A model generated the notes under the pieces. It searched no databases. It was not told the origin of the DNA and worked only from the letters and a program-made list of their open reading frames with translations. DNA of 64,000 bases, from assembly GCA_024707365.1 (NCBI GenBank), contig JANPZV010000005.1:310001-374000 (forward strand), written 5' to 3'. This document shows, piece by piece, positions 1-64,000 of this stretch; the first letter of the stretch is position 1; each line of letters opens with the position of its first letter. The stretch is from Terricaulis sp. (GTDB lineage Bacteria; Pseudomonadota; Alphaproteobacteria; Caulobacterales; Aquidulcibacteraceae). Both the position numbers and the translations under genes were made by a program.

Positions 1-520
1 AGAAATAAGTGTTGGCGACCTCTTCAAGATTTTGCGCACGCGCGAACGCTTCAGCGCCCTCCCCGATCAGGAACACATGCGGCGAATGCTCCATCACCGC
101 GCGCGCGGCCAGGATCGGATGCCTGGTGCGCGTGAGCCCCGCCACCGCGCCGGCCATGCGCGTGCGCCCATCCATGATCGAGGCGTCCAGCTCATTGCGC
201 CCTTCATAAGTGAACACCGCGCCGCGCCCGGCATTGAACAGCTCGTTATCCTCCAAATAAAGGATCGTGGCTTGCACCGCATCGAGCGCCGAGCCGCCGC
301 CTTCTAGAATATCGCCGCCGATCGAGAGCGCCTGGCGCAGCGCGGCGCGATATTGCGCATCGAGCTCCGGCGACAAGTTCGCCCGCTCGATCACGCCCGC
401 GCCGCCATGCACCACGAGCGACCAGCGCGGCGCTGGCGGCGCTGGCGGCTCGGCGCGGCCAAACGTGGCGCACGCCGAAAGCACAAGCGCCCCAAATGCG
501 GCGATGAGTGCGCGCATCAT
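1..520 (-). CDS. Isoaspartyl peptidase/L-asparaginase family lipoprotein, 3' part outside window
   Basis: N-terminal 173 residues of a plant-type (Ntn-hydrolase) asparaginase or isoaspartyl dipeptidase. Visible family motifs are VVHGGAG, the GSALDAV helix, LEDNELFNAGRGAVFT and ELDASIMDG. The start Met-Met is followed by a hydrophobic stretch and a lipobox ending LSAC (Cys17), so it is probably an exported lipoprotein, unlike the usual cytosolic enzymes. The autocatalytic Thr lies beyond the window edge and cannot be checked. Its ATG overlaps the stop of hpd by 4 bp (ATGA), so the two are probably co-transcribed. Family assignment is confident; substrate is not. Confidence 0.85.
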   Translation of the reverse strand, partial: MMRALIAAFGALVLSACATFGRAEPPAPPAPRWSLVVHGGAGVIERANLSPELDAQYRAALRQALSIGGDILEGGGSALDAVQATILYLEDNELFNAGRGAVFTYEGRNELDASIMDGRTRMAGAVAGLTRTRHPILAARAVMEHSPHVFLIGEGAEAFARAQNLEEVANTYF

Positions 521-1593
521 GCGCTTTCCTTCAAGACGCCGCGCTTGATCTGATCCAGCTCGATCGATTCAAACAGCGCTTTGAAATTGCCTTCGCCAAA
601 GCCCTCATTGCCCTTGCGCTGGATAAACTCAAAGAAAATCGGCCCGATCGCGTCCTTGCCGAAGATTTGCAGCAAGAGGCCCTGGCCTTCGCTGGGCGCG
701 CCGTCGATCAGGATGCGACGCTTGCGCAATTCTTCCACCGGCTCGCCGTGGCCCGGCAAGCGCTTATCGATCAGATCGAAATAGGTTTCGATCGTATCCT
801 GCAATTCAACGCCCCGCGCGCGCAGGCGATCGACCACTTCGTACAAATTATCCGTGCCGAAGGCGATGTGCTGGATGCCCTCGCCGCGATAGCGCTGCAA
901 ATATTCCTCGATCTGATCGACCTTGCCCTCCTCGCCCTTGCTTTCATTGAGCGGGATGCGGATCTTGCCGCACGGGCTTGTCATCGCCTTCGAGAACAGC
1001 CCGGTGACTTTGCCTTCAATATCGAAATAGCGAATCTCGCGGAAATTAAAGATGCGCTCATAATAATCGGCCCATTTGGCCATGTTGCCGCGCATCACAT
1101 TGTGCGTGAGGTGATCGAGATAGGTGAGGCCGATTTGGTTCTTCGCCTCATCGGCGCCGGCGACCGGCTCGAAATCGACATCATAGATCGTCCGCGCGCC
1201 ATAGCGATCGACAAGATAGACATAGGCGCCGCCGATGCCTTCAATGCAGGGAATATCCAATTCCATCGGCCCGATCGGCATATCGACAGGCTTGGCCCCG
1301 CGCTTCAGCGCTTCGTGATAGGCTTTCTTCGCATCCTTCACGCGAAACGCCATGCCGTTCGCGCTCGGCCCATGGCTGGCGCGGAACTCGGCCGGCTGCC
1401 CGCCCGGCTCCATGTTGAGGATGAAATTGATGTCGTTCTGCTTGTAGTGCAGCACGTTCTTCGAGCGATGCTTGCCCACGGCGGTAAAGCCCATGCGCTC
1501 AAAATATGCGGCGACATCGAGCGGATTGGGCGCAGTGAATTCCACGAACTCAAACCCGTCGGTCCCGATCGGGTTTTCAAACAGATCAGCCAT
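517..1593 (-). CDS. hpd: 4-hydroxyphenylpyruvate dioxygenase
   Basis: 358-residue non-haem Fe(II) dioxygenase that converts 4-hydroxyphenylpyruvate to homogentisate in tyrosine and phenylalanine catabolism. The metal triad is visible: His161 (LDHLTHNV), His242 (IQHIAFGTDN) and Glu322 (FFEFIQRKG), with family-typical spacing and length. The reading frame stays open upstream to 2007, but the ATG at 1593 has a GGAGG-like ribosome site and begins at the expected N-terminus MADLFENP. Divergent from a MarR-type regulator, with a palindrome in the 51-bp gap, so probably regulated by it. No homogentisate dioxygenase is in the window. Confidence 0.96.
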   Translation of the reverse strand: MADLFENPIGTDGFEFVEFTAPNPLDVAAYFERMGFTAVGKHRSKNVLHYKQNDINFILNMEPGGQPAEFRASHGPSANGMAFRVKDAKKAYHEALKRGAKPVDMPIGPMELDIPCIEGIGGAYVYLVDRYGARTIYDVDFEPVAGADEAKNQIGLTYLDHLTHNVMRGNMAKWADYYERIFNFREIRYFDIEGKVTGLFSKAMTSPCGKIRIPLNESKGEEGKVDQIEEYLQRYRGEGIQHIAFGTDNLYEVVDRLRARGVELQDTIETYFDLIDKRLPGHGEPVEELRKRRILIDGAPSEGQGLLLQIFGKDAIGPIFFEFIQRKGNEGFGEGNFKALFESIELDQIKRGVLKESA

Positions 1594-1625
1594 GGGGCTT
1601 CCTCCCACTTGCGTTTGGCGGCAAG

Positions 1626-1645
1626 TTAGTTTCAATTGAAACCAA
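1626..1645. promoter_or_regulatory. Palindromic operator between hpd and the MarR gene
   Basis: The core GTTTCAATTGAAAC (1629-1642) is a perfect 14-bp palindrome, extending to 20 bp with one mismatched pair. It lies in the short divergent gap and touches the regulator's start codon. MarR dimers bind sites of this size and symmetry, so it probably represses hpd and the regulator itself. Position and symmetry are seen; the binding protein is inferred. Confidence 0.7.
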
Positions 1646-2122
1646 TGGCAAGCGCGCAGAAAAAACTTGAGGAGCCCGCGGCGCGGGATCGGCTGGTGCT
1701 GGAGCAATTTTTGCCCTACCGGCTCTCGATCCTTTCCAACCGCGTCTCCCGCGCGATCGCGGCGCGTTATGCGAAGGCGTTTGACCTCACCATCCCGGAA
1801 TGGCGCATTATCGCCGTGCTCGGCCGCAGCCCCGGCCTCTCCGCCAAGGATATCGCCGAGGCGACGGAGATGGATAAGGTGGCGGTGTCGCGCGCCGTCG
1901 CGCGGCTGAGCGCCGCTGGGCGCATAACAGGCAAAAGCCGATCCGGACGACGCGCGCCGCCAGAAGCTGGTTTTAACGCGCGCCGGCGAAGCCGTGCACG
2001 CGCGCATCGCGCCGATCGCACTTGAGAGCGAGCAAAAATTGCTTCGCGCGTTCAGCGCCCGCGAACGTAAAGAGCTCGGCGCATTGCTCGATCGCTTGCT
2101 TGATGCGGCGCGCGCGCTCTAA
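1645..2122 (+). CDS. MarR-family regulator, one apparent frameshift
   Basis: Winged-helix MarR repressor of about 158 residues once the frame is restored. The first frame gives the dimerisation helix and DNA-binding helices (RLSILSNRVSRAIA, AKDIAEATEMDKVAVSRAV) and breaks after GRITGK at the AAAA run 1933-1936. With one A removed it continues with DPDDARRQKLVLTRAGE, the typical MarR wing, and ends at TAA 2120-2122. The ATG at 1645 is preferred to the TTG at 1636 because the latter lies inside the palindrome. Likely regulates hpd. The break looks like a homopolymer sequencing error, though real inactivation cannot be excluded. Confidence 0.85.
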
Positions 2123-2206
2123 CTCTAAGCGAAATTTATGGGAACCATACGCGCCCCGGCGCCGTTACCTCCAGGGACATTCGTGCAACCTGGAGAATTT
2201 TTGAGT

Positions 2207-2821
2207 ATGATCAAGACGTTTTGGACGAGCGCCGCTGTTTCCGCCATGGCTTTGGCGGCAGCGGCGTGCGCACAAACCGGCGCCGACGCCACCGCGAATG
2301 CGCGATCCAACACCGCCCCCGCGCAACAGAGCGCCGCTGTGAACGCGCCAATCACCGAGGCGGATTTGCAAGCCTACACCGCCGCGCGCAACGAGATTGC
2401 ATCAATCACGGCCGGTTTCGCGGAATTGACCGATGAAGAGCGCGGGCAGGCCACGGCGCAGATTGTCGCCATTCAGGAGCGCCACAATCTTACCCCCGCG
2501 CGCTATGACGCCATCGCGCGTGCGCTTGAGAGCGACCCTCAACTCGCCCAGCGCCAGGAAGCGGTGCAGGGCTTCAGCGACGCGCAAGTTGCTTCATTCG
2601 CTGCGGCGAGCGTCGAGATCGATCCTGTTGCGCGCACGCTGGCCGATGCGAGCGAAACCGAGCAAGCCGAGGGCGCAGAACAAATCCGGCTGATTCTCGA
2701 TCGCCACGGCCTTGATGGCTCCACCTACAATGCGATCGCCACCGCTGCGCAAACCGATCCAGATTTGCAGCAGCGCATCAATGACGCGCGCGTGACCGCC
2801 GAAGCGGCGTCATCTGACTAA
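2207..2821 (+). CDS. Lipoprotein with two DUF4168 domains
   Basis: 204 residues from the ATG at 2207. The signal peptide ends in a lipobox, LAAAAC (Cys21), suggesting an envelope lipoprotein. Two tandem copies of a DUF4168-like unit follow, each starting with ITEADLQAY or FSDAQVASF and ending in a YDAIARALESDPQL or YNAIATAAQTDPDL block. The function of DUF4168 is not established. The frame is open upstream to 2138, but that would put 23 residues before the signal peptide. The next gene encodes a single-domain paralogue, so this locus grew by domain and gene duplication. Confidence 0.8.
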   Translation: MIKTFWTSAAVSAMALAAAACAQTGADATANARSNTAPAQQSAAVNAPITEADLQAYTAARNEIASITAGFAELTDEERGQATAQIVAIQERHNLTPARYDAIARALESDPQLAQRQEAVQGFSDAQVASFAAASVEIDPVARTLADASETEQAEGAEQIRLILDRHGLDGSTYNAIATAAQTDPDLQQRINDARVTAEAASSD

Positions 2822-2926
2822 TTTGGCGTCATCGCTTACTTGCAGAAGTGACACGGTTCCTAACGGAACTGTCCAGTGGCCCAATGCGTAGTCGATGTGC
2901 GTTGGGGGAAACATCAGGAGAACGGT

Positions 2927-3313
2927 ATGTCACGATTTACATGGTTGAGCGCAGCTGCGCTGACGATCGCGCTCGGCGCCGCCATGCCGGCGGCGGCGCA
3001 GGAAACTGAAGCGCCGCCCGCGCAAGCCGAACAGCAAGCGGCGTTCACCGATGCGCAGATCGGCGCTTTCGCCGCTGCAAGTCAGGAGATTGATCCAATC
3101 AGCCGTCGCCTTGCGAACGCGACACCCGAAGAACGCGCCGAAGGCGCAACGGAAATCCGCGCCATTCTCACGCGCCACAATCTCGAAGCGGAGACATACA
3201 ACGCGATCGCCACGCAAGCGCAGAATGATGCTGGCTTGCAGGCGCGCATCGTGGCGGCCCTGCCCACCGCGCAGCCGGCCGGCGATGAAACTCCGCCGCC
3301 CGAACCAGAATAA
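2927..3313 (+). CDS. Secreted single-domain DUF4168 protein
   Basis: 128 residues with a cleavable signal peptide (MSRFTWLSAAALTIALG..., cut after AMPAAAQ) and one DUF4168-like domain: FTDAQIGAFAAASQEIDPI, then YNAIATQAQNDAGLQARI. The tail is rich in proline and glutamate. The start is set by an AGGAG ribosome site six bases before ATG 2927. It closely resembles the second repeat of the upstream lipoprotein, so the two are paralogues. No function can be given beyond envelope location. A strong terminator follows. Confidence 0.8.
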   Translation: MSRFTWLSAAALTIALGAAMPAAAQETEAPPAQAEQQAAFTDAQIGAFAAASQEIDPISRRLANATPEERAEGATEIRAILTRHNLEAETYNAIATQAQNDAGLQARIVAALPTAQPAGDETPPPEPE

Positions 3314-3332
3314 GAAAAGCGCTTAAAAGCCG

Positions 3333-3369
3333 AGCGCCCGCCATTCAAAGCGAATGGCGGGCGCTTTTT
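3333..3369 (+). terminator. Rho-independent terminator
   Basis: A perfect 14-bp stem (3333-3346 with 3352-3365) around the loop AAAGC is followed by TTTT. It ends the DUF4168 transcript and lies between convergent genes, so it may also stop the opposite-strand sugar dehydrogenase transcript, although the T-run on that side is weaker. Confidence 0.9.
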
Positions 3370-3395
3370 CGTTTAAGCATCGGGACTTAAATGTT

Positions 3396-4595
3396 TTAGC
3401 CGCGCGGCGTGAGGCGGATCACGCGGCCATCATCTTCATCGGTGACAATCCACAGCGCGCCGTCGGGCGCGGCGGCGACATCGCGGATGCGGCCGAGGCG
3501 GAGTTCAAACCGCTCCTCGCCGGCGACGCGATCGCCGTCCAGCCGCACGCGCACCAGCGATTGCGTATCAAGCCCGGCGATCAGAATATCGCCACGCCAC
3601 GGAAACAGATCGCCGCGATAAAATTCCATGTCGCCCGGCGCGATCACGGGATCCCAATAATAATTCGGCTGCTCCATCCCCTCTTGCTGGGTGATGCCGG
3701 CATTGATCGCGCCGCCGCGATACTCGATGCCGTAGGAAATGACAGGCCAGCCATAATTGCGCCCCGGCAGGGTGAGATTGAGCTCATCGCCGCCACGCGG
3801 GCCGTGTTCGAGGGTCCAGAGCGCGCCGGTTTCAGGATGCAGATCCGCGCCCTGAATATTGCGATGGCCGCTCGACCAAATCTCCGGGCGCACGCCCGCT
3901 TGGCCGACAAACGGATTATCAGCCGGAACCGATCCGTCGATGTTGATGCGCACAACCTTGCCGATATGGGTGGAATTATCCTGCGCCAACTCGCGCGGCT
4001 CATTTTGCTGGCGATCGCCCAGCGCAACGAACATCGCGCCCGTTCCGTCAAACACGATGCGCGAGCCGAAATGCCCACGCGAAGCCCAGCCAGGATGCTG
4101 GCGGAAAATGACCTGCACGTCTTCAAGGCGCGCGCCATCTGCGCTGAGCCGCCCGCGCGCCACGCTGGTTGCATTCGCCTCGCCCTCGAGCGGCTCGGAG
4201 AATGTCCAAAACACCAACCGGTCGGTCGCGAAATTCGGGCTGACGACAACATCAAGCAGGCCGCCCTGCCCGCGCGCATCCACGGCCGGCACGCCTGCAA
4301 CCGGCGCGGAAAGCGCGCCATCGCGGCCAAGCACGCGCATGCGGCCCGCGCGCTCTGTCACCAGCATCGCGCCGTCGGGCAGAAAGGCGATGGCCCAAGG
4401 ATGATCGAGCCCGGAGGCGATCACCTCATGCTCAATCGTGACGTTGGTGTTTTGCGCCAGCGCGCGCGTCTGCCCCTCAAAAGCGGGCTGATAATCGGTA
4501 TTCGGCGCGCCCTGGCGCACCGGCTCGCCATCGGCGGCGCTGGGCGCCGAGCATGCGGCCGCAGCGGCCAACAACACAACCAGAAGCATGCGCAT
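3396..4595 (-). CDS. PQQ-dependent aldose sugar dehydrogenase-type lipoprotein
   Basis: 399-residue six-bladed propeller protein of the soluble glucose/aldose dehydrogenase family (GSDH, YliI/Asd-like), which oxidises sugars with PQQ outside the cytoplasm. Family motifs in order: HPWAIAF (65-71), GHFGSR (175-180), GHRN (243-246), EHGPRGGDE (263-271) and NYGWP (280-284). The start at 4595 gives a lipoprotein signal with Cys15 and an AGGAAGG site upstream; the frame is open further, to 4670, without a better signal. No PQQ synthesis genes are in the window. The sugar substrate is unknown. Confidence 0.88.
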   Translation of the reverse strand: MRMLLVVLLAAAAACSAPSAADGEPVRQGAPNTDYQPAFEGQTRALAQNTNVTIEHEVIASGLDHPWAIAFLPDGAMLVTERAGRMRVLGRDGALSAPVAGVPAVDARGQGGLLDVVVSPNFATDRLVFWTFSEPLEGEANATSVARGRLSADGARLEDVQVIFRQHPGWASRGHFGSRIVFDGTGAMFVALGDRQQNEPRELAQDNSTHIGKVVRINIDGSVPADNPFVGQAGVRPEIWSSGHRNIQGADLHPETGALWTLEHGPRGGDELNLTLPGRNYGWPVISYGIEYRGGAINAGITQQEGMEQPNYYWDPVIAPGDMEFYRGDLFPWRGDILIAGLDTQSLVRVRLDGDRVAGEERFELRLGRIRDVAAAPDGALWIVTDEDDGRVIRLTPRG

Positions 4596-4738
4596 GAATG
4601 AATAGACCTTCCTTGGTGAATTTTGCGGCAAGTATGCCGCCTGAAACGCGATCACGCAAAGCAAAGCCATCGCTTTTCACTCGCCCCAGGCTTGGCGAGC
4701 GGCTAAAAATGGCGGCGGAGCGGGCAAGGGGAGCGCGC

Positions 4739-5371
4739 GTGGCTGACGTGTTCATTTCCTATTCGCGGCTCGATCGCGCGCGCGTGGATGCAATCGCCGA
4801 GCGGCTCGCCTCGCTGGGTTATACGGTGCGCCGCCAGCCAGCAGAACAAGGCGCGGCCTCGGCCGAAGCCTGCGCGCGCCAGATTGAATCCGCCGCCGCA
4901 ATCCTGGTGGTGTGGACGCACCGCGCGCGTGCATCCGCCGCCGTGTTCGCGCAGGCCGCCCATGCGCTCGACGCCGGCAAGCTCCTGCAAATGCGGCTCG
5001 ACGCGATCGCCCCGCCGGCGCCGTTTGACGCCCTCGCCCTCGCCGATATGAGCGGCGATAAAAGCGGGTGGGGGCCGCTGGAAGATGCGCTGGCGCGGCT
5101 GGCGAATGGCGCAGCCATGCCTGAAGCGGAAGCGCCTTTGCGCGCGCCAGGCCCATTGGCGACAGCGCCGCCGCTGGGGGCGCCCAAGCGGCTCACAAGC
5201 GCAGCGTCACTGAGCTTGGCCGCATTCGCCTTCGCACTCTGGGCCGCTTATGCCGGCGCCATGCCGCTGGATTATGCGCAATACGTCCTCGCGGGCGCGT
5301 TCACGCTCGCGCTTGGCGTTGCGGCGTTCAGCGCGTTTCGCCTGCTCGCCATTCGGCGCGCGGGGGGCTGA
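4739..5371 (+). CDS. TIR-like membrane protein with degenerate catalytic region
   Basis: About 210 residues from GTG 4739, preceded by AAGGGGAG. The N-terminus VADVFISYSRLDRARVDAIAERL is a clear TIR fold start. The helix that normally carries the NADase glutamate in an S-W-V-x-x-E pattern reads SAAVFAQAAHA, so the Glu seems replaced by Gln (my alignment by eye). The C-terminus has two hydrophobic segments (about 160-180 and 183-203), giving a cytosolic TIR head on a membrane anchor. The stop lies one base before the next start, so the two genes form an operon. Probably a scaffold rather than an NADase; the role is unknown. Confidence 0.75.
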   Translation: MADVFISYSRLDRARVDAIAERLASLGYTVRRQPAEQGAASAEACARQIESAAAILVVWTHRARASAAVFAQAAHALDAGKLLQMRLDAIAPPAPFDALALADMSGDKSGWGPLEDALARLANGAAMPEAEAPLRAPGPLATAPPLGAPKRLTSAASLSLAAFAFALWAAYAGAMPLDYAQYVLAGAFTLALGVAAFSAFRLLAIRRAGG

Positions 5372-5372
5372 G

Positions 5373-6158
5373 ATGGCGCGTCCGTTGCTCCGCGATTTTA
5401 TTCTGGGCGCCCGCCAAGTGGTGGCGCTGCAGCTCGTCATCGCCGTGATCGCGGTGGCGCTTTCTGGCTGGACCTTGGCCGTCACGGCCGATCTCATGCG
5501 CGAGCGTGAGCGGCTGCGCACGCGCGTGGCGCAACTCGAAGAAGCCCTGGTGACGCACGACATCGTCGTCCCTTCCACCGTGACGGTGACGGAAGCGATC
5601 GTGGCGCCGCGCGCGCGCCTCGCCTATCCGCCCTCCGCGCCCGAAGCGGGCCCGCCAGCCGAAACCGCCGACGCCGAAGCGCAAAGCAGCTTTAACCCTG
5701 GGCAAATCATTGGCGATCTGATCGCGCCGGCGCCGCCGGCGCGGGTGGTTGTGCTGCATGCGCGCGGGGAAGCCTCCGCGCGCATCGCCGAGCCGCTGGC
5801 GCGCGCCTTGGAAAGCGAAAGCGGCGTGCGCGTGATCGTGGCTGCGATGGGCCAGAACGATCGCCGCGCGCCGAGTTATGCGTATTATACCGGCCGGCAA
5901 AGCGGCGCGGCCTCCGCGCTGGTGCAACGCTTCACCGATATCGCCCGCCGTGAATCGGTGGCGCCCTGGTCGGCGCAATTGCGCGGCACGGCGCTGCCGG
6001 CGCAGGGCGAGTACGCGCCCGATCGGATCGACATCGTGCTGCCGATGCTGAGCCCGGCGCAGATCGAGCGGTTGGATCCGGCGGCCGCAGCCGCCCGCGC
6101 CGCGGCGGAAGCGGAAGCCGAAGACGCCGCCGCCACAGCCGCACCGCCCTCACCTTAA
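5373..6158 (+). CDS. Membrane-anchored coiled-coil protein, partner of the TIR-like gene
   Basis: 261 residues, not a family I recognise with confidence. One transmembrane helix at about 16-38 (VVALQLVIAVIAVALSGWTL), a short coiled coil (MRERERLRTRVAQLEEAL), a proline/alanine-rich linker, then a compact domain (about 125-225) starting ARVVVLHARGEASARIAEPL. Alternating strands and helices there recall small periplasmic alpha/beta domains such as LytR_C, but this is only an impression. The tail is an Ala/Glu-rich low-complexity run. The ATG at 5373 follows the TIR gene's stop by one base, so they are expected to be made together. Confidence 0.65.
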   Translation: MARPLLRDFILGARQVVALQLVIAVIAVALSGWTLAVTADLMRERERLRTRVAQLEEALVTHDIVVPSTVTVTEAIVAPRARLAYPPSAPEAGPPAETADAEAQSSFNPGQIIGDLIAPAPPARVVVLHARGEASARIAEPLARALESESGVRVIVAAMGQNDRRAPSYAYYTGRQSGAASALVQRFTDIARRESVAPWSAQLRGTALPAQGEYAPDRIDIVLPMLSPAQIERLDPAAAAARAAAEAEAEDAAATAAPPSP

Positions 6159-6235
6159 GTCGCTCGCCTTATAAAACCGTGCGTCAGCCGCAGCGCGCGT
6201 TGCCTGCACCGGCTGCGTGCGTATGAATATGCCGC

Positions 6236-8857
6236 ATGAAAAAGCTTTTCGCCTTCGCTCAGCCCGCCGCCCTGCTCCTGCTCGTGTGCGCCCTGCTGGC
6301 GCCGACGCCGGCCCATGCGCAGCGCCATTGGTTTGAAGGCGAGCCCACGCCGCTGCGCTACGATATCGCCATCACGCCCGACGCTGCGGCTGGCGCGTTC
6401 ACCGGCGAGGCCAGCATCGTCATCGAAACCAGCGCGCCGCTTGGCGCCATCGTGATGAACCAGATGGAGCTTTCCATCCAAGCGGCCAGCATCAATGGCG
6501 TGCGCGCCGAAGCGGCGGCCGATCATGCGGCGCAAACGCTGACGCTCACCCCGCGCCACGCGCTGCCTGCCGGGCGGCACACGATCCGCATCGTCTATTC
6601 TGGCCGCATCTATGATGAGGCCTATGGTCTTTTCCGCGTGAGCTACAATGCGGACGGCGAAACGCGCCGGGCGCTGGCCACGCAATTTGAGCCGGGCGAT
6701 GCGCGCCGCATGGCGCCGATGTGGGATCAGCCCAATCGCCGCGCCGTGTTCGGCCTCACTGTCACAGCGCCAACGAGCGAAATGGTGATCGGCAATATGC
6801 CGGTCGCCTCCAGCCAGCGCCTGCCGCGCGGGCTGACGCGCACCACCTTCGCCGATACGCCATCGATGCCCTCCTATCTGCTCTTCCTCGCCGTCGGCGA
6901 TTTTGAGCGGATCACCCAGGATGTGGATGGCGTGGAGCTTGGCATTGTCGTGCGGCGCGGCGAAGCGGAGCGCGGCCGCTACGCGCTGCAAGCGGGCGCG
7001 GAATCGCTACGCTATTTCACCGAATATTTCGGCATCCCCTATCCGCTGCCCAAGCTTGACATGATCGGCGTGCCCGGCGCGGGCGGCTTTGGCGCGATGG
7101 AGAATTGGGGCGCCATTCTCTATTTCGATCAATATCTGCTGCTCGACGCCAATTCGAGCGAAGGCGATCGCCGCACCGTGTTTGAATTTGTGGCGCACGA
7201 GGTGGCGCACCAATGGTTCGGCAATCTCGTCACCATGATGTGGTGGGATGATCTTTGGCTCAATGAAGGCTTCGCCACCTGGATGGAGCAGAAAGCCATG
7301 GATGCGCGCCATCCGGCCTGGGAGCCTTGGCTCAGCCAGCTTGCCGGCGGCACGGCGACAGCGATGGCGCTCGACGCGCGCGAGGGCACGCACCCGGTGG
7401 TGCAAGTGGTGAACACGATCGATGACGCGAACCTCGCGTTCAACATGATCACCTATCAGAAAGGCCTCGCCGTCGTGCGCATGCTTGAGGCCTATGTAGG
7501 CGAAGAGGACTTCCGCCGGGGCGTGCGCGATTATCTCAACGCGCGCCTCTATGGCAACGCGCAAACCGAAGATCTCTGGCGCGCCGTACAGGCCGCTTCC
7601 GGCCAGCCAATCCTGGAGATAGCGCGCGGCTTCACCACCCAGCCCGGCTTTCCTGTGCTGCGCACCTCAAGCGCACGCTGCGCCGATGGCCGCAGCGGCT
7701 GCATCCGCATCGCCCAGCAGCGCTTTGCACTGGATGACGCCTCGCGCACCGGCGAGCTTTGGGCCCTGCCGCTGGTGACGCAGCGGCTTGGCCAAGCGCC
7801 GCAGCGCACGCTCGCAGCCGCCGCGCCAGAGCAAATCATCAGCCTGCCCGGCTCAGGCCCTTATCTCATCAATGCGGGGCAAACCGGGTTTTTCCGCGTG
7901 CTCTATGATGGGGCCAATTTCAACGCGCTGCGCGATCGCTTCACCACGCTCAGCACCGAAGATCAGCTTGGCCTGCTGCTGGATTATTGGGCCTTCGCCC
8001 GCAATGGCGATGCGCCGTTCGCCAATTATCTCGACCTGGTGGCGCGGCTGCCAGCGGATGCAAATCCAACTTTGGTGAACACCACGATCGGCTCCATCAC
8101 CGCTTTGGCCGGCTTCGCGGCGGGCCGGCCGGAGGAAGCGGCGGTCGAGCGTTTTGCGCTCAACACGCTGCGGCCGTTCTTTGCTGAGATCGGCTGGGAG
8201 GCGCGCGAGGGCGAGCACGCCAACGCCCCGCTCACGCGCGGCGCGCTGATCGGCGCGCTTGGCGGGCTGGGCGATGAAGCGGTGCTCGCCGAAGTGCGCC
8301 GCCGCGTGGCCGAGGACGACATCCCGCCCGCGCTGCGCAACACCGTGCTCGGCATCTACGCTGCAAGCGTCACGCCCGCCGAATATGAGCAATTGCTCGC
8401 CCAAGCGCGCGGCGCGCAGGATTTTGTCGAGCAACGCCGCGCTTGGTTGCGTGTTGCGGCGGCAAGCGATCCGGCGCTGGCGGCGCGCACGCTGCAGCTG
8501 GTGCTGGGCGAGGACATCCCGCGCCAGATCCGCACCCAGGTGCTCAGCGTGGTCGCCGGCGGGCATACGCAAATGGCCTGGGATTTCCTGGTGGAAAACC
8601 GCGCCGCGATCGAGGCGCTGCTCGATCCGCTGCAGCGGCTCGAATACCCGCCCGGCATCGCAGGCCGCAGCGCCGATCCAGCCATGATCCCCGCGCTTGA
8701 AGCCTATGCCCGCGATTTCCCCGAAGGCGCGCGCGGCAATGTGGCCGCCGCCATCGCCGGCATCCGCATCCGCGCCGCCACCGCCGAGCGCGTGCCAGAA
8801 GCCGCAGCCTGGATCGCCGCGCACGAGCGCCGGGCCCAGCAGCGGCGGGCGCGGTAG
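6236..8857 (+). CDS. M1-family zinc aminopeptidase, exported
   Basis: 873 residues. The signal peptide (MKKLFAF...PAHA) sends it to the periplasm or outside. The GAMEN substrate motif is at 286-290 and the zinc site is HEVAH (321-325) with Glu344 nineteen residues after the second His, as in the gluzincin M1 family. The C-terminal half is the helical ERAP1-like domain. It trims N-terminal residues from peptides; specificity cannot be read. It precedes lptC by 42 bp on the same strand, but a functional link to LPS export is not implied. No frame problems. Confidence 0.95.
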   Translation: MKKLFAFAQPAALLLLVCALLAPTPAHAQRHWFEGEPTPLRYDIAITPDAAAGAFTGEASIVIETSAPLGAIVMNQMELSIQAASINGVRAEAAADHAAQTLTLTPRHALPAGRHTIRIVYSGRIYDEAYGLFRVSYNADGETRRALATQFEPGDARRMAPMWDQPNRRAVFGLTVTAPTSEMVIGNMPVASSQRLPRGLTRTTFADTPSMPSYLLFLAVGDFERITQDVDGVELGIVVRRGEAERGRYALQAGAESLRYFTEYFGIPYPLPKLDMIGVPGAGGFGAMENWGAILYFDQYLLLDANSSEGDRRTVFEFVAHEVAHQWFGNLVTMMWWDDLWLNEGFATWMEQKAMDARHPAWEPWLSQLAGGTATAMALDAREGTHPVVQVVNTIDDANLAFNMITYQKGLAVVRMLEAYVGEEDFRRGVRDYLNARLYGNAQTEDLWRAVQAASGQPILEIARGFTTQPGFPVLRTSSARCADGRSGCIRIAQQRFALDDASRTGELWALPLVTQRLGQAPQRTLAAAAPEQIISLPGSGPYLINAGQTGFFRVLYDGANFNALRDRFTTLSTEDQLGLLLDYWAFARNGDAPFANYLDLVARLPADANPTLVNTTIGSITALAGFAAGRPEEAAVERFALNTLRPFFAEIGWEAREGEHANAPLTRGALIGALGGLGDEAVLAEVRRRVAEDDIPPALRNTVLGIYAASVTPAEYEQLLAQARGAQDFVEQRRAWLRVAAASDPALAARTLQLVLGEDIPRQIRTQVLSVVAGGHTQMAWDFLVENRAAIEALLDPLQRLEYPPGIAGRSADPAMIPALEAYARDFPEGARGNVAAAIAGIRIRAATAERVPEAAAWIAAHERRAQQRRAR

Positions 8858-8899
8858 CTGCGCCTTGCTTCCGCCCCGCGCCCACGCCACAAGCGAGCC

Positions 8900-9549
8900 A
8901 TGTCCGTCGCCGCGCATCACGCGCCCGATCATATCTGGGAGCCGCAACGCGCCTCGTCGCTGAGGGCCGCGCGGCGGCGTTCGCGGCTGGTGGCGGCGCT
9001 GCGGCGGCTGTTCGTGGCCGGGGCCGGGGCGGCGTTCGCCTCGGTGTTCGTGTTCATGGCCGCCCACGCCATCCAGGGGATTCCCTGCGCGGGGAGCTCT
9101 CGGCGGCCGAGCCGCTGCGGATGATCAATCCCCGCTTTGTGGGCCGCACCGAATCCGGCGGCCCCTACCAGCTTTCGGCCGAATTCGCCGAGCGCCGGCG
9201 CGGCGAAGGCCAGCCGATCGAGCTGATCGCCCCTGTTTACCGCACGGAAGCGGGCACCATCATGCTGGCCCCCGGGGGCTCTATGACGAGCAAACCGAGA
9301 TCCGTGGTGTTCGACGGCGAGGTGCTGTTCTCGGACCGGGACGGAAACCGCTTCTCCACGCCCGACATGCGGGTGGATCTTTCCCAGGGCCGGCTTTACG
9401 GCAATGCCGGGGTCACCGGCGCCGGCCCCCTTGGCGTGCTCCAGGCCGACGCCTATGAATTGCGGGATAGCGACCGCGCGCTGGTGCTGCGCGGGAACGT
9501 GCGCGGCCAGATCCCGGACCGCAACCAGAGCGAGGAGACCGCCCCATGA
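8900..9549 (+). CDS. lptC: LPS export protein LptC, one apparent frameshift
   Basis: LptC bridges the inner-membrane LptBFG transporter to periplasmic LptA. The first frame encodes a basic N-terminus and one transmembrane helix (about 39-57), then breaks in the GGGG run 9076-9079. Adding one G joins AHAIQG to DSLRGELSAAEPLRMINPRF and gives a 216-residue LptC-fold protein (GTESGGPYQLSA-like strands, a DMRVDLSQGRLYG repeat). Its stop overlaps the lptA start (ATGA). The order lptC-lptA-lptB is the standard alphaproteobacterial one, so an intact gene is expected and the break is probably an assembly error. Confidence 0.85.
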
Positions 9550-10088
9550 GGTTCAGCGCCGTAATCGCGGGCGCGGCGTTCCTGGCCGCCGCCTCGTTCG
9601 CCGCCCCCGCCGCCGCGCAGCTGAGCGAAGGCGGCGGCCCGGTTTCGTACTCCGCCGACAATCTCGAATATTTCGACTCCGAGCGCCGCCTCGTGCTCGT
9701 CGGCGATGTGGATATCGTCCAGAACGACGCGCGCCTGCGGGCGGACCGCATCACGCTTTTCTTCTCACGCTCCTCCAGCGGGCAAACCAATGAGCAGGGC
9801 CTGGGCTCGGGCGATATCGAGCGCATGGTGGCCGAGGGCGAGGTTTATTATGTGCGCCCAGCGCAATCGGCGCGCGGCAACCGCGCCGTGTATGAAACCG
9901 CCGGCGATAGCGTGACCTTCACCGGCAATGTCGTTGTCGCGTCCGAGGAAAACGTCATCCGCGGCGAAACGCTGGTGCTGCAGATCGGCAGCCGTCGCAC
10001 GACGATCCGCCCGCAACAAGGCCAGCGCGTGCGCGGTGTTTTTGTCCCCAGCGAAGGCCAGGGCCAAGCGGCGCCGCCGAGCCGATAG
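9546..10088 (+). CDS. lptA: LPS transport periplasmic protein LptA
   Basis: 180 residues. A cleavable signal peptide (about 1-25, ending APAAAQ) is followed by an OstA/LptA jellyroll: VSYSADNLEYFDSERRLVLVGDV, then RLRADRITLFF and a second strand set including VTFTGNVVV and NVIRGETLVL. It carries LPS across the periplasm as part of the Lpt bridge. It sits between lptC and lptB. The C-terminus is a short polar tail. No oddities. Confidence 0.93.
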   Translation: MRFSAVIAGAAFLAAASFAAPAAAQLSEGGGPVSYSADNLEYFDSERRLVLVGDVDIVQNDARLRADRITLFFSRSSSGQTNEQGLGSGDIERMVAEGEVYYVRPAQSARGNRAVYETAGDSVTFTGNVVVASEENVIRGETLVLQIGSRRTTIRPQQGQRVRGVFVPSEGQGQAAPPSR

Positions 10089-10137
10089 CGCTCCCGTTGA
10101 CCCATTCTTCACGAAATCTTAGCCGCGATAGGATCAT

Positions 10138-10909
10138 ATGAGCCCCGAGGGCGCGACAAGCCGTTCGACCAAGCCTGAGGCCGCAACCGAAAGCGGGCTC
10201 TCTGCGGTGCGACTGGGCAAATCCTATCGCAATCGCCGTGTGGTGAAGGATGTTTCCGTCACCGTGAATCGCGGTGAGGTCGTTGGTCTGTTGGGCCCCA
10301 ACGGAGCAGGCAAAACCACCTGCTTCTATATGATCACGGGGCTCGTGCGCGTGGACCAGGGGCAAATATTGTTGGACGGCCAAGACGTCACAACGCTGCC
10401 CATGTATCAGCGGGCAAGGCTCGGCGTGGGGTATCTCCCGCAAGAGCCGTCGATCTTCCGTGGCCTCACCGTCGAACAGAACGTGATGGCGATCGTGGAG
10501 CTTTCCGAGCGCAGCCGCTCAAAGCGCCAAGAGATCGTCGATGGGCTGCTGGCTGAATTGCGCGTCGATCATTTGAAAGACTCGCCCGCTTCCGCGCTTT
10601 CAGGCGGTGAGCGGCGCCGGGTCGAGATCGCGCGCGCGCTCGCCACACGCCCCCTCCTTCATGCTGCTCGACGAGCCTTTCGCAGGCATCGACCCGCTCG
10701 CCATCAACGACATCCGAGAGCTGATCCTGTTTCTGAAACAGCGCGGCCTCGGCATCCTGATCACCGACCACAATGTGCGCGAAACGCTCACCATCGTGGA
10801 TCGGGCTTCGATCATGTTCGACGGCGAAGTGATGTTCGAGGGATCTCCGCAGGAGGTTCTCGCGAGCGATGTCGTGCGCGAAAGGTATCTCGGCAAAGAT
10901 TTCAACTAG
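10138..10909 (+). CDS. lptB: LPS export ABC transporter ATPase LptB, one apparent frameshift
   Basis: Cytosolic ATPase that powers LPS extraction. Walker A GPNGAGKTT, Q-loop YLPQEPSIF, signature LSGGERRR, Walker B FMLLDEP and the switch His in ITDHNVRE are all visible, but the last two are in another frame. The break is at the run of five C near 10650-10655; with four C, ATRPSFMLLDEP reads through and the protein is 256 residues, the normal LptB length. A side effect of the extra base is a misleading long frame joining LptB to RpoN. The ATG at 10138 has an AGGA site upstream. Confidence 0.93.
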
Positions 10910-10923
10910 AGCGGGGGCCGCAC

Positions 10924-12396
10924 ATGGCGATGACCCCCCGCTTAGAGCTGCGCCAGGGCACGGCCCTGGTGATGACGCCGCAATTGCAGCAGGCGATCAA
11001 GCTGCTCCAGCTTTCCAATGTGGAGCTGCAGGAATTCGTCGAGGGCGAACTCGAACGCAATCCCCTGCTCGAGCGCGAAGAAACCAGCAGCGACGCCAAA
11101 AAGGAAAGCGGCGAGGCCCAAGCGCTCGAATTTGAAAGCGGCATGGCGCCGAATGAAGCCGCGCTCGATGTCAGCGTCGCGGACATGGCGCCTGATCTTT
11201 CCGCCAATGAACTGGCCGAAGCGGGCGCGGCCCCGCTGACCGATTGGTCCAAAGCAAGCTCAGGCAAGAGCTTCGATGACCTGCCAGGGATCGAGGAAAC
11301 GCTCGCCAGCGATTTGACGCTGGCCGAACATCTGGATGCGCAGCTCACCGAAGCCGGGCTTGGCGCTGTGGATCGCATGATCGGCGGCGTCTTGATCGAT
11401 GCGGTGGATGATTGGGGCTATATGCGCGCGGATTTGCGCGAACTGGCCGATCGCATCGGCGCGCCGGCGGCCGACGTGGAGCGCGTGCTTGCGATCATGC
11501 AGGGCTTTGAGCCCACCGGCGTGATGGCGCGCGATATTCCTGAATGCCTTGCGCTGCAGCTGAAGGAGCGGGATCGCTTCGACCCGGCGATGGAAAAGCT
11601 GCTCGCAGATCTTGATCTGCTCGCGCGCGGGCACATGGATCGGCTGATGACGATCTGCGGGGTGGACCGCGAAGATCTCGCCGACATGATCGCCGAAGTG
11701 CGCGCGCTGACGCCCAAGCCCGGCGCCGGCTTTGGCGGCGGCGTGGTGCAATCGGTTGCGCCCGACGTCTACGTGCGCCAGGCGCCGGACGGCACGTGGG
11801 CGGTGGAGCTCAACAGCGAAACCATGCCGCGCGTGCTGATGAATCAGCGCTATTACGCAACGGTGTCAAAAACCGCCAAGCGCGAGGAAGATAAGCTCTT
11901 CCTCTCCGAATGCGCGGCGAATGCTTCATGGCTTGTGAAAAGCCTCGATCAGCGCGCCAAGACCATCCTCAAGGTCGCGCGCGAAATCGTGCGCCAGCAG
12001 GATGGCTTCTTCGTGCATGGCGTGGCGCATTTGCGCCCGCTCAATCTCAAAACCGTGGCCTCCGCGATCGAGATGCACGAGAGCACCGTCTCCCGCGTCA
12101 CCTCAAACAAATATCTTTCCTGCGCGCGCGGGATGTTCGAGCTCAAATATTTCTTCACCGCCTCGATCAATTCCGCCGATGGCGGGGAAGCCCACTCGGC
12201 CGAAGCCGTGCGCCACCAGATCAAGGGCCTGATCGACGGCGAAACGCCTGCGGAAATCCTGAGCGACGACCGCATCGTCGAAATCCTGCGCGACAAAGGC
12301 ATCGACATCGCCCGCCGCACCGTGGCGAAATATCGCGAAAGCCTGCGCATACCGAGCAGCGTGGAGCGCAAACGCAAGATGGCGAGCGGGTTTTAG
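10924..12396 (+). CDS. rpoN: RNA polymerase sigma-54 factor
   Basis: 490 residues. Region I is the glutamine-rich MTPQLQQAIKLLQLSNVELQEFV block that binds enhancer-dependent activators, followed by an acidic linker, the core-binding domain, and the DNA-binding domain ending in the RpoN box ARRTVAKYRE (463-472), which reads the -24 promoter element. The ATG at 10924 is chosen as the conserved N-terminus MTPRLELRQG; the frame runs on upstream only because of the lptB indel. It follows lptB as in most alphaproteobacteria. Confidence 0.97.
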   Translation: MAMTPRLELRQGTALVMTPQLQQAIKLLQLSNVELQEFVEGELERNPLLEREETSSDAKKESGEAQALEFESGMAPNEAALDVSVADMAPDLSANELAEAGAAPLTDWSKASSGKSFDDLPGIEETLASDLTLAEHLDAQLTEAGLGAVDRMIGGVLIDAVDDWGYMRADLRELADRIGAPAADVERVLAIMQGFEPTGVMARDIPECLALQLKERDRFDPAMEKLLADLDLLARGHMDRLMTICGVDREDLADMIAEVRALTPKPGAGFGGGVVQSVAPDVYVRQAPDGTWAVELNSETMPRVLMNQRYYATVSKTAKREEDKLFLSECAANASWLVKSLDQRAKTILKVAREIVRQQDGFFVHGVAHLRPLNLKTVASAIEMHESTVSRVTSNKYLSCARGMFELKYFFTASINSADGGEAHSAEAVRHQIKGLIDGETPAEILSDDRIVEILRDKGIDIARRTVAKYRESLRIPSSVERKRKMASGF

Positions 12397-12590
12397 GGAA
12401 CATTGCGCCAGATCAATTGAGCTAACTCAACAACAGACGGTCTCCACAGAAACGCCTGCGCGATACATACAAGCAAAAGCAAGGTGGGAAACCAAACATC
12501 GAGCACCGCGACGACCCGACTCTGAACGTGCGCGGTGTGTAGCGCCTTGATTAGCCGTTCAATGTCCGGCGGCTCGGGGGGGACTCAGAC

Positions 12591-13316
12591 TCATCGCCAA
12601 GAGCTCATCGCTTTCGTCGTCCACATGCGGAAACGGCCATGGCCGGTTTCTGATTGTCGCGATCTCCCCGCGCGCGCCTCTTCCACAGCGAGCCAATCCG
12701 CACCCGCATCGCCCGCCTTGCGCCATAGAACCCTAGCCGCTTCGATATCCTCTCGATCCTTAAATTCGTCCACTTCACGCTGCGCGTTGTCCCAACGCGC
12801 TCTCAGTTCATCCAACTCTACCTGATATTTTTGATTGGTCGCTTTCTCTTGCTCGTCCGCCTCTTGCACATGACGTTTATTTGCATCGATTTTTTCCTTG
12901 ATCTCTTCGATGCGCGCACTCCCCTTGTTCCTCCACTCCGTCCACGCGGCGACCCAGGCTTCGACATGGCCTTTCAATGACTTCCGATCATCTTGGTACT
13001 GAATACTCGAAAGCCGCCTTTCGACGTACGCGCCGGAAAAGAAACGCAAGAATTGATATAGTGCATAAAGCAACGACACCAACACCAGGACATTTAGGCT
13101 CATCGAGAATTTGAGTCCAAGGACACCGGTCTCCTCAAGTTCTACAAGGCCGAATCGGCTGAGCAGGAACACTGTCATCGCGAGCAGACACTGGCGTTGC
13201 GCGCTAAGCGTCCGTTCGCTTAGCACGCCAACTTTGATGCGATCGGCTATCTGCTCGCAACGCGCCTCCAACGTCTTTGTCAGCTCAAGTACGTGTAACG
13301 CGCCTTTCGTATCCAT
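12591..13316 (-). CDS. Hypothetical two-helix membrane protein with long coiled coil
   Basis: 241 residues with no family I recognise. Two adjacent hydrophobic segments (about 43-58 and 73-92) are followed by a long charged helical region (about 105-200) rich in E, K and R with heptad-like spacing (RIEEIKEKIDANKRHVQEADEQE), so a membrane-anchored coiled coil is likely. The stretch is visibly poorer in G+C than its neighbours (12841-12900 is 27 of 60 by my count), suggesting transfer. It sits on the opposite strand between rpoN and hpf, which are normally adjacent. Confidence 0.7.
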   Translation of the reverse strand: MDTKGALHVLELTKTLEARCEQIADRIKVGVLSERTLSAQRQCLLAMTVFLLSRFGLVELEETGVLGLKFSMSLNVLVLVSLLYALYQFLRFFSGAYVERRLSSIQYQDDRKSLKGHVEAWVAAWTEWRNKGSARIEEIKEKIDANKRHVQEADEQEKATNQKYQVELDELRARWDNAQREVDEFKDREDIEAARVLWRKAGDAGADWLAVEEARAGRSRQSETGHGRFRMWTTKAMSSWR

Positions 13317-13389
13317 CGCTTCGCCTCCCCGGGTAGACAGGATGGTGTATCAGCGATGAGCTAGTTTGCGGAGTCCCAGCGTCGTCACC

Positions 13390-14313
13390 CTACCCCTTCC
13401 GCTTCGCCCGCAGCAGCAGCACTTGCCCCGCCAGCACCAGCACAACGCCGGCCAGCCCCACAAGGCCCCAGCTTTTGCCTTCAAACAGCGCGGAAATCAG
13501 CATCGCCACAGGCGGGGTCAGCGCCGAGATATAGCTCGCGGTAGCGTAGCCGCGCCGGCGCGCGAGGTTGAAATAGAGCATAAACGCCACCACCGAGCCG
13601 ATCACGGCCAGATGCGTGAGCGAAAGCACGTACGCCCAGCTCCATTCAAACGCCCAGGCCTTGCCCGTGGCCAGCGCAAACGCGCCGAGAAACCCCACGC
13701 CATAGGCCATCGCCCACGCGGTTGAGGCGATCACGCTCGATCCCGCCAATTCCCCGCGCCGCGCGAAGATGTTGCCCAGCGCCGAGCCCAGCACGGCGAT
13801 GAACGTCATCACAATGCCCATGCGCGCCACCGCGCCCATCTCCGCGCTGATCACCTCGTCCCAGGAGAGCACCACAACGCCGATCACGCCCAGCAACGCC
13901 GCGCCCCACGCCAAAGGCGAAGCCCGCACGCCAAAAGCGATGCGGAAGCCGATCAGATTCACAAACGCCAGCGATGCAAACAGCACCGCCACCACGGCCG
14001 AACTCACGCGCTCTTCCGCCCAATAGACGAAGGCGTAATTGATACAGAAGGTGAAAAAGCCAACGCCCATCGCCGCCATGTGCTGCGCGCGCGTGAGCAT
14101 CAGGCGCTCCCCGCGCAACGCGCCCCACGCAAACAAAAGCGCCGCCGCCAACGCAAAGCGATACACAACCGAGACAACAGGATCGACCACGCCAAGCTGC
14201 AGCGTGATCGCATACCAGGTCGTGCCCCAGGCCAAGGTGCAGATGATGATGGCGATCCAATCGCCCGCGCGGCCGCTTTGCGATGTTGCGGCCGGCGCTT
14301 CCCCCGCGCTCAT
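13390..14313 (-). CDS. EamA/DMT-family transporter
   Basis: 307 residues with about ten transmembrane helices arranged as two EamA repeats (first from IIICTLAWGTTWYAI, second from MGIVMTFIAVLGSALGN). DMT permeases export amino acids or other small metabolites; the substrate cannot be told from sequence. It is 73 bp upstream of the coiled-coil membrane gene on the same strand, and together they interrupt the rpoN-hpf neighbourhood. Not related closely by eye to the other DMT transporter at 62898-63815 beyond the fold. Confidence 0.88.
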   Translation of the reverse strand: MSAGEAPAATSQSGRAGDWIAIIICTLAWGTTWYAITLQLGVVDPVVSVVYRFALAAALLFAWGALRGERLMLTRAQHMAAMGVGFFTFCINYAFVYWAEERVSSAVVAVLFASLAFVNLIGFRIAFGVRASPLAWGAALLGVIGVVVLSWDEVISAEMGAVARMGIVMTFIAVLGSALGNIFARRGELAGSSVIASTAWAMAYGVGFLGAFALATGKAWAFEWSWAYVLSLTHLAVIGSVVAFMLYFNLARRRGYATASYISALTPPVAMLISALFEGKSWGLVGLAGVVLVLAGQVLLLRAKRKG

Positions 14314-14523
14314 GCGTGTTGTCTTTCTTCCGCGCCCCGCGCGCGTCTGCGCTTGGTTGACGCCATTAAGATTAAAGCCGCTCGCTGCGCTGGCGAAGCC
14401 TGAAACTCAAGCCGCGCTTTAGGCCGCACCGCGTTGACCCCTCCGGTTCCGAGGCCTACCTTTAAAGCAGCTGATCGGGGGCCCCTCTGGGGCGGGGCCG
14501 GTCCCGTGAGCCGAGACGAAACC

Positions 14524-14536
14524 AAGGAGGCTCCTT
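14524..14536 (+). promoter_or_regulatory. Ribosome site of hpf inside an inverted repeat
   Basis: AAGGAGGCTCCTT is a near-perfect Shine-Dalgarno whose two halves are inverted repeats around a single G, ending one base before the hpf ATG. The loop is too small for an intramolecular hairpin, so it is mainly useful for fixing the start codon. Confidence 0.6.
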
Positions 14537-14537
14537 C

Positions 14538-15203
14538 ATGCGCATACAGATCGCCGGGCGGCAATTGGATGTCGGCGAAGCGCTCAGAACGCGAATTGAA
14601 GGCGAACTCGCCACCGGGGTCGGCAAGTATTTCGACCGGGTGACGGACGCGACCGTCACCGTCGCCAAAAATGGCGGCGGCTCGCAATTCGAGGTCGATT
14701 GTTCTGTCCACCTCCCTTCGGGAATATCCCTGCAATCTCAAGGACATGGCGGAGACGCCCACAGCGCCTTCGGCGACGCCATGGAAAAGCTCGAAAAGCG
14801 CGTGCGCCGCTACAAGCGCCGGCTGCGCAGTCATCATAACAACAACAAATCCCCCCTTCCCGCAGAGGAGGCGCCGGCGTATGTGCTCGCGCCATTGGAA
14901 GAGGAAAGTGACGCGGCCGATGACGATTCGGCCCCGATTGGGGATCAGGCCCCGCTGATTATCGCCGAAAACACGATTTCGGTGCGCACCATGGCGGTCT
15001 CGATGGCAGTGCTGCAGCTCAATCTGACTGATCAGCCGGCATTGATGTTCCGCAACGCCGCACACGGGGGGCTTAACGTGGTGTTTCGCCGGCCAGATGG
15101 GAATATCGGCTGGATTGATCCGGAGCGGGCCCAGGCCAGCAACGGAAGCGGCGCCCTAAGGCGCCTCGTTTGCGCTCAGGTCCGGGCGCGCGAACAGGGT
15201 TGA
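14538..15203 (+). CDS. hpf: Long-form ribosome hibernation promoting factor
   Basis: 221 residues. The N-terminal RaiA/YfiA domain (1-100, MRIQIAGRQLDVGEALRTRI...) is rich in basic residues at its end (EKRVRRYKRRLR) for binding the 30S subunit. An acidic linker follows, then the C-terminal dimerisation domain (about 145-205, ending GGLNVVFRRPDGNIGWIDP), so this is the long form that joins ribosomes into 100S dimers in stationary phase. A strong AAGGAGG sets the start. ptsN follows by one base, in the usual order. Confidence 0.95.
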   Translation: MRIQIAGRQLDVGEALRTRIEGELATGVGKYFDRVTDATVTVAKNGGGSQFEVDCSVHLPSGISLQSQGHGGDAHSAFGDAMEKLEKRVRRYKRRLRSHHNNNKSPLPAEEAPAYVLAPLEEESDAADDDSAPIGDQAPLIIAENTISVRTMAVSMAVLQLNLTDQPALMFRNAAHGGLNVVFRRPDGNIGWIDPERAQASNGSGALRRLVCAQVRAREQG

Positions 15204-15204
15204 T

Positions 15205-15672
15205 ATGAACGAGCTAAGCGATCTGATCGAGCCGACGGCGATTGCGCCCAAGCTTGCCGCCGCCTCTCGCCGCCAGGCGCTGCAGGCGATGGCCGAGCTT
15301 TTGGCCAAAAGCGCCGGCATTGATGCGCGCATCGTGTTTGAAGCGGTGCTGATGCGCGAGCGGCTGGGCGGCACCGGCATGGGCGAAGGCGTGGCCATCC
15401 CGCATGCCGCCGTGCCGGGCCTCAAGCACGCCATCGGCGCCTTCGCACGGCTGGAGACGGCGCAGGATTTCGATGCGCTGGATGGCCGGCCCGCCGATCT
15501 TGTGTTCATGCTGCTTTCGCCCGTCGATCGCGGCGGCGATCATTTGAAGGCGCTGGCGCGCGTTTCGCGCTTCTTCCGCCGCGCGGACATGCGCGGAGCT
15601 TTGCGCGCGGCGCGCGGGGTGGACGGCATCTTCGCCCTCTTCTCCGGCCCGCTGCGCAGCGACGCCGCTTAA
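15205..15672 (+). CDS. ptsN: Nitrogen-type PTS enzyme IIA (PtsN)
   Basis: 155-residue EIIA-Ntr. The phosphorylated histidine is His67 in GVAIPHAAVPGL. The family core (LGGTGMGEGVAIPHA, LVFMLLSPVDRGGDHLKALA) is complete. It takes phosphate from the PtsP-NPr chain and regulates potassium and nitrogen responses by protein contacts. It follows hpf with one base between stop and start, so translation is probably coupled. No frame problems. Confidence 0.96.
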   Translation: MNELSDLIEPTAIAPKLAAASRRQALQAMAELLAKSAGIDARIVFEAVLMRERLGGTGMGEGVAIPHAAVPGLKHAIGAFARLETAQDFDALDGRPADLVFMLLSPVDRGGDHLKALARVSRFFRRADMRGALRAARGVDGIFALFSGPLRSDAA

Positions 15673-15675
15673 GCA

Positions 15676-16335
15676 ATGACAGGGCTCGACCGGCTCTTTT
15701 CCTACTTTCCGCTGCTGATGACGATCCTGGCGATCGGCGCGCTTGGCGTGTTCGCGCAATGGCCGAGCGGCTGGAGCGCGTTCCTGCTTCTGTTCGTGCT
15801 TTACCTCTTCCCGCTGATGGTGCTGCGCATCGTTGAACGCTGGACGCCGTTTCGGCCCGGCATCGCCTGCATTGACGGGCGCAAATTCTGCCCCTGGCTC
15901 GCCGCGCACCACATCCAGGCGTTTTACGATGCGCTGCCCTACCTTGAATCGCTGCTGCGCGTGATCCCAGGCTTTTATTCGATGTGGCTGCGCATGTGGG
16001 GCTCGCGCGTGGGCTTTGGCGTTGAGTGGCCCGTGCGCATGGACGTGCTGGACCGCAATCTGATGGACATCGGCAATCGCGTGGTGTTCTCGCGCGAGGT
16101 CGAACTCGCCGCGCACGTGCGCAAGAAGCAGGACGGCGCGGGCAGCCGCGTTCTGGTGCGCCCCGTACGCATCGGCGCGCACGCCTTCATCGGCGCAGGC
16201 GCGCGCATCGGCCCCGGCGCCAGCGTGCCGCACAGCGCCAACGTGCCGGCCATGAGCGTGGTGGACGTGAACGAAGCATTCGGCGAAACCAAACGCCACC
16301 CCGAAAAGGAAGAAGCCGACTTCGCGCTGAGCTAG
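15676..16335 (+). CDS. Membrane-anchored hexapeptide-repeat (LbH) acyltransferase-like protein
   Basis: 219 residues. Two hydrophobic segments near the N-terminus (about 12-28 and 33-50) anchor a soluble domain whose second half (about 120-205) has the stepped pattern of a left-handed beta-helix: MDIGNRVVFSREVELAAHV, VRIGAHAFIGAGARIGPGASV. Such proteins are usually acyltransferases acting on sugars or lipids, but no catalytic His is obvious and the repeat count is low, so it might only bind. Four bases after ptsN, likely the last gene of the hpf-ptsN transcript. Confidence 0.65.
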   Translation: MTGLDRLFSYFPLLMTILAIGALGVFAQWPSGWSAFLLLFVLYLFPLMVLRIVERWTPFRPGIACIDGRKFCPWLAAHHIQAFYDALPYLESLLRVIPGFYSMWLRMWGSRVGFGVEWPVRMDVLDRNLMDIGNRVVFSREVELAAHVRKKQDGAGSRVLVRPVRIGAHAFIGAGARIGPGASVPHSANVPAMSVVDVNEAFGETKRHPEKEEADFALS

Positions 16336-16349
16336 CGCCGCAGATTCGT

Positions 16350-16471
16350 CCTCCCCCGTTCACGGGGAGGTGGATCGCGCGCAGCGCGAGACGGAGGGGG
16401 AAGTTCGCGCACAACGGCGCCAGCGCCCCCTCAGTCACGCTGCGCGTGACAGCTCCCCCGTGAACGGGGGA
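16350..16471. repeat. R1 intergenic palindromic repeat, copy 1
   Basis: Composite element: an outer palindrome CTCCCCCGTTCACGGGGAG, a GCGCGCAGCGCGAGACGGAGG arm, then CCCCTCAGTCACGCTGCGCGTGACAGCTCCCC and a second outer palindrome. It lies between the convergent LbH gene and mccA. Similar copies occur at 18400, 23591 and 36570, with a half copy at 30731. It may also act as a bidirectional transcription stop (inference). Confidence 0.85.
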
Positions 16472-16485
16472 GCATGGGCAGCGCG

Positions 16486-18390
16486 CTATTCCTTCTCCAG
16501 CTTCTCCAGCTTCGCCAGCAGCACGCCCTCACTCACCTGCGCGCCCGCTTTGGCGTTGAGCTCGGTGAGCTTGCCGTCAAACGGCGCGGTCAGCGTATGC
16601 TCCATCTTCATGGCTTCCAGCACCAGGATCGGATCGCCCTTCTTCAGCGCAACGCCCGCCTTGGCGGCGACGGAGACAATCTTGCCCGGCATGGGCGAAA
16701 GGATCGCGCCGTCGCCGACCGCCGCTTCGCCTTCGGCGCGCTCGCCGGTGTCGAGGGTGAATTCGTAGGTGTCACCGCGCTCAAATAATATGACCTTCTG
16801 CGTTGGCGGATCGAACCAAGAAAACTCCTGCTCCGACCATGGCTTTTGCCCATCGACGAAAACCGGCGCCGCAACCTCTTCAGCGCCGAGCCGCATGCGT
16901 ACGCGCGCGGAATTGGGCGCGTTGAGCCGAAAGCCCATCAGGTCACGCCATGGCGAGCGATCGAAGCGAGACGCCTCCTCCGCGAAACTAGCCGCCGCTA
17001 GCGAGCAAAGCCGTTCGCTCGGCGCGGGCCGATCCGTCAGGCTTACACCGGCAGAACCGATCAGCGCGGTATCCACATCGCCGCGTTTGAACCGCTCCGA
17101 TTCAAGCGCGCGCACGAGGAAACCCGCGTTGGCCTTCACCGGAAATATGCAAACGCGCGCCAAGGCTTCAGCCAATTGAGCAACAGCCGCTGCGCGAGTC
17201 GGCGCATGCGCGATGAATTTTGCGATCATCGGATCATAGTGGGGGCTGATCTCGTCGCCAACTTCGACGCCAGTATCCACCCGCACGTTCTCCGGCAGAT
17301 CGAAAGCTCGCATCCGGCCGGTGGACGGCAAGAAGCCTGTGCTTGGATCTTCCGCATAAAGCCGCGCCTCTATGGCGTGGCCATTGATCTTCAACGCCTC
17401 TTGGCGGAGCGGCAGCTTCTCCCCGCTCGCCACGCGCAGCTGCCACTCCACCAAATCCTGTCCGGTGATCTCCTCCGTCACCGGATGCTCCACCTGCAGG
17501 CGCGTGTTCATTTCCATGAACCAGATGCGATCGCCGCTGAGGCCCTCGCTTGCGTCCGCGATGAACTCCACCGTGCCAGCGCCGACATAATTCACCGCGC
17601 GCGCCGCGAGCACCGCCGCATCCGTCACCGCCTTGCGCGCGGCTTCGTCCATGCCCGGCGCGGGCGCTTCCTCAATCACCTTTTGGTGCCGCCGCTGCAA
17701 AGAGCAATCGCGCTCAAACAGATGCACCACATTGCCATGGCGATCGCCAAACACCTGCACCTCGATATGGCGCGGGCGCTGCACGTACATTTCCAGCAGC
17801 ACGCGATCGTCGCCGAACGCGGCCGCCGCTTCGCGCTTGGCCGAAGCGAGCGCGGCCTTAAACTCGCCGGCCTTCTCCACCTTGCGCATGCCCTTGCCGC
17901 CGCCGCCGGCCACGGCCTTGATCAGCACCGGATAGCCGATTGCATCGGCCTCCTTCTGCAAACGCGCTTCGCTTTGATCCTCGCCGAGATAGCCCGGCGT
18001 TACCGGCACGCCCGCTTCGGCCATCAGCTTCTTCGCGGCGTCTTTAAGCCCCATGGCGCGAATGGAATCAGGCGCCGGCCCGATCCAGATCAGCCCCGCA
18101 TCGATCACCGCTTGCGCGAAATCGGCGTTCTCGGAGAGAAAGCCATAACCCGGATGGATCGCCTCCGCGCCGGTTTGCTTGGCGGCGGCGATGATCTTCT
18201 CCCCGCGCAGATAGCTCTCCTTCGCCGGCGAGGCGCCGATATGCACCGCTTCATCGGCCTCGCGCACATGCGGCGCTTTGGCGTCAGCATCGGAATAAAC
18301 CGCGACGGTGCGGATGCCGAGACGCTTCGCGGTGCGGATCACGCGTCGCGCGATCTCGCCGCGGTTTGCGATGAGCACTGATTTCAGCAT
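16486..18390 (-). CDS. liuD: Methylcrotonyl-CoA carboxylase biotin-containing alpha subunit
   Basis: 634 residues, complete. Biotin carboxylase domain (1-450) with the ATP-grasp loop GGGGKGM (162-168) and EMNTRLQVEHPVTE, a linker domain, and a C-terminal biotinyl domain with EAMKM, biotin on Lys595. It carboxylates 3-methylcrotonyl-CoA in leucine catabolism. Propionyl- and acyl-CoA carboxylases look alike, but the adjacent beta subunit and isovaleryl-CoA dehydrogenase support the leucine role. An R1 repeat separates it from liuB upstream. Confidence 0.92.
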   Translation of the reverse strand: MLKSVLIANRGEIARRVIRTAKRLGIRTVAVYSDADAKAPHVREADEAVHIGASPAKESYLRGEKIIAAAKQTGAEAIHPGYGFLSENADFAQAVIDAGLIWIGPAPDSIRAMGLKDAAKKLMAEAGVPVTPGYLGEDQSEARLQKEADAIGYPVLIKAVAGGGGKGMRKVEKAGEFKAALASAKREAAAAFGDDRVLLEMYVQRPRHIEVQVFGDRHGNVVHLFERDCSLQRRHQKVIEEAPAPGMDEAARKAVTDAAVLAARAVNYVGAGTVEFIADASEGLSGDRIWFMEMNTRLQVEHPVTEEITGQDLVEWQLRVASGEKLPLRQEALKINGHAIEARLYAEDPSTGFLPSTGRMRAFDLPENVRVDTGVEVGDEISPHYDPMIAKFIAHAPTRAAAVAQLAEALARVCIFPVKANAGFLVRALESERFKRGDVDTALIGSAGVSLTDRPAPSERLCSLAAASFAEEASRFDRSPWRDLMGFRLNAPNSARVRMRLGAEEVAAPVFVDGQKPWSEQEFSWFDPPTQKVILFERGDTYEFTLDTGERAEGEAAVGDGAILSPMPGKIVSVAAKAGVALKKGDPILVLEAMKMEHTLTAPFDGKLTELNAKAGAQVSEGVLLAKLEKLEKE

Positions 18391-18399
18391 GTGGCGCTC

Positions 18400-18560
18400 C
18401 CGCTCCCCCTTGATGGGGGAGCTGTCACGCGCAGCGTGACTGAGGGGGTGACGCGCGCCGACATTTCAGACGAAGCCTCACGAGGCATCGCTTTCATCGT
18501 CCGCGCCCACACCCCTCCCCGCCGCTGCGCGGCGACCCTCCCCGTCGAGGGGAGGGTTGT
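18400..18560. repeat. R1 intergenic repeat, copy 2 (reverse orientation, divided)
   Basis: The CTCCCCCT..GGGGGAGCTGTCACGCGCAGCGTGACTGAGGGGG arm (18400-18447) is the reverse complement of the right half of copy 1. About 60 bases of unlike sequence separate it from a second palindromic arm, CCCTCCCCGCCGCTGCGCGGCGACC and GGGAGGG. It occupies the gap between liuB and liuD, inside what should be one transcript. Confidence 0.8.
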
Positions 18561-18589
18561 GCAGATTTCATCGACATCGATCAGCATCA

Positions 18590-20194
18590 TCACATCCTAA
18601 ACACGCCAAAGCGTGTCTCCGGTATCGGCGCATTCAAGCTGGCGCTGATCGCTAGGCCCAGCACATCGCGCGTTTGCGCCGGATCAATGATGCCGTCATC
18701 CCACAACCGCGCGGTGGCGTGATACGGGTCGCCTTCCGCCTCATATCGCGCGCGGATCGGGTCTTTGAATTTTTCCTCGTCGGCCTTGCTCCAGCTTTCG
18801 CCTTTCGCTTCCATGCCGTCGCGTTTCACTTGCGCGAGCACGCTGGCGGCTTGCTCGCCGCCCATCACGGAGATGCGGGAGTTGGGCCAGGTGAACAAAA
18901 AGCGCGGAGAATAAGCGCGCCCGCACATGCCGTAATTGCCGGCGCCGAAGGAGCCGCCGATCAGGACGGTGAATTTCGGCACCTCTGCTGAAGCAACAGC
19001 AGTAACCAGCTTCGCGCCATCCTTGGCGATGCCGCCGGCTTCGTACTTGCCGCCGACCATGAAGCCGGAAATGTTTTGCAGGAACAGCAGCGGAATCCCG
19101 CGCTTGCACGCGAGCTCAATAAAATGCGCGCCCTTCTGCGCACTTTCGGAAAACAGAATGCCGTTGTTGGCCAGGATCGCCACCGGCATGCCCCAGATGC
19201 GCGCAAAGCCGGTGACGAGCGTGGGGCCATAGAGCGGGCGAAACTCATCAAGCTCGCTGCCATCGACGATGCGCGCGATCACCTCGCGCACATCATAGGG
19301 CGTGCGCACGTCATCGGGGATCACGCCATAAATGCTTTCCGCATCGTAAGCGGGCGCGACCGGCTCGCGCAGATCGAGGCCGACTTTTTTTACGGTATTC
19401 AAATTCGCCACGATGCGGCGCACCAGATGCAGCGCGTGCGCGTCATCTTGCGCGAGGTGATCCACCACGCCGCTTTTGCGCGCGTGCAGATCGCCGCCGC
19501 CGAGATCTTCGGCGCTGATCACCTCGCCGGTGGCTGCCTTCACCAGCGGAGGCCCGCCGAGGAAGATGGTGCCTTGGTTGCGCACGATCACGGTTTCATC
19601 GCTCATCGCCGGCACGTAGGCGCCGCCGGCGGTGCATGAGCCCATCACGCAGGCGATCTGCGCGATGCCTTCACCGCTCATGCGCGCCTGGTTGAAAAAG
19701 ATGCGGCCGAAATGGTCGCGGTCGGGAAACACCTCTGCCTGATGCGGCAGGTTCGCGCCGCCGCTATCGACCAGATAGACGCACGGCAGCTTGTTCTGCA
19801 TCGCGATTTCCTGCGCGCGCAGATGCTTTTTCACCGTCATCGGGAAATACGCGCCGCCCTTCACCGTGGCGTCGTTGGCGACGATCATCACCTCGCGGCC
19901 CGAGACGCGGCCAACGCCGGTGATCACGCCCGCCGCCGGCGCTTCGCCATTGTAAAGATCGTACGCGGCGAGCGCGCCGATCTCCAGAAACGGCGCGCCC
20001 GGATCAAGCAAGCGTTCCACCCGCTCACGCGGCAGCAGCTTGCCGCGCTTGGTATGCCGCGCGCGCGCTTCTTCGCTGCCGCCAAGCGCGATGTGCGCCG
20101 TGCGTTCGCGCAATTGCTGCGCCAAGCCGCGATGATGCGCGGCGTTTGCGGCGAAGGCTTCGCTGTTGGGATCGATGTTGGATTTGAGTTTCAT
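18590..20194 (-). CDS. liuB: Methylcrotonyl-CoA carboxylase carboxyltransferase beta subunit
   Basis: 534 residues, the usual length for MCC beta. Two crotonase-like carboxyltransferase halves are visible: [31 protein letters not shown] in the N-half, and [32 protein letters not shown] with [21 protein letters not shown] in the C-half, which is the MCC-type signature rather than propionyl-CoA carboxylase. It transfers the carboxyl group from biotin to 3-methylcrotonyl-CoA with liuD. It lies between ivd and liuD on the same strand, with repeats in both gaps. Confidence 0.95.
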
Positions 20195-20211
20195 ATGGAA
20201 AACCTAGACCG

Positions 20212-20339
20212 CTTCCCCGCCGAGAGCCCCGCGCAAGCGGGGCCGAGAGCGGGGATCCAGAGGCGGCGAAGCACAGCGCTTGCGGCTCTCGATCCCGGCT
20301 CGCACCCCGGCGTTCGCCGGGGCTGCGTCCGGGAAGCGT
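20212..20339. repeat. R2 intergenic palindromic repeat, copy 1
   Basis: GAGAGCCCCGCGCAAGCGGGGCC hairpin, AGCGGGGATCCAG arm, a divergent middle, then CGATCCCGGCTCGCACCCCGGCGTTCGCCGGGGCTGCGTCCGGGAAGCG. It sits in the gap between ivd and liuB. Similar copies are at 33810 and 35786. Confidence 0.85.
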
Positions 20340-20345
20340 TGTTGC

Positions 20346-21508
20346 TCATACCCCGATCACTTCCCGCCCAATCAGAAACCGGCGCACTTCGTTGGTGCCG
20401 GCGCCGATGTCATAGAGCTTTGCGTCGCGCAGCAAGCGCTCGACCGGGAATTCTTTGGTGTAGCCGGCCCCGCCCAGCGCCTGGATGGCTTCCAGCGCCA
20501 CTTTCACGGCGCTTTCGCTGGCGTACAAAATCGCACCCGCCGCATCCTGGCGCGTGGTTTTGCCGGCGTCGCAGGCGCGGGCCACGGTGTAGACATAGGC
20601 GCGCGCGGTGTTCATCGCCACGATCATGTCGGCGATCTTGGCTTGCATGAGTTGGAACGCGCCGATCGGTTTGCCGAATTGCTTACGCTCACGCACATAA
20701 GGCAGCACGACATCGAGGCACGCCTGCATGATGCCGAGCGGGCCCGCCGCCAGCACCGCGCGCTCATAATCAAGCCCGCTCATCAGCACGCCGACGCCGC
20801 CATTGAGCGGCCCCATCACGTTCTCTTCCGGCACTTCGCAATCTTTCAAACACCAGCTCCGCCGTATCGGAGCCGCGCATGCCCATTTTGTCGAGCTTGT
20901 TGGAAACGCTAAAGCCCTTCATCCCCTTCTCGACCAGGAACGCGGTGATGCCGCCGGAGCCTTTGGAGAGATCGGTCTTGGCGTACACCACAAGCGTATT
21001 CGCGTGGGGCGCATTGGTGATCCAAAACTTGGTGCCGTTGAGCACGTAGCGATCGCCGCTTTTATCGGCGCGCAATTTCATGCTCACCACGTCCGAACCC
21101 GCGCCCGCCTCGCTCATCGCCAGCGAGCCGACATGCTCGCCGCTGATGAGCTTGGGCAGATAGCGCTGTTTCTGCTCGGGCGTGGCCCAGCGGCGGATTT
21201 GGTTGATGCAGAGATTTGAGTGCGCGCCGTAGCTTAAGCCGATGGAGGCCGAAGCTCGGCTCACCTCTTCCATCGCCACCACGTGCTCGAGATAGCCGAG
21301 CCCCAGTCCGCCCCATTCCTCCTCCACGGTGATGCCGTGCAGGCCGAGCGCGCCCATTTCGGGCCATAGCTCGCGGCGGAACGTGTTGGTGGCGTCGATC
21401 TCTTCCGCGTGCGGGGCGATGCGGATCGGCGGCGAAACGCTGTGTGGTTTCGCGGATGGCGTCGGCGGTGTCGCCGAGCACAAAGTCGAGCATGGGCGTT
21501 TGGGACAT
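20346..21508 (-). CDS. liuA: Isovaleryl-CoA dehydrogenase, two apparent frameshifts
   Basis: FAD acyl-CoA dehydrogenase that oxidises isovaleryl-CoA to 3-methylcrotonyl-CoA, the substrate of LiuB/LiuD. Restored length is 386 residues, as expected. Breaks: an extra base at 21423-21424 (between RFAAD and [10 protein letters not shown]) and one at the TTT run 20844-20846 (between ELVFE and DCEVPEENV). Motifs across the pieces are complete: the MSEAGAGSD and WITNAP flavin segments, and [11 protein letters not shown], whose Glu is the catalytic base in IVD. The ATG at 21508 has an AAGGAG site. Both breaks are typical sequencing indels. Confidence 0.9.
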
Positions 21509-21519
21509 CACCACTCCTT

Positions 21520-21612
21520 CGGAGCGCCGGCTTCCAGCCGGCGTCGCCGCTTCAAGCCGCACCGGCTTGCGCAAGCCGAAACACCGCTTGCCGGCTGGAA
21601 GCCGGCGCTCCG
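21520..21612. repeat. R3 inverted repeat, copy 1
   Basis: Perfect 23-bp inverted arms, starting CGGAGCGCCGGCTTCCAGCC (21520-21542) and mirrored at 21590-21612, flank a 47-base middle that itself contains the palindrome GGCTTGCGCAAGCC. It lies in the divergent gap between liuA and the LysR gene, just before the liuA ribosome site. A second copy is at 29979 and a related one at 30611. Confidence 0.9.
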
Positions 21613-21679
21613 AATATGTAACTGATTGGCTACGCCCATAGAAATTGAACACATCGAACAAGACTGATAGATATGATCT

Positions 21680-22558
21680 ATGGATCGCTATCTTTTGCGC
21701 TATTTCCTGGCCGTGGCCGAGCTGGGCTCGTTCTCCAAGGCGGCGGCGCGGGTTTCGGTCACCCAGCCCACGCTCAGCATCGGCATCGCCAAGCTGGAGG
21801 AGGAGCTGGGCGCGCGCCTGTTTGAGCGCACCACGCGGCGGGTTTCGTTAACCCCGGCCGGCAGCCGCTTTCTCACCCACGCTCGCGCCATCGCCCAGGA
21901 ATATGAGGCCGCCCAGCGCGCGGTGGCGCAGGCGCCGCAGCACAAGCGCGTGCGCGCCGGCGTGCTCGCCACCATCCCGGCGCGCGATCTTGAAAGGCTC
22001 GTGGCGCTGCACGCCAAGCACGCGGAGGGCGAGGCGCTGGAGCTGCTGGATTCGACCGAGCGCGACATCGCCAACCGGCTGAGCGACGGGCGGCTCGATC
22101 TCGCCATCACCATCCTGCGCCCCAGCTTTGAAAGCTTCGCGCGCGAGCCGCTGCGCGCCGAGCCTTACGTGCTGTTCGTGGGCGATCAGCATCGCCTTGC
22201 CGGCGCGGAGAGCGTGGATGGCGGGGCGCTGGCCGGCGAGACCATGATCGTGCGCCGCCAATGCGAGGGCCTGCCGGAGATCAGCCGCTATTTCACCGGG
22301 CGGGACGTGCGCCCCTCTTTCAGCCTGCGCACGCTTTCGGATGACCGGGCGCTCTCGATGGTGGCGGCGGGGCTGGGCATCACGGTGGCGCCGCTGAGCT
22401 TCAAGCGCGCGGGGCTGCATGCGGTGAAACTCAATGGGTTTGAGCTGCAGCGTGAGGTGGGGCTGGTGTTCGCCGATCGGCTGCGCGGGGCGGGGCAAGC
22501 GGGCGCGTTTGTCGAGGCCGCGCGGCGGACCTACGGCGTTCGCCGCAAAACGCGGTAA
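21680..22558 (+). CDS. LysR-family transcriptional regulator
   Basis: 292 residues. The N-terminal winged helix (RYFLAVAELGSFSKAAARV, SVTQPTLSIGIAKLEEELG) is typical, and the C-terminal half is the periplasmic-binding-like effector domain. It is divergent from liuA with 171 bp between, so it is the obvious candidate to control the leucine genes, although many bacteria use a MerR-type LiuR instead. The start codon overlaps an inverted repeat ATAGAT-ATG-ATCTAT (21667-21681), a possible autoregulatory site. The effector is unknown. Confidence 0.88.
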   Translation: MDRYLLRYFLAVAELGSFSKAAARVSVTQPTLSIGIAKLEEELGARLFERTTRRVSLTPAGSRFLTHARAIAQEYEAAQRAVAQAPQHKRVRAGVLATIPARDLERLVALHAKHAEGEALELLDSTERDIANRLSDGRLDLAITILRPSFESFAREPLRAEPYVLFVGDQHRLAGAESVDGGALAGETMIVRRQCEGLPEISRYFTGRDVRPSFSLRTLSDDRALSMVAAGLGITVAPLSFKRAGLHAVKLNGFELQREVGLVFADRLRGAGQAGAFVEAARRTYGVRRKTR

Positions 22559-22640
22559 ACGCGCGCGATCCCGCTATCACGGGCCCCGCAAAAATGTTAC
22601 ATATGCGGAACGTCAGCTCCTGCAAAGGCGTTTAAGTTCC

Positions 22641-23563
22641 ATGCCGCCTCCCGCACGCCCCGTTTGGACCGGGCAAATCCGCCTGGCGCTCGTCGCCCTT
22701 CCGGTGAAGCTCTATTCGGCTTTGGATCTCGCGCGAGAAGATTTCGTTCAACCAGATCCATGAGCCTTCAAAACAGCGCATCCGCTATGAGAAGGTCGCC
22801 CCCGGCATCGGCCCGGTGGATAAGGACGACATCGTCAAGGGCTACGAATTCGCCAAGGGCCGCTATGTGCTGTTCAGCGATGAAGAGTTCGAGGCGCTGA
22901 AAATCGACTCAAAAAAGACGCTGGACATGATCCAGTTCGCGCCGGCCGAAACCATTGATGGCGTGTATTTCGACAAGCCCTATTACGCCCTGCCCGACGG
23001 CAAAATGGCCGATGAGCCGTATCGCGTCGTGCTGGAAGCCTTGCGCAAAACCAAAACCATCGGCCTTGGCCAGATCACCATGCGCGGCCGCTCCTATATC
23101 GCGGCGGTGAAGCCGTATGAGGATGGGCTGATGGTCGAGACGCTGCATTACGCCGAGGAGCTGCGCAGCGCCAAATCCTTCTTCGATGAAATCCCCACCG
23201 GCAAACTGGATGCTGACCTCGTCGATCTCGCCGAGGAGCTGATCAATCGCAAAAAAGCGAAATTTGATCCCAGCAAGTTCGAGGATGAATACGCCCAAGC
23301 GATTGAGCGGCTGGTGAAGAAAAAGATCGAGCGCCAGGGCGAGTTGATCCTCGAAGATCAGGAAGAGCCTGCGCCCGATTATGGCGATAACGTCGTATCG
23401 CTGGTCGATGCGCTGAAAAAAATCGCTGGCGAAAAAATCGCCAAAAATCGAGGAAACGCCCAAGCGCGCGCCGGCCAAGCTGAAAACAGCGGCCGAAAAA
23501 GTGCGCACCCCGCGCACCAAGGCGCCAGCGAAAAAAGCGGCGGCCAAGCGGGCGAAGAAATAA
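22641..23563 (+). CDS. ku: Non-homologous end-joining protein Ku, two apparent frameshifts
   Basis: Bacterial Ku homodimer that binds DNA ends and recruits LigD. Restored, it is 306 residues. The first piece, from ATG 22641 (RPVWTGQIRLALVALPVKLYSAL), breaks at about 22720-22732; the main piece resumes at KISFNQIHEPSKQRIRYEKV. A second break at the AAAAA run 23443-23447 hides the true C-terminus, a Lys/Ala-rich basic tail ending KKAAAKRAKK at TAA 23561. The conserved core (KGYEFAKGRYVLFSDEEF, ELADSL-like region) is intact. ligD follows on the same strand. Confidence 0.93.
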
Positions 23564-23590
23564 GCAATGTTATGGACGCCGCACTAGATC

Positions 23591-23719
23591 CGCCCTCCCC
23601 CGTCAGGGGAGGTGGCGCGCGCGCGAGCGCGCGACGGAGGGGCGAGCGCCAATCTGGACAAGCGCTAGCGCCGCCCCCTCAGTCACGCTGTGCGTGACAG
23701 CTCCCCCTAACGGGGGAGC
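23591..23719. repeat. R1 intergenic repeat, copy 3
   Basis: Same layout as copy 1: CCCTCCCCCGTCAGGGGAGG, the GCGCGCGAGCGCGCGACGGAGG arm, then CCCCTCAGTCACGCTGTGCGTGACAG and CTCCCCCTAACGGGGGAG. It fills the ku-ligD gap and ends 16 bases before the ligD start, so ligD has no clear ribosome site of its own. Confidence 0.85.
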
Positions 23720-23734
23720 ACGAGCGCTTCGCTG

Positions 23735-26191
23735 ATGGCGCGTAAAACATCCAACACGCCCGCCGCAATTGTTGGCGATCTCAGCGATTATAAGCGCAAG
23801 CGCGATTTTAACCGCACCAGTGAGCCCGCGCCCGGCGCCGCGAAAAGCGCGGGCGGCATGTTCGTGGTGCAAAAGCATGCGGCGAGCCGCCTGCATTATG
23901 ATTTCCGGCTTGAGCATAAGGGCGTCTTGATGAGCTGGGCCGTGCCGCAGGGGCCGAGCCTTGATCCTTCCATCAAGCGCCTTGCAGTGCGCACGGAAAA
24001 TCATCCGATCGAATATGGCGGCTTCGAGGGCGTGATCCCGAAGGGCGAGTATGGCGCGGGCGCGGTGATCATCTGGGATAACGGCAAGGTGCGCTGGCTC
24101 AACGATCCCGATGAAGGCATGGCCAAGGGCGAGCTCAAATTCGTGCTGGCCGGCGCGCGGCTGCAGGGCGAATTTCACATGGTGAAAATCAAGCCGCGCG
24201 AGGGCGAGCGCGGCGAGCCGTGGCTGCTGTTCAAATCCAAGGACGCTTACGCCAGCACGGATGATCCGCTGCGCGCTGTCACCAGCGTCAAAACTGGCCG
24301 CACGGTGGAGGATTTGAAAGCCAAGGGCGGGCGCGTGTGGAGCAAGGGAGCAGAGCGCGCGGCGGCGAAGCCGGCGACGCTTGAGTTCGTTGAACCCGCG
24401 CTTTGCGCCCCGATCGAGGCGCCGCCAAGCGGCGATGGCTGGCTGCATGAAATCAAATATGACGGCTACCGCCTGCAAGCGGCGGTGAACGGCCCCGCCG
24501 TGCGGCTCTACACGCGCACGGGCCTTGATTGGACCGCGCGGTTTGGCGCGATCGCGCAAGCGCTGGGCGCGCTCAATCTCAAAAATGCGCTGATCGATGG
24601 CGAAGCGGCCGTGGCCGATGCGCAAGGGCGCACCGATTTTGGCGCGCTGCAACGCGCGCTGGATGATGGCAAGGCCAAGGGCGTTTCGTTCTTCGCCTTC
24701 GATCTGTTGTTTGATGACGGCGCCGATTTGCGCAAGCGCCCGCTTAGCGAACGCAAGGGCCGGCTTGAGGCATTGCTGAAACGCGCGCGCGCGCCGATCC
24801 GGCTTTCGCCGGTGATCGAAGGCAATGGGCCGGCGGTGTTTGAAGCGTTCGCGGCCAAGGGGCTTGAGGGCGTTGTCTCCAAGCGCGCCGCGAGCGCCTA
24901 TCGCAGCGGGCGCACGCAAAGCTGGCTCAAGGCCAAATGCGTGAACGAAAGCGAGTTCGTGATCATCGGCTATCAGCCTTCGCTCAAGGGCCGCGCGTTC
25001 GCGGCGCTGATGCTGGCCGAGCGGGTGAAAGGCAAGCTGACCTATCGCGGCAATGTGGGCACGGGGTTTTCAGACAAAACGCTGGCTTTGCTTTCCGAGC
25101 AGCTTGCTGCGCTTCAGCGCGCCAAGCCTGCGCTGGATGTGCCGCGTGCGGCGGCGCGCGGGGCCAAATGGGTGGAACCCAAGCTCATCGCGCAGGTTAA
25201 ATATGCAGAGCTCACCAGTGAAGGCGCGGTGCGGCACGGCGTTTTTCTCGGGCTGCGCGGTGATAAATCGCCCATGGACGTCAACGCCGAAACCGAACGG
25301 CCCGCGCCGAAATCGAGCATCAAGCTCACCAATCCCGGCCGCGTGCTTTTCCCCGATGCGGAGATCACCAAGGCCGAATACGCAGCTTACCTCGAAGCCG
25401 CAGCGGCGCGCATCGGCCCGCACCTGTTTGGCCGCCCGCTCAGCCTTGTGCGCACGCCTGACGGGGTGGGCGGGCAGCAATTTTTTCAGAAACACGCCAT
25501 GGCCGGCGCGCCGAAAGCCATCAAAACGATCCCCATCATCGAAGCCGAGAGCGGCAAGGCCGAGGATTATCTCACGGTGACTGACGCGGCGGGCCTTGCC
25601 GCGTGCGCGCAGATGAGCGCGGTGGAGCTGCACATCTGGGGATCGCGCAATGATAAGCTCGATGCGCCGGACCGGCTGGTGTTTGATCTCGACCCCGATG
25701 AGGGCCTCTCCTTCGAGCAAGTGAAGCGCGCGGCGTTTGACATCAAGGCGCTGCTGGAGAGCGCCGGCCTCAAAAGCTTCGCCATGATCACCGGCGGCAA
25801 GGGCGTGCATGTGGTGCTCAATCTCAAGCGGCGGCATGATTGGGATGAGGTGAAAGGCTTTGCCCGCGATTTCGCGGTGCAGGTCGAGGCGCTCGATCCC
25901 AAGCGGTTTGTGGCGAATATGGCCAAAGCCAAGCGCAAGGGCCGCATCTTCATCGATTATCTGCGCAATGGCCGCGGCGCCACCGCGATCGCCCCCTATT
26001 CCACCCGCGCGCGGCCGATGGCGCCGATCGCCGTGCCGGTGGGCTGGGATGAGTTGCGCGCCATCGCGGCGGCGAATGTGTTCAAGCTCAAGGATATGCC
26101 GGCGCGGCTCGAAGCGCCCGATCCATGGGCTGATTATGGCGAAAGCGCCATGAGCTTGACCAAAGCGGCGCGTAGTAAGTTAGGGCTTTAG
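23735..26191 (+). CDS. ligD: ATP-dependent DNA ligase LigD (phosphoesterase-ligase-polymerase)
   Basis: 818 residues, full-length three-domain LigD. The 3'-phosphoesterase domain is at about 30-170 (FVVQKHAASRLHYDFRLEHKGVLMSWAVP). The ligase domain is at about 215-510, with adenylated Lys241 in KYDG and downstream WLKAKC. The primase-like polymerase domain is at about 525-815 (GGKGVHVVLNL, LVFDLDPDEGLSF). The order matches Pseudomonas-type LigD. It repairs double-strand breaks with Ku, mainly outside replication. Unlike ku it has no frame breaks. Confidence 0.97.
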   Translation: MARKTSNTPAAIVGDLSDYKRKRDFNRTSEPAPGAAKSAGGMFVVQKHAASRLHYDFRLEHKGVLMSWAVPQGPSLDPSIKRLAVRTENHPIEYGGFEGVIPKGEYGAGAVIIWDNGKVRWLNDPDEGMAKGELKFVLAGARLQGEFHMVKIKPREGERGEPWLLFKSKDAYASTDDPLRAVTSVKTGRTVEDLKAKGGRVWSKGAERAAAKPATLEFVEPALCAPIEAPPSGDGWLHEIKYDGYRLQAAVNGPAVRLYTRTGLDWTARFGAIAQALGALNLKNALIDGEAAVADAQGRTDFGALQRALDDGKAKGVSFFAFDLLFDDGADLRKRPLSERKGRLEALLKRARAPIRLSPVIEGNGPAVFEAFAAKGLEGVVSKRAASAYRSGRTQSWLKAKCVNESEFVIIGYQPSLKGRAFAALMLAERVKGKLTYRGNVGTGFSDKTLALLSEQLAALQRAKPALDVPRAAARGAKWVEPKLIAQVKYAELTSEGAVRHGVFLGLRGDKSPMDVNAETERPAPKSSIKLTNPGRVLFPDAEITKAEYAAYLEAAAARIGPHLFGRPLSLVRTPDGVGGQQFFQKHAMAGAPKAIKTIPIIEAESGKAEDYLTVTDAAGLAACAQMSAVELHIWGSRNDKLDAPDRLVFDLDPDEGLSFEQVKRAAFDIKALLESAGLKSFAMITGGKGVHVVLNLKRRHDWDEVKGFARDFAVQVEALDPKRFVANMAKAKRKGRIFIDYLRNGRGATAIAPYSTRARPMAPIAVPVGWDELRAIAAANVFKLKDMPARLEAPDPWADYGESAMSLTKAARSKLGL

Positions 26192-26241
26192 CCGCTTAAA
26201 ACACGCGCTTGATCGCCTGTGCCGCGCGGCTGTATGAAACG

Positions 26242-26353
26242 CACTCATCCCCGGGACGGCGCGAAGCGGCGGGCCCGGGGCCCATGAACACCAGCGTTTT
26301 GCGGTTATGGGCCCCGGACTGCGCCTGCGGCGCATCCGGGGATGGGTGAGGAA
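26242..26353. repeat. R4 intergenic palindromic repeat, copy 1
   Basis: CTCATCCCCGGGACGGCGCGAAGCG..., GGGCCCGGGGCCCATGA, GGTTATGGGCCCCGGACTGCGCCTGCGGCGCATCCGGGGATGGGTGAGGA. The outer arms (CTCATCCCCGG and CCGGGGATGGGTGAG) are inverted. It separates ligD from the next lipoprotein gene. A second copy is at 58305-58411. Confidence 0.85.
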
Positions 26354-26379
26354 CGCGATTCCGCCGACAAGGGGTCCGC

Positions 26380-27126
26380 ATGCGCCGCAATCTGTTTGTC
26401 TTAGCGTTCACGCTCGCCGCCTGCGGCCAACCGGCGCCGCCGCCGCCGCCTTTGCCCGAAACACTCGCCGCGCCCGCGCCGTGGTTTATCTGCGATGCGA
26501 TCAATATGCCCGCTGTGCTGGTGCTTGAACGTACGGACATGGGCGTTGAGGTGGCGCAGTATGATAAGCCCAATGGCGCGCTGGTGGAGCGCAGCCTCTA
26601 TCAATTGGGCGCCGAGGAAGGCGCCGCCGGCAGCGTGATCATCGCGCTGTTGCAAAATGGCGAAGCGGCCGGCGCGATCCGGCGCATCAATTCGGGCATG
26701 CTGCAAACGCCGACGAGCGCCTACACCGTGCCGTTCGTTTCCGTGCGCCTGGGGGACGCCGAAGCGCAATGCCGCTGGATGCCGCGCACGCGCGTGTTCG
26801 CCATCACCGGCAAGCGCTCAATCGTGCTGCATGAGGATGGCGATGGCGATCTCCTTTATACCAGCTACGATTTCAAGGACGCCGAGACCGCCGATCCGAT
26901 CCAGCTATCGGACAACGCCCGCACCACCACGTTCTCCGCCGAAGTGCGCGGCGGCGAGGAAAGCGTGAGCCCCGATGGCGAGAGCTATCATTTCAGCGTC
27001 GGGCCTGTCCGCTATGCGATCAGCATTGAGCGCAACGGCGAAGGCGCGTTGCAGGTGACAGGCGCGCCAAGCGCTTTGGCGCCGGAGCCATTCATCGCCA
27101 TGCAGCGCGGGGTGGGCGCGGATTAG
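26380..27126 (+). CDS. Hypothetical lipoprotein
   Basis: 248 residues. A short signal peptide ends with lipobox TLAAC (Cys15), then a proline-rich stretch (QPAPPPPPLPE) and a beta-rich domain (about 30-240) with no recognised motif. Two cysteines in the mature part (WFICDAI, AQCRWMP) might form a disulfide. It seems to be an envelope protein. It stands alone: 54 bp before the enoyl-CoA hydratase gene, whose product is cytosolic. Function unknown. Confidence 0.75.
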   Translation: MRRNLFVLAFTLAACGQPAPPPPPLPETLAAPAPWFICDAINMPAVLVLERTDMGVEVAQYDKPNGALVERSLYQLGAEEGAAGSVIIALLQNGEAAGAIRRINSGMLQTPTSAYTVPFVSVRLGDAEAQCRWMPRTRVFAITGKRSIVLHEDGDGDLLYTSYDFKDAETADPIQLSDNARTTTFSAEVRGGEESVSPDGESYHFSVGPVRYAISIERNGEGALQVTGAPSALAPEPFIAMQRGVGAD

Positions 27127-27179
27127 TTGTGAGCGCCGCCGCGATACGCTAAGCGAAGCGCTGAAATTGAGGAACGCCC

Positions 27180-27980
27180 ATGTCTTTCGTGACTTATGAG
27201 AAATCAGGCCGCGTCGCCACCATCACGCTTAACCGGCCCGAGAGCCGCAACGCGATCGCGCATCTGGAAGATTGCAGCGATCTCGCCGGCGCGCTGTGGC
27301 AAGCGCATGATGATCGGGAGATCAACGCTGTGATCCTCACTGGCGCTGGAAAATCTTTCTGCGCGGGCGGCGATTTGAAGGCGATCCGCGAGCGCACCGG
27401 CATCGGCCCGCGCAAAACGCCCGATGACACGCGCGCGAATTATCGGCGCGGCGTGCATAGCGTGATCAAGGCGCTGGCGGATGTGGAGGTGGCGACGATC
27501 GCGGCGATCAACGGGCATGCGATCGGGCTTGGGCTCGATATCGCTGTGCTGTGCGATATTCGCATTGCGGCGGCCTCGGCGAAAATGGCGTCGAATTTCG
27601 TCAAGGTCGGCATCATTCCGGGCGATGGCGGGGCGTGGATTTTGACCAACGCCATCGGCGCCACGCGCGCGGCGGAATTGGTGCTGACGGGCGAAATGAT
27701 CGACGCAGCGCAAGCAGAGCGCATTGGCCTCATCACGCGCATCGCCGCCGATGAGGCGCTGATGGATGAAGCGCGCGCGCTGGCTGGTAAAATCGCGGTG
27801 AACCCGCCGCGCACGGTGCGGCTCGCCAAGCGCTTGCTGCGTGAGGCGCAGCAGAGCCGGCTTTCTGAGGTGCTTGAGCTTTCGGCCGCGTTCCAGGCGC
27901 TGGCGCATGAGACGGCCGATCACAAGGAAGCGGTGGATGCGTTCACCGCCAAGCGCACGCCAAATTTTACGGGTGAGTAG
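27180..27980 (+). CDS. Enoyl-CoA hydratase/isomerase family protein
   Basis: 266 residues of the crotonase superfamily. The oxyanion-hole segments are KSFCAGGDLKAI and GHAIGLGLDIAVLCDIRIAA, and the C-terminal helix is KEAVDAFTAKRTPNF. Members hydrate enoyl-CoA thioesters. Given the leucine genes 6 kb away, methylglutaconyl-CoA hydratase (LiuC) is possible, but it is not in that cluster and the sequence alone does not settle the substrate. Its stop is two bases before the DUF72 gene, so those are co-transcribed. Confidence 0.85.
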   Translation: MSFVTYEKSGRVATITLNRPESRNAIAHLEDCSDLAGALWQAHDDREINAVILTGAGKSFCAGGDLKAIRERTGIGPRKTPDDTRANYRRGVHSVIKALADVEVATIAAINGHAIGLGLDIAVLCDIRIAAASAKMASNFVKVGIIPGDGGAWILTNAIGATRAAELVLTGEMIDAAQAERIGLITRIAADEALMDEARALAGKIAVNPPRTVRLAKRLLREAQQSRLSEVLELSAAFQALAHETADHKEAVDAFTAKRTPNFTGE

Positions 27981-27982
27981 CG

Positions 27983-28714
27983 ATGATCCGCGTCGGCATT
28001 GGCGGCTGGAATTATGAGCCGTGGGAGGAGAGCTTTTATCCCGCCGATTTGGCCAAGGCCAAACAGCTCGACTACGCCTCGCGCCAGGTCACGGCGATTG
28101 AGATCAATTCGACCTTCTATCGCACGCAGAGCGCGGCTTCGTTCAAAAAATGGGCCGCCGCCACGCCGGATGATTTTATCTTCTCCGTGAAGGCGCCGCG
28201 CGCGGCGGTGCAGCGCAAGGATCTGCGCGAGGCGAGCCAATCGATCGAGTGGTTTTTCGCCAGCGGGCTGGGCGAATTGGGATCGAAGCTGGGGCCGATC
28301 TTCTGGCAGATGGCGCCTTATAAAAAATTCGATGCGGCCGAGATGATCGCCTATTTCGACATGCTGCCGGCTAAGCTCGGCAAGCGGGCGCTGCGGCATG
28401 CGATCGAAGTGCGGCATGAAAGCTTTGCCGATGAGGCGTTTTTGAAGCTGGCGCGGGAGCGGAATATCGCGGTGGTGACGGTGGAATCGGAGAAACACCC
28501 GCTGATCGCCGCCCCCACCGCCGATTTCGCCTATGCGCGGCTGGAGCTGACGCAAGCCGATGAGCCGACGGGCTATGCCAAGCCGACGCTGAAGCGCTGG
28601 GCCAAGACAGCGCGCGAATGGGAGGCGACTGGCGATGTGTTTCTCTATTTCATCGCCGGCGCGAAGGAACGCAATCCGGCCGCCGCGATGGCGATGCTGA
28701 AATTGCTGGCGTAG
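27983..28714 (+). CDS. DUF72 (YecE-like) family protein
   Basis: 243 residues with the DUF72 signature: GIGGWNYEPWEESFYP at the N-terminus, YASRQVTAIEINSTFYRTQSAASFKKWA, FIFSVKAPR, and AIEVRHESF. The fold is a TIM-barrel related to sugar-phosphate isomerases or Fe-S proteins, but no activity is established for the family. It sits between the enoyl-CoA hydratase and a flavin oxidoreductase in a tight + strand group (2 and 6 bp gaps). Confidence 0.9.
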   Translation: MIRVGIGGWNYEPWEESFYPADLAKAKQLDYASRQVTAIEINSTFYRTQSAASFKKWAAATPDDFIFSVKAPRAAVQRKDLREASQSIEWFFASGLGELGSKLGPIFWQMAPYKKFDAAEMIAYFDMLPAKLGKRALRHAIEVRHESFADEAFLKLARERNIAVVTVESEKHPLIAAPTADFAYARLELTQADEPTGYAKPTLKRWAKTAREWEATGDVFLYFIAGAKERNPAAAMAMLKLLA

Positions 28715-28720
28715 CTGCAC

Positions 28721-29950
28721 ATGCGCTCAATCCTGATCATCGGCGGCGGGCTGATTGGCGCCGCTTCCGCGCTGCGGCTGCAACATGCGGGCGTGCGCAC
28801 AATTCTGATTGATCCTGGCGATCAGCGGCGCGGCGCGTCGTTCGGCAATGCCGGGCATTTGGGGCCCGAGCAAGTGATGCCCTGGTCCACCTGGGCCAAT
28901 GTGTCGGGCGCGGCGGGGCGTGCGTTTGGCCTGGGCGGCGCGCTTGATTTTCGCTGGCGCGACATTGGGCTGTGGACGCCCTGGTCGCTCGCCTTCTTGC
29001 AGGCGTGCGCGCCGGCGCGCGTTGCGGCCTCGCATGCGGCGCTGAGCGCGATTTTGGAAGACACCATGCCGGCATGGAAGCGGCTCGCGGCGCTGGCGGG
29101 CGATGCCGGCATCGTGCGCGATCATGGGCACATGGCGCTGTGGATGAACCCCGCGCGCGCGGATGCGGGGCTGAAGGCGTGGGCCAGGACGCCGGTGGGC
29201 AAGGTGCGGCTGCGCGAATGGAGCGAGGCGGAGCTGGCGCGCTATGAAGGCGTGCTGCGCGCGCGGCCGGCGGCGGGCTTGTTCTTTGAAGGCCCAGGGC
29301 AGGTGCGCGATCCGCAGGGCGCGCGCGATGCGATGCTGGCGGCGTTCGAGGCCAAGGGCGGTGAAATCGTCACCGATAGCGCGGTGCGCGTGCATGAAGA
29401 TGGGCGCGTGGATTTGGCCTCGGGCATGGCGCGTCAGGCCGATGCGCTGCTGATCGCGGCGGGCGCCTGGTCGCGGCCGCTGATGGCGCAGCTCGGCGTG
29501 CATGCGCCGCTGATCGGCGAGCGCGGCTATCACGTGCACAGCCCCGAACATGCCTGGCCCGAGGATTTGCCGACGACGTTTTTTGAGGAGCGCACCATGG
29601 TGGTGTCGCGCTTCGACAGCGGCCTGCGCGCAACCAGCTTTATCGAGTTTGGCGCGCCAGGCGCGCCGGCGGATGCGCGCAAATGGGCGCGGCTTGAGGG
29701 CCACCTGCGCGCGCTGGGCGTGCGCTTTGCCGCGAACCCGCAGCGCTGGGTGGGCCCGCGGCCCGCCCTGCCCGATTACGTGCCGGCGATCGGGCGGCTC
29801 AAGCGCGCGCCGAAAGTGCTTTACGCGTTTGGGCATGCGCATCTGGGGCTGACGATGTGCGCGGTTACGGCTGAGCTGGTGCTGGCGCTGGCGGAGGACA
29901 AGGCGCCGGCGTTGGATATAGCGCCCTATGCGCTGGAGCGGTTTGGCTGA
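28721..29950 (+). CDS. FAD-dependent amino acid oxidase/dehydrogenase (DadA-like)
   Basis: 409 residues. The N-terminus has the Rossmann motif ILIIGGGLIGAASALRLQ and acidic end ILIDPGD for FAD. Later motifs ADALLIAAGAWSRPLM, GERGYHVHSP and the C-terminal YAFGHAHLGLTMC fit the DAO/DadA family, which deaminates D-amino acids or related amines and feeds electrons to the respiratory chain. The substrate cannot be deduced. Last gene of the group before a long repeat-rich gap. Confidence 0.88.
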   Translation: MRSILIIGGGLIGAASALRLQHAGVRTILIDPGDQRRGASFGNAGHLGPEQVMPWSTWANVSGAAGRAFGLGGALDFRWRDIGLWTPWSLAFLQACAPARVAASHAALSAILEDTMPAWKRLAALAGDAGIVRDHGHMALWMNPARADAGLKAWARTPVGKVRLREWSEAELARYEGVLRARPAAGLFFEGPGQVRDPQGARDAMLAAFEAKGGEIVTDSAVRVHEDGRVDLASGMARQADALLIAAGAWSRPLMAQLGVHAPLIGERGYHVHSPEHAWPEDLPTTFFEERTMVVSRFDSGLRATSFIEFGAPGAPADARKWARLEGHLRALGVRFAANPQRWVGPRPALPDYVPAIGRLKRAPKVLYAFGHAHLGLTMCAVTAELVLALAEDKAPALDIAPYALERFG

Positions 29951-29978
29951 CTTTGCTTGGACCGTCCAAGCAAACGCG

Positions 29979-30078
29979 ATAGCGGAGCGCCGGCTTCCAG
30001 CCGGCATGCGATGCAAGAAAATGATCCGGCATGTGCGCGTGAAGCAAAGATGCCGGCCGGAAGCCGGCGCTCCGCTAT
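29979..30078. repeat. R3 inverted repeat, copy 2
   Basis: Arms beginning ATAGCGGAGCGCCGGCTTCC (29979-30006) and their near-perfect mirror at 30050-30078 around a divergent middle. The arm core GGAGCGCCGGCTTCCAGCC is shared with copy 1, whereas the middle is not, as in a structure-conserved element. Confidence 0.9.
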
Positions 30079-30167
30079 GGCGTGCGTTTCGCCGCACAGC
30101 GCGCGGCGCTTGCGGAGACAAGTGGGCGAAGCCCTCCGAAGCTTGCGCAGCAAGCGAAGGAGGGAGA

Positions 30168-30232
30168 GCGGGGCGCGCTTTAAGCTACGCGTGAAGAATT
30201 TAGTTTGGGTTTGCGCTTAGAGCGCGCCCCGC
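30168..30232. repeat. GC-rich inverted repeat
   Basis: GCGGGGCGCGCT (30168-30179) pairs with AGCGCGCCCCGC (30221-30232), extended by a broken inner TTTAAGC / GCTTAG pairing, around a 29-base loop. There is no T-run, so it is not a classic terminator. Confidence 0.6.
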
Positions 30233-30610
30233 GCGGATTGTTTTGCAGCCGGCGCCTGCGTGCAGCGTTCTGACGTCGCCCTGGGTGGCCATACGTTGAT
30301 AAGACAGCGAACCGGCGAGGTCTCCTCCCTCTGCGCTCAACCGCGCACCGTGCTGCGACGCTGGGTATCCAGGCGCGCTTAGCGCCTTGCAGCCGTTCCC
30401 GGCTCGCGTGCTTTGCAGATCACCATGCTCTGCAAGGAATCCCGGCTTCCCTGTTTCTCACCGGGGCCACGATCGCCGATGTCGCCATCATTGATCGCAT
30501 CACGCTCAAACCGCGTTCGGATCGTGATTGGTCTGGTGTGCACAACCGCCTCCCGTGATCTGAACGGGGAGAGTTTAGGCGCGGTGTGAAATCGGTCGGA
30601 TAGATTTCTT

Positions 30611-30700
30611 ATGGAGCGCGGGCGTCCTCGCCCGCATCGTTCAAACGCCACGCTTTCGTGCGGCTTCAAACACGATGCGGGCGGGACGCCCGCGCTCCAT
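30611..30700. repeat. R3-like inverted repeat, variant
   Basis: Arms ATGGAGCGCGGGCGTCCTCG... (30611-30640) and the mirror ACGATGCGGGCGGGACGCCC... (30672-30700). The outer GGAGCGC-ending arm is as in R3 but the inner part differs (CGGGCGTCC instead of CGGCTTCC), so this is a related subfamily. Confidence 0.85.
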
Positions 30701-30730
30701 AATTGCGCTGTTTTTGGAACGATCAGCGCC

Positions 30731-30784
30731 CGCCCCTCCGTCTCGCGCTGACGCGCGAACCACCTCCCCCTGACGGGGGAGGAC
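30731..30784. repeat. R1 intergenic repeat, half copy (reverse)
   Basis: CGCCCCTCCGTCTCGCGCTGACGCGCG and CACCTCCCCCTGACGGGGGAGG are the reverse complement of the left half of R1. The right half, with the GTCACGC..GCGTGAC palindrome, is missing. Confidence 0.8.
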
Positions 30785-30825
30785 GAAGAGGGAGGTGTGG
30801 GATAGAGGGGCGCGCTTTCCCCGCA

Positions 30826-31882
30826 TCAGCGCAGGGCGGCGTTGATTTTTTTCGAGGGCGGCGAGCGGGGGGATGAGTTCGGCGTCTTGGAGTTTGTTGA
30901 GCGGGCACGAGACGGTGCCGAGGCTGTCGTGCAGATCGGAGGCTTCGGGATCGACGTATAAGAGCCCGGTGACGATTTCGCCTTCGGCGGCCTTGCGCGC
31001 GAGATAGCCCAAGGCGGCGTTGCGATCGGTGGAATCGTAATCATCTTCCAGCTTGCGCAGGCGCAGGATGGAGCCATCGTGCTGGATCACCTCTTTGAGT
31101 TCGCCCGGCTTGTACTCCGCCGTGATGGGCGCGCGGGGCGTGATGACATCAAGCCGGTTCACCGCTTCGTTATGGGCGCGCACATAATCGAAGCTCTTGG
31201 TGGAGCCGACGTGATTGTTGAACGCCACGCACGGGCTGATCACATCAAGCACGGCCGTGCCTTTGTGGGAAAGCGCGCCTTTGATCAGCGGCACAAGCTG
31301 ATGCTTATCGCCGGAGAAAGAACGGCCCACATAAGTGGCGCCGAGCTGCAGCGCGAGCATCACAAGATCAATCGGGCTATCTTTATTTTCCGCGCCCTTC
31401 TTGGCTTTTGAGCCTTTATCGGAGGTGGCGGAAAATTGGCCCTTGGTGAGCCCATAGACGCCGTTGTTTTCGACGATGTAGGTCATGTTCACGCCGCGCC
31501 GGACGGCGTGGGCGAATTGGCCAAGGCCGATCGAGGCGCTGTCGCCATCGCCGGAAACGCCGAGATAGATGAGATCCTTGGCGGCGATGTTGGCGCCGGT
31601 GAGCACCGAGGGCATGCGGCCATGCACGGCGTTGAAGCCATGCGCGGGCGAGACGAAATAATCCGGCGTTTTCGAGGAGCAGCCGATGCCGGAGAATTTG
31701 GCGAGCCGATGCGGCGCGAGATCGATCTCAAAACACGCCTGAATGATCGAGGCGCTGATGCTGTCATGGCCGCAGCCGGCGCAGAGCGTGGAGATACGGC
31801 CCTCATAATCACGGCGGGTGAAGCCGAGGGCGTTTTTCTCGAGCGAGGGATGGTGCAGCTTCGGCTTGGCGATATAGGTCAT
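30826..31882 (-). CDS. korB: 2-oxoacid:ferredoxin oxidoreductase beta subunit, one apparent frameshift
   Basis: 351 residues after correction. The TPP-binding beta subunit, shown by CAGCGHDSISASI, KFSGIGCSSKTPDYF, the TPP/Mg motif GDGDSASIGLGQFAHAVRRG and VENNGVYGLTKGQ. It decarboxylates a 2-oxoacid, probably 2-oxoglutarate, and passes electrons to ferredoxin. At the run of seven T (30846-30852) the frame slips; with six, the protein ends LAALEKINAALR at TGA 30826, a normal KorB end. Left uncorrected, the frame runs to 30641 through repeat DNA. Its ATG overlaps the korA stop (ATGA). Confidence 0.93.
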
Positions 31883-33714
31883 TTCGCTTGCTCCGGCAGC
31901 GCGGCGGCGTGGGCGGATTTCAGCTTTTCACTGATATCCTTGATGATGAAGCGCGCCGAAATCGGCGAGCCGTCATAATGCAAAACAGAAACAAGGCGCG
32001 CGGGATGCACCCCGCCCTCGTTCACCAGCAGCGATTTGAGCTGGGCGTCGCGGTTTTGCTCGACAACGAACACTTGCTCATGATCGCGGATGAAATCGAA
32101 CACCTCCTGCGCGAACGGAAACGCGCGGATGCGCAGCGCATCGAGATAAACGCCCTGCGCTTCGAGCGCTGAGAGCGCCTCCTCCATGGCCGGATCGGTG
32201 GAGCCGAAATAGATCACGCCATCGGGCGTGCGGCGCGCGGCGGGCTTGTGGATCGGCGCGGGCACATGCGCTTTCATGGTTTCCCATTTGCGCAACAGGC
32301 GAGCCATGCCTTCGGTGTAATCCTCTCCGCGCTCGGAATAGCGGGCGTCCTTATCGTGGGATGAGCCGCGGGTGAAATAGGAGCCTTTAGTGGGGTGCGT
32401 GCCCGGATAGGTGCGATACGGCACCGCATCGCCATCGACATCGCGGTAGCGGCCAAATTCGACGCCCTGCTCCAGATGCTCATAGCTAAGCACCTTGCCG
32501 CGATTGAGGCGGCGCTTTTTCATCCCATTTGAACGGCGCGGTGAGCCATTCCTGCATGCCGATATCGAGCTCCAGCATCACGAAAATCGTGGTTTGGAAA
32601 AAGTCCGCGAGATCGAAGGCGGCGGCGGCGAACTCGAACGCTTCGGTTGGGTTGCCGGGGAAAAGCATCGGGTGCTTGGTATCGCCATGGGAGGCGTAAG
32701 CAGCCGACAGCAGATCCGATTGCTGCGTGCGCGTGGGCATGCCGGTGGAGGGCCCCCGCGCTGCACGTCGAAAATCACGGCGGGGATTTCGGCATAATAA
32801 GAGAAGCCGACAAATTCCGTCATCAGAGAAACGCCCGGCCCTGATGTGCAGGTGAACGCGCGTGAGCCCGCCCAGCCGGCGCCCATCACCATGCCGATCG
32901 AGGCAATTTCATCTTCGGCCTGCACGATGGCGAAGCGATTTTTCCCGTCCGCATCCTTGCGCAGCAGCGTGCAATATTTCTGGAAGCTCTCAGCCAGCGA
33001 GGTGGAGGGCGTGATCGGGTACCAGGCGCAGAACGTGGCGCCGCCATAGACGGCGCCGAGCGCGGCTGCATCATTGCCTTCAGCAAAGATGCGATCCCCG
33101 ACCTTATCGGATTTGCGCAAACGCAGGCCGATCGGCGCGAGGTTTTCCGCCGCATAGGTGCGGCCAAGCTCGAAGGCTTTGAAGTTCGGCGCGATCAGTT
33201 TGTCCTTGCCTTTGAACTCCTCGCCCAAGAGCTGCTTCACGAGATCAGGGTCGATGCCGATGAGATGCGCGAGCACGCCGATATAGCAGATGTTTTTAAA
33301 CAGCTGGCGCTGGCGCGGATCGGCGAATTCGGCGGCGATCAGCTCGGTGAGAGGCGCGCCGATGATGGTGATGTCGTCGCGGAATTTGGAGGCCGGGAGC
33401 GGCTTGGAATTATCGTAGAAAAGATAGCCGCCCGGCTCGATGCCTTTGACATCCGCTTCCCAGGTCTGCGGGTTCATGGCGACCATGAGGTCTGTCCCGC
33501 CGCGGCGGCCGAGCCAGCCGGCTTCGGAAACGCGCACCTCATACCAAGTGGGCAAGCCTTGGATGTTGGAGGGGAAGATATTGCGCGCGCCGACGGGCAC
33601 GCCCATGCGCAAGATCACCTTGGCGAAAAGCCCGTTCGCACTCGCGGAACCAGAGCCGTTGACGTTGGCGAATTTGACCACGAAATCGTTGGTCGCGGCG
33701 ATCGGCTTCGACAT
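31879..33714 (-). CDS. korA: 2-oxoacid:ferredoxin oxidoreductase alpha/gamma subunit, two apparent frameshifts
   Basis: Fused gamma-alpha subunit, 611 residues once repaired. The N-terminal gamma domain (about 1-190, NVNGSGSASANGLFAKVILRMG, GGTDLMVAMNP) precedes the alpha pyrimidine domain (about 215-600, ATFCAWYPITPSTSLAESF, AEDEIASIGMVMGAGWAG, TCTSGPGVSLMTEF). Breaks: one C missing at 32753-32757 (GGP then STGMPTRTQQ) and one T extra at 32516-32520 (FKWDEK then RRLNRGKVL). With KorB it forms an oxidative decarboxylase of 2-oxoglutarate or a related acid. The nearby GltD-like ferredoxin flavoprotein may be the electron partner. Confidence 0.93.
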
Positions 33715-33809
33715 GACGTGCGCAGCACCCTCCAGCCTGCCCGCTTATGGCGCGGGCTTTGCGCCATCTTAGGCCCGTAAGCGGTGGAATGGGAAGCGCG
33801 AGGTCACCG

Positions 33810-33927
33810 CTTCCCGCCAAGCCCCGCACTTGATGCGGGGCGCGCGCGGGGATCCAGGGCAAAACGCGCTCTTAGCTCTGGCTCCCTGGTCGCACCCCGG
33901 CTTTCGCCGGGGCTGCGTCAGGGACGC
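33810..33927. repeat. R2 intergenic palindromic repeat, copy 2
   Basis: CTTCCCGCCAAGCCCCGCACTTGATGCGGGGCGCG, GGGGATCCAGGG, a divergent middle, then GTCGCACCCCGGCTTTCGCCGGGGCTGCGTCAGGGA. Same block order as the copy at 20212. It lies between the promoter side of korA and the end of the C39-like gene. Confidence 0.85.
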
Positions 33928-33947
33928 GGGCTCCGTTCGTGGTGGCG

Positions 33948-34676
33948 CTAACTCACGGCGCCGGCGGCGCGCGGGGCGCCGGAAAACACCATGGCCGCAT
34001 CTGCGAAGGCTTCGCGATACCGGGCCAGGCGCGCGCGCGCGATGGTGCGATAGCCCATGACCGGCTCAACCACGACAAAGCGGGTTTCGTCATAGCCGAC
34101 CACCAGCACATAATGATCCACCATGGCGAGGCCGGCAAATTCCGAGACGCGGCCGGCGCGGCTGATTACAAAATTGCGCACATGGCCCACCACCGGCGTT
34201 TCCCCGCCGGGCATCACGCGCTGCTGCACGTAGATCGAGGGCAAACGCACCGGGATCAGCACCGGGCGCCCCTGCTCCAGCTCGCGGATGATGTGCGCTT
34301 CATCGAGGCGCACGGCGGAGGCGGTAAGGCCATTGGCGCGGGCGATGACGAGGAGCTCCGCCATCGAATAGCCGGCCGCTGCTGCGGGCGGCTGCGACGC
34401 AAACAGCGTAGCGCCTTCCAGCGCGCCCGGCCCGCGCCAATAATTGACGACGCTGGCGAGCGCATGCGCGCCGCAGGCGGGGCCGGAAAATTGCTGATCG
34501 TGCACCACCGGCAGCACCAACGCCTCCGGCGATGTGAGGCGGCGATTGAACGGCTCAAACGAATTCATGCCGCTCTGCGCGGCGAACTGCGCCACATCCC
34601 GGCTGGGATTGATGGCGCAGCCCGCAATGCTTAGCGACAAACAAAAGCCGATCAGCGCAAAGCGCGCTTGGCGCAT
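33948..34676 (-). CDS. C39-like cysteine peptidase lipoprotein
   Basis: 242 residues from ATG 34676, which overlaps the stop of the upstream gene (TAATG). Lipoprotein signal with Cys20 (SIAGC). A papain-like C39 core follows: oxyanion Gln61/62 and nucleophile Cys68 in QQFSGPACGAHALASVVNYW, then His188 in MVDHYVLVVGYD with a following acidic residue. It resembles the PA2778-type C39 group, which in Pseudomonas is also paired with a small membrane protein. The substrate is unknown. The frame is open to 34736 but that start would bury the signal peptide. Confidence 0.82.
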   Translation of the reverse strand: MRQARFALIGFCLSLSIAGCAINPSRDVAQFAAQSGMNSFEPFNRRLTSPEALVLPVVHDQQFSGPACGAHALASVVNYWRGPGALEGATLFASQPPAAAAGYSMAELLVIARANGLTASAVRLDEAHIIRELEQGRPVLIPVRLPSIYVQQRVMPGGETPVVGHVRNFVISRAGRVSEFAGLAMVDHYVLVVGYDETRFVVVEPVMGYRTIARARLARYREAFADAAMVFSGAPRAAGAVS

Positions 34677-34987
34677 TAGTCGGCGACAACCACGGCGATG
34701 ACGATCACGCCTGCGAGGATGCCAAGCAGCAGCCATTGCGTATCGGTGATGCCGGCCTGATAGCCTGCGGCTTCTTCTTCGCTCAGCACGCGGATTTCAT
34801 AGCCTTGGTCTTGCAGGGCGATGGCGCGCTCTGTGGCTTGTTCGTTGAGGCCGTAGGCGTGCAATTCTTCGGCGCTGAAGCTTTGCGGCGCAGCGCTGCG
34901 GAACGGCGCCTCGGCGAAAGACGGCGCGACTGTGGCGGCGGTGAGCGCGGCGCTCATGGCCAGCGCGGTGAGAAAACGAGGTTTCAT
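34676..34987 (-). CDS. Small exported protein with C-terminal membrane helix, partner of the C39-like peptidase
   Basis: 103 residues. Cleavable signal (MKPRFLTALAMSAAL...SFAEA), a soluble middle with FSAEELHAYGLNEQATERAIALQDQGYEIRVLSEEEAAGY-type helices, and a terminal hydrophobic helix (about 84-102, LLLGILAGVIVIAVVVA). It is translationally coupled to the peptidase gene. The layout (signal, short domain, C-terminal anchor) matches the PA2779-type partners of PA2778 peptidases by architecture, not by clear sequence identity. It may be a substrate or regulator of the peptidase (inference). Confidence 0.75.
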   Translation of the reverse strand: MKPRFLTALAMSAALTAATVAPSFAEAPFRSAAPQSFSAEELHAYGLNEQATERAIALQDQGYEIRVLSEEEAAGYQAGITDTQWLLLGILAGVIVIAVVVAD

Positions 34988-35132
34988 GTGGCGTTCCCCT
35001 TCTGGGCGTCAATTCAGCGACGCTCACAGCGCGCCGCCTGTGCGCTTAAGGTACGCGCGGGCGCCCGGTTTGGTTCCGGGGTGAGGGTGAGGGATTTTTC
35101 ATGTGTTCCAGAAGCGGCGCCTTTAGGTGGCG

Positions 35133-35435
35133 CTAAACACCGCGTTGGGCGTCCGTTGTCACCGAGAGGCGAAGACCCATGGCTTTGAGAACGCCGAGCA
35201 AAGTGGTGAGCCGCGGATTTCCATCGGCGCTGAGCGATTTGTAGAGGGCTTCGCGCGCAAGGCCTGTGCGCTCTGCGATAAGCGCCATGCCTTTTGAGCG
35301 GGCGATGTCGCCAAGGGTGGCAGCGATGATTAGGGCGTCGCCATCTTCGAGCGCGGCTTCAAGATAGGCCGCAACCGCCTCGGGAGAGTCGATATAGTCG
35401 GCGCTATCAAAGGCGCGTGTGGTGGTTTTGCTCAT
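35133..35435 (-). CDS. Antitoxin, addiction-module antidote family
   Basis: 100 residues from ATG 35435 (MSKTTTRAFDSADYIDSPEAVAAYLEAAL). The middle is an Xre-type helix-turn-helix (GDIARSKGMALIAERTGLAREALYKSL) and the end reads GNPRLTTLLGVLKAMGLRLSV, the signature of the antidote paired with RelE/HigB-like killers. It neutralises the toxin and probably represses the operon. It comes after the toxin with a 4-bp ATGA overlap, the HigBA order. Confidence 0.9.
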   Translation of the reverse strand: MSKTTTRAFDSADYIDSPEAVAAYLEAALEDGDALIIAATLGDIARSKGMALIAERTGLAREALYKSLSADGNPRLTTLLGVLKAMGLRLSVTTDAQRGV

Positions 35436-35743
35436 TCTTGGGCCGCCTTCCAATCCTTCCAAAGTTTGAGCGCCGCCTCGATGTCGCGCGCTTGCGTGGA
35501 TTTATCGCCACCCGCAAGCAGGAGGATCAGCTCATCCCCGCGCGCCGCGAAATACACGCGATAGCCTGGGCCCACATCGATCCGCAATTCGCTGACGCCG
35601 CTTCCAACCGGGCGGACATCGCCCGGATTTCCGTTCGCGAGACGCTTAAGCCGCATGTCCACACGCGCGCGGCGTTTAAGATCGCGCAAAGTCCGCAGCC
35701 ATTCGTCAAACAGATCGGGAGCTGCGGCACAGATGTGCTGCAA
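35432..35743 (-). CDS. RelE/HigB-like toxin
   Basis: About 103 residues, RelE/ParE fold, addiction-module killer type. Motifs: FDEWLRTLRDLKRRARVDMRLKRL, GNPGDVRPVGSGVSELRIDVGPGYRVYF and LLLAGGDKSTQARDI. It probably cleaves mRNA on the ribosome. The start is uncertain: only TTG 35743 is available, and it lies inside a palindrome, while family members usually begin a few residues earlier. Upstream of its antitoxin. Confidence 0.88.
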   Translation of the reverse strand: MQHICAAAPDLFDEWLRTLRDLKRRARVDMRLKRLANGNPGDVRPVGSGVSELRIDVGPGYRVYFAARGDELILLLAGGDKSTQARDIEAALKLWKDWKAAQE

Positions 35744-35756
35744 TCTATAGATTACA
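35739..35756. promoter_or_regulatory. Palindromic operator of the toxin-antitoxin operon
   Basis: TGCAATCTATAGATTACA: a perfect 12-bp core AATCTATAGATT (35742-35753) extended to 18 bp with one mismatched pair. It overlaps the toxin start and is much richer in A/T than its surroundings. The antitoxin's helix-turn-helix is the likely binder. The core also contains a TATAGAT that could serve as a -10 element (inference). Confidence 0.65.
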
Positions 35757-35785
35757 CGCCGTCAAGCGACCAGAACTGCGCTCTA

Positions 35786-36050
35786 AGCCCCGCTTTTCGC
35801 GGGGCGCTCAGTTGGGAAGCGTGTTATCTGCGGTTGGCCCAGAGCGGCCCCAATAATGCGGCGCTTCCCGGACGCAGCCCCGGCGTACGCCGGGGCGCGA
35901 TCCGGGATCCAGGGTCGAGCACCGCGCCTTGTCACCCCTGGATCCCCGCTCTCGCCCCCGCTTTCCGCCTTCGCTCTGCGAGCTTCGGCGGACAAGTCGC
36001 GGGGCGCTCGGCGGGGAAGCGTGGTATGTCTGCGGCTGGCCCGGAGCGGA
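35786..36050. repeat. R2 repeat copy 3 flanked by a direct repeat
   Basis: The gap between the toxin promoter and the next gene holds an R2 element in reverse (CTTCCCGGACGCAGCCCCGG..., GGGATCCAGGG, CCCTGGATCCCCGCTC; about 35864-35960). It is flanked by two diverged direct repeats of about 52 bases, 35797-35848 and 35999-36050, both reading CGCGGGGCGCTC, GGGAAGCGTG, CTGCGG and GGCCC-GAGCGG in order. No gene is visible here. Confidence 0.75.
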
Positions 36051-36071
36051 CTCCGGTCGTATGGTGAAGCG

Positions 36072-36533
36072 GTGCCGCATTCCGCCAGCAAACTTCCGTC
36101 TGAACTGCTTGACCGATTGGTCTACTCAACACCGGGTGGTGAGTACGCATGGCGTGTGGACGACATCCCGAAAGTTATCGAAGCCGCGCGCCGCGCATCG
36201 CTGTTGAACCTGGACGGCACGCTGCAATTCTATCTCCCTGACCACGGGATTTGTGAGTGCTACTGGGTCGATGTCGGCCCTGCCGATCCGCCCAATGATT
36301 TGGATTGGCGGCAAAAAGTGGAATGGTCTGCCGAGGCCTGCCAACGCCGTTTCGATGAGGTCTCGAACACTATCGACTTAGTAGCCGCAGGCAGAGACGA
36401 GTTTGGCGGCCCGCTCAAGGAATTGGCGGATAGCGGAACGGACATAGCCCAGTTCATGTGCTTCGTTTGGAACGTGTGTGACGAAGCTGAGTACCTTGAG
36501 CTTCAGCGAATGGCTGGCACTTTCCGAGATTAG
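36072..36533 (+). CDS. Orphan hypothetical protein
   Basis: 153 residues if it starts at GTG 36072 (VPHSASKLPSELLDRLVYS); the frame is open further upstream but that part is repeat DNA. No recognised domain. The composition is unlike the neighbours: rich in Trp, Asp and Glu, and its DNA is lower in G+C. It has a mixed alpha/beta look, with segments WRVDDIPKVIEAARRASLL, FYLPDHGICECYWVDVG and FVWNVCDEAEYLELQRM. Small acidic single-copy proteins next to toxin-antitoxin loci are sometimes immunity proteins, but nothing shows that here. Confidence 0.55.
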   Translation: MPHSASKLPSELLDRLVYSTPGGEYAWRVDDIPKVIEAARRASLLNLDGTLQFYLPDHGICECYWVDVGPADPPNDLDWRQKVEWSAEACQRRFDEVSNTIDLVAAGRDEFGGPLKELADSGTDIAQFMCFVWNVCDEAEYLELQRMAGTFRD

Positions 36534-36569
36534 CTTCTGTCCGCTCCCGGCGAAAAGCAGACTCTCCGC

Positions 36570-36699
36570 GTCCTCCCCCGCGAGGGGGAGGTGGCGCGCG
36601 CGAAGCGCGCGACGGAGGGGCGGGCGCTGATGTGGGCCGACGCCGGCGCCGCCCCCTCAGTCATGCTGCGCATGACAGCTCCCCCTAACGGGCGAGCAC
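36570..36699. repeat. R1 intergenic repeat, copy 4
   Basis: TCCTCCCCCGCGAGGGGGAGG, GCGCGCGAAGCGCGCGACGGAGG, CCCCTCAGTCATGCTGCGCATGACAG and CTCCCCCTAACGGGCGAG. Compared with copy 1, the inner palindrome changes GTCACGC/GCGTGAC to GTCATGC/GCATGAC: both arms changed together, which keeps the pairing. Confidence 0.88.
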
Positions 36700-36710
36700 G
36701 AAGTGCGAGC

Positions 36711-38526
36711 TTATTTCGCCGCCGCCAGCTCACGCGCGCCGCAGCCGGCCTTCGCTGTTTCCAAATAGAATTGGCGCATGTCCCAGGCGCCGGTGGGGCA
36801 GCGTTCGGCGCAGAGGCCGCAATGGAGGCAGACGTCTTCGTCTTTCACCATGACGCGCCCGGTTTTGAGCCCATCCTGCACGTAAAGATCCTGCTCGAGA
36901 TTGAGCGCGGGCGCGGTGAGGCGTTCGCGTAGATCCGTCTCTTCGCCGTTTTCGGTGAAGGTGATGCAATCCATCGGGCAGATATCGACGCAGGCGTCAC
37001 ACTCGATGCAGAGCGGGGCGGAAAACACGGTTTGCACATCGCAATTGAGGCAGCGCTGCGCCTCCTTATAGCCGAGCAGCGGGTCAAACCCCTTCTCGAC
37101 CTCGATCTTCACATTGCGCAGCGCCACGTCGGGCTCAACCAGCGGCACCTTATAGCGCTGATCGAGCGCGATATCGTTGTCATAGCTCCATTCATGGATG
37201 CCCATTTTGGTGGAGTGCATCACAACATCAGGCGGCGGGCGCTTGCGCACATCCTGCCCGTTTAAATAGAGATCGATCGAAACGGCGGCTTCGTGGCCAT
37301 GGGCGACGGCCCAGATGATGTTCTTGGGGCCGAAGGCGGCGTCACCGCCGAAGAACACGTTGGGCAGCGAGCTTTGGAAGGTGAGCTCATCCACCACCGG
37401 CATATCCCATTCGCCGAAGGCCATGCCGATGTCGCGCTCAATCCAGGGAAAGGCGTTTTCCTGGCCGACAGCCATCAGCACGTCGTCGCACTCAAAATGC
37501 ACGTCCGGCGCGCCGCTGGGGACGAGCTTTTTGCGGCCTTTTTCTTCGGCCCAATGCATCGGCGTGAACCACATGCCGGTGATCTTGCCGTTTGCGTGCG
37601 TGATCTCGCGCGGGTTGAGGAAATTGAGGATCGGGATGCCTTCGTGCTGCGCATCCTCTTTTTCCCAGGGGCTCGCCTTCATTTCATCGAAGCCGGAGCG
37701 GACGATGACTTTCACATCCTCCCCGCCGAGGCGCCGCGCCGTGCGGCAGCAATCCATCGCGGTGTTGCCCCCGCCGAGCACGATCACGCGCTTGCCGATT
37801 TTATCAACGTGCCCGAACGAGACGTTGGAGAGCCAATCGATGCCGATATGCACGTTGGCCTTGGCCTCCTGCTGGCCGGGCAAGCCAAGATCGCGCCCGC
37901 GCGGCGCGCCGGTGCCGACGAAGATGGCGTCATAATTTTTGGCGAGCAGCGCTTTCAGGGAATCGATGCGCTCCCCGAAATGCGTGACCGGCTCATAGTG
38001 CAGAACGTAGCCGACCTCTTCATCGATCACGCTTTCGGGCAGGCGGAAGCGCGGGATCTGGGTGCGGATCATGCCGCCGCCTTTTTGCTCGGCGTCGTAG
38101 ATGTGCACCTCATAGCCGAGCGGCAAGAGATCGCGCGCGACGGTGAGCGAGGCGGGGCCGGCGCCGATCAGCGCGATGCGCTTGCCGTTTTTGCTGACGG
38201 CTTTCGGCGGCAGGCGATCTGCGATCTCGCCTTTATTATCGGCGGCCACGCGCTTTAAGCGGCAGATGGCGACAGGCTCGGGCTTGGCCTCTTGCGATTC
38301 CTCAACACGCCCGCGGCGGCAGGCGGGCTCACACGGGCGATCGCGAGGTGCGGCCGAGGATGCCGGGAAACACGTTCGAGCGCCAATTGATCATGAACGC
38401 GTCGGCATAGCGGCCGGCGGCGATGAGGCGGATATATTCCGGCACCGGCGTATGCGCCGGGCACGCCCATTGGCAATCGACGACTTTGTGGAAGTAATCC
38501 GGCTGCGCGATATCCGTCGGCTTCAA
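36711..38526 (-). CDS. GltD-like NAD(P)-dependent flavoprotein with ferredoxin domains, one apparent frameshift
   Basis: 604 residues after correction. An N-terminal glutamate-synthase-small-subunit Fe-S domain (VDCQWACPAHTPVPEYIRL, then CDRPCEPACRRGRVEE) is followed by FAD and NAD(P)H Rossmann folds (IALIGAGPASLTVARDL; RVIVLGGGNTAMDCCRTARRLGG). The C-terminus has two 4Fe-4S ferredoxin motifs (CIECDACVDICPMDC; CLHCGLCAERCPTGA). The break is an extra base at 38344-38348. The start is TTG 38526, supported by AAGGAGG seven bases before. It suits electron transfer between NAD(P)H and ferredoxin, possibly for KorAB. Confidence 0.85.
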
Positions 38527-38628
38527 GACGCCGCCTCCTTGTGTTTCGCATAGCGTAGACCCAACCGGGCGCGGCGCAAGGCGCCGGGCTTGATTTGCGG
38601 CGCCAAGCGGCGCGATGGTCGCGCGCAC

Positions 38629-41600
38629 ATGAAAGACGGCTGGCATTTTTGGATCGATCGCGGCGGCACGTTTACGGACGTGGTCGCGCGCGGGCCTGGC
38701 GGATTGCAAATCGTTCGCAAATTGCTGAGCGTCAACCCGGAGCGCTATGCGGACGCGGCGCTGGAGGCGATCGGCCAAATCCTGGCCGAGCATGGCGGGG
38801 CGATCGCTTCGGTGAAGCTCGGCACCACGGTGGCGACTAATGCGCTCTTGGAGCGCAAGGGCGCGGATGTCGTGCTGGTGGTGACGCAAGGCTTTGGCGA
38901 TGCGCTGGAGATCGGCGTGCAGGCGCGGCCGGATATTTTTGCGCGGCATATCGTGAAGCCAGATCTGCTGCACCAGCGCGTGATCGAAGCGCGCGAGCGG
39001 GTGAGCGCCGAAGGCGCCGTGCTGACGCCGCTGGATGAAGCGCATGCGCGCGCGGCGCTGCAGGCGGCGTTTGACGACGGCTTCCGCGCGGCGGCGATCG
39101 CGTGTTTGCATGGCTGGGCCCATCCCGCGCACGAGGCGAAGCTGGCCGAGATCGCGCGCGCGATCGGCTTTACGCAGATTTCCGTGAGCCATGAGGTGAG
39201 CGGGCTGATCAAATTCATCCCGCGCGCGGATACGAGCGTGGCGGACGCCTACCTTTCCCCCGTGCTGCGGGCGTATGTGGATGAGGTGAGCGCGGGGCTC
39301 AGCGAAGCGCCGCTCTATTTCATGCAATCCAATGGCGGGCTGAGCGAGGCTTCGCGTTTTCGCGGGCGCGACGCGGTGCTTTCGGGGCCGGCGGGCGGGG
39401 TTGTGGGCATGGCGGCGGCGGCGGCGCGCGCAGGCTTTCGCCATGCGCTGGGCTTTGACATGGGCGGCACCTCAACGGACGTGACGCATTATGCCGGCGC
39501 GTTTGAGCGCACGCATGAGACGCTGGTGGCGGGCGTGCGCTTTGCCGCACCCATGCTTTCGATCCACACCGTGGCGGCGGGCGGCGGCTCGATTTGCTTT
39601 TTGACGGCGCGCGGCTGCGCGTTGGCCCGCACAGCGCGGGCGCCGATCCGGGCCCGGCCTCATATCGCCGCGGCGGGCCGCTGACGGTGACAGATTGCAA
39701 CGTGCTGCTGGGGCGCGTGCGGCCTGAGTTTTTTCCCGCGATCTTTGGCCCGAACGGGGATCAGCCGCTGGATCGCGATGCGGTGGCGCACAAATTCGCG
39801 GAATTATGCGCAGAGGTGGCGGCGGCGACGGGGCGCGTGCTGAGCGCGGAAGACGCCGCCGAAGGCTTTCTCACCATCGCCAACGAGCACATGGCCGAGG
39901 CGATCAAGAAGATTTCGATCCAGCGCGGCTATGATCCTTCCAATTATGCGCTCGTCGCGTTCGGCGGCGCGGGCGGGCAGCATGCGTGCGCGGTGGCCGA
40001 TGCTGTGGGCGTGGAGACGATCCTGCTGCATCCGCTGGCCGGCGTGCTGAGCGCGTGGGGCATGGGGCTGGCCGATGAGCGGGCGATCGCCGAGGAGACG
40101 GTGGAGCAAAAGCTTGGCGTTGCGCTGGATGCGGCGGCGGCGCGGCTTTCCGCTGCGGCGCGCGCGCGGCTGGGCGATGCTGCGCACGCGCGCGTGCGGC
40201 TGACGGCGCATCTGAAATATGAGGGCGCGGATACGCCGCTGCCGGTGATGCTGGGCGATGAGATGCGCGCTGGCTTTGAGGCAGAGCACCAGAAGCGCTT
40301 TGGCTTTGTTGATCCGGGCCGGGATATTGTGGTGGCGTCGCTGACGGCGGAGGCGGTGGTTGACGGTGCAACGCCTCTTGAAGCGGGCGCCGCACCATCC
40401 GCCGAATGGGATTACGGCGATCAGGTCGCGCTCTACGCGGAGGGCGCGTGGGACAAGTGCGCGTTTGTTTATAAGCGCAGCGCGCTGAAGCCGGGCTCTG
40501 ATTTTGATGGCCCCTGCCTGGTGCTCGAAGAAGGCGCGACGACCTATATTGCGCCCGGCTGGGAAGGCCGACGCACCGATAGAGGCGACCTCATTCTGCG
40601 CCGCACCGAAAAAATCGCCCGCGCCGCGATCGGCACGGCGGCGGATCCGATTTTGCTTGAAGTGTTCAACAATCGCTTCATGGGCGTGGCCGAAGAGATG
40701 GGCTTGGCGCTGCAGACCACGGCCTCCTCCGTGAACATCAAGGAGCGCTTGGATTTTTCCTGCGCGGTGTTTGATGAAGGCGGCGGGCTTGTGGCCAATG
40801 CGCCGCACATTCCGGTGCATCTTGGCTCCATGAGCGATAGCGTGCGCGAGATTATCCGCCAGCGCGGCGTCGGCATGCGCGATGGCGATGTCTATATGCT
40901 CAACGCGCCGCACGCGGGCGGCACGCATTTGCCCGACATCACTTTGATCGCGCCGGTGATGCTGGAGGGTGAAACCACGCCGGCATTCTTCACCGCTGCG
41001 CGCGGGCATCATGCGGATGTGGGCGGGATCACGCCAGGCTCGATGCCGCCGGATTCCACGCGTATCGAAGATGAAGGCGTGCTGATCGAAAATTTCCTGC
41101 TGATGCGCGAAGGGCGGCTGCTGGAAGCGGAAACGCGCGCGCTGTTCGCCTCCGGCCCCCACCCTGCGCGCAATGTGGATCGCAATATCGCCGATCTTAA
41201 AGCGCAGATCGCCGCCGTGGTGCGCGGCGGGGCGGAGCTGAAGCGGTTGGTTGCCCATTACGGGCGCGAGGGCGTGGCCGCGTATATGCGGCATGTGCAG
41301 GATAACGCTGAAGAGCAGATCAAGCGCGTGATCGATACGCTCAAGCCTGGGCGCTTTCGAGTTGAGATGGATCATGGCGCAATGATCGCCGTGGCGGTGA
41401 CGCCAGATCACGCCGCGCGCACGGTGACAATCGATTTCACCGGCACGAGCGCGCAAGGGCAAAACAATTTCAACGCGCCGCTGGCGATCACGCGCGCGGC
41501 GACGCTTTATGTGTTCCGCACTTTGGTGGCCGATCACATTCCGCTGAATGAAGGCTGCCTCAAGCTGCTCAACATCATCGTGCCGGAAGGCTCGATGCTG

Positions 41601-42182
41601 AATCCTGCGCGGGGCGCGGCGGTGGTGGCGGGCAATGTGGAGACAAGCCAGGCCGTGGTGGATTGCCTTTACGGCGCGTTCGGCGCGCTGGCGGCCAGCC
41701 AAGGCACGATGAACAATTTCACCTTCGGCGATGCGCGCCGGCAATATTATGAAACCATATGCGGCGGCTCAGGCGCGGGGCCCGGTTTTGCGGGCGCGGC
41801 CGTGGTGCAAACCCACATGACCAATTCGCGGCTGACTGACCCTGAGGTTTTGGAAACGCGCTTTCCAGTTTTGGTGGAAGAGTTTTCCGTGCGGCGCGGC
41901 TCGGGCGGGGCTGGCGCCTTCAAGGGCGGCGACGGCGCGGTGCGGCGCGTGCGCTTTTGCGAACCCATGCAGGCCGCGATTTTATCGAACCGGCGCAGCG
42001 TGGCGCCGTTCGGGCTCGAAGGCGGAGGCGATGGCGCGCCGGGCGCCAATCGCGTTGAGCGCGTGGGCGGCGCGGTGGAGATACTGGGCGCAACGGCGAA
42101 AACCGAGATGCAGGCGGGCGATGTGTTCGTGATCGAAACGCCCGGCGGCGGGGGATTTGGGAAGCGTGAGCGCGCGATATAG
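38629..42182 (+). CDS. oplAH: 5-oxoprolinase (ATP-hydrolysing), hydantoinase A/B fusion, one apparent frameshift
   Basis: 1184 residues after correction, normal for the OplAH type. HyuA half (1-640): [12 protein letters not shown] phosphate loop, [27 protein letters not shown]. HyuB half (about 650-1180): [38 protein letters not shown], and [15 protein letters not shown]. It hydrolyses 5-oxo-L-proline to glutamate with ATP. The break is in the T-run 39598-39602, one T short, between GGGSI and [20 protein letters not shown]-methylhydantoinases look similar, but the downstream DUF969/DUF979 genes favour 5-oxoproline. Confidence 0.9.
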
Positions 42183-42191
42183 GGGCTGATC

Positions 42192-42476
42192 TTGGCGGTT
42201 ATCATCACATGGATCATTTTGTGCTTTTGGCCGCGCTATGGCCTTCTGCTCGCGGTCGGCGCGATGGTTGCGGCGTACAATCTGATTGGCGCATTTACCG
42301 GCCCGGCCGAAAACACCAACCAACGGCTGTTTGAACTTGCCGTTGTGTTGCCGACTTTCCTTGTGATTGGCGCCGGTATTATCTCCGCGCGCCGATGGCT
42401 GCAAAACCGCAAAAAGACGTCGGACCTCGTGCCTGAAAACCCACAAGCGGCGCAATCATCAGAACCGAAAGCCTGA
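42192..42476 (+). CDS. Small two-helix membrane protein of the 5-oxoproline locus
   Basis: 94 residues starting at TTG 42192, no ATG being available. Two hydrophobic segments (about 3-32 and 45-64; the first has IITWIILCFWPRYGLLLAVGA in part), then a basic-polar tail. It lies 9 bp after oplAH and 3 bp before the DUF969 gene, so it belongs to the same transcript. No family recognised. It may be an accessory subunit of the predicted permease (inference). Confidence 0.65.
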   Translation: MAVIITWIILCFWPRYGLLLAVGAMVAAYNLIGAFTGPAENTNQRLFELAVVLPTFLVIGAGIISARRWLQNRKKTSDLVPENPQAAQSSEPKA

Positions 42477-42479
42477 GCC

Positions 42480-43199
42480 ATGCTGGTTTTACTTGGCATC
42501 GCCGTTGTGGTGTTTGGCTTTATCGTGCGCGCCAATCCGCTGCTTGTGGTGATGGCCGCGGCGCTCACCACTGGGCTTGCGGCGGCGTGGACGCCAGAGG
42601 CCGATCTTGCGGCGTACTACATGGCCGGGCGCGAAACGCTGGCGCAATTTGGAAAGGCGTTTAACGACGCGCGCTATATCAGCCTCACATGGATTTTGCT
42701 GGCGGCGATTGGCTTGCTGGAGCGCGCGGGCCTGCAGGAGCGCGCGCGCATTGCGATCGCCAAGGTGGAGGCCGCCACGGTGGGGCGGCTGCTTTGGGTG
42801 TATTTCGTGATCCGGCAGGCGAGCGCGGCGCTGGGGCTCACCTCGCTCGGCGGGCACGCGCAAATGGTGCGGCCGCTGGTGGCGCCGATGGCCGAAGGCG
42901 CGGCCGAAGCGCGCTTTGGCGCCCTGCCCGATCAGCAGCGCTTCCTTATTCGCAGCCACGCGGCGGCGGCGGATAATATCGGCCTCTTTTTCGGCGAGGA
43001 TATTTTCATCGCCATCGCCTCGATCCTTTTGATCAAGGGCTTTTTGGAAACCTACGGCATCATCGTTGAGCCGTTACAGCTTTCGATCTGGGCGATCCCG
43101 ACGGCGATCGCGGCGCTGATCATCCATAGCGTGCGGCTGTGGCTGCTGGATCGCGCGCTAAAACGTGCGTTAAGCGGCAAGGCGGAGGCCGGCGCATGA
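42480..43199 (+). CDS. DUF969 membrane protein
   Basis: 239 residues with about six hydrophobic segments. The family block WVYFVIRQASAALGLTSLGGHAQMVRPLVAPMAEGAAE and the later SHAAAADNIGLFFGEDIFIAIASILL identify DUF969, known to occur with DUF979 beside 5-oxoprolinase and pyroglutamyl peptidase genes and thought to be one half of a 5-oxoproline permease. Stop overlaps the DUF979 start by 4 bp. The transport role is inferred from context. Confidence 0.88.
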   Translation: MLVLLGIAVVVFGFIVRANPLLVVMAAALTTGLAAAWTPEADLAAYYMAGRETLAQFGKAFNDARYISLTWILLAAIGLLERAGLQERARIAIAKVEAATVGRLLWVYFVIRQASAALGLTSLGGHAQMVRPLVAPMAEGAAEARFGALPDQQRFLIRSHAAAADNIGLFFGEDIFIAIASILLIKGFLETYGIIVEPLQLSIWAIPTAIAALIIHSVRLWLLDRALKRALSGKAEAGA

Positions 43200-44155
43200 T
43201 CACGCTGCAACACGCTTACATCGTGGCCGGGCTTTTCTTTCTGGCGCTGGTTATTCTTTCGGCACGAGACGAGGCCAATCCGCGCCGGCTGCGCAATGCG
43301 ACGTTCTGGGGCTTGCTGGCGGCGAGCTTTCTCGGCGGGCATGCGTTTGGCGATCTGGGCAATGGCTTGCTGGCGCTTGGGCTTGTGGCGATCGCCGCGT
43401 TTGGGCTTGGGCAAGGCAAGCCGAAAACCACCAGCCAAGAAGAACGCCGCGCCAGCGCCGAGCGGAACGGCAATCTTTTGTTTCTGCCGGCGCTGATCAT
43501 ACCCGCCGCGGCTTTGATCGGCACGCTGCTGGTGAAGGAAACAAGCTGGGCGCAGAATTTCATAGAAGCCAAGAACGCAACGCTGATTTCGCTGACGCTG
43601 GGCGTGCTGATCGCCATTGGCGTGATCATGGCATGGCTCAAGCCGCCGCCGCTGGCGCCGCTGCAGGAAGGGCGGCGGCTGATGGATGCGGTGGGCTGGG
43701 CGGCGCTTTTGCCGCAAATGCTGGCGGCGCTGGGCGCTGTGTTTCTGGCGGCGGGCGTGGGCGAACAGGTGGGGCTGATCTTTGCGGAATATATCCCGCT
43801 CGACACCCGCACCATGGCGGTGGCGGCCTATTGCGTGGGCATGGCGCTGTTCACCATCATCATGGGCAATGCGTTCGCGGCGTTTCCGGTGATGACGGCG
43901 GCGGTGGGCTTGCCGTTTGTGATCCATGAACTCGGCGGCGATCCGGTGCGGGTGTGCGCCATCGGCATGCTGGCCGGCTTTTGCGGCACGCTGATGACGC
44001 CGATGGCGGCGAATTTTAATGTTGTGCCGGCCAATCTGCTGGAGCTGCCCGATCGCAAACAGGCGATCAACGGCGTGATCCGCGCGCAGATCCCAACCGC
44101 GCTGCCGCTGCTGATTGCGAACATTGTTCTGATGCGGTTCCTGGCCTTCCCATGA
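43196..44155 (+). CDS. DUF979 membrane protein
   Basis: 319 residues with nine or so transmembrane segments. DUF979 marks: GLFFLALVILSARDEANPRR, FWGLLAASFLGG, and the conserved IIMGNAFAAFPVMTAAVGLPFVI with GMLAGFCGTLMTPMAANFN, a permease-like core. The start at 43196 is inside the DUF969 stop (ATGA), and its own stop overlaps the DUF2891 start. With DUF969 it probably forms the importer for 5-oxoproline. Confidence 0.9.
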   Translation: MITLQHAYIVAGLFFLALVILSARDEANPRRLRNATFWGLLAASFLGGHAFGDLGNGLLALGLVAIAAFGLGQGKPKTTSQEERRASAERNGNLLFLPALIIPAAALIGTLLVKETSWAQNFIEAKNATLISLTLGVLIAIGVIMAWLKPPPLAPLQEGRRLMDAVGWAALLPQMLAALGAVFLAAGVGEQVGLIFAEYIPLDTRTMAVAAYCVGMALFTIIMGNAFAAFPVMTAAVGLPFVIHELGGDPVRVCAIGMLAGFCGTLMTPMAANFNVVPANLLELPDRKQAINGVIRAQIPTALPLLIANIVLMRFLAFP

Positions 44156-45141
44156 CCACACTCACCAAAGGCATCGCCGAGAAATTCGCTTCGCTCGCGC
44201 TCGCGCATGTGGAGCGGGAGTTTCCGTATAAGATGGATCACGTGATGGCGGGGCCGGCTGACGTGATCGGCCCGCGCGCGGCGCATCCGATTTTTTACGG
44301 CAGCTTTGATTGGCATTCGTGCGTGCACGGCTATTGGCTGCTGGCGCGGCTTTGGCGGCGCTATCCTGATTTGGCGCAGGCCGAGGCGATCGCTGCGCTG
44401 TTTGCGCGGGCGTTTACGGCGGAGAATGTCGCGGGCGAGTGCGCGTATCTGCGGCGGCCATGGTCGCGCGTGTTTGAGCGGCCATACGGCTGGGGCTGGC
44501 TGCTGGCGCTGGCGCATGAGCTGAACCAGCATGGGGCGCCGCATGGCGACACGCTCGCGCCGCTGGCGGAAATGTTCGCGCAGCGCTTCCGCAATTTTCT
44601 GCCGCTGTGCGATTATCCGGTGCGCACGGGCGTGCACACCTCAACCGCGTTCGCGCTGCGCATGGCGGCCGATTGGGCCGAAGCGCACGATCCGCTGCTT
44701 TATGCGCTGATGCGCGAAAAACTGCTGCACTGGCACGCGGGCGATGCGGATGCGGCGGCGTGGGAGCCGAGCCAGGATGATTTTTTATCGCCGACGCTGA
44801 TGACAGCCGAGGCGCTGCGGCGGGTGATGGATAAAGCTGCGTTTCGCAGCTGGTTTGCGGCGTATCTGCCGCGCGTTGCGCAAGCTGCGCCCGCTTCCCT
44901 CTTCACGCCCGCGCGGGTGAGCGATCGCAGCGACGGAAAAATCGCGCATCTGGATGGGCTGAATTTCTCACGCGCGTGGTGCTGGCGGGCGATCGCGGGC
45001 GCGCTGGACGATGAGGCCGCCGCCGGCGCCGCGCGCGCAGCCGCTGAGGCGCATATCACGGCGAGCCTGCCGCACGTGGCCGGCGATTATATGGGCGAGC
45101 ACTGGCTGGCGAGCTTTGCGCTGCTGGCGCTGGAGGCTTAG
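44152..45141 (+). CDS. DUF2891 family protein
   Basis: 329 residues, cytosolic, mostly helical. Family signature: HPIFYGSFDWHSCVHGYWLLARLWRRYP, RPYGWGWLLALAHEL, and later DGLNFSRAWCWRAIA with a C-terminal HWLASFALLAL. The (alpha/alpha)-toroid look recalls glycosidases and terpenoid enzymes. DUF2891 genes are often found next to DUF969/DUF979, so a role in 5-oxoproline or peptide-derived amino acid use is plausible but unproven. Its stop overlaps the convergent DUF4336 stop. Confidence 0.88.
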   Translation: MTTLTKGIAEKFASLALAHVEREFPYKMDHVMAGPADVIGPRAAHPIFYGSFDWHSCVHGYWLLARLWRRYPDLAQAEAIAALFARAFTAENVAGECAYLRRPWSRVFERPYGWGWLLALAHELNQHGAPHGDTLAPLAEMFAQRFRNFLPLCDYPVRTGVHTSTAFALRMAADWAEAHDPLLYALMREKLLHWHAGDADAAAWEPSQDDFLSPTLMTAEALRRVMDKAAFRSWFAAYLPRVAQAAPASLFTPARVSDRSDGKIAHLDGLNFSRAWCWRAIAGALDDEAAAGAARAAAEAHITASLPHVAGDYMGEHWLASFALLALEA

Positions 45142-45821
45142 CGCATCAGCCAGGAAAACGCGCGCCGCAGAAATGCGGCGCCATCTTCGCGCACGGGGCT
45201 GCCGTGGGCCATCAGCACGCGTTGGGTGGGACAGGCCAAAATTGCGGCGATGCTTGCGCGCGCGGCCTTGCGGTTGGTGAAGGCGACGCGGAATTTTTGC
45301 GGCACGCGCGGACTGGGCGCGAGCATGCCGTCCAGCCGCGCGACCAGCGCGCGCCAGCCTTTGAACCAATCGGGCGGAAAATTCTGCAAAAGATCGGTGA
45401 AGAGCACAGCGCCGCTTTTGCGATGGAAGAACACCGCTTCGGTAGTGATGGCGTTGCCTTGCACCAGCACGCAGTCGATCTCATCGGACCACGGCATGGG
45501 CGCCTCGGTGAGATCGCCATCGAACGCGATGTCCTTGCGGCGCGTGCGGAGGCCCGGCGCTGCATAAAAGCGCGCATCGGGATAGGCCGCGCGCCATTCG
45601 GGCAAAGCCATGTGATGCAAACTATTGGGCGCAACGACGAAGCGCACATCGCCCAGAGCTTTGAGCGCCGCGTGCAATTCAGCACTGAGAGTAACCGGCG
45701 AGCACACGAAAAGCCCGCCCGCTTCAAGCCGGATCACAGTCATCCGCGTGGGATAGGTGAAGCCGGCGCTTTGCACGGAGGGGCCGGCAGCAATCCAGAT
45801 CTCCTCCGCGAACGCCTCCAT
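45138..45821 (-). CDS. DUF4336 family protein (metallo-beta-lactamase-like)
   Basis: 227 residues from ATG 45821. It has the shape of a beta-lactamase-like domain: MTVIRLEAGGLFVCSPVTLS, FVVAPNSLHHMALPEWRAAYPDARFYAAPGL, then VFFHRKSGAVLFTDLLQNF and a final VLMAHGSPV. The usual HxHxDH zinc motif is reduced to N-S-L-H-H, as is general in DUF4336. Co-directional with the FAH gene (17 bp gap). Function unknown. Confidence 0.8.
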   Translation of the reverse strand: MEAFAEEIWIAAGPSVQSAGFTYPTRMTVIRLEAGGLFVCSPVTLSAELHAALKALGDVRFVVAPNSLHHMALPEWRAAYPDARFYAAPGLRTRRKDIAFDGDLTEAPMPWSDEIDCVLVQGNAITTEAVFFHRKSGAVLFTDLLQNFPPDWFKGWRALVARLDGMLAPSPRVPQKFRVAFTNRKAARASIAAILACPTQRVLMAHGSPVREDGAAFLRRAFSWLMR

Positions 45822-45838
45822 CGCCAGCCCCTTGCGCG

Positions 45839-46513
45839 CTAAAGAATCGAAAAGCGCAAGTCCGGCAGCCCATCGATTCCGCACGCCACCGCATCGCCGG
45901 GCACGATGGGCCCGACGCCAGCGGGCGTGCCGGAATAGATGAGATCGCCGGCGCGCAATTCCCAGGAGCGGGAGAGCGCGGCGATGATTTCCGGCACGCT
46001 CCAGATCATCTGCGCAAGATCGCCGTCTTGCTTGATCTCCCCGTTCACCGAAAGCCAGATGCGGCCCGCGAGCGGATGGGGGCCGCGCGCGATTGCGCCG
46101 ATGGGCGCAGATTGGTCAAAGGCTTTGCCAATATCCCACGGCGCGCCGGCTTTTTTCATTTCATTCTGCCGATCGCGGCGGGTGAGATCGACGCCCACGC
46201 CATAGCCGAACACGTGCGAAAGCGCCTTGGCCTCGGCAATCTCGCACCCGCTTTTGCCGATGGCGATCACCAGTTCGACCTCGAAATGCAGGTTTGACGT
46301 GTTTTGCGCGTAAGCGATGGCGGCGCCGGATTCGACCAACGCGTCGGCGGGCTTGGTGAAAAAGATTGGCGGCTCGCTTTTGGCGTCGCCGCCCATCTCG
46401 CGCACATGATCGGCGTAATTGCGGCCCACGCAGAAAATGCGGCGCACCGGAAAGCGCGCGCCCTCCCCGGCGATGGCGACGGAAACGGGCGGCGGCGGCT
46501 CAAAAGCAAACAT
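45839..46513 (-). CDS. Fumarylacetoacetate hydrolase-family protein
   Basis: 224 residues from ATG 46513. FAH fold: FCVGRNYADHVREMG, PIFFTKPADALVESG, HFEVELVIAIGKSG with the metal-binding Glu residues, GYGVGVDLTRRD, and LIYSGTPAGVGPI. Short members of this group are acylpyruvases (FAHD1-like), oxaloacetate decarboxylases or maleylpyruvate-type hydrolases; the tyrosine-pathway enzyme is longer. It is far from hpd, so no link to tyrosine is claimed. Divergent from the DUF2339 gene. Confidence 0.88.
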   Translation of the reverse strand: MFAFEPPPPVSVAIAGEGARFPVRRIFCVGRNYADHVREMGGDAKSEPPIFFTKPADALVESGAAIAYAQNTSNLHFEVELVIAIGKSGCEIAEAKALSHVFGYGVGVDLTRRDRQNEMKKAGAPWDIGKAFDQSAPIGAIARGPHPLAGRIWLSVNGEIKQDGDLAQMIWSVPEIIAALSRSWELRAGDLIYSGTPAGVGPIVPGDAVACGIDGLPDLRFSIL

Positions 46514-46633
46514 GCCCGCATTCAACACAGGTGCGCGGGCGGCGCAAACTCCCCTTTGAGGCGAACCGCGCAGGTGCAGGGGCTTGCGCCAGCGCGGCGG
46601 GCGCGGAAAGCTTCCCACGCCAAGGCGAGACTC

Positions 46634-49600
46634 ATGGAATGGATCCTCATCCTGGCGCTCGCCTTCTGGGTGTGGCGGCAGGGGCGGCGCATCGAAGCGC
46701 TGCAGCGCAGAATAGAAACGCTTGAATTGCGTGAGCCTTCGCCGGCGCAGGCGGCGGCGGACGTGCTGCTGCTGGATACGCCGCTGCCGCAAGCCTCGAA
46801 TGATGATGAGGCTTTTGAGATCGAGGAAGATGGCCCGGCCGCGCCCGCGCCTGCGGATGCGCTGATTTTAGCCGCGCCGCCGCCGCCGCGCGAAGAAGAG
46901 CCGCTGCTGCTGACTGAAGCCTTGCCAGAGCCCGCGCCGCAGCGCCGGCGCCAGCTTGAGCAATGGCTGGCGGAGAACGGGCTTGCCTGGATGGGCGGCG
47001 GCGCGTTTGCGCTGGGCGGCATCATGCTGGTGGCGATCGCCGCGCAGCAAAGCTGGTTTAGCCCGCTTGTGCGTTTGTATTGCGCGCTGGCGCTGGGCGC
47101 GGGGCTGATTGGCGCGAGCGAATGGCTCTTGCGCCGGCCCGGCGCGCACAGGCTGGCCGCCGCGTTGATCGCAGGCGCGGGCGCGGCGACATTTTACGCG
47201 ACGATCTGGGCGGGCCATGCGCTTTACGGCTTTATCGGCGCGGGCGCGGCGGTGTGGGCGCTTTTTCTGTGCGCGCTGGTGTTCATGGCGCTGGCGTTGC
47301 GGCATGGGCAGGCGCTGGCGGTGATGGCGATCTTCGCGGCGTTCATGGCGCCGGCGCTGGCGGGCGGCGCGCTGCCGGGCGTGAGCGCGCTGCTTTATCT
47401 CGGCGCTGTGGCGGCGGCGGGGTTTGCAGTGGCGGCGCTGCGGCGCTGGGCGTGGGCGGGCGTTGCAAGCTTGCTTTCGCTCTATTTCTGGTTTGCCGCA
47501 GCGATAGCGGGCGAGGATGTGCGCCAAGGCTTGGCGCTAGCCGCGTTCGCGGCGATCGGCGGGGCGGCGATGAGCTTGCGCAAACCGCGCGGCGCGGAAG
47601 AGGCCGGCGCGCTGAACTGGGCGCGGGTGCAGAAGCTTGGGCCGGCCGTGGCGATCTCGATCTCCAGCGTGGCGCTGCTTTGGGTTTGGGGCGCGGCGGC
47701 GGCTTCACCGCAAGGCGCGGTGGCGGGGCCGGCTTGGGTTGGCGCGATGCTGGTGGCGCTGGCGGCGGGCGCGGTGCGCGCGCGTTTGGCGGCGCCGGCT
47801 GTGCTGGCGGTGGCGATCGGGGCGCTGGTGGCGGGCTTCATGCTTTATCTCGGCGTGCGCAGCTACACGCTGCCGCCGAGCCTTTATCCGTTCATGCTGT
47901 TCGCCGCCGGCATTGTGGCTGCGGCGGCGATGAATGCGCGGCCGCATCGGCGCGAGCGCGCGACGCTTTCCATCGCCGGCGCGGCGGGCGCTGGCCTGCT
48001 GACGCTGCTTGCCGCATTCAGCGTGCCCGATTGGCATGGCATTGCGGCGTGGACGCCGCTGTTTCTTGGCGCCGCCGCGCTGCTGAGCTTGGCCGCTGTG
48101 CAAGCGCAAAGCGTGGCGCAGCCGCGCGCGAGCGCGGCGGTAGATGCGTGGGCGGTTGCAGGCGCGGCGCTGGCGTTTGCTGGTGTTGAATCGCTTGTGG
48201 GCGCGGAATGGCGCACGGCGGCGCATGCGGGGCTCGCGTTTGGCTTTGCGTTTGCGCTGAACGCACGCGGCTGGCGCGCGCTGGCATGGGCGGCGCTTGG
48301 CGCTGGCGCGCTGGCGCTGGCGCATGGATTTTCCGACGCGACCGTGGGCGGCGCGATGGCGGGCGGCTTGCTGCAAGCGCTGACCACGCTGGGGCTCGCG
48401 GCGGGCTTGCTGTTTGCGGCGTCGTGGATCGCTGCGAAGGCGCGCACGCCCTCTTCCATCAGCGAGGCGCTGAGCGCGGGCGCAATCATCCTGGCGCTGC
48501 TGGGCGTTTATCTGCTGCTGCGCTGGATCGCGGCGGGCGGCGCGGGCGCGCCGCTTCGATCGCTTTACGGAAGCTGCTTTGCGCGGCTGCGCGCTGATGG
48601 CCGGCGCACACATGGCGCTGGCGCGGCCACGGCAAAAACTGGGGCGCATCGGCGCCTGGCGCGGACATGTGCTGATGGCGCTGGGGGTTTTGCAAATCGC
48701 GCTGAGCAATGGGCTGATGCTCAATCCGTGGTGGGGCCCCAGCCCCGCGGCGATTGGCGGGCCGGCGCTGTTTAACGCGCTGGCGCTTGGCTTTGCGGCG
48801 CCGGCGGCTTTTGCTTTTCTTCGCAGCGCGGCGGCTTTATGCGCATCAGCGCGAACCGGCGCGCGCTTATGCGGGCGCGGGCGCGTTGATGGCGCTGGTG
48901 TGGGCGGCGCTCGAAATCCGCCGCGCGTTTCATGGCGCGGAAATGGCCGCGCATTTTGTGTTCAACACAGAGAGCGCCGCGTATGGCGTGCTGTTTCTCA
49001 GCGCGGGCGTGCTCAACGCCGCGTTCGCGCAACGCTGGCGCGGGCGCGTGGGCGCGGATTTACGCGCGATCAGCGCGGGCCTCGCCTGGGGCGCGATGGC
49101 GCTGGGCGGGCTCTTGCTGCTGCTGAGCTTGATCGGCGGCTGGGATCGCGGCGCGGGCACGGGCTTTGCGCTTGTGCTGGCGCTGCTGGCGGGCGCTGTG
49201 CTGGCGCTGACGCAAGGCGCGCTGATCAGCAAAAGCGAGAGCTTTGAAGCGCCGCGCTTTGCGGCCGCGGCGCTGGCGTGCGTGCTGGTGTGGAGCGCGG
49301 GGCATGGCGCGATCCATTGGGCGCGGCTGGGCGGGCTTGAAGGCATGGCGCATGCGCTGTGGCCGCTGGCGCTGACGCTGGCGGGCGCGGCGCGGGCGCG
49401 GCGCAGCTTGCGGCGCGATGCCTGGCGCGCATACCGGCACGATCTGCAAGCGATCTGGGCGAGCGCGGCATGGCCTGCGAGCGCGGTTGCGGCGCTGGGG
49501 CTATGGGGCTTTGCCAATCCCTGGTGGGGTTTGGGCAGCGCGGGAAATTGGGGCGCGTCGCTTGCAGCGGTGGCCCTATGCGGCGCGGGCGCGTGGATGA

Positions 49601-50007
49601 GCCTGAGCGCCGCGCGCGCGCCGCATTTGCGCAAGGCCGAATGGTTTGCGCCCGCCGCGCGCGTGGCGGCGGCGGCGCATGTGTTCGTCGCGCTGACGCT
49701 GCTGGCGCGCGCGAGCTTCCATGGCGGGGCGCTGGATGCGGGCGGGGCCGAAGGCGCGGAGCTTTGGACTTATTCGGCCATATGGGCGCTTTACGGCGCG
49801 GGTGTTTTGGCGCTGGGCGCTGTGCGTGACGATGCGGCGCTGCGCTGGTGCGGGCTGGCTTTGCTGTTTGCGACGGCGGGCAAGGTGTTTGCCTTCGACA
49901 CAGCGCGGCTTTCCGGCGTGATCCGCGCGGCTTCGCTTTTGGGCCTTGCCGCCGTGGCGATCCTCACCGCGCTGGCGATGCGGCGCCTGCGGATGCGCGC
50001 GCCTTAA
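46634..50007 (+). CDS. Large DUF2339 polytopic membrane protein, two apparent frameshifts
   Basis: About 1123 residues after correction. One N-terminal helix and a short coiled coil (RQGRRIEALQRRIETLELRE), an acidic proline-rich linker, then LEQWLAENGLAWMGGGAFALGG, the DUF2339 start, followed by some 25-30 hydrophobic helices of almost pure Ala/Gly/Leu/Trp. Breaks: an extra base near 48550 (GAP/RFDRF) and one near 48819 (AAFAF/FAARRLYAHQRE). The stop overlaps the convergent fghA stop. No function is established for the family; size and layout suggest an envelope transporter or polymer factor. Confidence 0.8.
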
Positions 50008-50846
50008 GCGGAGAGCCGCGCCGCGTGAAAGGCGATGTGCTCTTCGATGAAGCTCGCCATAAAGAAATACGAGTGATCGTAGCCTTCATGGCGGCGGAGA
50101 TTGAGCTTCGCGCCAGAGGCTTTGGCCGCCGCTTCAAGCAATTCGGGCTTGAGCTGGCCTTCGAGAAACTGATCGCCGAGGCCCTGATCGACGAGGATTT
50201 CGCCCAGCGCATTGGCGCGGCCCGCTTGCATCAGCAGCGCCGCATCATGCGCGCGCCAGCTTGTGCGATCTTCGCCGAGATAGGCGGTGAACGCCTTTTC
50301 GCCCCAGGGGCAGCGCGTGGGCGAGGCGATGGGCGCGAAGGCGGAAACGCTGACGAAGCGTTCAGGATATTTCATCGCCAGCGTCAGCGCGCCATGGCCG
50401 CCCATGGAATGTCCGAAGATGGACGCGCGCGCTTTCAGCGGAAAGGCGTGCTCCACCGTATGGATCAGATCCACGGTGATGTAGCGTTCCATCTGAAAAT
50501 GCGGCGTCCAGGGCGTTTGCGTGGCGTTGATGTAAAAGCCCGCGCCTTGGCCGAGATCGTAGGCCGGATCATCGGCGACGCCCTCGCCGCGCGGGGAGGT
50601 ATCGGGCGCAATGATGGCCACGCCATGCTTGGCCGCCGCGCCGTAAGCGCCGGCCTTGGTGGTGAAATTATCTTCCGTGCAGGTAAGGCCCGAGAGCCAG
50701 ATCAGATACGGGAACGGCCCCTCGCCCGGCGGGATGAACGCCGAAAAGCGCATGGCCGTACCGGTGGCGGCGCTTTGATGCTGCGCGTAAGTGAGCTGAC
50801 CGCCATGGACGCGATGGGCGGCGCGGGTTTCGATCAGAGCTTGCAC
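50004..50846 (-). CDS. fghA: S-formylglutathione hydrolase
   Basis: 280 residues, esterase-D family alpha/beta hydrolase that splits S-formylglutathione into formate and glutathione in formaldehyde detoxification. The nucleophile is Ser147 in GHSMGG, with Asp225 (GLGDQFLEG) and His258 (GYDHSYFF) completing the triad; LSGLTCTEDNF near the N-terminus is characteristic. No formaldehyde dehydrogenase is nearby. It is six bases from hutI on the same strand (hutI upstream), so it may be read with the hut arm. Confidence 0.95.
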   Translation of the reverse strand: MQALIETRAAHRVHGGQLTYAQHQSAATGTAMRFSAFIPPGEGPFPYLIWLSGLTCTEDNFTTKAGAYGAAAKHGVAIIAPDTSPRGEGVADDPAYDLGQGAGFYINATQTPWTPHFQMERYITVDLIHTVEHAFPLKARASIFGHSMGGHGALTLAMKYPERFVSVSAFAPIASPTRCPWGEKAFTAYLGEDRTSWRAHDAALLMQAGRANALGEILVDQGLGDQFLEGQLKPELLEAAAKASGAKLNLRRHEGYDHSYFFMASFIEEHIAFHAARLSA

Positions 50847-50852
50847 GTGTGA

Positions 50853-52076
50853 CTACGTTCCCTGCACAATTTGGCCTTTGAACACGCGTTGTTTCAAAAG
50901 CGGCGCGCCAAGCCAATAGCTGAGTTCAGATGGGTGGCTAATATTCCAGATCGCAAGATCGGCGCTTTTGCCGCGTTCGAGCGTGCCGATTTCATCCTGC
51001 AAGCCCAGCGCGCGCGCCGCTTCCCGTGTGGCGCCGGCGAGCGCTTCTTCCGGCGTGAGGCGAAACAGCGTGCACGCCATGTTGAGCGCGGCGAGCGGAC
51101 TGGCGATCGGCGATGTTCCTGGATTGCAATCACCGGCCACCGCCATGGACACGCCGGCGGCGCGGAGCTTTGCAATCGGCGGCAATTGCGTTTCGCGCAG
51201 AAAATAAAACGCGCCAGGCAAAAGCACCGCCACCGTGCCGGCGCGGGCCATGGCTTCGATGCCGGCGTCATCGAGATATTCGAGGTGATCAGCTGAAAGC
51301 GCTTTCGCGCGTGCGGCAAGCGCTGCGCCATGCTGGTTCGACAGCTGCTCAGCATGCAGCTTGAGCTCAAGCCCGTTTTCGCGCGCGGCGGCGAAGACGT
51401 AATCCACCTCTTCAGGGGTGAAACCGATATGTTCGCAGAACGCGTCCGCCGCATCAGCAAGGCCGGCGGCGGCAATCGCGGGGATCATCACTTCGGCGAC
51501 GAGCGCGACGTAAGCTGCGCGATCTTCTCTAAACTCCGGCGGCAGCGCGTGCAGCCCCAAGAACGTGCGCTTGACGCGCACGTTTGCGCGGGGGCCAAGT
51601 TCGCCCGCCGCTTCCAGCATTTTGATCTCGGTTTCGAGATCGAGGCCATAGCCGGATTTGATTTCGATGGTGGTGAGCCCTTCGCGCGTCATGCCGGCAA
51701 GGCGCTGGGCGGCGCTTTCGATCAGCGCCTCTTTCGTGGCCGCGCGCGTGGCCGCAACAGTGGAAACGATGCCGCCACCGGCGCGGGCAATTTCTTCATA
51801 GCTCTTGCCTTGCAAGCGCATCTCAAATTCGCGCGCCCGATTGCCGCCGAAGATAAGATGCGTGTGGCAATCAATCAGGCCAGGCGTGATCCAGGCGCCG
51901 TCGCAACGAACCAGTTCGTGCGCGAGCGCGGCTTTATCAACCGGCAGATCGGCGGCGTGGCCGACGAAAGCGATTTTGCCATCCTTGACGCCGACAGCGC
52001 CGCGCTCGATTGCGCCATAGGGCTTGCCCGGCGCCATGGTGGCGAGGTGCGCATCGATGTAAAGCGTATCGAACAT
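50853..52076 (-). CDS. hutI: Imidazolonepropionase
   Basis: 407 residues, amidohydrolase fold. Third step of histidine degradation: imidazolone propionate to N-formimino-glutamate. Metal ligands include His71 and His73 in [13 protein letters not shown]; later [13 protein letters not shown] and [10 protein letters not shown] are family motifs. It forms the leftward arm of the hut cluster with hutF, 27 bp apart. Complete, no frame problems. Confidence 0.96.
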
Positions 52077-52103
52077 GGGAAAAACCTAGAGCGCGATGGC
52101 GGC

Positions 52104-53461
52104 TCAGTCATCCAACAAATGCGCCATGGTTTGGCGATAACGCGCGCGGATGGCTTCGCCCTTCACGTGCCGCCCCGCTTGCACGACCAGCGCGCCGGCC
52201 CGCCACACGCAATCGATCGCGCCGGCGCCCGCGCTGAAAATCCACGCATCAAGTGCGCGATCATGCTTGCGCGCCGCGAGCGAGACGTGATCGCGCGAGA
52301 GCGTGACGATATCGGCCGGCGCGCCGGGGCTAAGGCCGCGCGCATCGGCGCCCAGCGCTTGGGCGCCGCCCTTGTGCGCACCGTGAAACAGCGACACGCC
52401 GATCGAAGCGCCGATGGCGGGCGCGAGCACGTTGCGCGCGCGCAAAAAGAGCCGCTGGGCGTATTCCAGGCTGCGCAATTCCATCGCCGCATCGATGAGG
52501 ATGTTGGAATCCGTGCCCACGGCGAACGCGCCGTTCGCGGCAAAGAAGCGCTGCGCAGGAAAAAACCGTCGCCAAGATTGGCTTCCGTGACGGGGCAAAG
52601 CCCGGCGCAAGCGCCGGACGCGGCGAACGCATCGGTTTCCGCATCCGTGAGGTGCGTGGCGTGGATGAGGCACCAGCGGGCGTTGAGATCAGCGTTTTGC
52701 AACAGCCATTCGACTGGGCGCAAGCCCGACCAGGCGATGCAATCGTCCACCTCCTTGGTTTGCTCTGCCGCATGGATGTGGATCGGGCCGGCGCCGAGGG
52801 ATGCGGCGAAGCGGAGCTCTTCTGGCGTGACGGCGCGCAGGCTGTGCGGCGCGACGCCGATATGCGCATCGGGCAGATGCGCGATGGCTTTGCGGCTGGC
52901 TTCGTAAAGCTGCGCGAATTGATCTGGATCACAGATGAAGCGGCGCTGGCCCGGCGTTGGCGGCGCGCCGCCGAAATTGGAATGAGCGTAAAGCACCGGC
53001 AAAAGCGTGAGCGCAAGGCCGGTTTCATCGGCGGCGGCGGCGATGGCTTTGGCCATTATGGCGATGTCGGCGTAAGACGCGCCGTTTGCGTCGTGATGCA
53101 GATAGTGAAACTCACCCACGCGGGTGAAGCCGCTTTCCAGCATCTCGCAATACGCCAGCGCGGCGATGCTCGCGACATCCTCCGGCGTCAGCCGATCGAG
53201 GAAGCGGTACATCTCCACGCGCCACGTCCAGAAATTATCGTGCGCGGGGCCGCGCGTTTCGGCCAGGCCGGCCATGCCGCGCTGGAAAGCGTGCGAATGC
53301 ACGTTGGCGAGCCCCGGCAGCGCCGCGCCATAGCGTGCTTCGCCGGCGGCGGACGTGACGCCCGCGTGCACGCCATCGATCACGCCGCCTTTCAGCGTGA
53401 CGCGCACGCCGTCGGCCCAGCCTTCGGGCAGCAGCGCTGTTTCAAACCACAAACTCGTCAC
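52104..53461 (-). CDS. hutF: Formimidoylglutamate deiminase, one apparent frameshift
   Basis: 452 residues after correction. Amidohydrolase that removes ammonia from N-formimino-glutamate to give N-formylglutamate, so this organism uses the two-step HutF-HutG route instead of formiminoglutamase. Zinc motif LANVHSHAFQRG (His55, His57), then ITPEELRFAAS, HIHAAEQTKEVDDC, and GTDSNILIDAAMELR after the break. One A is missing in the run 52560-52565 on the + strand (between LGDGFF and PAQRFFAANGAF). Divergent from hutH. Confidence 0.92.
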
Positions 53462-53479
53462 GCCATACCTCTTTGGGCA

Positions 53480-53512
53480 TGTATAGACAGGACGGGCTCA
53501 CTTGTATAGACA
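53480..53512. promoter_or_regulatory. Two HutC-type operator sites
   Basis: TGTATAGACA occurs twice in the same direction, at 53480-53489 and 53503-53512, in the 86-bp gap between hutF and hutH. GTATAGAC fits the GTNTANAC pattern of HutC-type GntR regulators exactly. The second copy is part of the longer imperfect palindrome TTGTATAGACAA. HutC at the end of the rightward arm is the expected binder; urocanate is the usual inducer. Confidence 0.75.
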
Positions 53513-53547
53513 ATTGAATTCCCGCCCATCGATCAAATGAGCTTCGC

Positions 53548-55080
53548 ATGATCGTCCTCCGCCCCGGCGCTGTCACGCTTTCGCAATGGCGGGAGATTTT
53601 CCACGGCGCGCCCGCGCGATTGGAGGAAAGCGCTTTTTCCGCGATCGCGGCGAGCGCGGCGGTGGTGGAAACACTGATCGCGCGCGGCGAGCCGGTGTAC
53701 GGGGTCAACACCGGCTTTGGGAAACTCGCCTCGATCACCATCGCCGCGGCGGACCTTGCGCAATTGCAGCGCAACATCGTGCTGTCGCACGCGGCGGGCG
53801 TGGGCGCGCCGGCGCCGGTTGCGGTGGTGCGGCTGATGATGGCGCTGAAGGCGGCGAGCCTGGGGCGCGGCGCTTCGGGCGTGCGGGCCGAAACGGTGCG
53901 GATGCTGGAAGCGATGCTGGCGCGGGATGTGACGCCGGTTGTGCCGGGGCAAGGCTCGGTGGGCGCATCGGGCGATCTTGCGCCGCTGTCGCACATGGCG
54001 GCGGCGATGATCGGCGTGGGCGAGATTGATGTGGGCGGGGCGCGCCTGCCGGCGGCGGAGGCGCTGGCGCAAGCTGGGCTCTCGCCGCTGACGCTCGGGC
54101 CGAAGGAAGGGCTCGCGCTGCTGAACGGCACGCAATACTCAACCGCGCTGGCGCTGGCGGCGCTGTTCAAGTGCGAGACGCTGTTTCAAACTGCGCTGAT
54201 CACCGGCGCGCTTTCAACCGAAGCGGCGAAAGGCTCGGATGCGCCGTTTGATGCGCGCATTCACGCGCTGCGCGGGCATGCGGGGCAAGCGGCGTGCGCG
54301 GATGCGCTGCAAAAGCTGATGGAAGGCTCGGCCATTCGCGCCTCGCATTTGGAGAATGACGCGCGCGTGCAGGATCCTTATTGTTTGCGCTGCCAGCCGC
54401 AGGTGATGGGCGCGGCGTTTGATATTCTGCGCAATGTGGCGGCCACGCTTGAGGTGGAAGCCAATGGCGTGACGGATAATCCGCTGATCATCACCGAAGA
54501 TGGAAGCGCGCTTTCGGGCGGCAATTTCCACGCAGAGCCGGTGGCGTTCGCCGCCGATATTATGGCGCTGGCGATGTGCGAGATCGGCTCGCTGGCGGAG
54601 CGGCGCGTGGCGATGCTGGTGGATCCCGCACTTTCGGGGCTGCCGGCGTTCTTGACGCCGAAGCCGGGGCTGAATTCCGGCTTCATGATCCCGCAAGTCA
54701 CGGCCGCGGCGCTGGTTTCGGAAAACAAGCAGATGGCGAGCCCAGCGAGCGTGGATTCGATCCCCACCTCGGCCAATCAGGAAGATCATGTCTCCATGGC
54801 CGCGCATGGCGCGCGGCGGCTTTTGCCGATGGCGGACAACCTCACGCGCGTGCTGGCGATCGAGGCGCTGGCGGCGGCGCAGGGCTGCGATTTTCACGCG
54901 CCGCTGCGCTCAAGCGCGGCGCTGGAAAGCGCGCGCGCGGCGATCCGCGATGCGGCGCCGCATCTTGATGAGGACCGCTATTTTTATCCCGACATCGAGA
55001 ACGCCGCCGCGCTGGTGGCGAACGGCGATTTGATTAAAGCCTCGGGTGCGGCGCTGCCGACGCTTTGGCCCGCGCAATGA
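53548..55080 (+). CDS. hutH: Histidine ammonia-lyase
   Basis: 510 residues. First step: L-histidine to trans-urocanate and ammonia. The self-made MIO cofactor forms from Ala140-Ser141-Gly142 in [24 protein letters not shown] (with the catalytic Tyr) and the [13 protein letters not shown] segment are complete. hutG overlaps its stop by 4 bp. HutC-type sites lie just upstream. No frame problems. Confidence 0.97.
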
Positions 55081-55899
55081 GCGATTGGCTCTCCATCGCG
55101 CGCGGCGATGCGCCGCTTGTGCTTTCGATCCCGCATGCGGGGCTGGAGATACCGGGCGATGTGGAAGCGACGCTGGCCGATCGCTGGCGCGCGCGAAAAA
55201 GACGCCGATTGGCGCGTGGATGAGCTTTACGCTTTCGCCGAGACGATGGGCGCAACCATCATCAAAACCAGCATTTCGCGCACCGTGATCGACATGAACC
55301 GCGATCCTTCGGGCGCATCGCTCTATCCCGGCCAAGCCACCACAGAGCTTTGCCCCACCATCACCTTTGATGGCGAGCCGCTTTACAAAGCAGGCATGGA
55401 GCCAAGTGAGGCTGAAATCGCGCGGCGGCGCGAACGCTACCTTATCCCCTATCACGCGGCGATTGCTGAAGAATTGGCGCGTTTGCGGCGGCGGCATCAG
55501 AACGTGGTGCTGTATGACGCGCACTCGATCCGCTCACACGCGCCGATGCTGTTTGCGGGCGCATTGCCGATATTCAATATCGGCACCAATGGCGGGGTAA
55601 CCTGCGCGCCGCATTTTGAAATGGCGGCCACAGCGCGCTGCGCGGAAAGCGGCAGGGCGTTTGTGGTGAACGGGCGCTTCAAGGGCGGCTACATCACGCG
55701 CCATTTCGGCAAACCAGAAGCTGGCGTGCACGCGATCCAGATGGAGCTGGCGCTGCGGGCTTATTTCGATGAACCCGAAACGCTCACGCCCGAAACCTGG
55801 CCGCGCCCGATGGACGAGGCGCGCGCGAAGGAAACGCAAGCCACGCTGCGCGCCATTCTTTCCGATTGCATCGGCTTAGCTGAAGGAAAGCCACAATGA
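55077..55899 (+). CDS. hutG: N-formylglutamate deformylase, one apparent frameshift
   Basis: 273 residues after correction. It hydrolyses N-formylglutamate to glutamate and formate, the last step. From ATG 55077 (ATGA overlap with hutH) the sequence reads [13 protein letters not shown], then breaks near 55190-55196 by an extra base before [12 protein letters not shown]. Conserved parts follow: [31 protein letters not shown] and [14 protein letters not shown]. Its stop overlaps hutU. Pairs with HutF. Confidence 0.93.
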
Positions 55900-57560
55900 G
55901 CAGATTTGCCAATAGCCGCATCGTCCGCGCCCCGCGCGGGCTTGAGCGCACGGCCAAAAGCTGGCTCACCGAGGCGCCGCTGCGCATGCTGATGAACAAT
56001 CTCGATCCTGATGTGGCCGAGCGGCCAGATGAGCTTGTTGTCTATGGCGGGATCGGCCGCGCCGCGCGCGATTGGGACAGCTTTGACCGCATCGTCAAAG
56101 CGCTGAACGCGCTGGAAGAGAATGAGACGCTGCTGGTGCAATCGGGCAAGCCTGTGGGCGTGTTCCGCACGCATGCGGATGCGCCGCGCGTTTTGATCGC
56201 CAACTCAAACCTTGTGCCGCGCTGGGCCAATTGGGCGCATTTCAACGAATTGGATCGCAAAGGGCTCATGATGTACGGCCAGATGACGGCCGGCTCGTGG
56301 ATCTATATCGGCACGCAAGGCATCGTGCAGGGCACGTATGAAACCTTCGCCGAAATGGGCCGCCAGCATTATGGCGGCGATCTTGGCGGGCGCTGGGTGC
56401 TGACCGCCGGGCTTGGCGGCATGGGCGGGGCCCAACCGCTGGCGGCGGTGATGGCGGGCGCGTGCTGCCTTGCGGTGGAATGCCAGCCTTCGCGCATCGA
56501 GATGCGGCTGCGCACGCGCTATCTCGATGAACAAGCCAACGATCTGGATGATGCGCTGGCGCGGATTGAGAAAGCCACGCGCGAGAAGCGCGCGATCTCC
56601 ATCGGCCTGCTTGGCAACGCAGCCGATGTGTATGCCGAATTGGTCAAGCGCGGCGTGAAGCCTGATGCGGTGACCGATCAAACCTCCGCGCACGATCCGG
56701 TGAACGGCTATCTGCCGCAAGGATGGACGCTGGCGGAATGGGAAGATAAGCGCAGCGCCGATCCGGCCGCGGTTGAAAAAGCCGCGCGCGCTTCGATGGC
56801 CGTGCATGTGCGCGCGATGCTGGATTTTCACGCCATGGGCGTGCCGACCTTCGATTACGGCAACAACATCCGGCAAATGGCGATGGAAGAAGGCGTTAAG
56901 AACGCCTTCGATTTTCCGGGCTTTGTGCCTGCTTATATCCGCCCCCTCTTTTGCCGGGGCGTTGGCCCGTTCCGCTGGGCCGCGCTTTCGGGCGATCCTG
57001 AGGACATCGCCAAAACCGATGCGAAGGTGAAAGAGCTGATCCCAGGCGATGCGCATCTGCACAATTGGCTCGACATGGCGGCCGAGCGTATCGCGTTCCA
57101 AGGCTTGCCGGCGCGGATTTGCTGGGTGGGGCTGGGAGAGCGGCATCGACTGGGCCTCGCGTTCAACGAGATGGTGGCGCGCAGCGAATTGAAAGCGCCG
57201 ATCGTGATCGGGCGCGATCATTTGGATTCGGGCTCTGTGGCTTCGCCCAACCGCGAAACCGAAGCGATGCGCGATGGCTCGGATGCGGTGTCCGATTGGC
57301 CGCTTTTGAACGCCCTCCTCAACACCGCAAGCGGCGCGACATGGGTTTCGCTGCATCATGGCGGCGGCGTCGGCATGGGCTTTTCGCAGCATTCTGGCAT
57401 GGTGATCGTGGCTGACGGCAGCGCGACGGCGGCCGAGCGGCTGGGCCGGGTGCTGTGGAACGATCCGGCCACCGGCGTGATGCGCCACGCCGACGCGGGC
57501 TACGAGATCGCCATCGATTGCGCCAAACAGCATCAGCTCAATCTGCCGTTCCTGGATTAG
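55896..57560 (+). CDS. hutU: Urocanate hydratase
   Basis: 554 residues, typical length 550-560. Second step: urocanate to imidazolone propionate using bound NAD+. Signature blocks: [44 protein letters not shown] (NAD site), [25 protein letters not shown] with the conserved Cys, and [20 protein letters not shown]. Four-base overlap with hutG; hutC starts four bases after its stop, so hutH-G-U-C is one transcript. Confidence 0.97.
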
Positions 57561-57564
57561 CCCC

Positions 57565-58299
57565 ATGGCGCCCGCCGCGCAGAAGCGCACGCCGATCTAT
57601 GAGCAGATCAAGCAGGATCTGATTGGCCGCATCGCCGCCGGCGAATGGGCCGAAGGCGAGCAATTGCCTTCCGAGCATGAGCTTGTGGCGTCGCTCGGGG
57701 TTTCGCGCATGACGGTGCACCGCGCGCTGCGCGAGCTGACGGCGCGCGGCGTGCTTTCACGGCGGCAAGGGCTCGGCACGTTCGTGGCGCCGCAGACGGC
57801 GCAAGCCGATCTTATCGCGATCCGCGATATCGCTGAGGACGTGCGCGCGCGCGGGCATGCGCACCGCGCCGAGGTGCGCACGCTTGAAGCGATCGGCGCG
57901 GACGCGGCGCTGGCGGAGATATTTGCAATCAAGCCCGGCGCGCGGCTTTATCACTCGCTGATCGTGCATTTCGAGGATGAGACGCCGATCCAGATGGAAG
58001 AGCGCTTCATCAATGCGCGCTTTGCGCCCGATTATCTCAAACAGGATTTCACCGCGATCACGCCGGCGCACTATCTGCAGCGCATCGGCCGCGCGACGGA
58101 GATTGAGCAGATCGTGCACGCAATTGCGCCGGATGCGCGCGCGCGCAAGCTGCTGAAAATCGATGCGGATCAGCCGTGCCTCTTGGTGACGCGCCGCACC
58201 TGGGCGGGCGCCACGCCGGCCACCAAGAGCCGCTTTACTTATCCGGGCGATCGGTACGCGCTCGGCAGCCGGTATAAGGTTTCGGATTTCGGCGGGTGA
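57565..58299 (+). CDS. hutC: GntR/HutC-family histidine utilisation repressor
   Basis: 244 residues. An N-terminal winged helix (PIYEQIKQDLIGRIAAGEW, LPSEHELVASLGVSRMTVHRALREL) joins a C-terminal UTRA effector domain (about 90-240: IRDIAEDVRARGHAHRAEV, LIVHFEDETPIQMEERFIN, RFTYPGDRY). The final residues match HutC repressors, which release DNA on urocanate. Last gene of the rightward hut arm; operators are in the hutF-hutH gap, so it likely represses its own transcript. Confidence 0.95.
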   Translation: MAPAAQKRTPIYEQIKQDLIGRIAAGEWAEGEQLPSEHELVASLGVSRMTVHRALRELTARGVLSRRQGLGTFVAPQTAQADLIAIRDIAEDVRARGHAHRAEVRTLEAIGADAALAEIFAIKPGARLYHSLIVHFEDETPIQMEERFINARFAPDYLKQDFTAITPAHYLQRIGRATEIEQIVHAIAPDARARKLLKIDADQPCLLVTRRTWAGATPATKSRFTYPGDRYALGSRYKVSDFGG

Positions 58300-58304
58300 T
58301 TGCA

Positions 58305-58411
58305 CACCCATACCCGGATTGGCCGAAGACCAAGTCCGGGGCCCATGATCTCTCGCGCTTGCGGTGACGGGCTCCGGGCTCGCAGCTGCGCTGCGCCCCG
58401 GAGATGGGTGA
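58305..58411. repeat. R4 intergenic palindromic repeat, copy 2
   Basis: CACCCATACCCGGATTGG..., AAGTCCGGGGCCCATGA, GACGGGCTCCGGGCTCGCAGCTGCGCTGCGCCCCGGAGATGGGTGAGGA. The order of blocks and the outer inverted arms match the copy at 26242. It separates the convergent hutC and hydrolase genes and may act as a shared terminator. Confidence 0.85.
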
Positions 58412-58414
58412 GGA

Positions 58415-59326
58415 CTATTCCGCCAGAAACGCTTTCACCTCAGCCATGAAGCGATCGAATTGATCGATCATGATGAAATGGTAGCTCTCTTCGATGCGCA
58501 CGATTTTGGCGTTTGGGGCGTTGGCGAAAGAGGCTGTGACGTAGCCGGCATATTGCTCGGCCGAAACCGGCGCGTTCGGCGGCACGACATAAAGCACGGT
58601 GAAAGGCTGGGTGATCGCCGGCAATTCGGGGCGGAGATCGGTTGTCAGCAATTCGTAATAGGCGTTGGCGGAAACACGGTTATCGCTGCCGCGCGCGTGC
58701 TCGATAATGCGCGGGCGGGCGGCCTCGGTGCGGACCATGTTGTCGATGACCTGGCGCGTTTGCGCGGAGACGATGCCTTGCGGGGACGCAGCCATCACGG
58801 CGCGGATTTGGCCCGCGACCGGCGCAACGCTTTGCGGCGTGGCCTCAGCGCCGCCCATCATCACGCCCATGAACGGGATCATATCCACCACCATGAGGCG
58901 GCCCACCTCATCGGGATGGCGCGCGGTGAGCATCATGCCGATCGTGCCGCCCATTGAGTGGCCGATCACGGCGGGGCGTTCGAGCCCCTGCTCGCGGATA
59001 TAGCGCGCGATCTCTTCGGCAACGGGCGCGGAGACGGCGCCTTCAGCGTTGCCGCGCGCGGGCGCGCCGGCGAAGCCGCTCAGCTGCACCAGATGGACGC
59101 GGTGCGTATCGTCGAGCGCGGCGGCGGTGGTATCCCAGATCTCTGTGCTGGAGGTGAGGCCGGGGATGAGGATCACGTCCGGCCCCTGCCCTTGGGTGGT
59201 CACCGTGATGCGATCCGATACGAAACCGCCAGCGCTGGGCGCGGGCGGGCCGGCGTCGCCGCGGCTGGAGGCGCAGGCCGCCAGCGCCAAAGCTAACAAG
59301 CCCGTCATAAAGCCGCGTCGGATCAT
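58415..59326 (-). CDS. Alpha/beta hydrolase lipoprotein
   Basis: 303 residues from ATG 59326, with a GGGAGAG ribosome site. The signal peptide ends in lipobox ALAAC (Cys18). Alpha/beta hydrolase core: DVILIPGLTSSTEIWD (oxyanion strand), nucleophile Ser124 in IGHSMGGTIGMM, and a late His in EESYHFIMIDQ. The substrate is unknown; related exported esterases act on lipids or lactones. The frame is open to 59731 but the extra part has no signal. Opposite strand to hutC. Confidence 0.85.
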   Translation of the reverse strand: MIRRGFMTGLLALALAACASSRGDAGPPAPSAGGFVSDRITVTTQGQGPDVILIPGLTSSTEIWDTTAAALDDTHRVHLVQLSGFAGAPARGNAEGAVSAPVAEEIARYIREQGLERPAVIGHSMGGTIGMMLTARHPDEVGRLMVVDMIPFMGVMMGGAEATPQSVAPVAGQIRAVMAASPQGIVSAQTRQVIDNMVRTEAARPRIIEHARGSDNRVSANAYYELLTTDLRPELPAITQPFTVLYVVPPNAPVSAEQYAGYVTASFANAPNAKIVRIEESYHFIMIDQFDRFMAEVKAFLAE

Positions 59327-59415
59327 GCTTCTCTCCCTTGGATCAGGACTTGAATGGCGGTTCAGGTGAGCCGCTTCAAGCCCTATCCGCCGCCAATGCG
59401 GCGTTTGGATGCGGC

Positions 59416-60411
59416 CTATTCCATGGTGACGACAAGCTTGCCGGTGGCGCTGCGGTCCATCAGAGCGCGGATGGCTTTGCCGCCATCGGCCAGCGGATAG
59501 CGCTTGGAGATGCGCGGGCGGATCTTGCCCTCGGCGTAGAGCGTGAAGAGATCGCGCACATTGGCTTTGTGCAGCTCGGGCTCGCGCGCCACGCTGGCGC
59601 CCCAGAACACGCCGATGATGGAGCTTGATTTCAGCAGCGTGAGATTGAGCGGCGGATTTGGGATGCCGGCGGGAAAGCCGATCACGAGATAGCGCCCGTT
59701 CCAATTCATCGCGCGCAAAGCCGGCTCGCAATAATCGCCGCCGACCGCATCATAAATCACGTCCGCGCCGCCGCCGGTGGCTTGCTTGAACGCATCCGAG
59801 AGCTGACGCGCCTGCTCCTTGGCGAAGGCGCCGGGAGGATAGAGCACGGTGGCGTCCGCGCCGCAGGCTTTTGCGAACTCGGCTTTCTCCTCGCTCGACA
59901 CCGCGCCGACAACGCGCGCGCCCATGGCTTTCGCCAGCTCAATCGCCGCAACGCCGACGCCGCCGGCGGCGCCGAGGATCAGCACGGTTTCGCCTGGCTT
60001 TAAGAGGCCGCGATCCTTCAGCGCGTAATAGGATGTGCCGTAAGTGAGAATGAAGGCGCTGGCTTCATCGAACGGCATCGCATCCGGGATCGGCATGATG
60101 CGATTGGCGGGCGCCTTCACCTTCTCGGCGAAGCCGCCCCAGCCCACCGAGCCGATCACGCGCTGGCCAACGCTGACGCCGGAGACGCCGGGGCCGATGC
60201 TTTCGATCACGCCCGCAATTTCGCCGCCTGGCGCGAACGGGCGCTCGGGCTTGAATTGGTATTTATCCTCGATGATCAGCGAGTCTGGGAAATTCACGCC
60301 CGCGGCCTTCACCGCGATCACCACCTCGCCCTCGCCCGCGACGGGATCGGCGATTTCGGTGAGTTCCAATTGCTCCGGCGGGCCGGGCTTTGTGCTGAGC
60401 AGCGCTTTCAT
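59416..60411 (-). CDS. NADPH:quinone oxidoreductase (MDR family)
   Basis: 331 residues. Medium-chain dehydrogenase/reductase of the quinone oxidoreductase group: GVNFPDSLIIEDKYQFKPE, PGGEIAGVIESIGPGV, the NADPH fold ILGAAGGVGVAAIELAKAMGA, and IGFPAGIPNPPLNL. It lacks the zinc-binding Cys cluster of alcohol dehydrogenases. Probably reduces quinones or conjugated carbonyls with NADPH. 90 bp from the lipoprotein hydrolase gene. Confidence 0.9.
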   Translation of the reverse strand: MKALLSTKPGPPEQLELTEIADPVAGEGEVVIAVKAAGVNFPDSLIIEDKYQFKPERPFAPGGEIAGVIESIGPGVSGVSVGQRVIGSVGWGGFAEKVKAPANRIMPIPDAMPFDEASAFILTYGTSYYALKDRGLLKPGETVLILGAAGGVGVAAIELAKAMGARVVGAVSSEEKAEFAKACGADATVLYPPGAFAKEQARQLSDAFKQATGGGADVIYDAVGGDYCEPALRAMNWNGRYLVIGFPAGIPNPPLNLTLLKSSSIIGVFWGASVAREPELHKANVRDLFTLYAEGKIRPRISKRYPLADGGKAIRALMDRSATGKLVVTME

Positions 60412-60478
60412 CGAGCATCCTCCAGGCTTTTGTGTGTAACGCGTTTGCGCGCCGGCTCCAGCCTGGACGTCGCGTCAT

Positions 60479-60547
60479 CCCTCCCCGCCAGCCACCGCCC
60501 CACCCGTCGCGAAGCAGGCTTCGCGACACCTCCCCTGGCGGGGAGGG
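60479..60547. repeat. Nested intergenic palindrome
   Basis: Outer arms CCCTCCCCGCCAG (60479-60491) and CTGGCGGGGAGGG (60535-60547) enclose an inner perfect palindrome GTCGCGAAGC-AG-GCTTCGCGAC (60506-60527). It resembles R1's left half in having GGGGAGG outer arms, but is a separate form. It lies between divergent genes. Confidence 0.75.
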
Positions 60548-60570
60548 AAAAGCGGCGCCATGTTCTCTGC

Positions 60571-60861
60571 ATGAACCGGCGCACTTATTTTTTGAAGCTG
60601 GCCTTTTCGGTGGTGATCGACGTGCTCGATTTCACCCTGGGGCGCATCCCGATTTTCGGCACCGTGACCGACGGGGTGGGCACTTTGGTGCTGATGGCGA
60701 TGTGGGGGCCTGCGGGGCTGGTGAACGGCTGGGAGCTGTTTGACGTCACCGATCAGGTGGACGCCTTTATCCCCACGGCGACCTTGGTGGCGCTTTATAT
60801 GGGCTGGAAGAACGGCATGTTCGGCAAGGGTTCCGCCACAACGCCCGCGCCGCGCGACTAG
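60571..60861 (+). CDS. Small membrane protein (DUF4112-like appearance)
   Basis: 96 residues from ATG 60571. The N-terminus YFLKLAFSVVIDVLDFTLGRIPIFGTVTDGVGTLVLMAMWGPAG has two hydrophobic stretches separated by a Gly/Pro turn, then a third near the C-terminus (IPTATLVALYMGW). It resembles DUF4112-type small membrane proteins by the IPIFGTVTDG pattern, but I am not certain. Preceded by a nested palindrome; followed 31 bp later by the asparaginase-like gene. Confidence 0.7.
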   Translation: MNRRTYFLKLAFSVVIDVLDFTLGRIPIFGTVTDGVGTLVLMAMWGPAGLVNGWELFDVTDQVDAFIPTATLVALYMGWKNGMFGKGSATTPAPRD

Positions 60862-60892
60862 CGCTCAAGCCGCCAAAGCGCGATAAGGCGGC

Positions 60893-61763
60893 ATGACACA
60901 AATTTGGGCCCTTGCGCTGCACGGCGGCGCCGGGCGATCGCTGAGCGCGCCTATCAGCGCGAAGAAGCACATATGGCCGCCCTGCTCGATCGCGGCGCGG
61001 CGATGCTGACGCGCGGGGAGGCCGCGCTCGATGTTGTCACCGCCATGGCCGAGGAGTTGGAAGCGTGCGGGCTGCACGTGGCCGGCAAGGGCGCTGCGCC
61101 GAATGCGGCGGGCGTGGTGGAGCTCGATGCTTCGATCATGGACGGGCCGAGCCGGCGCGCGGGCGCGGTGGCGGCGCTGCAAGGCTTTGTATCTCCTGTG
61201 CGCGTGGCGCGCGGGGTGATGGAAAAAACCTCGCACGTGCTGTTGGCGGGCGCCGGCGCAGCGCGCTTTGCAGGCGCGGAGGGTTTTGCGCGGGTCGAAG
61301 ACCCGGCCAGCTATTACACACCGGCTGAAAGCGGCTTGCCCGGCGGGCCGGATAAAAATTCAGGCACGATTGGCGCGGTGGCGCTTGATGTGAATGGGCG
61401 GCTTGCGGCGGCGACATCAACCGGGGGCTTTCGGGCAAAATGCCAGGCCGCGTGGGCGACACCCCCATCATCGGCGCCGGCTGCTGGGCCGATGAGCGCG
61501 CGGCGGTGAGCTGCACTGGGCTTGGCGAATATTTCATGCGCGTGAACGCCGCCGCCGATGTTTCGGCGCGCATCAAATATGCGGGCGAGAATTTGGAGAG
61601 CGCGGCGGCGCATGTGATTGAGGATGTGCGCAATCTGGGCGGCTATGGCGGGTTGATCGCGGTGGACGCGCGCGGCAATGTGGCTGCGCCGTTTGCGAGC
61701 CAAGGCATGAAGCGCGGGCTCGCCTCTTCGCGCGGCCTGCGCGAGATCAAATCGTTCCGCTGA
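60893..61763 (+). CDS. Isoaspartyl peptidase/L-asparaginase-like protein, two apparent frameshifts
   Basis: 290 residues after correction, no signal peptide. Start [14 protein letters not shown]. Breaks: one G short at the GGG near 60939-60942 (HGGAG then AIAERAYQ), and one G short in the run 61423-61427 (TSTGG then [18 protein letters not shown]). Catalytic Thr is expected in [14 protein letters not shown]. Compared with the lipoprotein paralogue at 1-520, the NAGRGAVFT segment is changed to [11 protein letters not shown]. Probably cleaves isoaspartyl peptides or asparagine. Six bases or so before the lipoprotein pair. Confidence 0.85.
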
Positions 61764-61771
61764 GGTGTGAC

Positions 61772-62065
61772 ATGAAAAAACTTCTGCTCGCCGCCGCGCT
61801 GCTTGGCCTTACCGCCGCATGCGCCACCGATCCCGCCGCAGGGCGCGTGGATTGGGCGTGCGATGGCGGCGCGGCGTTCAGCGTGCGCTTTGACAACAAC
61901 CGCGCCGAAGTGTTCGCCGGCGGGCGCACCTATTCGCTGCCCCGCGCCGTCAGCGCTTCTGGCGCCCGCTATGCGGATGGGGCGGTTGAATATTGGGAAC
62001 ATCAAGGGCAAGCCAATTTGAACGGCGCCCATGGCGGGCCTTACGCCAATTGCCGCCGCAGCTAG
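61772..62065 (+). CDS. MliC-like lysozyme-inhibitor lipoprotein
   Basis: 97 residues. Lipobox LTAAC (Cys17), then a single compact domain with [21 protein letters not shown] and [25 protein letters not shown], ending in a Cys (YANCRRS) that can pair with the Cys near the start, as in MliC inhibitors of c-type lysozyme. It would sit in the outer or inner membrane envelope. Starts 9 bp after the asparaginase-like stop. Confidence 0.8.
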
Positions 62066-62081
62066 GATTGATCGCACTCGC

Positions 62082-62390
62082 ATGAAGAAACTTGTTCTGA
62101 TCGGCGCCGCGCTTTTGCTTTCGGCATGCGTTTCGCACAATTTCAAGGAAGGCGAGCGCGCGGCGTGGCGTTGCGAAAGCGGGCAAGAATTCAGCCTGCG
62201 GCGCGTGGCCGGCTACGTCGAAGTGTTCGCCGCCGGGCAAACCTACGCGCTGCAGCCTTCGGGCGAGGATGCTTTTTCAAACGGGCAAGTGACCTACAGC
62301 GTGGCGCGCGGGCGCGCATCGCTGGCGGGCGCCGCCGGCGGGCCGTTTGAGAATTGCCGGCGCACCGGCGTGCTGCCGCGCGTGTGGTGA
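62082..62390 (+). CDS. Second MliC-like lipoprotein (tandem paralogue)
   Basis: 102 residues from ATG 62082, 16 bp after the first. Lipobox LLSAC (Cys16). The domain repeats the pattern WRCESGQEFSLRRVAGYVEVFAAGQTYAL and ASLAGAAGGPFENCRR, so the pair arose by tandem duplication with divergence: the SASGARYA block of the first copy is FSNGQVTY here, less like typical MliC. Lysozyme inhibition is therefore less certain for this one. Confidence 0.7.
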   Translation: MKKLVLIGAALLLSACVSHNFKEGERAAWRCESGQEFSLRRVAGYVEVFAAGQTYALQPSGEDAFSNGQVTYSVARGRASLAGAAGGPFENCRRTGVLPRVW

Positions 62391-62391
62391 G

Positions 62392-62901
62392 ATGCGCGGT
62401 TATTTTGGCATTGGGGCGGAGGAAATCTCCAAGCCCATGAATCTCGGCGCGCTGATGCGCAGCGCGCACGCCTTTGGCGCGAGCTTTTTCTTCACCATCA
62501 ACGCGCACCCCAAAGTGCGCGAAGCCTATAACAGCGACACCTCCCGCAGCTTCGGGCATGTGCCCTATTATCCGTTCGAGGATGTGGCGGGGCTGCTTTT
62601 GCCCAAGGGCTGCGCGCTGGTGGGCGTGGAGCTGACGGACGATGCGGTGGAGCTGCCGCGCTTTCAGCATCCGCAGGGCGCAGCCTATGTGCTGGGGCGC
62701 GAACGCGGCTCGCTTTCTCCGGAAATGCTGGCGCGCTGCAAGCATGTGGTGAAGATCCCAACCAAGTTCTGCGTCAATGTGGGCGTTGCGGGGGCGCTGG
62801 TTATGTATGATCGCTTGCTCGCGCATGGCGGATACCCTGCGCGCCCGATCATGCCAGGCGGCCCCGCCCCGGAACTTGTGGAGCATCCAAGGAAGAAATG
62901 A
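62392..62901 (+). CDS. SpoU/TrmH-family RNA 2'-O-methyltransferase
   Basis: 169 residues from ATG 62392. SPOUT knot motifs: NLGALMRSAHAFGA (motif 1 with the conserved Arg), YVLGRERGSLSPEM (motif 2), and IPTKFCVNVGVAGALVMYDRL (motif 3, SAM binding; typical N-x-S/V-x-A). Likely methylates a tRNA or rRNA ribose; the exact site is not deducible. One base after the MliC-like stop and overlapping the next start by 4 bp. Confidence 0.9.
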   Translation: MRGYFGIGAEEISKPMNLGALMRSAHAFGASFFFTINAHPKVREAYNSDTSRSFGHVPYYPFEDVAGLLLPKGCALVGVELTDDAVELPRFQHPQGAAYVLGRERGSLSPEMLARCKHVVKIPTKFCVNVGVAGALVMYDRLLAHGGYPARPIMPGGPAPELVEHPRKK

Positions 62902-63815
62902 CCAATCTGCGCGCCACTTATGCAGGCCTTTCAGGCAATCTGCGCGGCGCGCTTTGGATGCTAGGATCATCGGCCGCCTTCACGCTGATGACGACGCTGA
63001 TCAAATATCTGGGCGATGATTACTCGCCCGGCTTGCAGGCGTTCTATCGCGCCGCCGCCGGCCTTGTCGTGCTGTTGCCGCTGATCCTCCGTAATCCGAG
63101 AGGCATGCTGCATACGACGCGGCCAGGGATCATGCTTTACCGCTCGCTCGCGGGCACGCTGGCGATGGTGCTTTCCTTCTGGGCGTACCAGAAGATGCCG
63201 CTGGCGGATGCGAACGCGCTTTCCTTCACGCGCACGCTTTGGATCGTGCCGCTGGCGATTGTGATCCTGCATGAGAAGATCGGGCCCTGGCGCATGGGCG
63301 CGACGCTTGTCGGCTTTGGCGGCGTGCTGCTGATGCTGCAGCCGGATGCGGATGGGCTGACGCTTTCCTGGCCGGCGGCGGCCGCGCTGGCGTCAGCGGC
63401 TTTGTTCGCCACCACGGTGACGGGCGTGAAGGTGCTGACCCGCGATCATGGCGCGCTGACGCTGATGGCCTGGGCGGCGGTGCTTGGTTTTTTGCTTTCC
63501 ATGCCGTTTGCAATCATCGATTGGCGCTGGCCCAGCCTCATCGATTTGGGGCTGCTGGCGCTGATGGGGATTTTGGGACTGGTGACGCAAGCCTTCTACA
63601 TCAAGGGCATGAGCATGGGCGATGCGGCGGCGATGGCGCCGATCGACTACATGCGCCTCATCTTTTCGATCCTGATCGGGCTGGCGCTGTTTAACGAGGT
63701 TCCGAACCTCATCACCATGATCGGCGCGCTGATTGTCATCGCTTCCACGCTGTTCATCACCCTGCGCGAGCTTTGGGTGAAGAAACTGCCAGCCCCGCCG
63801 ATCAACGCCGACTAG
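62898..63815 (+). CDS. EamA/DMT-family transporter
   Basis: 305 residues, ten transmembrane helices in two EamA halves: GALWMLGSSAAFTLMTTLIKYLG and AYQKMPLADANALSFTRTLWIVPLA in the first, SAALFATTVTGVKVLTRDHGALTLMAW and YIKGMSMGDAAAMAPIDYMRLIFSI in the second, a pattern of the S-adenosylmethionine-uptake-like and general metabolite exporters. Substrate unknown. Translation overlaps that of the RNA methyltransferase (ATGA). Confidence 0.9.
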   Translation: MTNLRATYAGLSGNLRGALWMLGSSAAFTLMTTLIKYLGDDYSPGLQAFYRAAAGLVVLLPLILRNPRGMLHTTRPGIMLYRSLAGTLAMVLSFWAYQKMPLADANALSFTRTLWIVPLAIVILHEKIGPWRMGATLVGFGGVLLMLQPDADGLTLSWPAAAALASAALFATTVTGVKVLTRDHGALTLMAWAAVLGFLLSMPFAIIDWRWPSLIDLGLLALMGILGLVTQAFYIKGMSMGDAAAMAPIDYMRLIFSILIGLALFNEVPNLITMIGALIVIASTLFITLRELWVKKLPAPPINAD

Positions 63816-63866
63816 CCAAAATGCGGCCCGCTTGCCGAGCGGGCCGGCGATCCCCATAACGCGCGG

Positions 63867-64000
63867 ATGGCCCACGCCCTCCCCTCCAAACCCTCGCTCG
63901 CCGGGCTTTCCAAGCCTGCGCTGGCCGAGAAGCTGGTCGCCATCGGCGTTGAGCCTAAAAAGGCCAAGATGCGGGCCGAGCAGCTGTGGCGCTGGATTTA
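63867..64000 (+). CDS. rlmN: Dual-specificity RNA methyltransferase RlmN, N-terminal part
   Basis: First 44 residues, cut by the window end. [20 protein letters not shown] and [15 protein letters not shown] match the start of RlmN, the radical-SAM enzyme that methylates C2 of A2503 in 23S rRNA and A37 in tRNA. The CxxxCxxC motif would be outside. The start codon follows the DMT transporter by 51 bp, with a GC-rich hairpin between. Confidence 0.85.

Follow-up and report, generated by a model that had tools for sequence, protein, structure and literature searches.

What does a fused 5-oxoprolinase do in a bacterial operon beside two candidate permease genes, and does the small membrane-protein gene lodged between them belong to the same pathway? 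The question is raised by a locus of Terricaulis sp. lying in a 64,000-nucleotide stretch of contig JANPZV010000005.1, referred to here as the window. On its + strand the genes run in the order oplAH, small ORF, DUF969, DUF979 and DUF2891. The small ORF (42192–42476, TTG start) is co-directional with its neighbours, lying 9 nt past the oplAH stop (42182) and 3 nt ahead of DUF969 (42480–43199; PF06149, E 9.7e-82); DUF979 (43196–44155; PF06166, E 3.4e-115) and DUF2891 (44152–45141; PF11199, E 3.7e-123) each overlap the preceding gene by an ATGA. The coordinates agree with the original prediction in this order, in the 9-nt gap and in both overlaps. The gene order exceeds chance and is conserved in relatives. 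It is very probable that this is an operon for the uptake and use of 5-oxoproline (pyroglutamate), with the small gene in general outside the pathway. DUF969 and DUF979 would form a permease through which 5-oxoproline enters the cell, the fused ATP-dependent OplAH would open its ring to give glutamate, and DUF2891 may serve this pathway as a soluble protein, either an accessory enzyme or a binding protein.

The original prediction treated oplAH as a fused enzyme and missed a break in its frame. In the window the N part (38629–39684, +), bearing Hydant_A_N and the first half of Hydantoinase_A (Pfam), and the C part (39594–42182, +), bearing the remainder of Hydantoinase_A and Hydantoinase_B (Pfam E 1.5e-191), lie in different frames; the ORF of the first departs from the enzyme frame at a run of five Ts near 39600, where the second restores it. 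DRGGTFTD and DMGGTSTD are found in the N part and GADPGP, the adenosine motif, in the C part; the translations thereby hold all of the DxGGTxTD, DxGGT and GxxPGP motifs set out in the available part of PMC8453981, according to which DxGGT types bind phosphate. The Hydantoinase_B part (500 aa) is 82% identical to that of an intact relative (G005). By domains and motifs there is a likeness to the eukaryote-type 5-oxoprolinase (OplAH/OXP1), in that the relatives' enzyme joins its Hydantoinase A and B regions in a single chain and ATP-binding motifs are present; the window's oplAH is unlike that enzyme in carrying a frameshift.

With its frameshift in this assembly, oplAH could encode a dead enzyme in this organism, whose operon would then no longer function. 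A pseudogene is nonetheless unlikely, as both parts of oplAH are open apart from the one break near 39600. Sequencing error is the simpler cause because the break sits in a homopolymer, because the adjoining PreT-like gene is likewise out of frame in the window (it is in step in 11 of 11 relatives in which both parts were found), and because oplAH is also interrupted in other relatives, in G001 about 30 nt beyond the window's site and in G014 and G023 elsewhere; the frameshift is probably an assembly error. A programmed frameshift was rejected, since all 26 relatives shown keep one frame at the T-run site by tblastn. Where oplAH stands beside DUF969 in related loci it is a single ORF of 1188–1294 codons in 23 of 29, the remaining six being interrupted, fragmentary or ended by a contig edge.

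The operon is well conserved. DUF969 and DUF979 are adjacent in all 41 related loci, and oplAH stands beside the pair in 25 of 25 loci from the same family, once as a fragment; family f3 has it there in 4 of its 16 loci. DUF2891 comes next in 24 of the 25 same-family loci, the other ending at a contig edge. The full order oplAH-DUF969-DUF979-DUF2891 is found again in Hyphomonadaceae, Brevundimonas and Sphingomonadales, and oplAH-DUF969-DUF979 in named Brevundimonas, Sphingomonas, Sphingobium, Tsuneonella, Qipengyuania and Sphingopyxis. A eukaryote-type 5-oxoprolinase is thus tied to a presumed DUF969/DUF979 permease and to DUF2891 in a conserved bacterial operon.

It is clear that the fused enzyme and PxpA alternate. 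Among 150 related genomes OplAH, counted at 51% identity or more, is present in 65 and PxpA in 36, with both in none; where DUF969 occurs (42 of the 150), OplAH is present in 41 and PxpA in 0. Of the named DUF969 loci (best 80 of 572), scored for enzymes within the DNA fetched around DUF969, 28 have OplAH (27 of them adjacent), 12 have PxpA/PxpC and none has both. That this is a locus for 5-oxoproline use in which a fused enzyme replaces PxpABC, as had been proposed, is borne out by both surveys. Two counts tell against the 5-oxoproline reading: 24 of the 65 OplAH-bearing genomes are without DUF969, and 35 of the same 80 named loci carry DUF969, DUF979 and DUF2891 with neither enzyme in the DNA examined. 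The ORFs of these enzyme-free loci were read by eye and gave nothing firm.

Niehaus, in 2017, is said to have described PxpABC 5-oxoprolinase operons that include DUF969 and DUF979. The present locus resembles these in having DUF969/DUF979 beside a 5-oxoprolinase, an arrangement seen with PxpA/PxpC in the 12 named loci above, but here the enzyme is the unrelated fused OplAH, and PxpA (PF03746) has no match in the Terricaulis sp. genome, which is 89.7% complete. Furthermore, DUF2891 is present here and was found in 0 of the 12 Pxp loci (DNA examined; best 80 of 572). A Corynebacterium operon, pxpTABC, similarly joins a 5-oxoproline transporter to a 5-oxoprolinase; its transporter PxpT is, however, of the APC type, its enzyme is PxpABC, and the term DUF is absent from the available text of PMC13274462. 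A further close parallel is cj0552-cj0554 of Campylobacter jejuni, where DUF969, DUF979 and DUF2891 stand in identical order; it differs in that the operon, as described in the available part of PMC12795558, has no fused OplAH, and no small gene is named there. According to the same text, C. jejuni that has lost this operon can no longer grow with 5-oxoproline as its nitrogen source, in a test termed preliminary and with a mutant missing the whole operon. From the literature, DUF969 and DUF979 are presumed to be the two halves of a permease importing 5-oxoproline. The Terricaulis sp. operon is of a known type, in a variant form that is conserved.

The view that DUF2891 has no assigned role is out of date, since the structure of Campylobacter CJ0554 has been solved (8IEU) and the operon that encodes it is reported in the available part of PMC12795558 to be needed for 5-oxoproline use. 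The window's protein shows both the PF11199 match and the CJ0554 fold, an (alpha/alpha) toroid: it matches CJ0554 with 278 bits, and its model superposes on the solved structure with Z 43.9, rmsd 1.6 and 42% identity over 325 residues. A literature search on structures 8IEU and 8IEV returned unrelated matches only. The model is also similar to AGE-type epimerases (5zig, with Z 16.6, rmsd 3.6, 271 aligned residues and 10% identity) and H266 and H317 are conserved; from these features came the idea of a 5-oxoproline racemase, which stays a guess, as unsaturated glucuronyl hydrolases and complement thioester domains appear among the matches at Z 13–16 too.

Alternatively, the compound opened by the enzyme and served by the operon might be hydantoin or a different lactam. 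The HyuA/HyuB superfamily spans hydantoinases, caprolactamase and carboxylases, as the available part of PMC8453981 sets out, and the best solved match, 7hk5, is a single chain of 1288 residues labelled N-methylhydantoinase. The fused architecture argues against this, set beside the unfused hydantoinases in the same text, as do the strict alternation with PxpA in the 150 related genomes and the DUF969/DUF979 partners, which are linked to 5-oxoproline in C. jejuni; a hydantoin or other lactam is improbable. On the preferred reading OplAH would hydrolyse 5-oxoproline with ATP, a reaction on which the exclusion with PxpA bears only indirectly. The choice of 5-oxoproline as substrate rests on gene neighbours and PxpA exclusion, and fused homologues may open other lactams; these points count against the overall explanation. 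With the genes tied together in a conserved operon and OplAH and PxpA alternating cleanly, cultured Brevundimonas or Sphingobium would allow direct tests of what DUF969, DUF979 and DUF2891 do.

In the original prediction the small membrane protein was put forward as possibly the component still lacking, a third one, from the DUF969/DUF979 permease, a proposal that the absence of its gene from all related loci was to refute. Its tight, co-directional placement between oplAH and DUF969 and its hydrophobic helices would suit such a role, but tblastn of 41 related DUF969 loci found no match to it. The gap between oplAH and DUF969 is 8–31 nt in 24 of 25 same-family relatives (in the other, L050, the stop was not resolved by the script), and in the 27 adjacent named loci, from the best 80 of 572, it is too short to hold the small gene; at least 10 of the records are the same in the sets of 27 and 41 loci. 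This is the outcome that the original prediction had named as refuting its proposal. Furthermore, the C. jejuni operon, as described in the available part of PMC12795558, has three DUF genes only, and homologues of the small gene adjoin unrelated genes. A permease component is therefore very unlikely. What replaces this lead is a curious family of small membrane genes, specific to the lineage, whose neighbours vary between genomes, and this roaming family is the more novel part of the locus.

The prediction that the ORF encodes a 94-residue, two-helix membrane protein was upheld, two hydrophobic segments being found; folded alone it gives two helices only (pLDDT 69). The further claim that it lies outside any recognised family holds in that there is no match at curated cut-offs in Pfam or NCBIfam, and fails in that the protein belongs to a lineage-restricted two-helix family. 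TadE, DUF202, PspM (Pfam/profile) and two PHROGs were rejected as kin, since these matches fall short of the cut-off or have an E of at least 0.036; matches in PHROGs were weak only, PADLOC gave none at E 0.01, a scan of viral contigs with family profile A1 gave 213 pattern matches and no relative, and a literature search on the small membrane protein found no match. A match in G054 (E 0.0054), inside a 239-aa frame, was also dropped.

A chance ORF in non-coding DNA might be suspected from the TTG start, from a GC content of 56% against 63–67% in the surrounding genes, and from its presence at this site in this genome only. However, the protein is similar over both helices to family members elsewhere (profiles A1/A3) and scores 34.6 bits against a family profile built without it, far above both controls, in which the top score was 14.2 for 300 hydropathy-keeping shuffles and 9.8 for 1,363 two-TM pieces of natural origin; chance is most improbable. 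Judged by its sequence, the small protein is a member of a fast-changing two-helix membrane family largely confined to this genus.

Twenty-six distinct members were found. In 15 cases the gene is flanked by those for carboxyl transferase and biotin carboxylase, and the other 11 lie in different places, with PurA, Asd, PPK2 and thiolase among the neighbours; only the window's copy follows oplAH. One family-profile search missed this copy in its own genome, so absences scored in that way do not amount to a full survey; a profile including the copy recovers it, together with only a 12.4-bit match (E 0.47) elsewhere in the Terricaulis sp. genome. Members sit close behind various metabolic genes, and here one copy occupies the space from the stop of oplAH to the start of DUF969. 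It is possible, and we offer this tentatively, that the gene is a copy from a dispersing family of two-helix mini-genes that repeatedly enters stop-to-start gaps behind metabolic genes in one lineage, with no recognised mobile element and taking over an existing ribosome-binding site; such genes might be selfish, or might time and again have been drafted in to serve the adjoining enzyme or permease as a local membrane adaptor. The window's copy lacks the family's usual C-terminal KELDxEMxRIRAExAARE stretch, including RAExAARE, which is also missing from the rows for G024 C32, G025 C49, G020 and G002.

The operon spans 38629-45141 of the window (G000:C5:310001-374000, in a 3.4 Mb genome of 8 contigs that is 89.7% complete) and reads, on the + strand throughout, oplAH, a 94-codon ORF, DUF969, DUF979 and DUF2891; each named family was confirmed by Pfam search. 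The small ORF (42192-42476), encoding a two-helix membrane protein, has a TTG start 9 nt past the stop of oplAH, and the DUF969 ATG lies 3 nt beyond its end. The gene order and 9-bp gap of the original prediction are borne out by the ORF coordinates and Pfam, and the ATGA overlaps it described are seen at the starts of DUF979 and DUF2891, each with the preceding gene.

The small gene had also been proposed as a possible missing component of the operon, and this did not hold up: tblastn gave a match in 0 of 41 related DUF969 loci (L004 covers 3.6 kb only), and a check of neighbourhoods found the gene next to DUF969, within a probable 5-oxoproline operon, in the window's genome only, with homologues lying elsewhere. 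Among 25 same-family relatives, 24 have 8-31 nt from the oplAH stop to the DUF969 start (the script assigned no stop in L050), and most of these gaps consist of a G-rich stretch and a start codon. The same TAG-GGGC stands before the small gene in the window; judging from these junctions, the extra DNA of the small gene seems to have its place after that site and ahead of the DUF969 start. Gaps too short for the small gene, of at most 158 nt, were also seen in the 27 adjacent OplAH-DUF969 loci among the named loci (best 80 of 572), at least 10 of which duplicate records of the 41 related loci.

A search of 60 genomes of the family with the small protein gave two weak matches besides itself. One, in G054 (E 0.0054), was dropped; the other, in G001 (28% identity, E 2.7e-4), sits in the spacer of a carboxyl transferase-biotin carboxylase gene pair, and searches from this protein and its neighbour recovered the family. 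The window's protein scores 34.6 bits against a profile of 13 members built without it, compared with a best of 14.2 for 300 hydropathy-keeping shuffles and 9.8 for 1,363 natural two-TM pieces (1.6 Mb). With an enlarged profile, whose own source sequences (the window's protein plus 14 others) necessarily match it, and with at most 16 candidates scored per genome, 24 of 299 genomes of the order match at E <= 0.001; 20 remain at E <= 2e-7, two from neighbouring genera and 18, counting the window's own, from the genus itself. All counts of presence or absence given here are sensitive to the draft state of the genomes and to the search tool's first-look filter, which once missed the window's own copy.

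Among the loci examined there are 26 distinct members, a G001 match at C135:48652 with no locus being left out, and the profile match starts 6-30 nt past the upstream stop in 12 of them. Of the 26, 15 sit in the spacer from carboxyl transferase to biotin carboxylase, spread over 12 genomes. Among the remaining 11, copies follow aspartate-semialdehyde dehydrogenase (G029), adenylosuccinate synthetase (G021 and G025), PPK2 (G048), thiolase (a further G025 copy) or, in the window, oplAH; the G024 copy is found downstream of folD, the G022 copy (weak) close to a phage integrase and the G038 copy close to a protein without a Pfam match, and copies in G002 and on G019 C3 also fall outside the carboxylase spacer. 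The copy beside asd in G029 and the carboxylase-spacer copy of G001 share 66% identity. Since members stand beside such differing genes, this is a family whose neighbours vary from genome to genome. It has one copy in the whole of the window's genome; the window's own carboxyl transferase/biotin carboxylase gene pair (20083-18593 and 18390 onward, on the minus strand) has a spacer of ~200 nt that holds no small-protein gene, whereas 12 relatives carry such genes there. By eye this spacer looks rich in GC palindromes.

The choice of 5-oxoprolinase was compared across 150 genomes, the window's own included. DUF969 is present in 42, the fused OplAH in 65 (counted at >= 51% identity, matches of <= 34% being left out) and PxpA (PF03746) in 36, and no genome of the 150 has both enzymes (Fisher's test, p = 2.7e-11, uncorrected for relatedness). 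The families f2, f4 and f5 each contain OplAH genomes and PxpA genomes, never with both in one genome. PxpA was found in 0 of the 42 DUF969 genomes and OplAH in 41; the remaining one, G028 (57% complete), has an oplAH fragment beside DUF969. Fused OplAH also occurs without DUF969, in G045, G089 and genomes of f2, f4 and f5, where another 5-oxoproline uptake system, or internal 5-oxoproline disposal alone, would be expected. PxpT-PxpABC has been described as an alternative route (PMC13274462).

The named DUF969 loci are the best 80 of 572 confirmed, several being records identical to related-genome loci; the closest DUF969 proteins among them come from MAGs labelled Alphaproteobacteria or Hyphomonadaceae. 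In the fetched DNA of these 80, where absences are weak for loci that end at contig ends, OplAH was found in 28 (next to DUF969 in 27 and 7.5 kb away in one), PxpA/PxpC in 12, DUF979 and DUF2891 with neither enzyme in 35, DUF979 alone in 4 and none of these genes in 1. DUF2891 is present in 26 of the 28 OplAH loci versus 0 of the 12 Pxp loci; across this best 80 of 572 (L161-L240) it stands either without a nearby enzyme or near OplAH, and in no case near PxpA/PxpC. The grouping of oxoprolinase with these genes is already in print, since Pontixanthobacter halotolerance is listed as co-occurring with hydantoinase B/oxoprolinase, DUF969, DUF979 and DUF2891 clusters, apparently without being treated as an operon (PMC10040529). 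In C. jejuni cj0552-4 encode DUF969, DUF979 and DUF2891 and are glutamine-responsive, and a cj0552-4 mutant lost growth on 5-oxoproline in an experiment termed preliminary by its authors (PMC12795558). DUF979 has been assigned to the ion transporter superfamily and a DUF969-DUF979 complex predicted (PMC11467057).

The window's DUF2891 matches the solved Campylobacter protein CJ0554 (8IEU) with 278 bits, and its AlphaFold model (32 input sequences, pLDDT 91) superposes on 8IEU with Z 43.9 and rmsd 1.6 over 325 aligned residues at 42% identity. Ranking after 8IEU come (alpha/alpha) toroids, among them the cellobiose 2-epimerase 5zig (Z 16.6) and unsaturated glucuronyl hydrolases (Z about 16). 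Thirty polar or aromatic residues are shared by 97% or more of the 32 rows, including H45, D53, H55, C57, H59, H162, H266, H301 and H317. The protein likely has an enzymatic pocket; one guess is that the protein may be a racemase.

The oplAH gene itself is present as predicted, but it is split over two frames, which the original prediction overlooked; the break falls in a T5 run near 39600. By tblastn all 26 relatives shown keep one frame at this site, and of the 29 related loci where oplAH adjoins DUF969, 23 have a single ORF of 1188-1294 codons; L031 (~30 nt further on), L041 and L047 are broken at other sites, L032 and L054 are truncated by contig ends and L050 has a fragment. Divergent to oplAH lies a PreT-like gene (Pyr_redox_2 and 4Fe-4S oxidoreductase; 36711-38249, minus strand), whose N-terminal part, within 38329-38553 (minus strand), is in a different frame from the rest. 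In each of the 11 relatives that yielded both parts, these lie a whole number of codons apart, suggesting indel errors in the window assembly. Given the T5 run, the relatives in frame there and the PreT-like gene also out of frame, the oplAH break is most likely an assembly error. Further along, the final part, near 48500, of a large membrane-protein frame (46304-48775, +) is arginine-rich nonsense, as a further frameshift would give.
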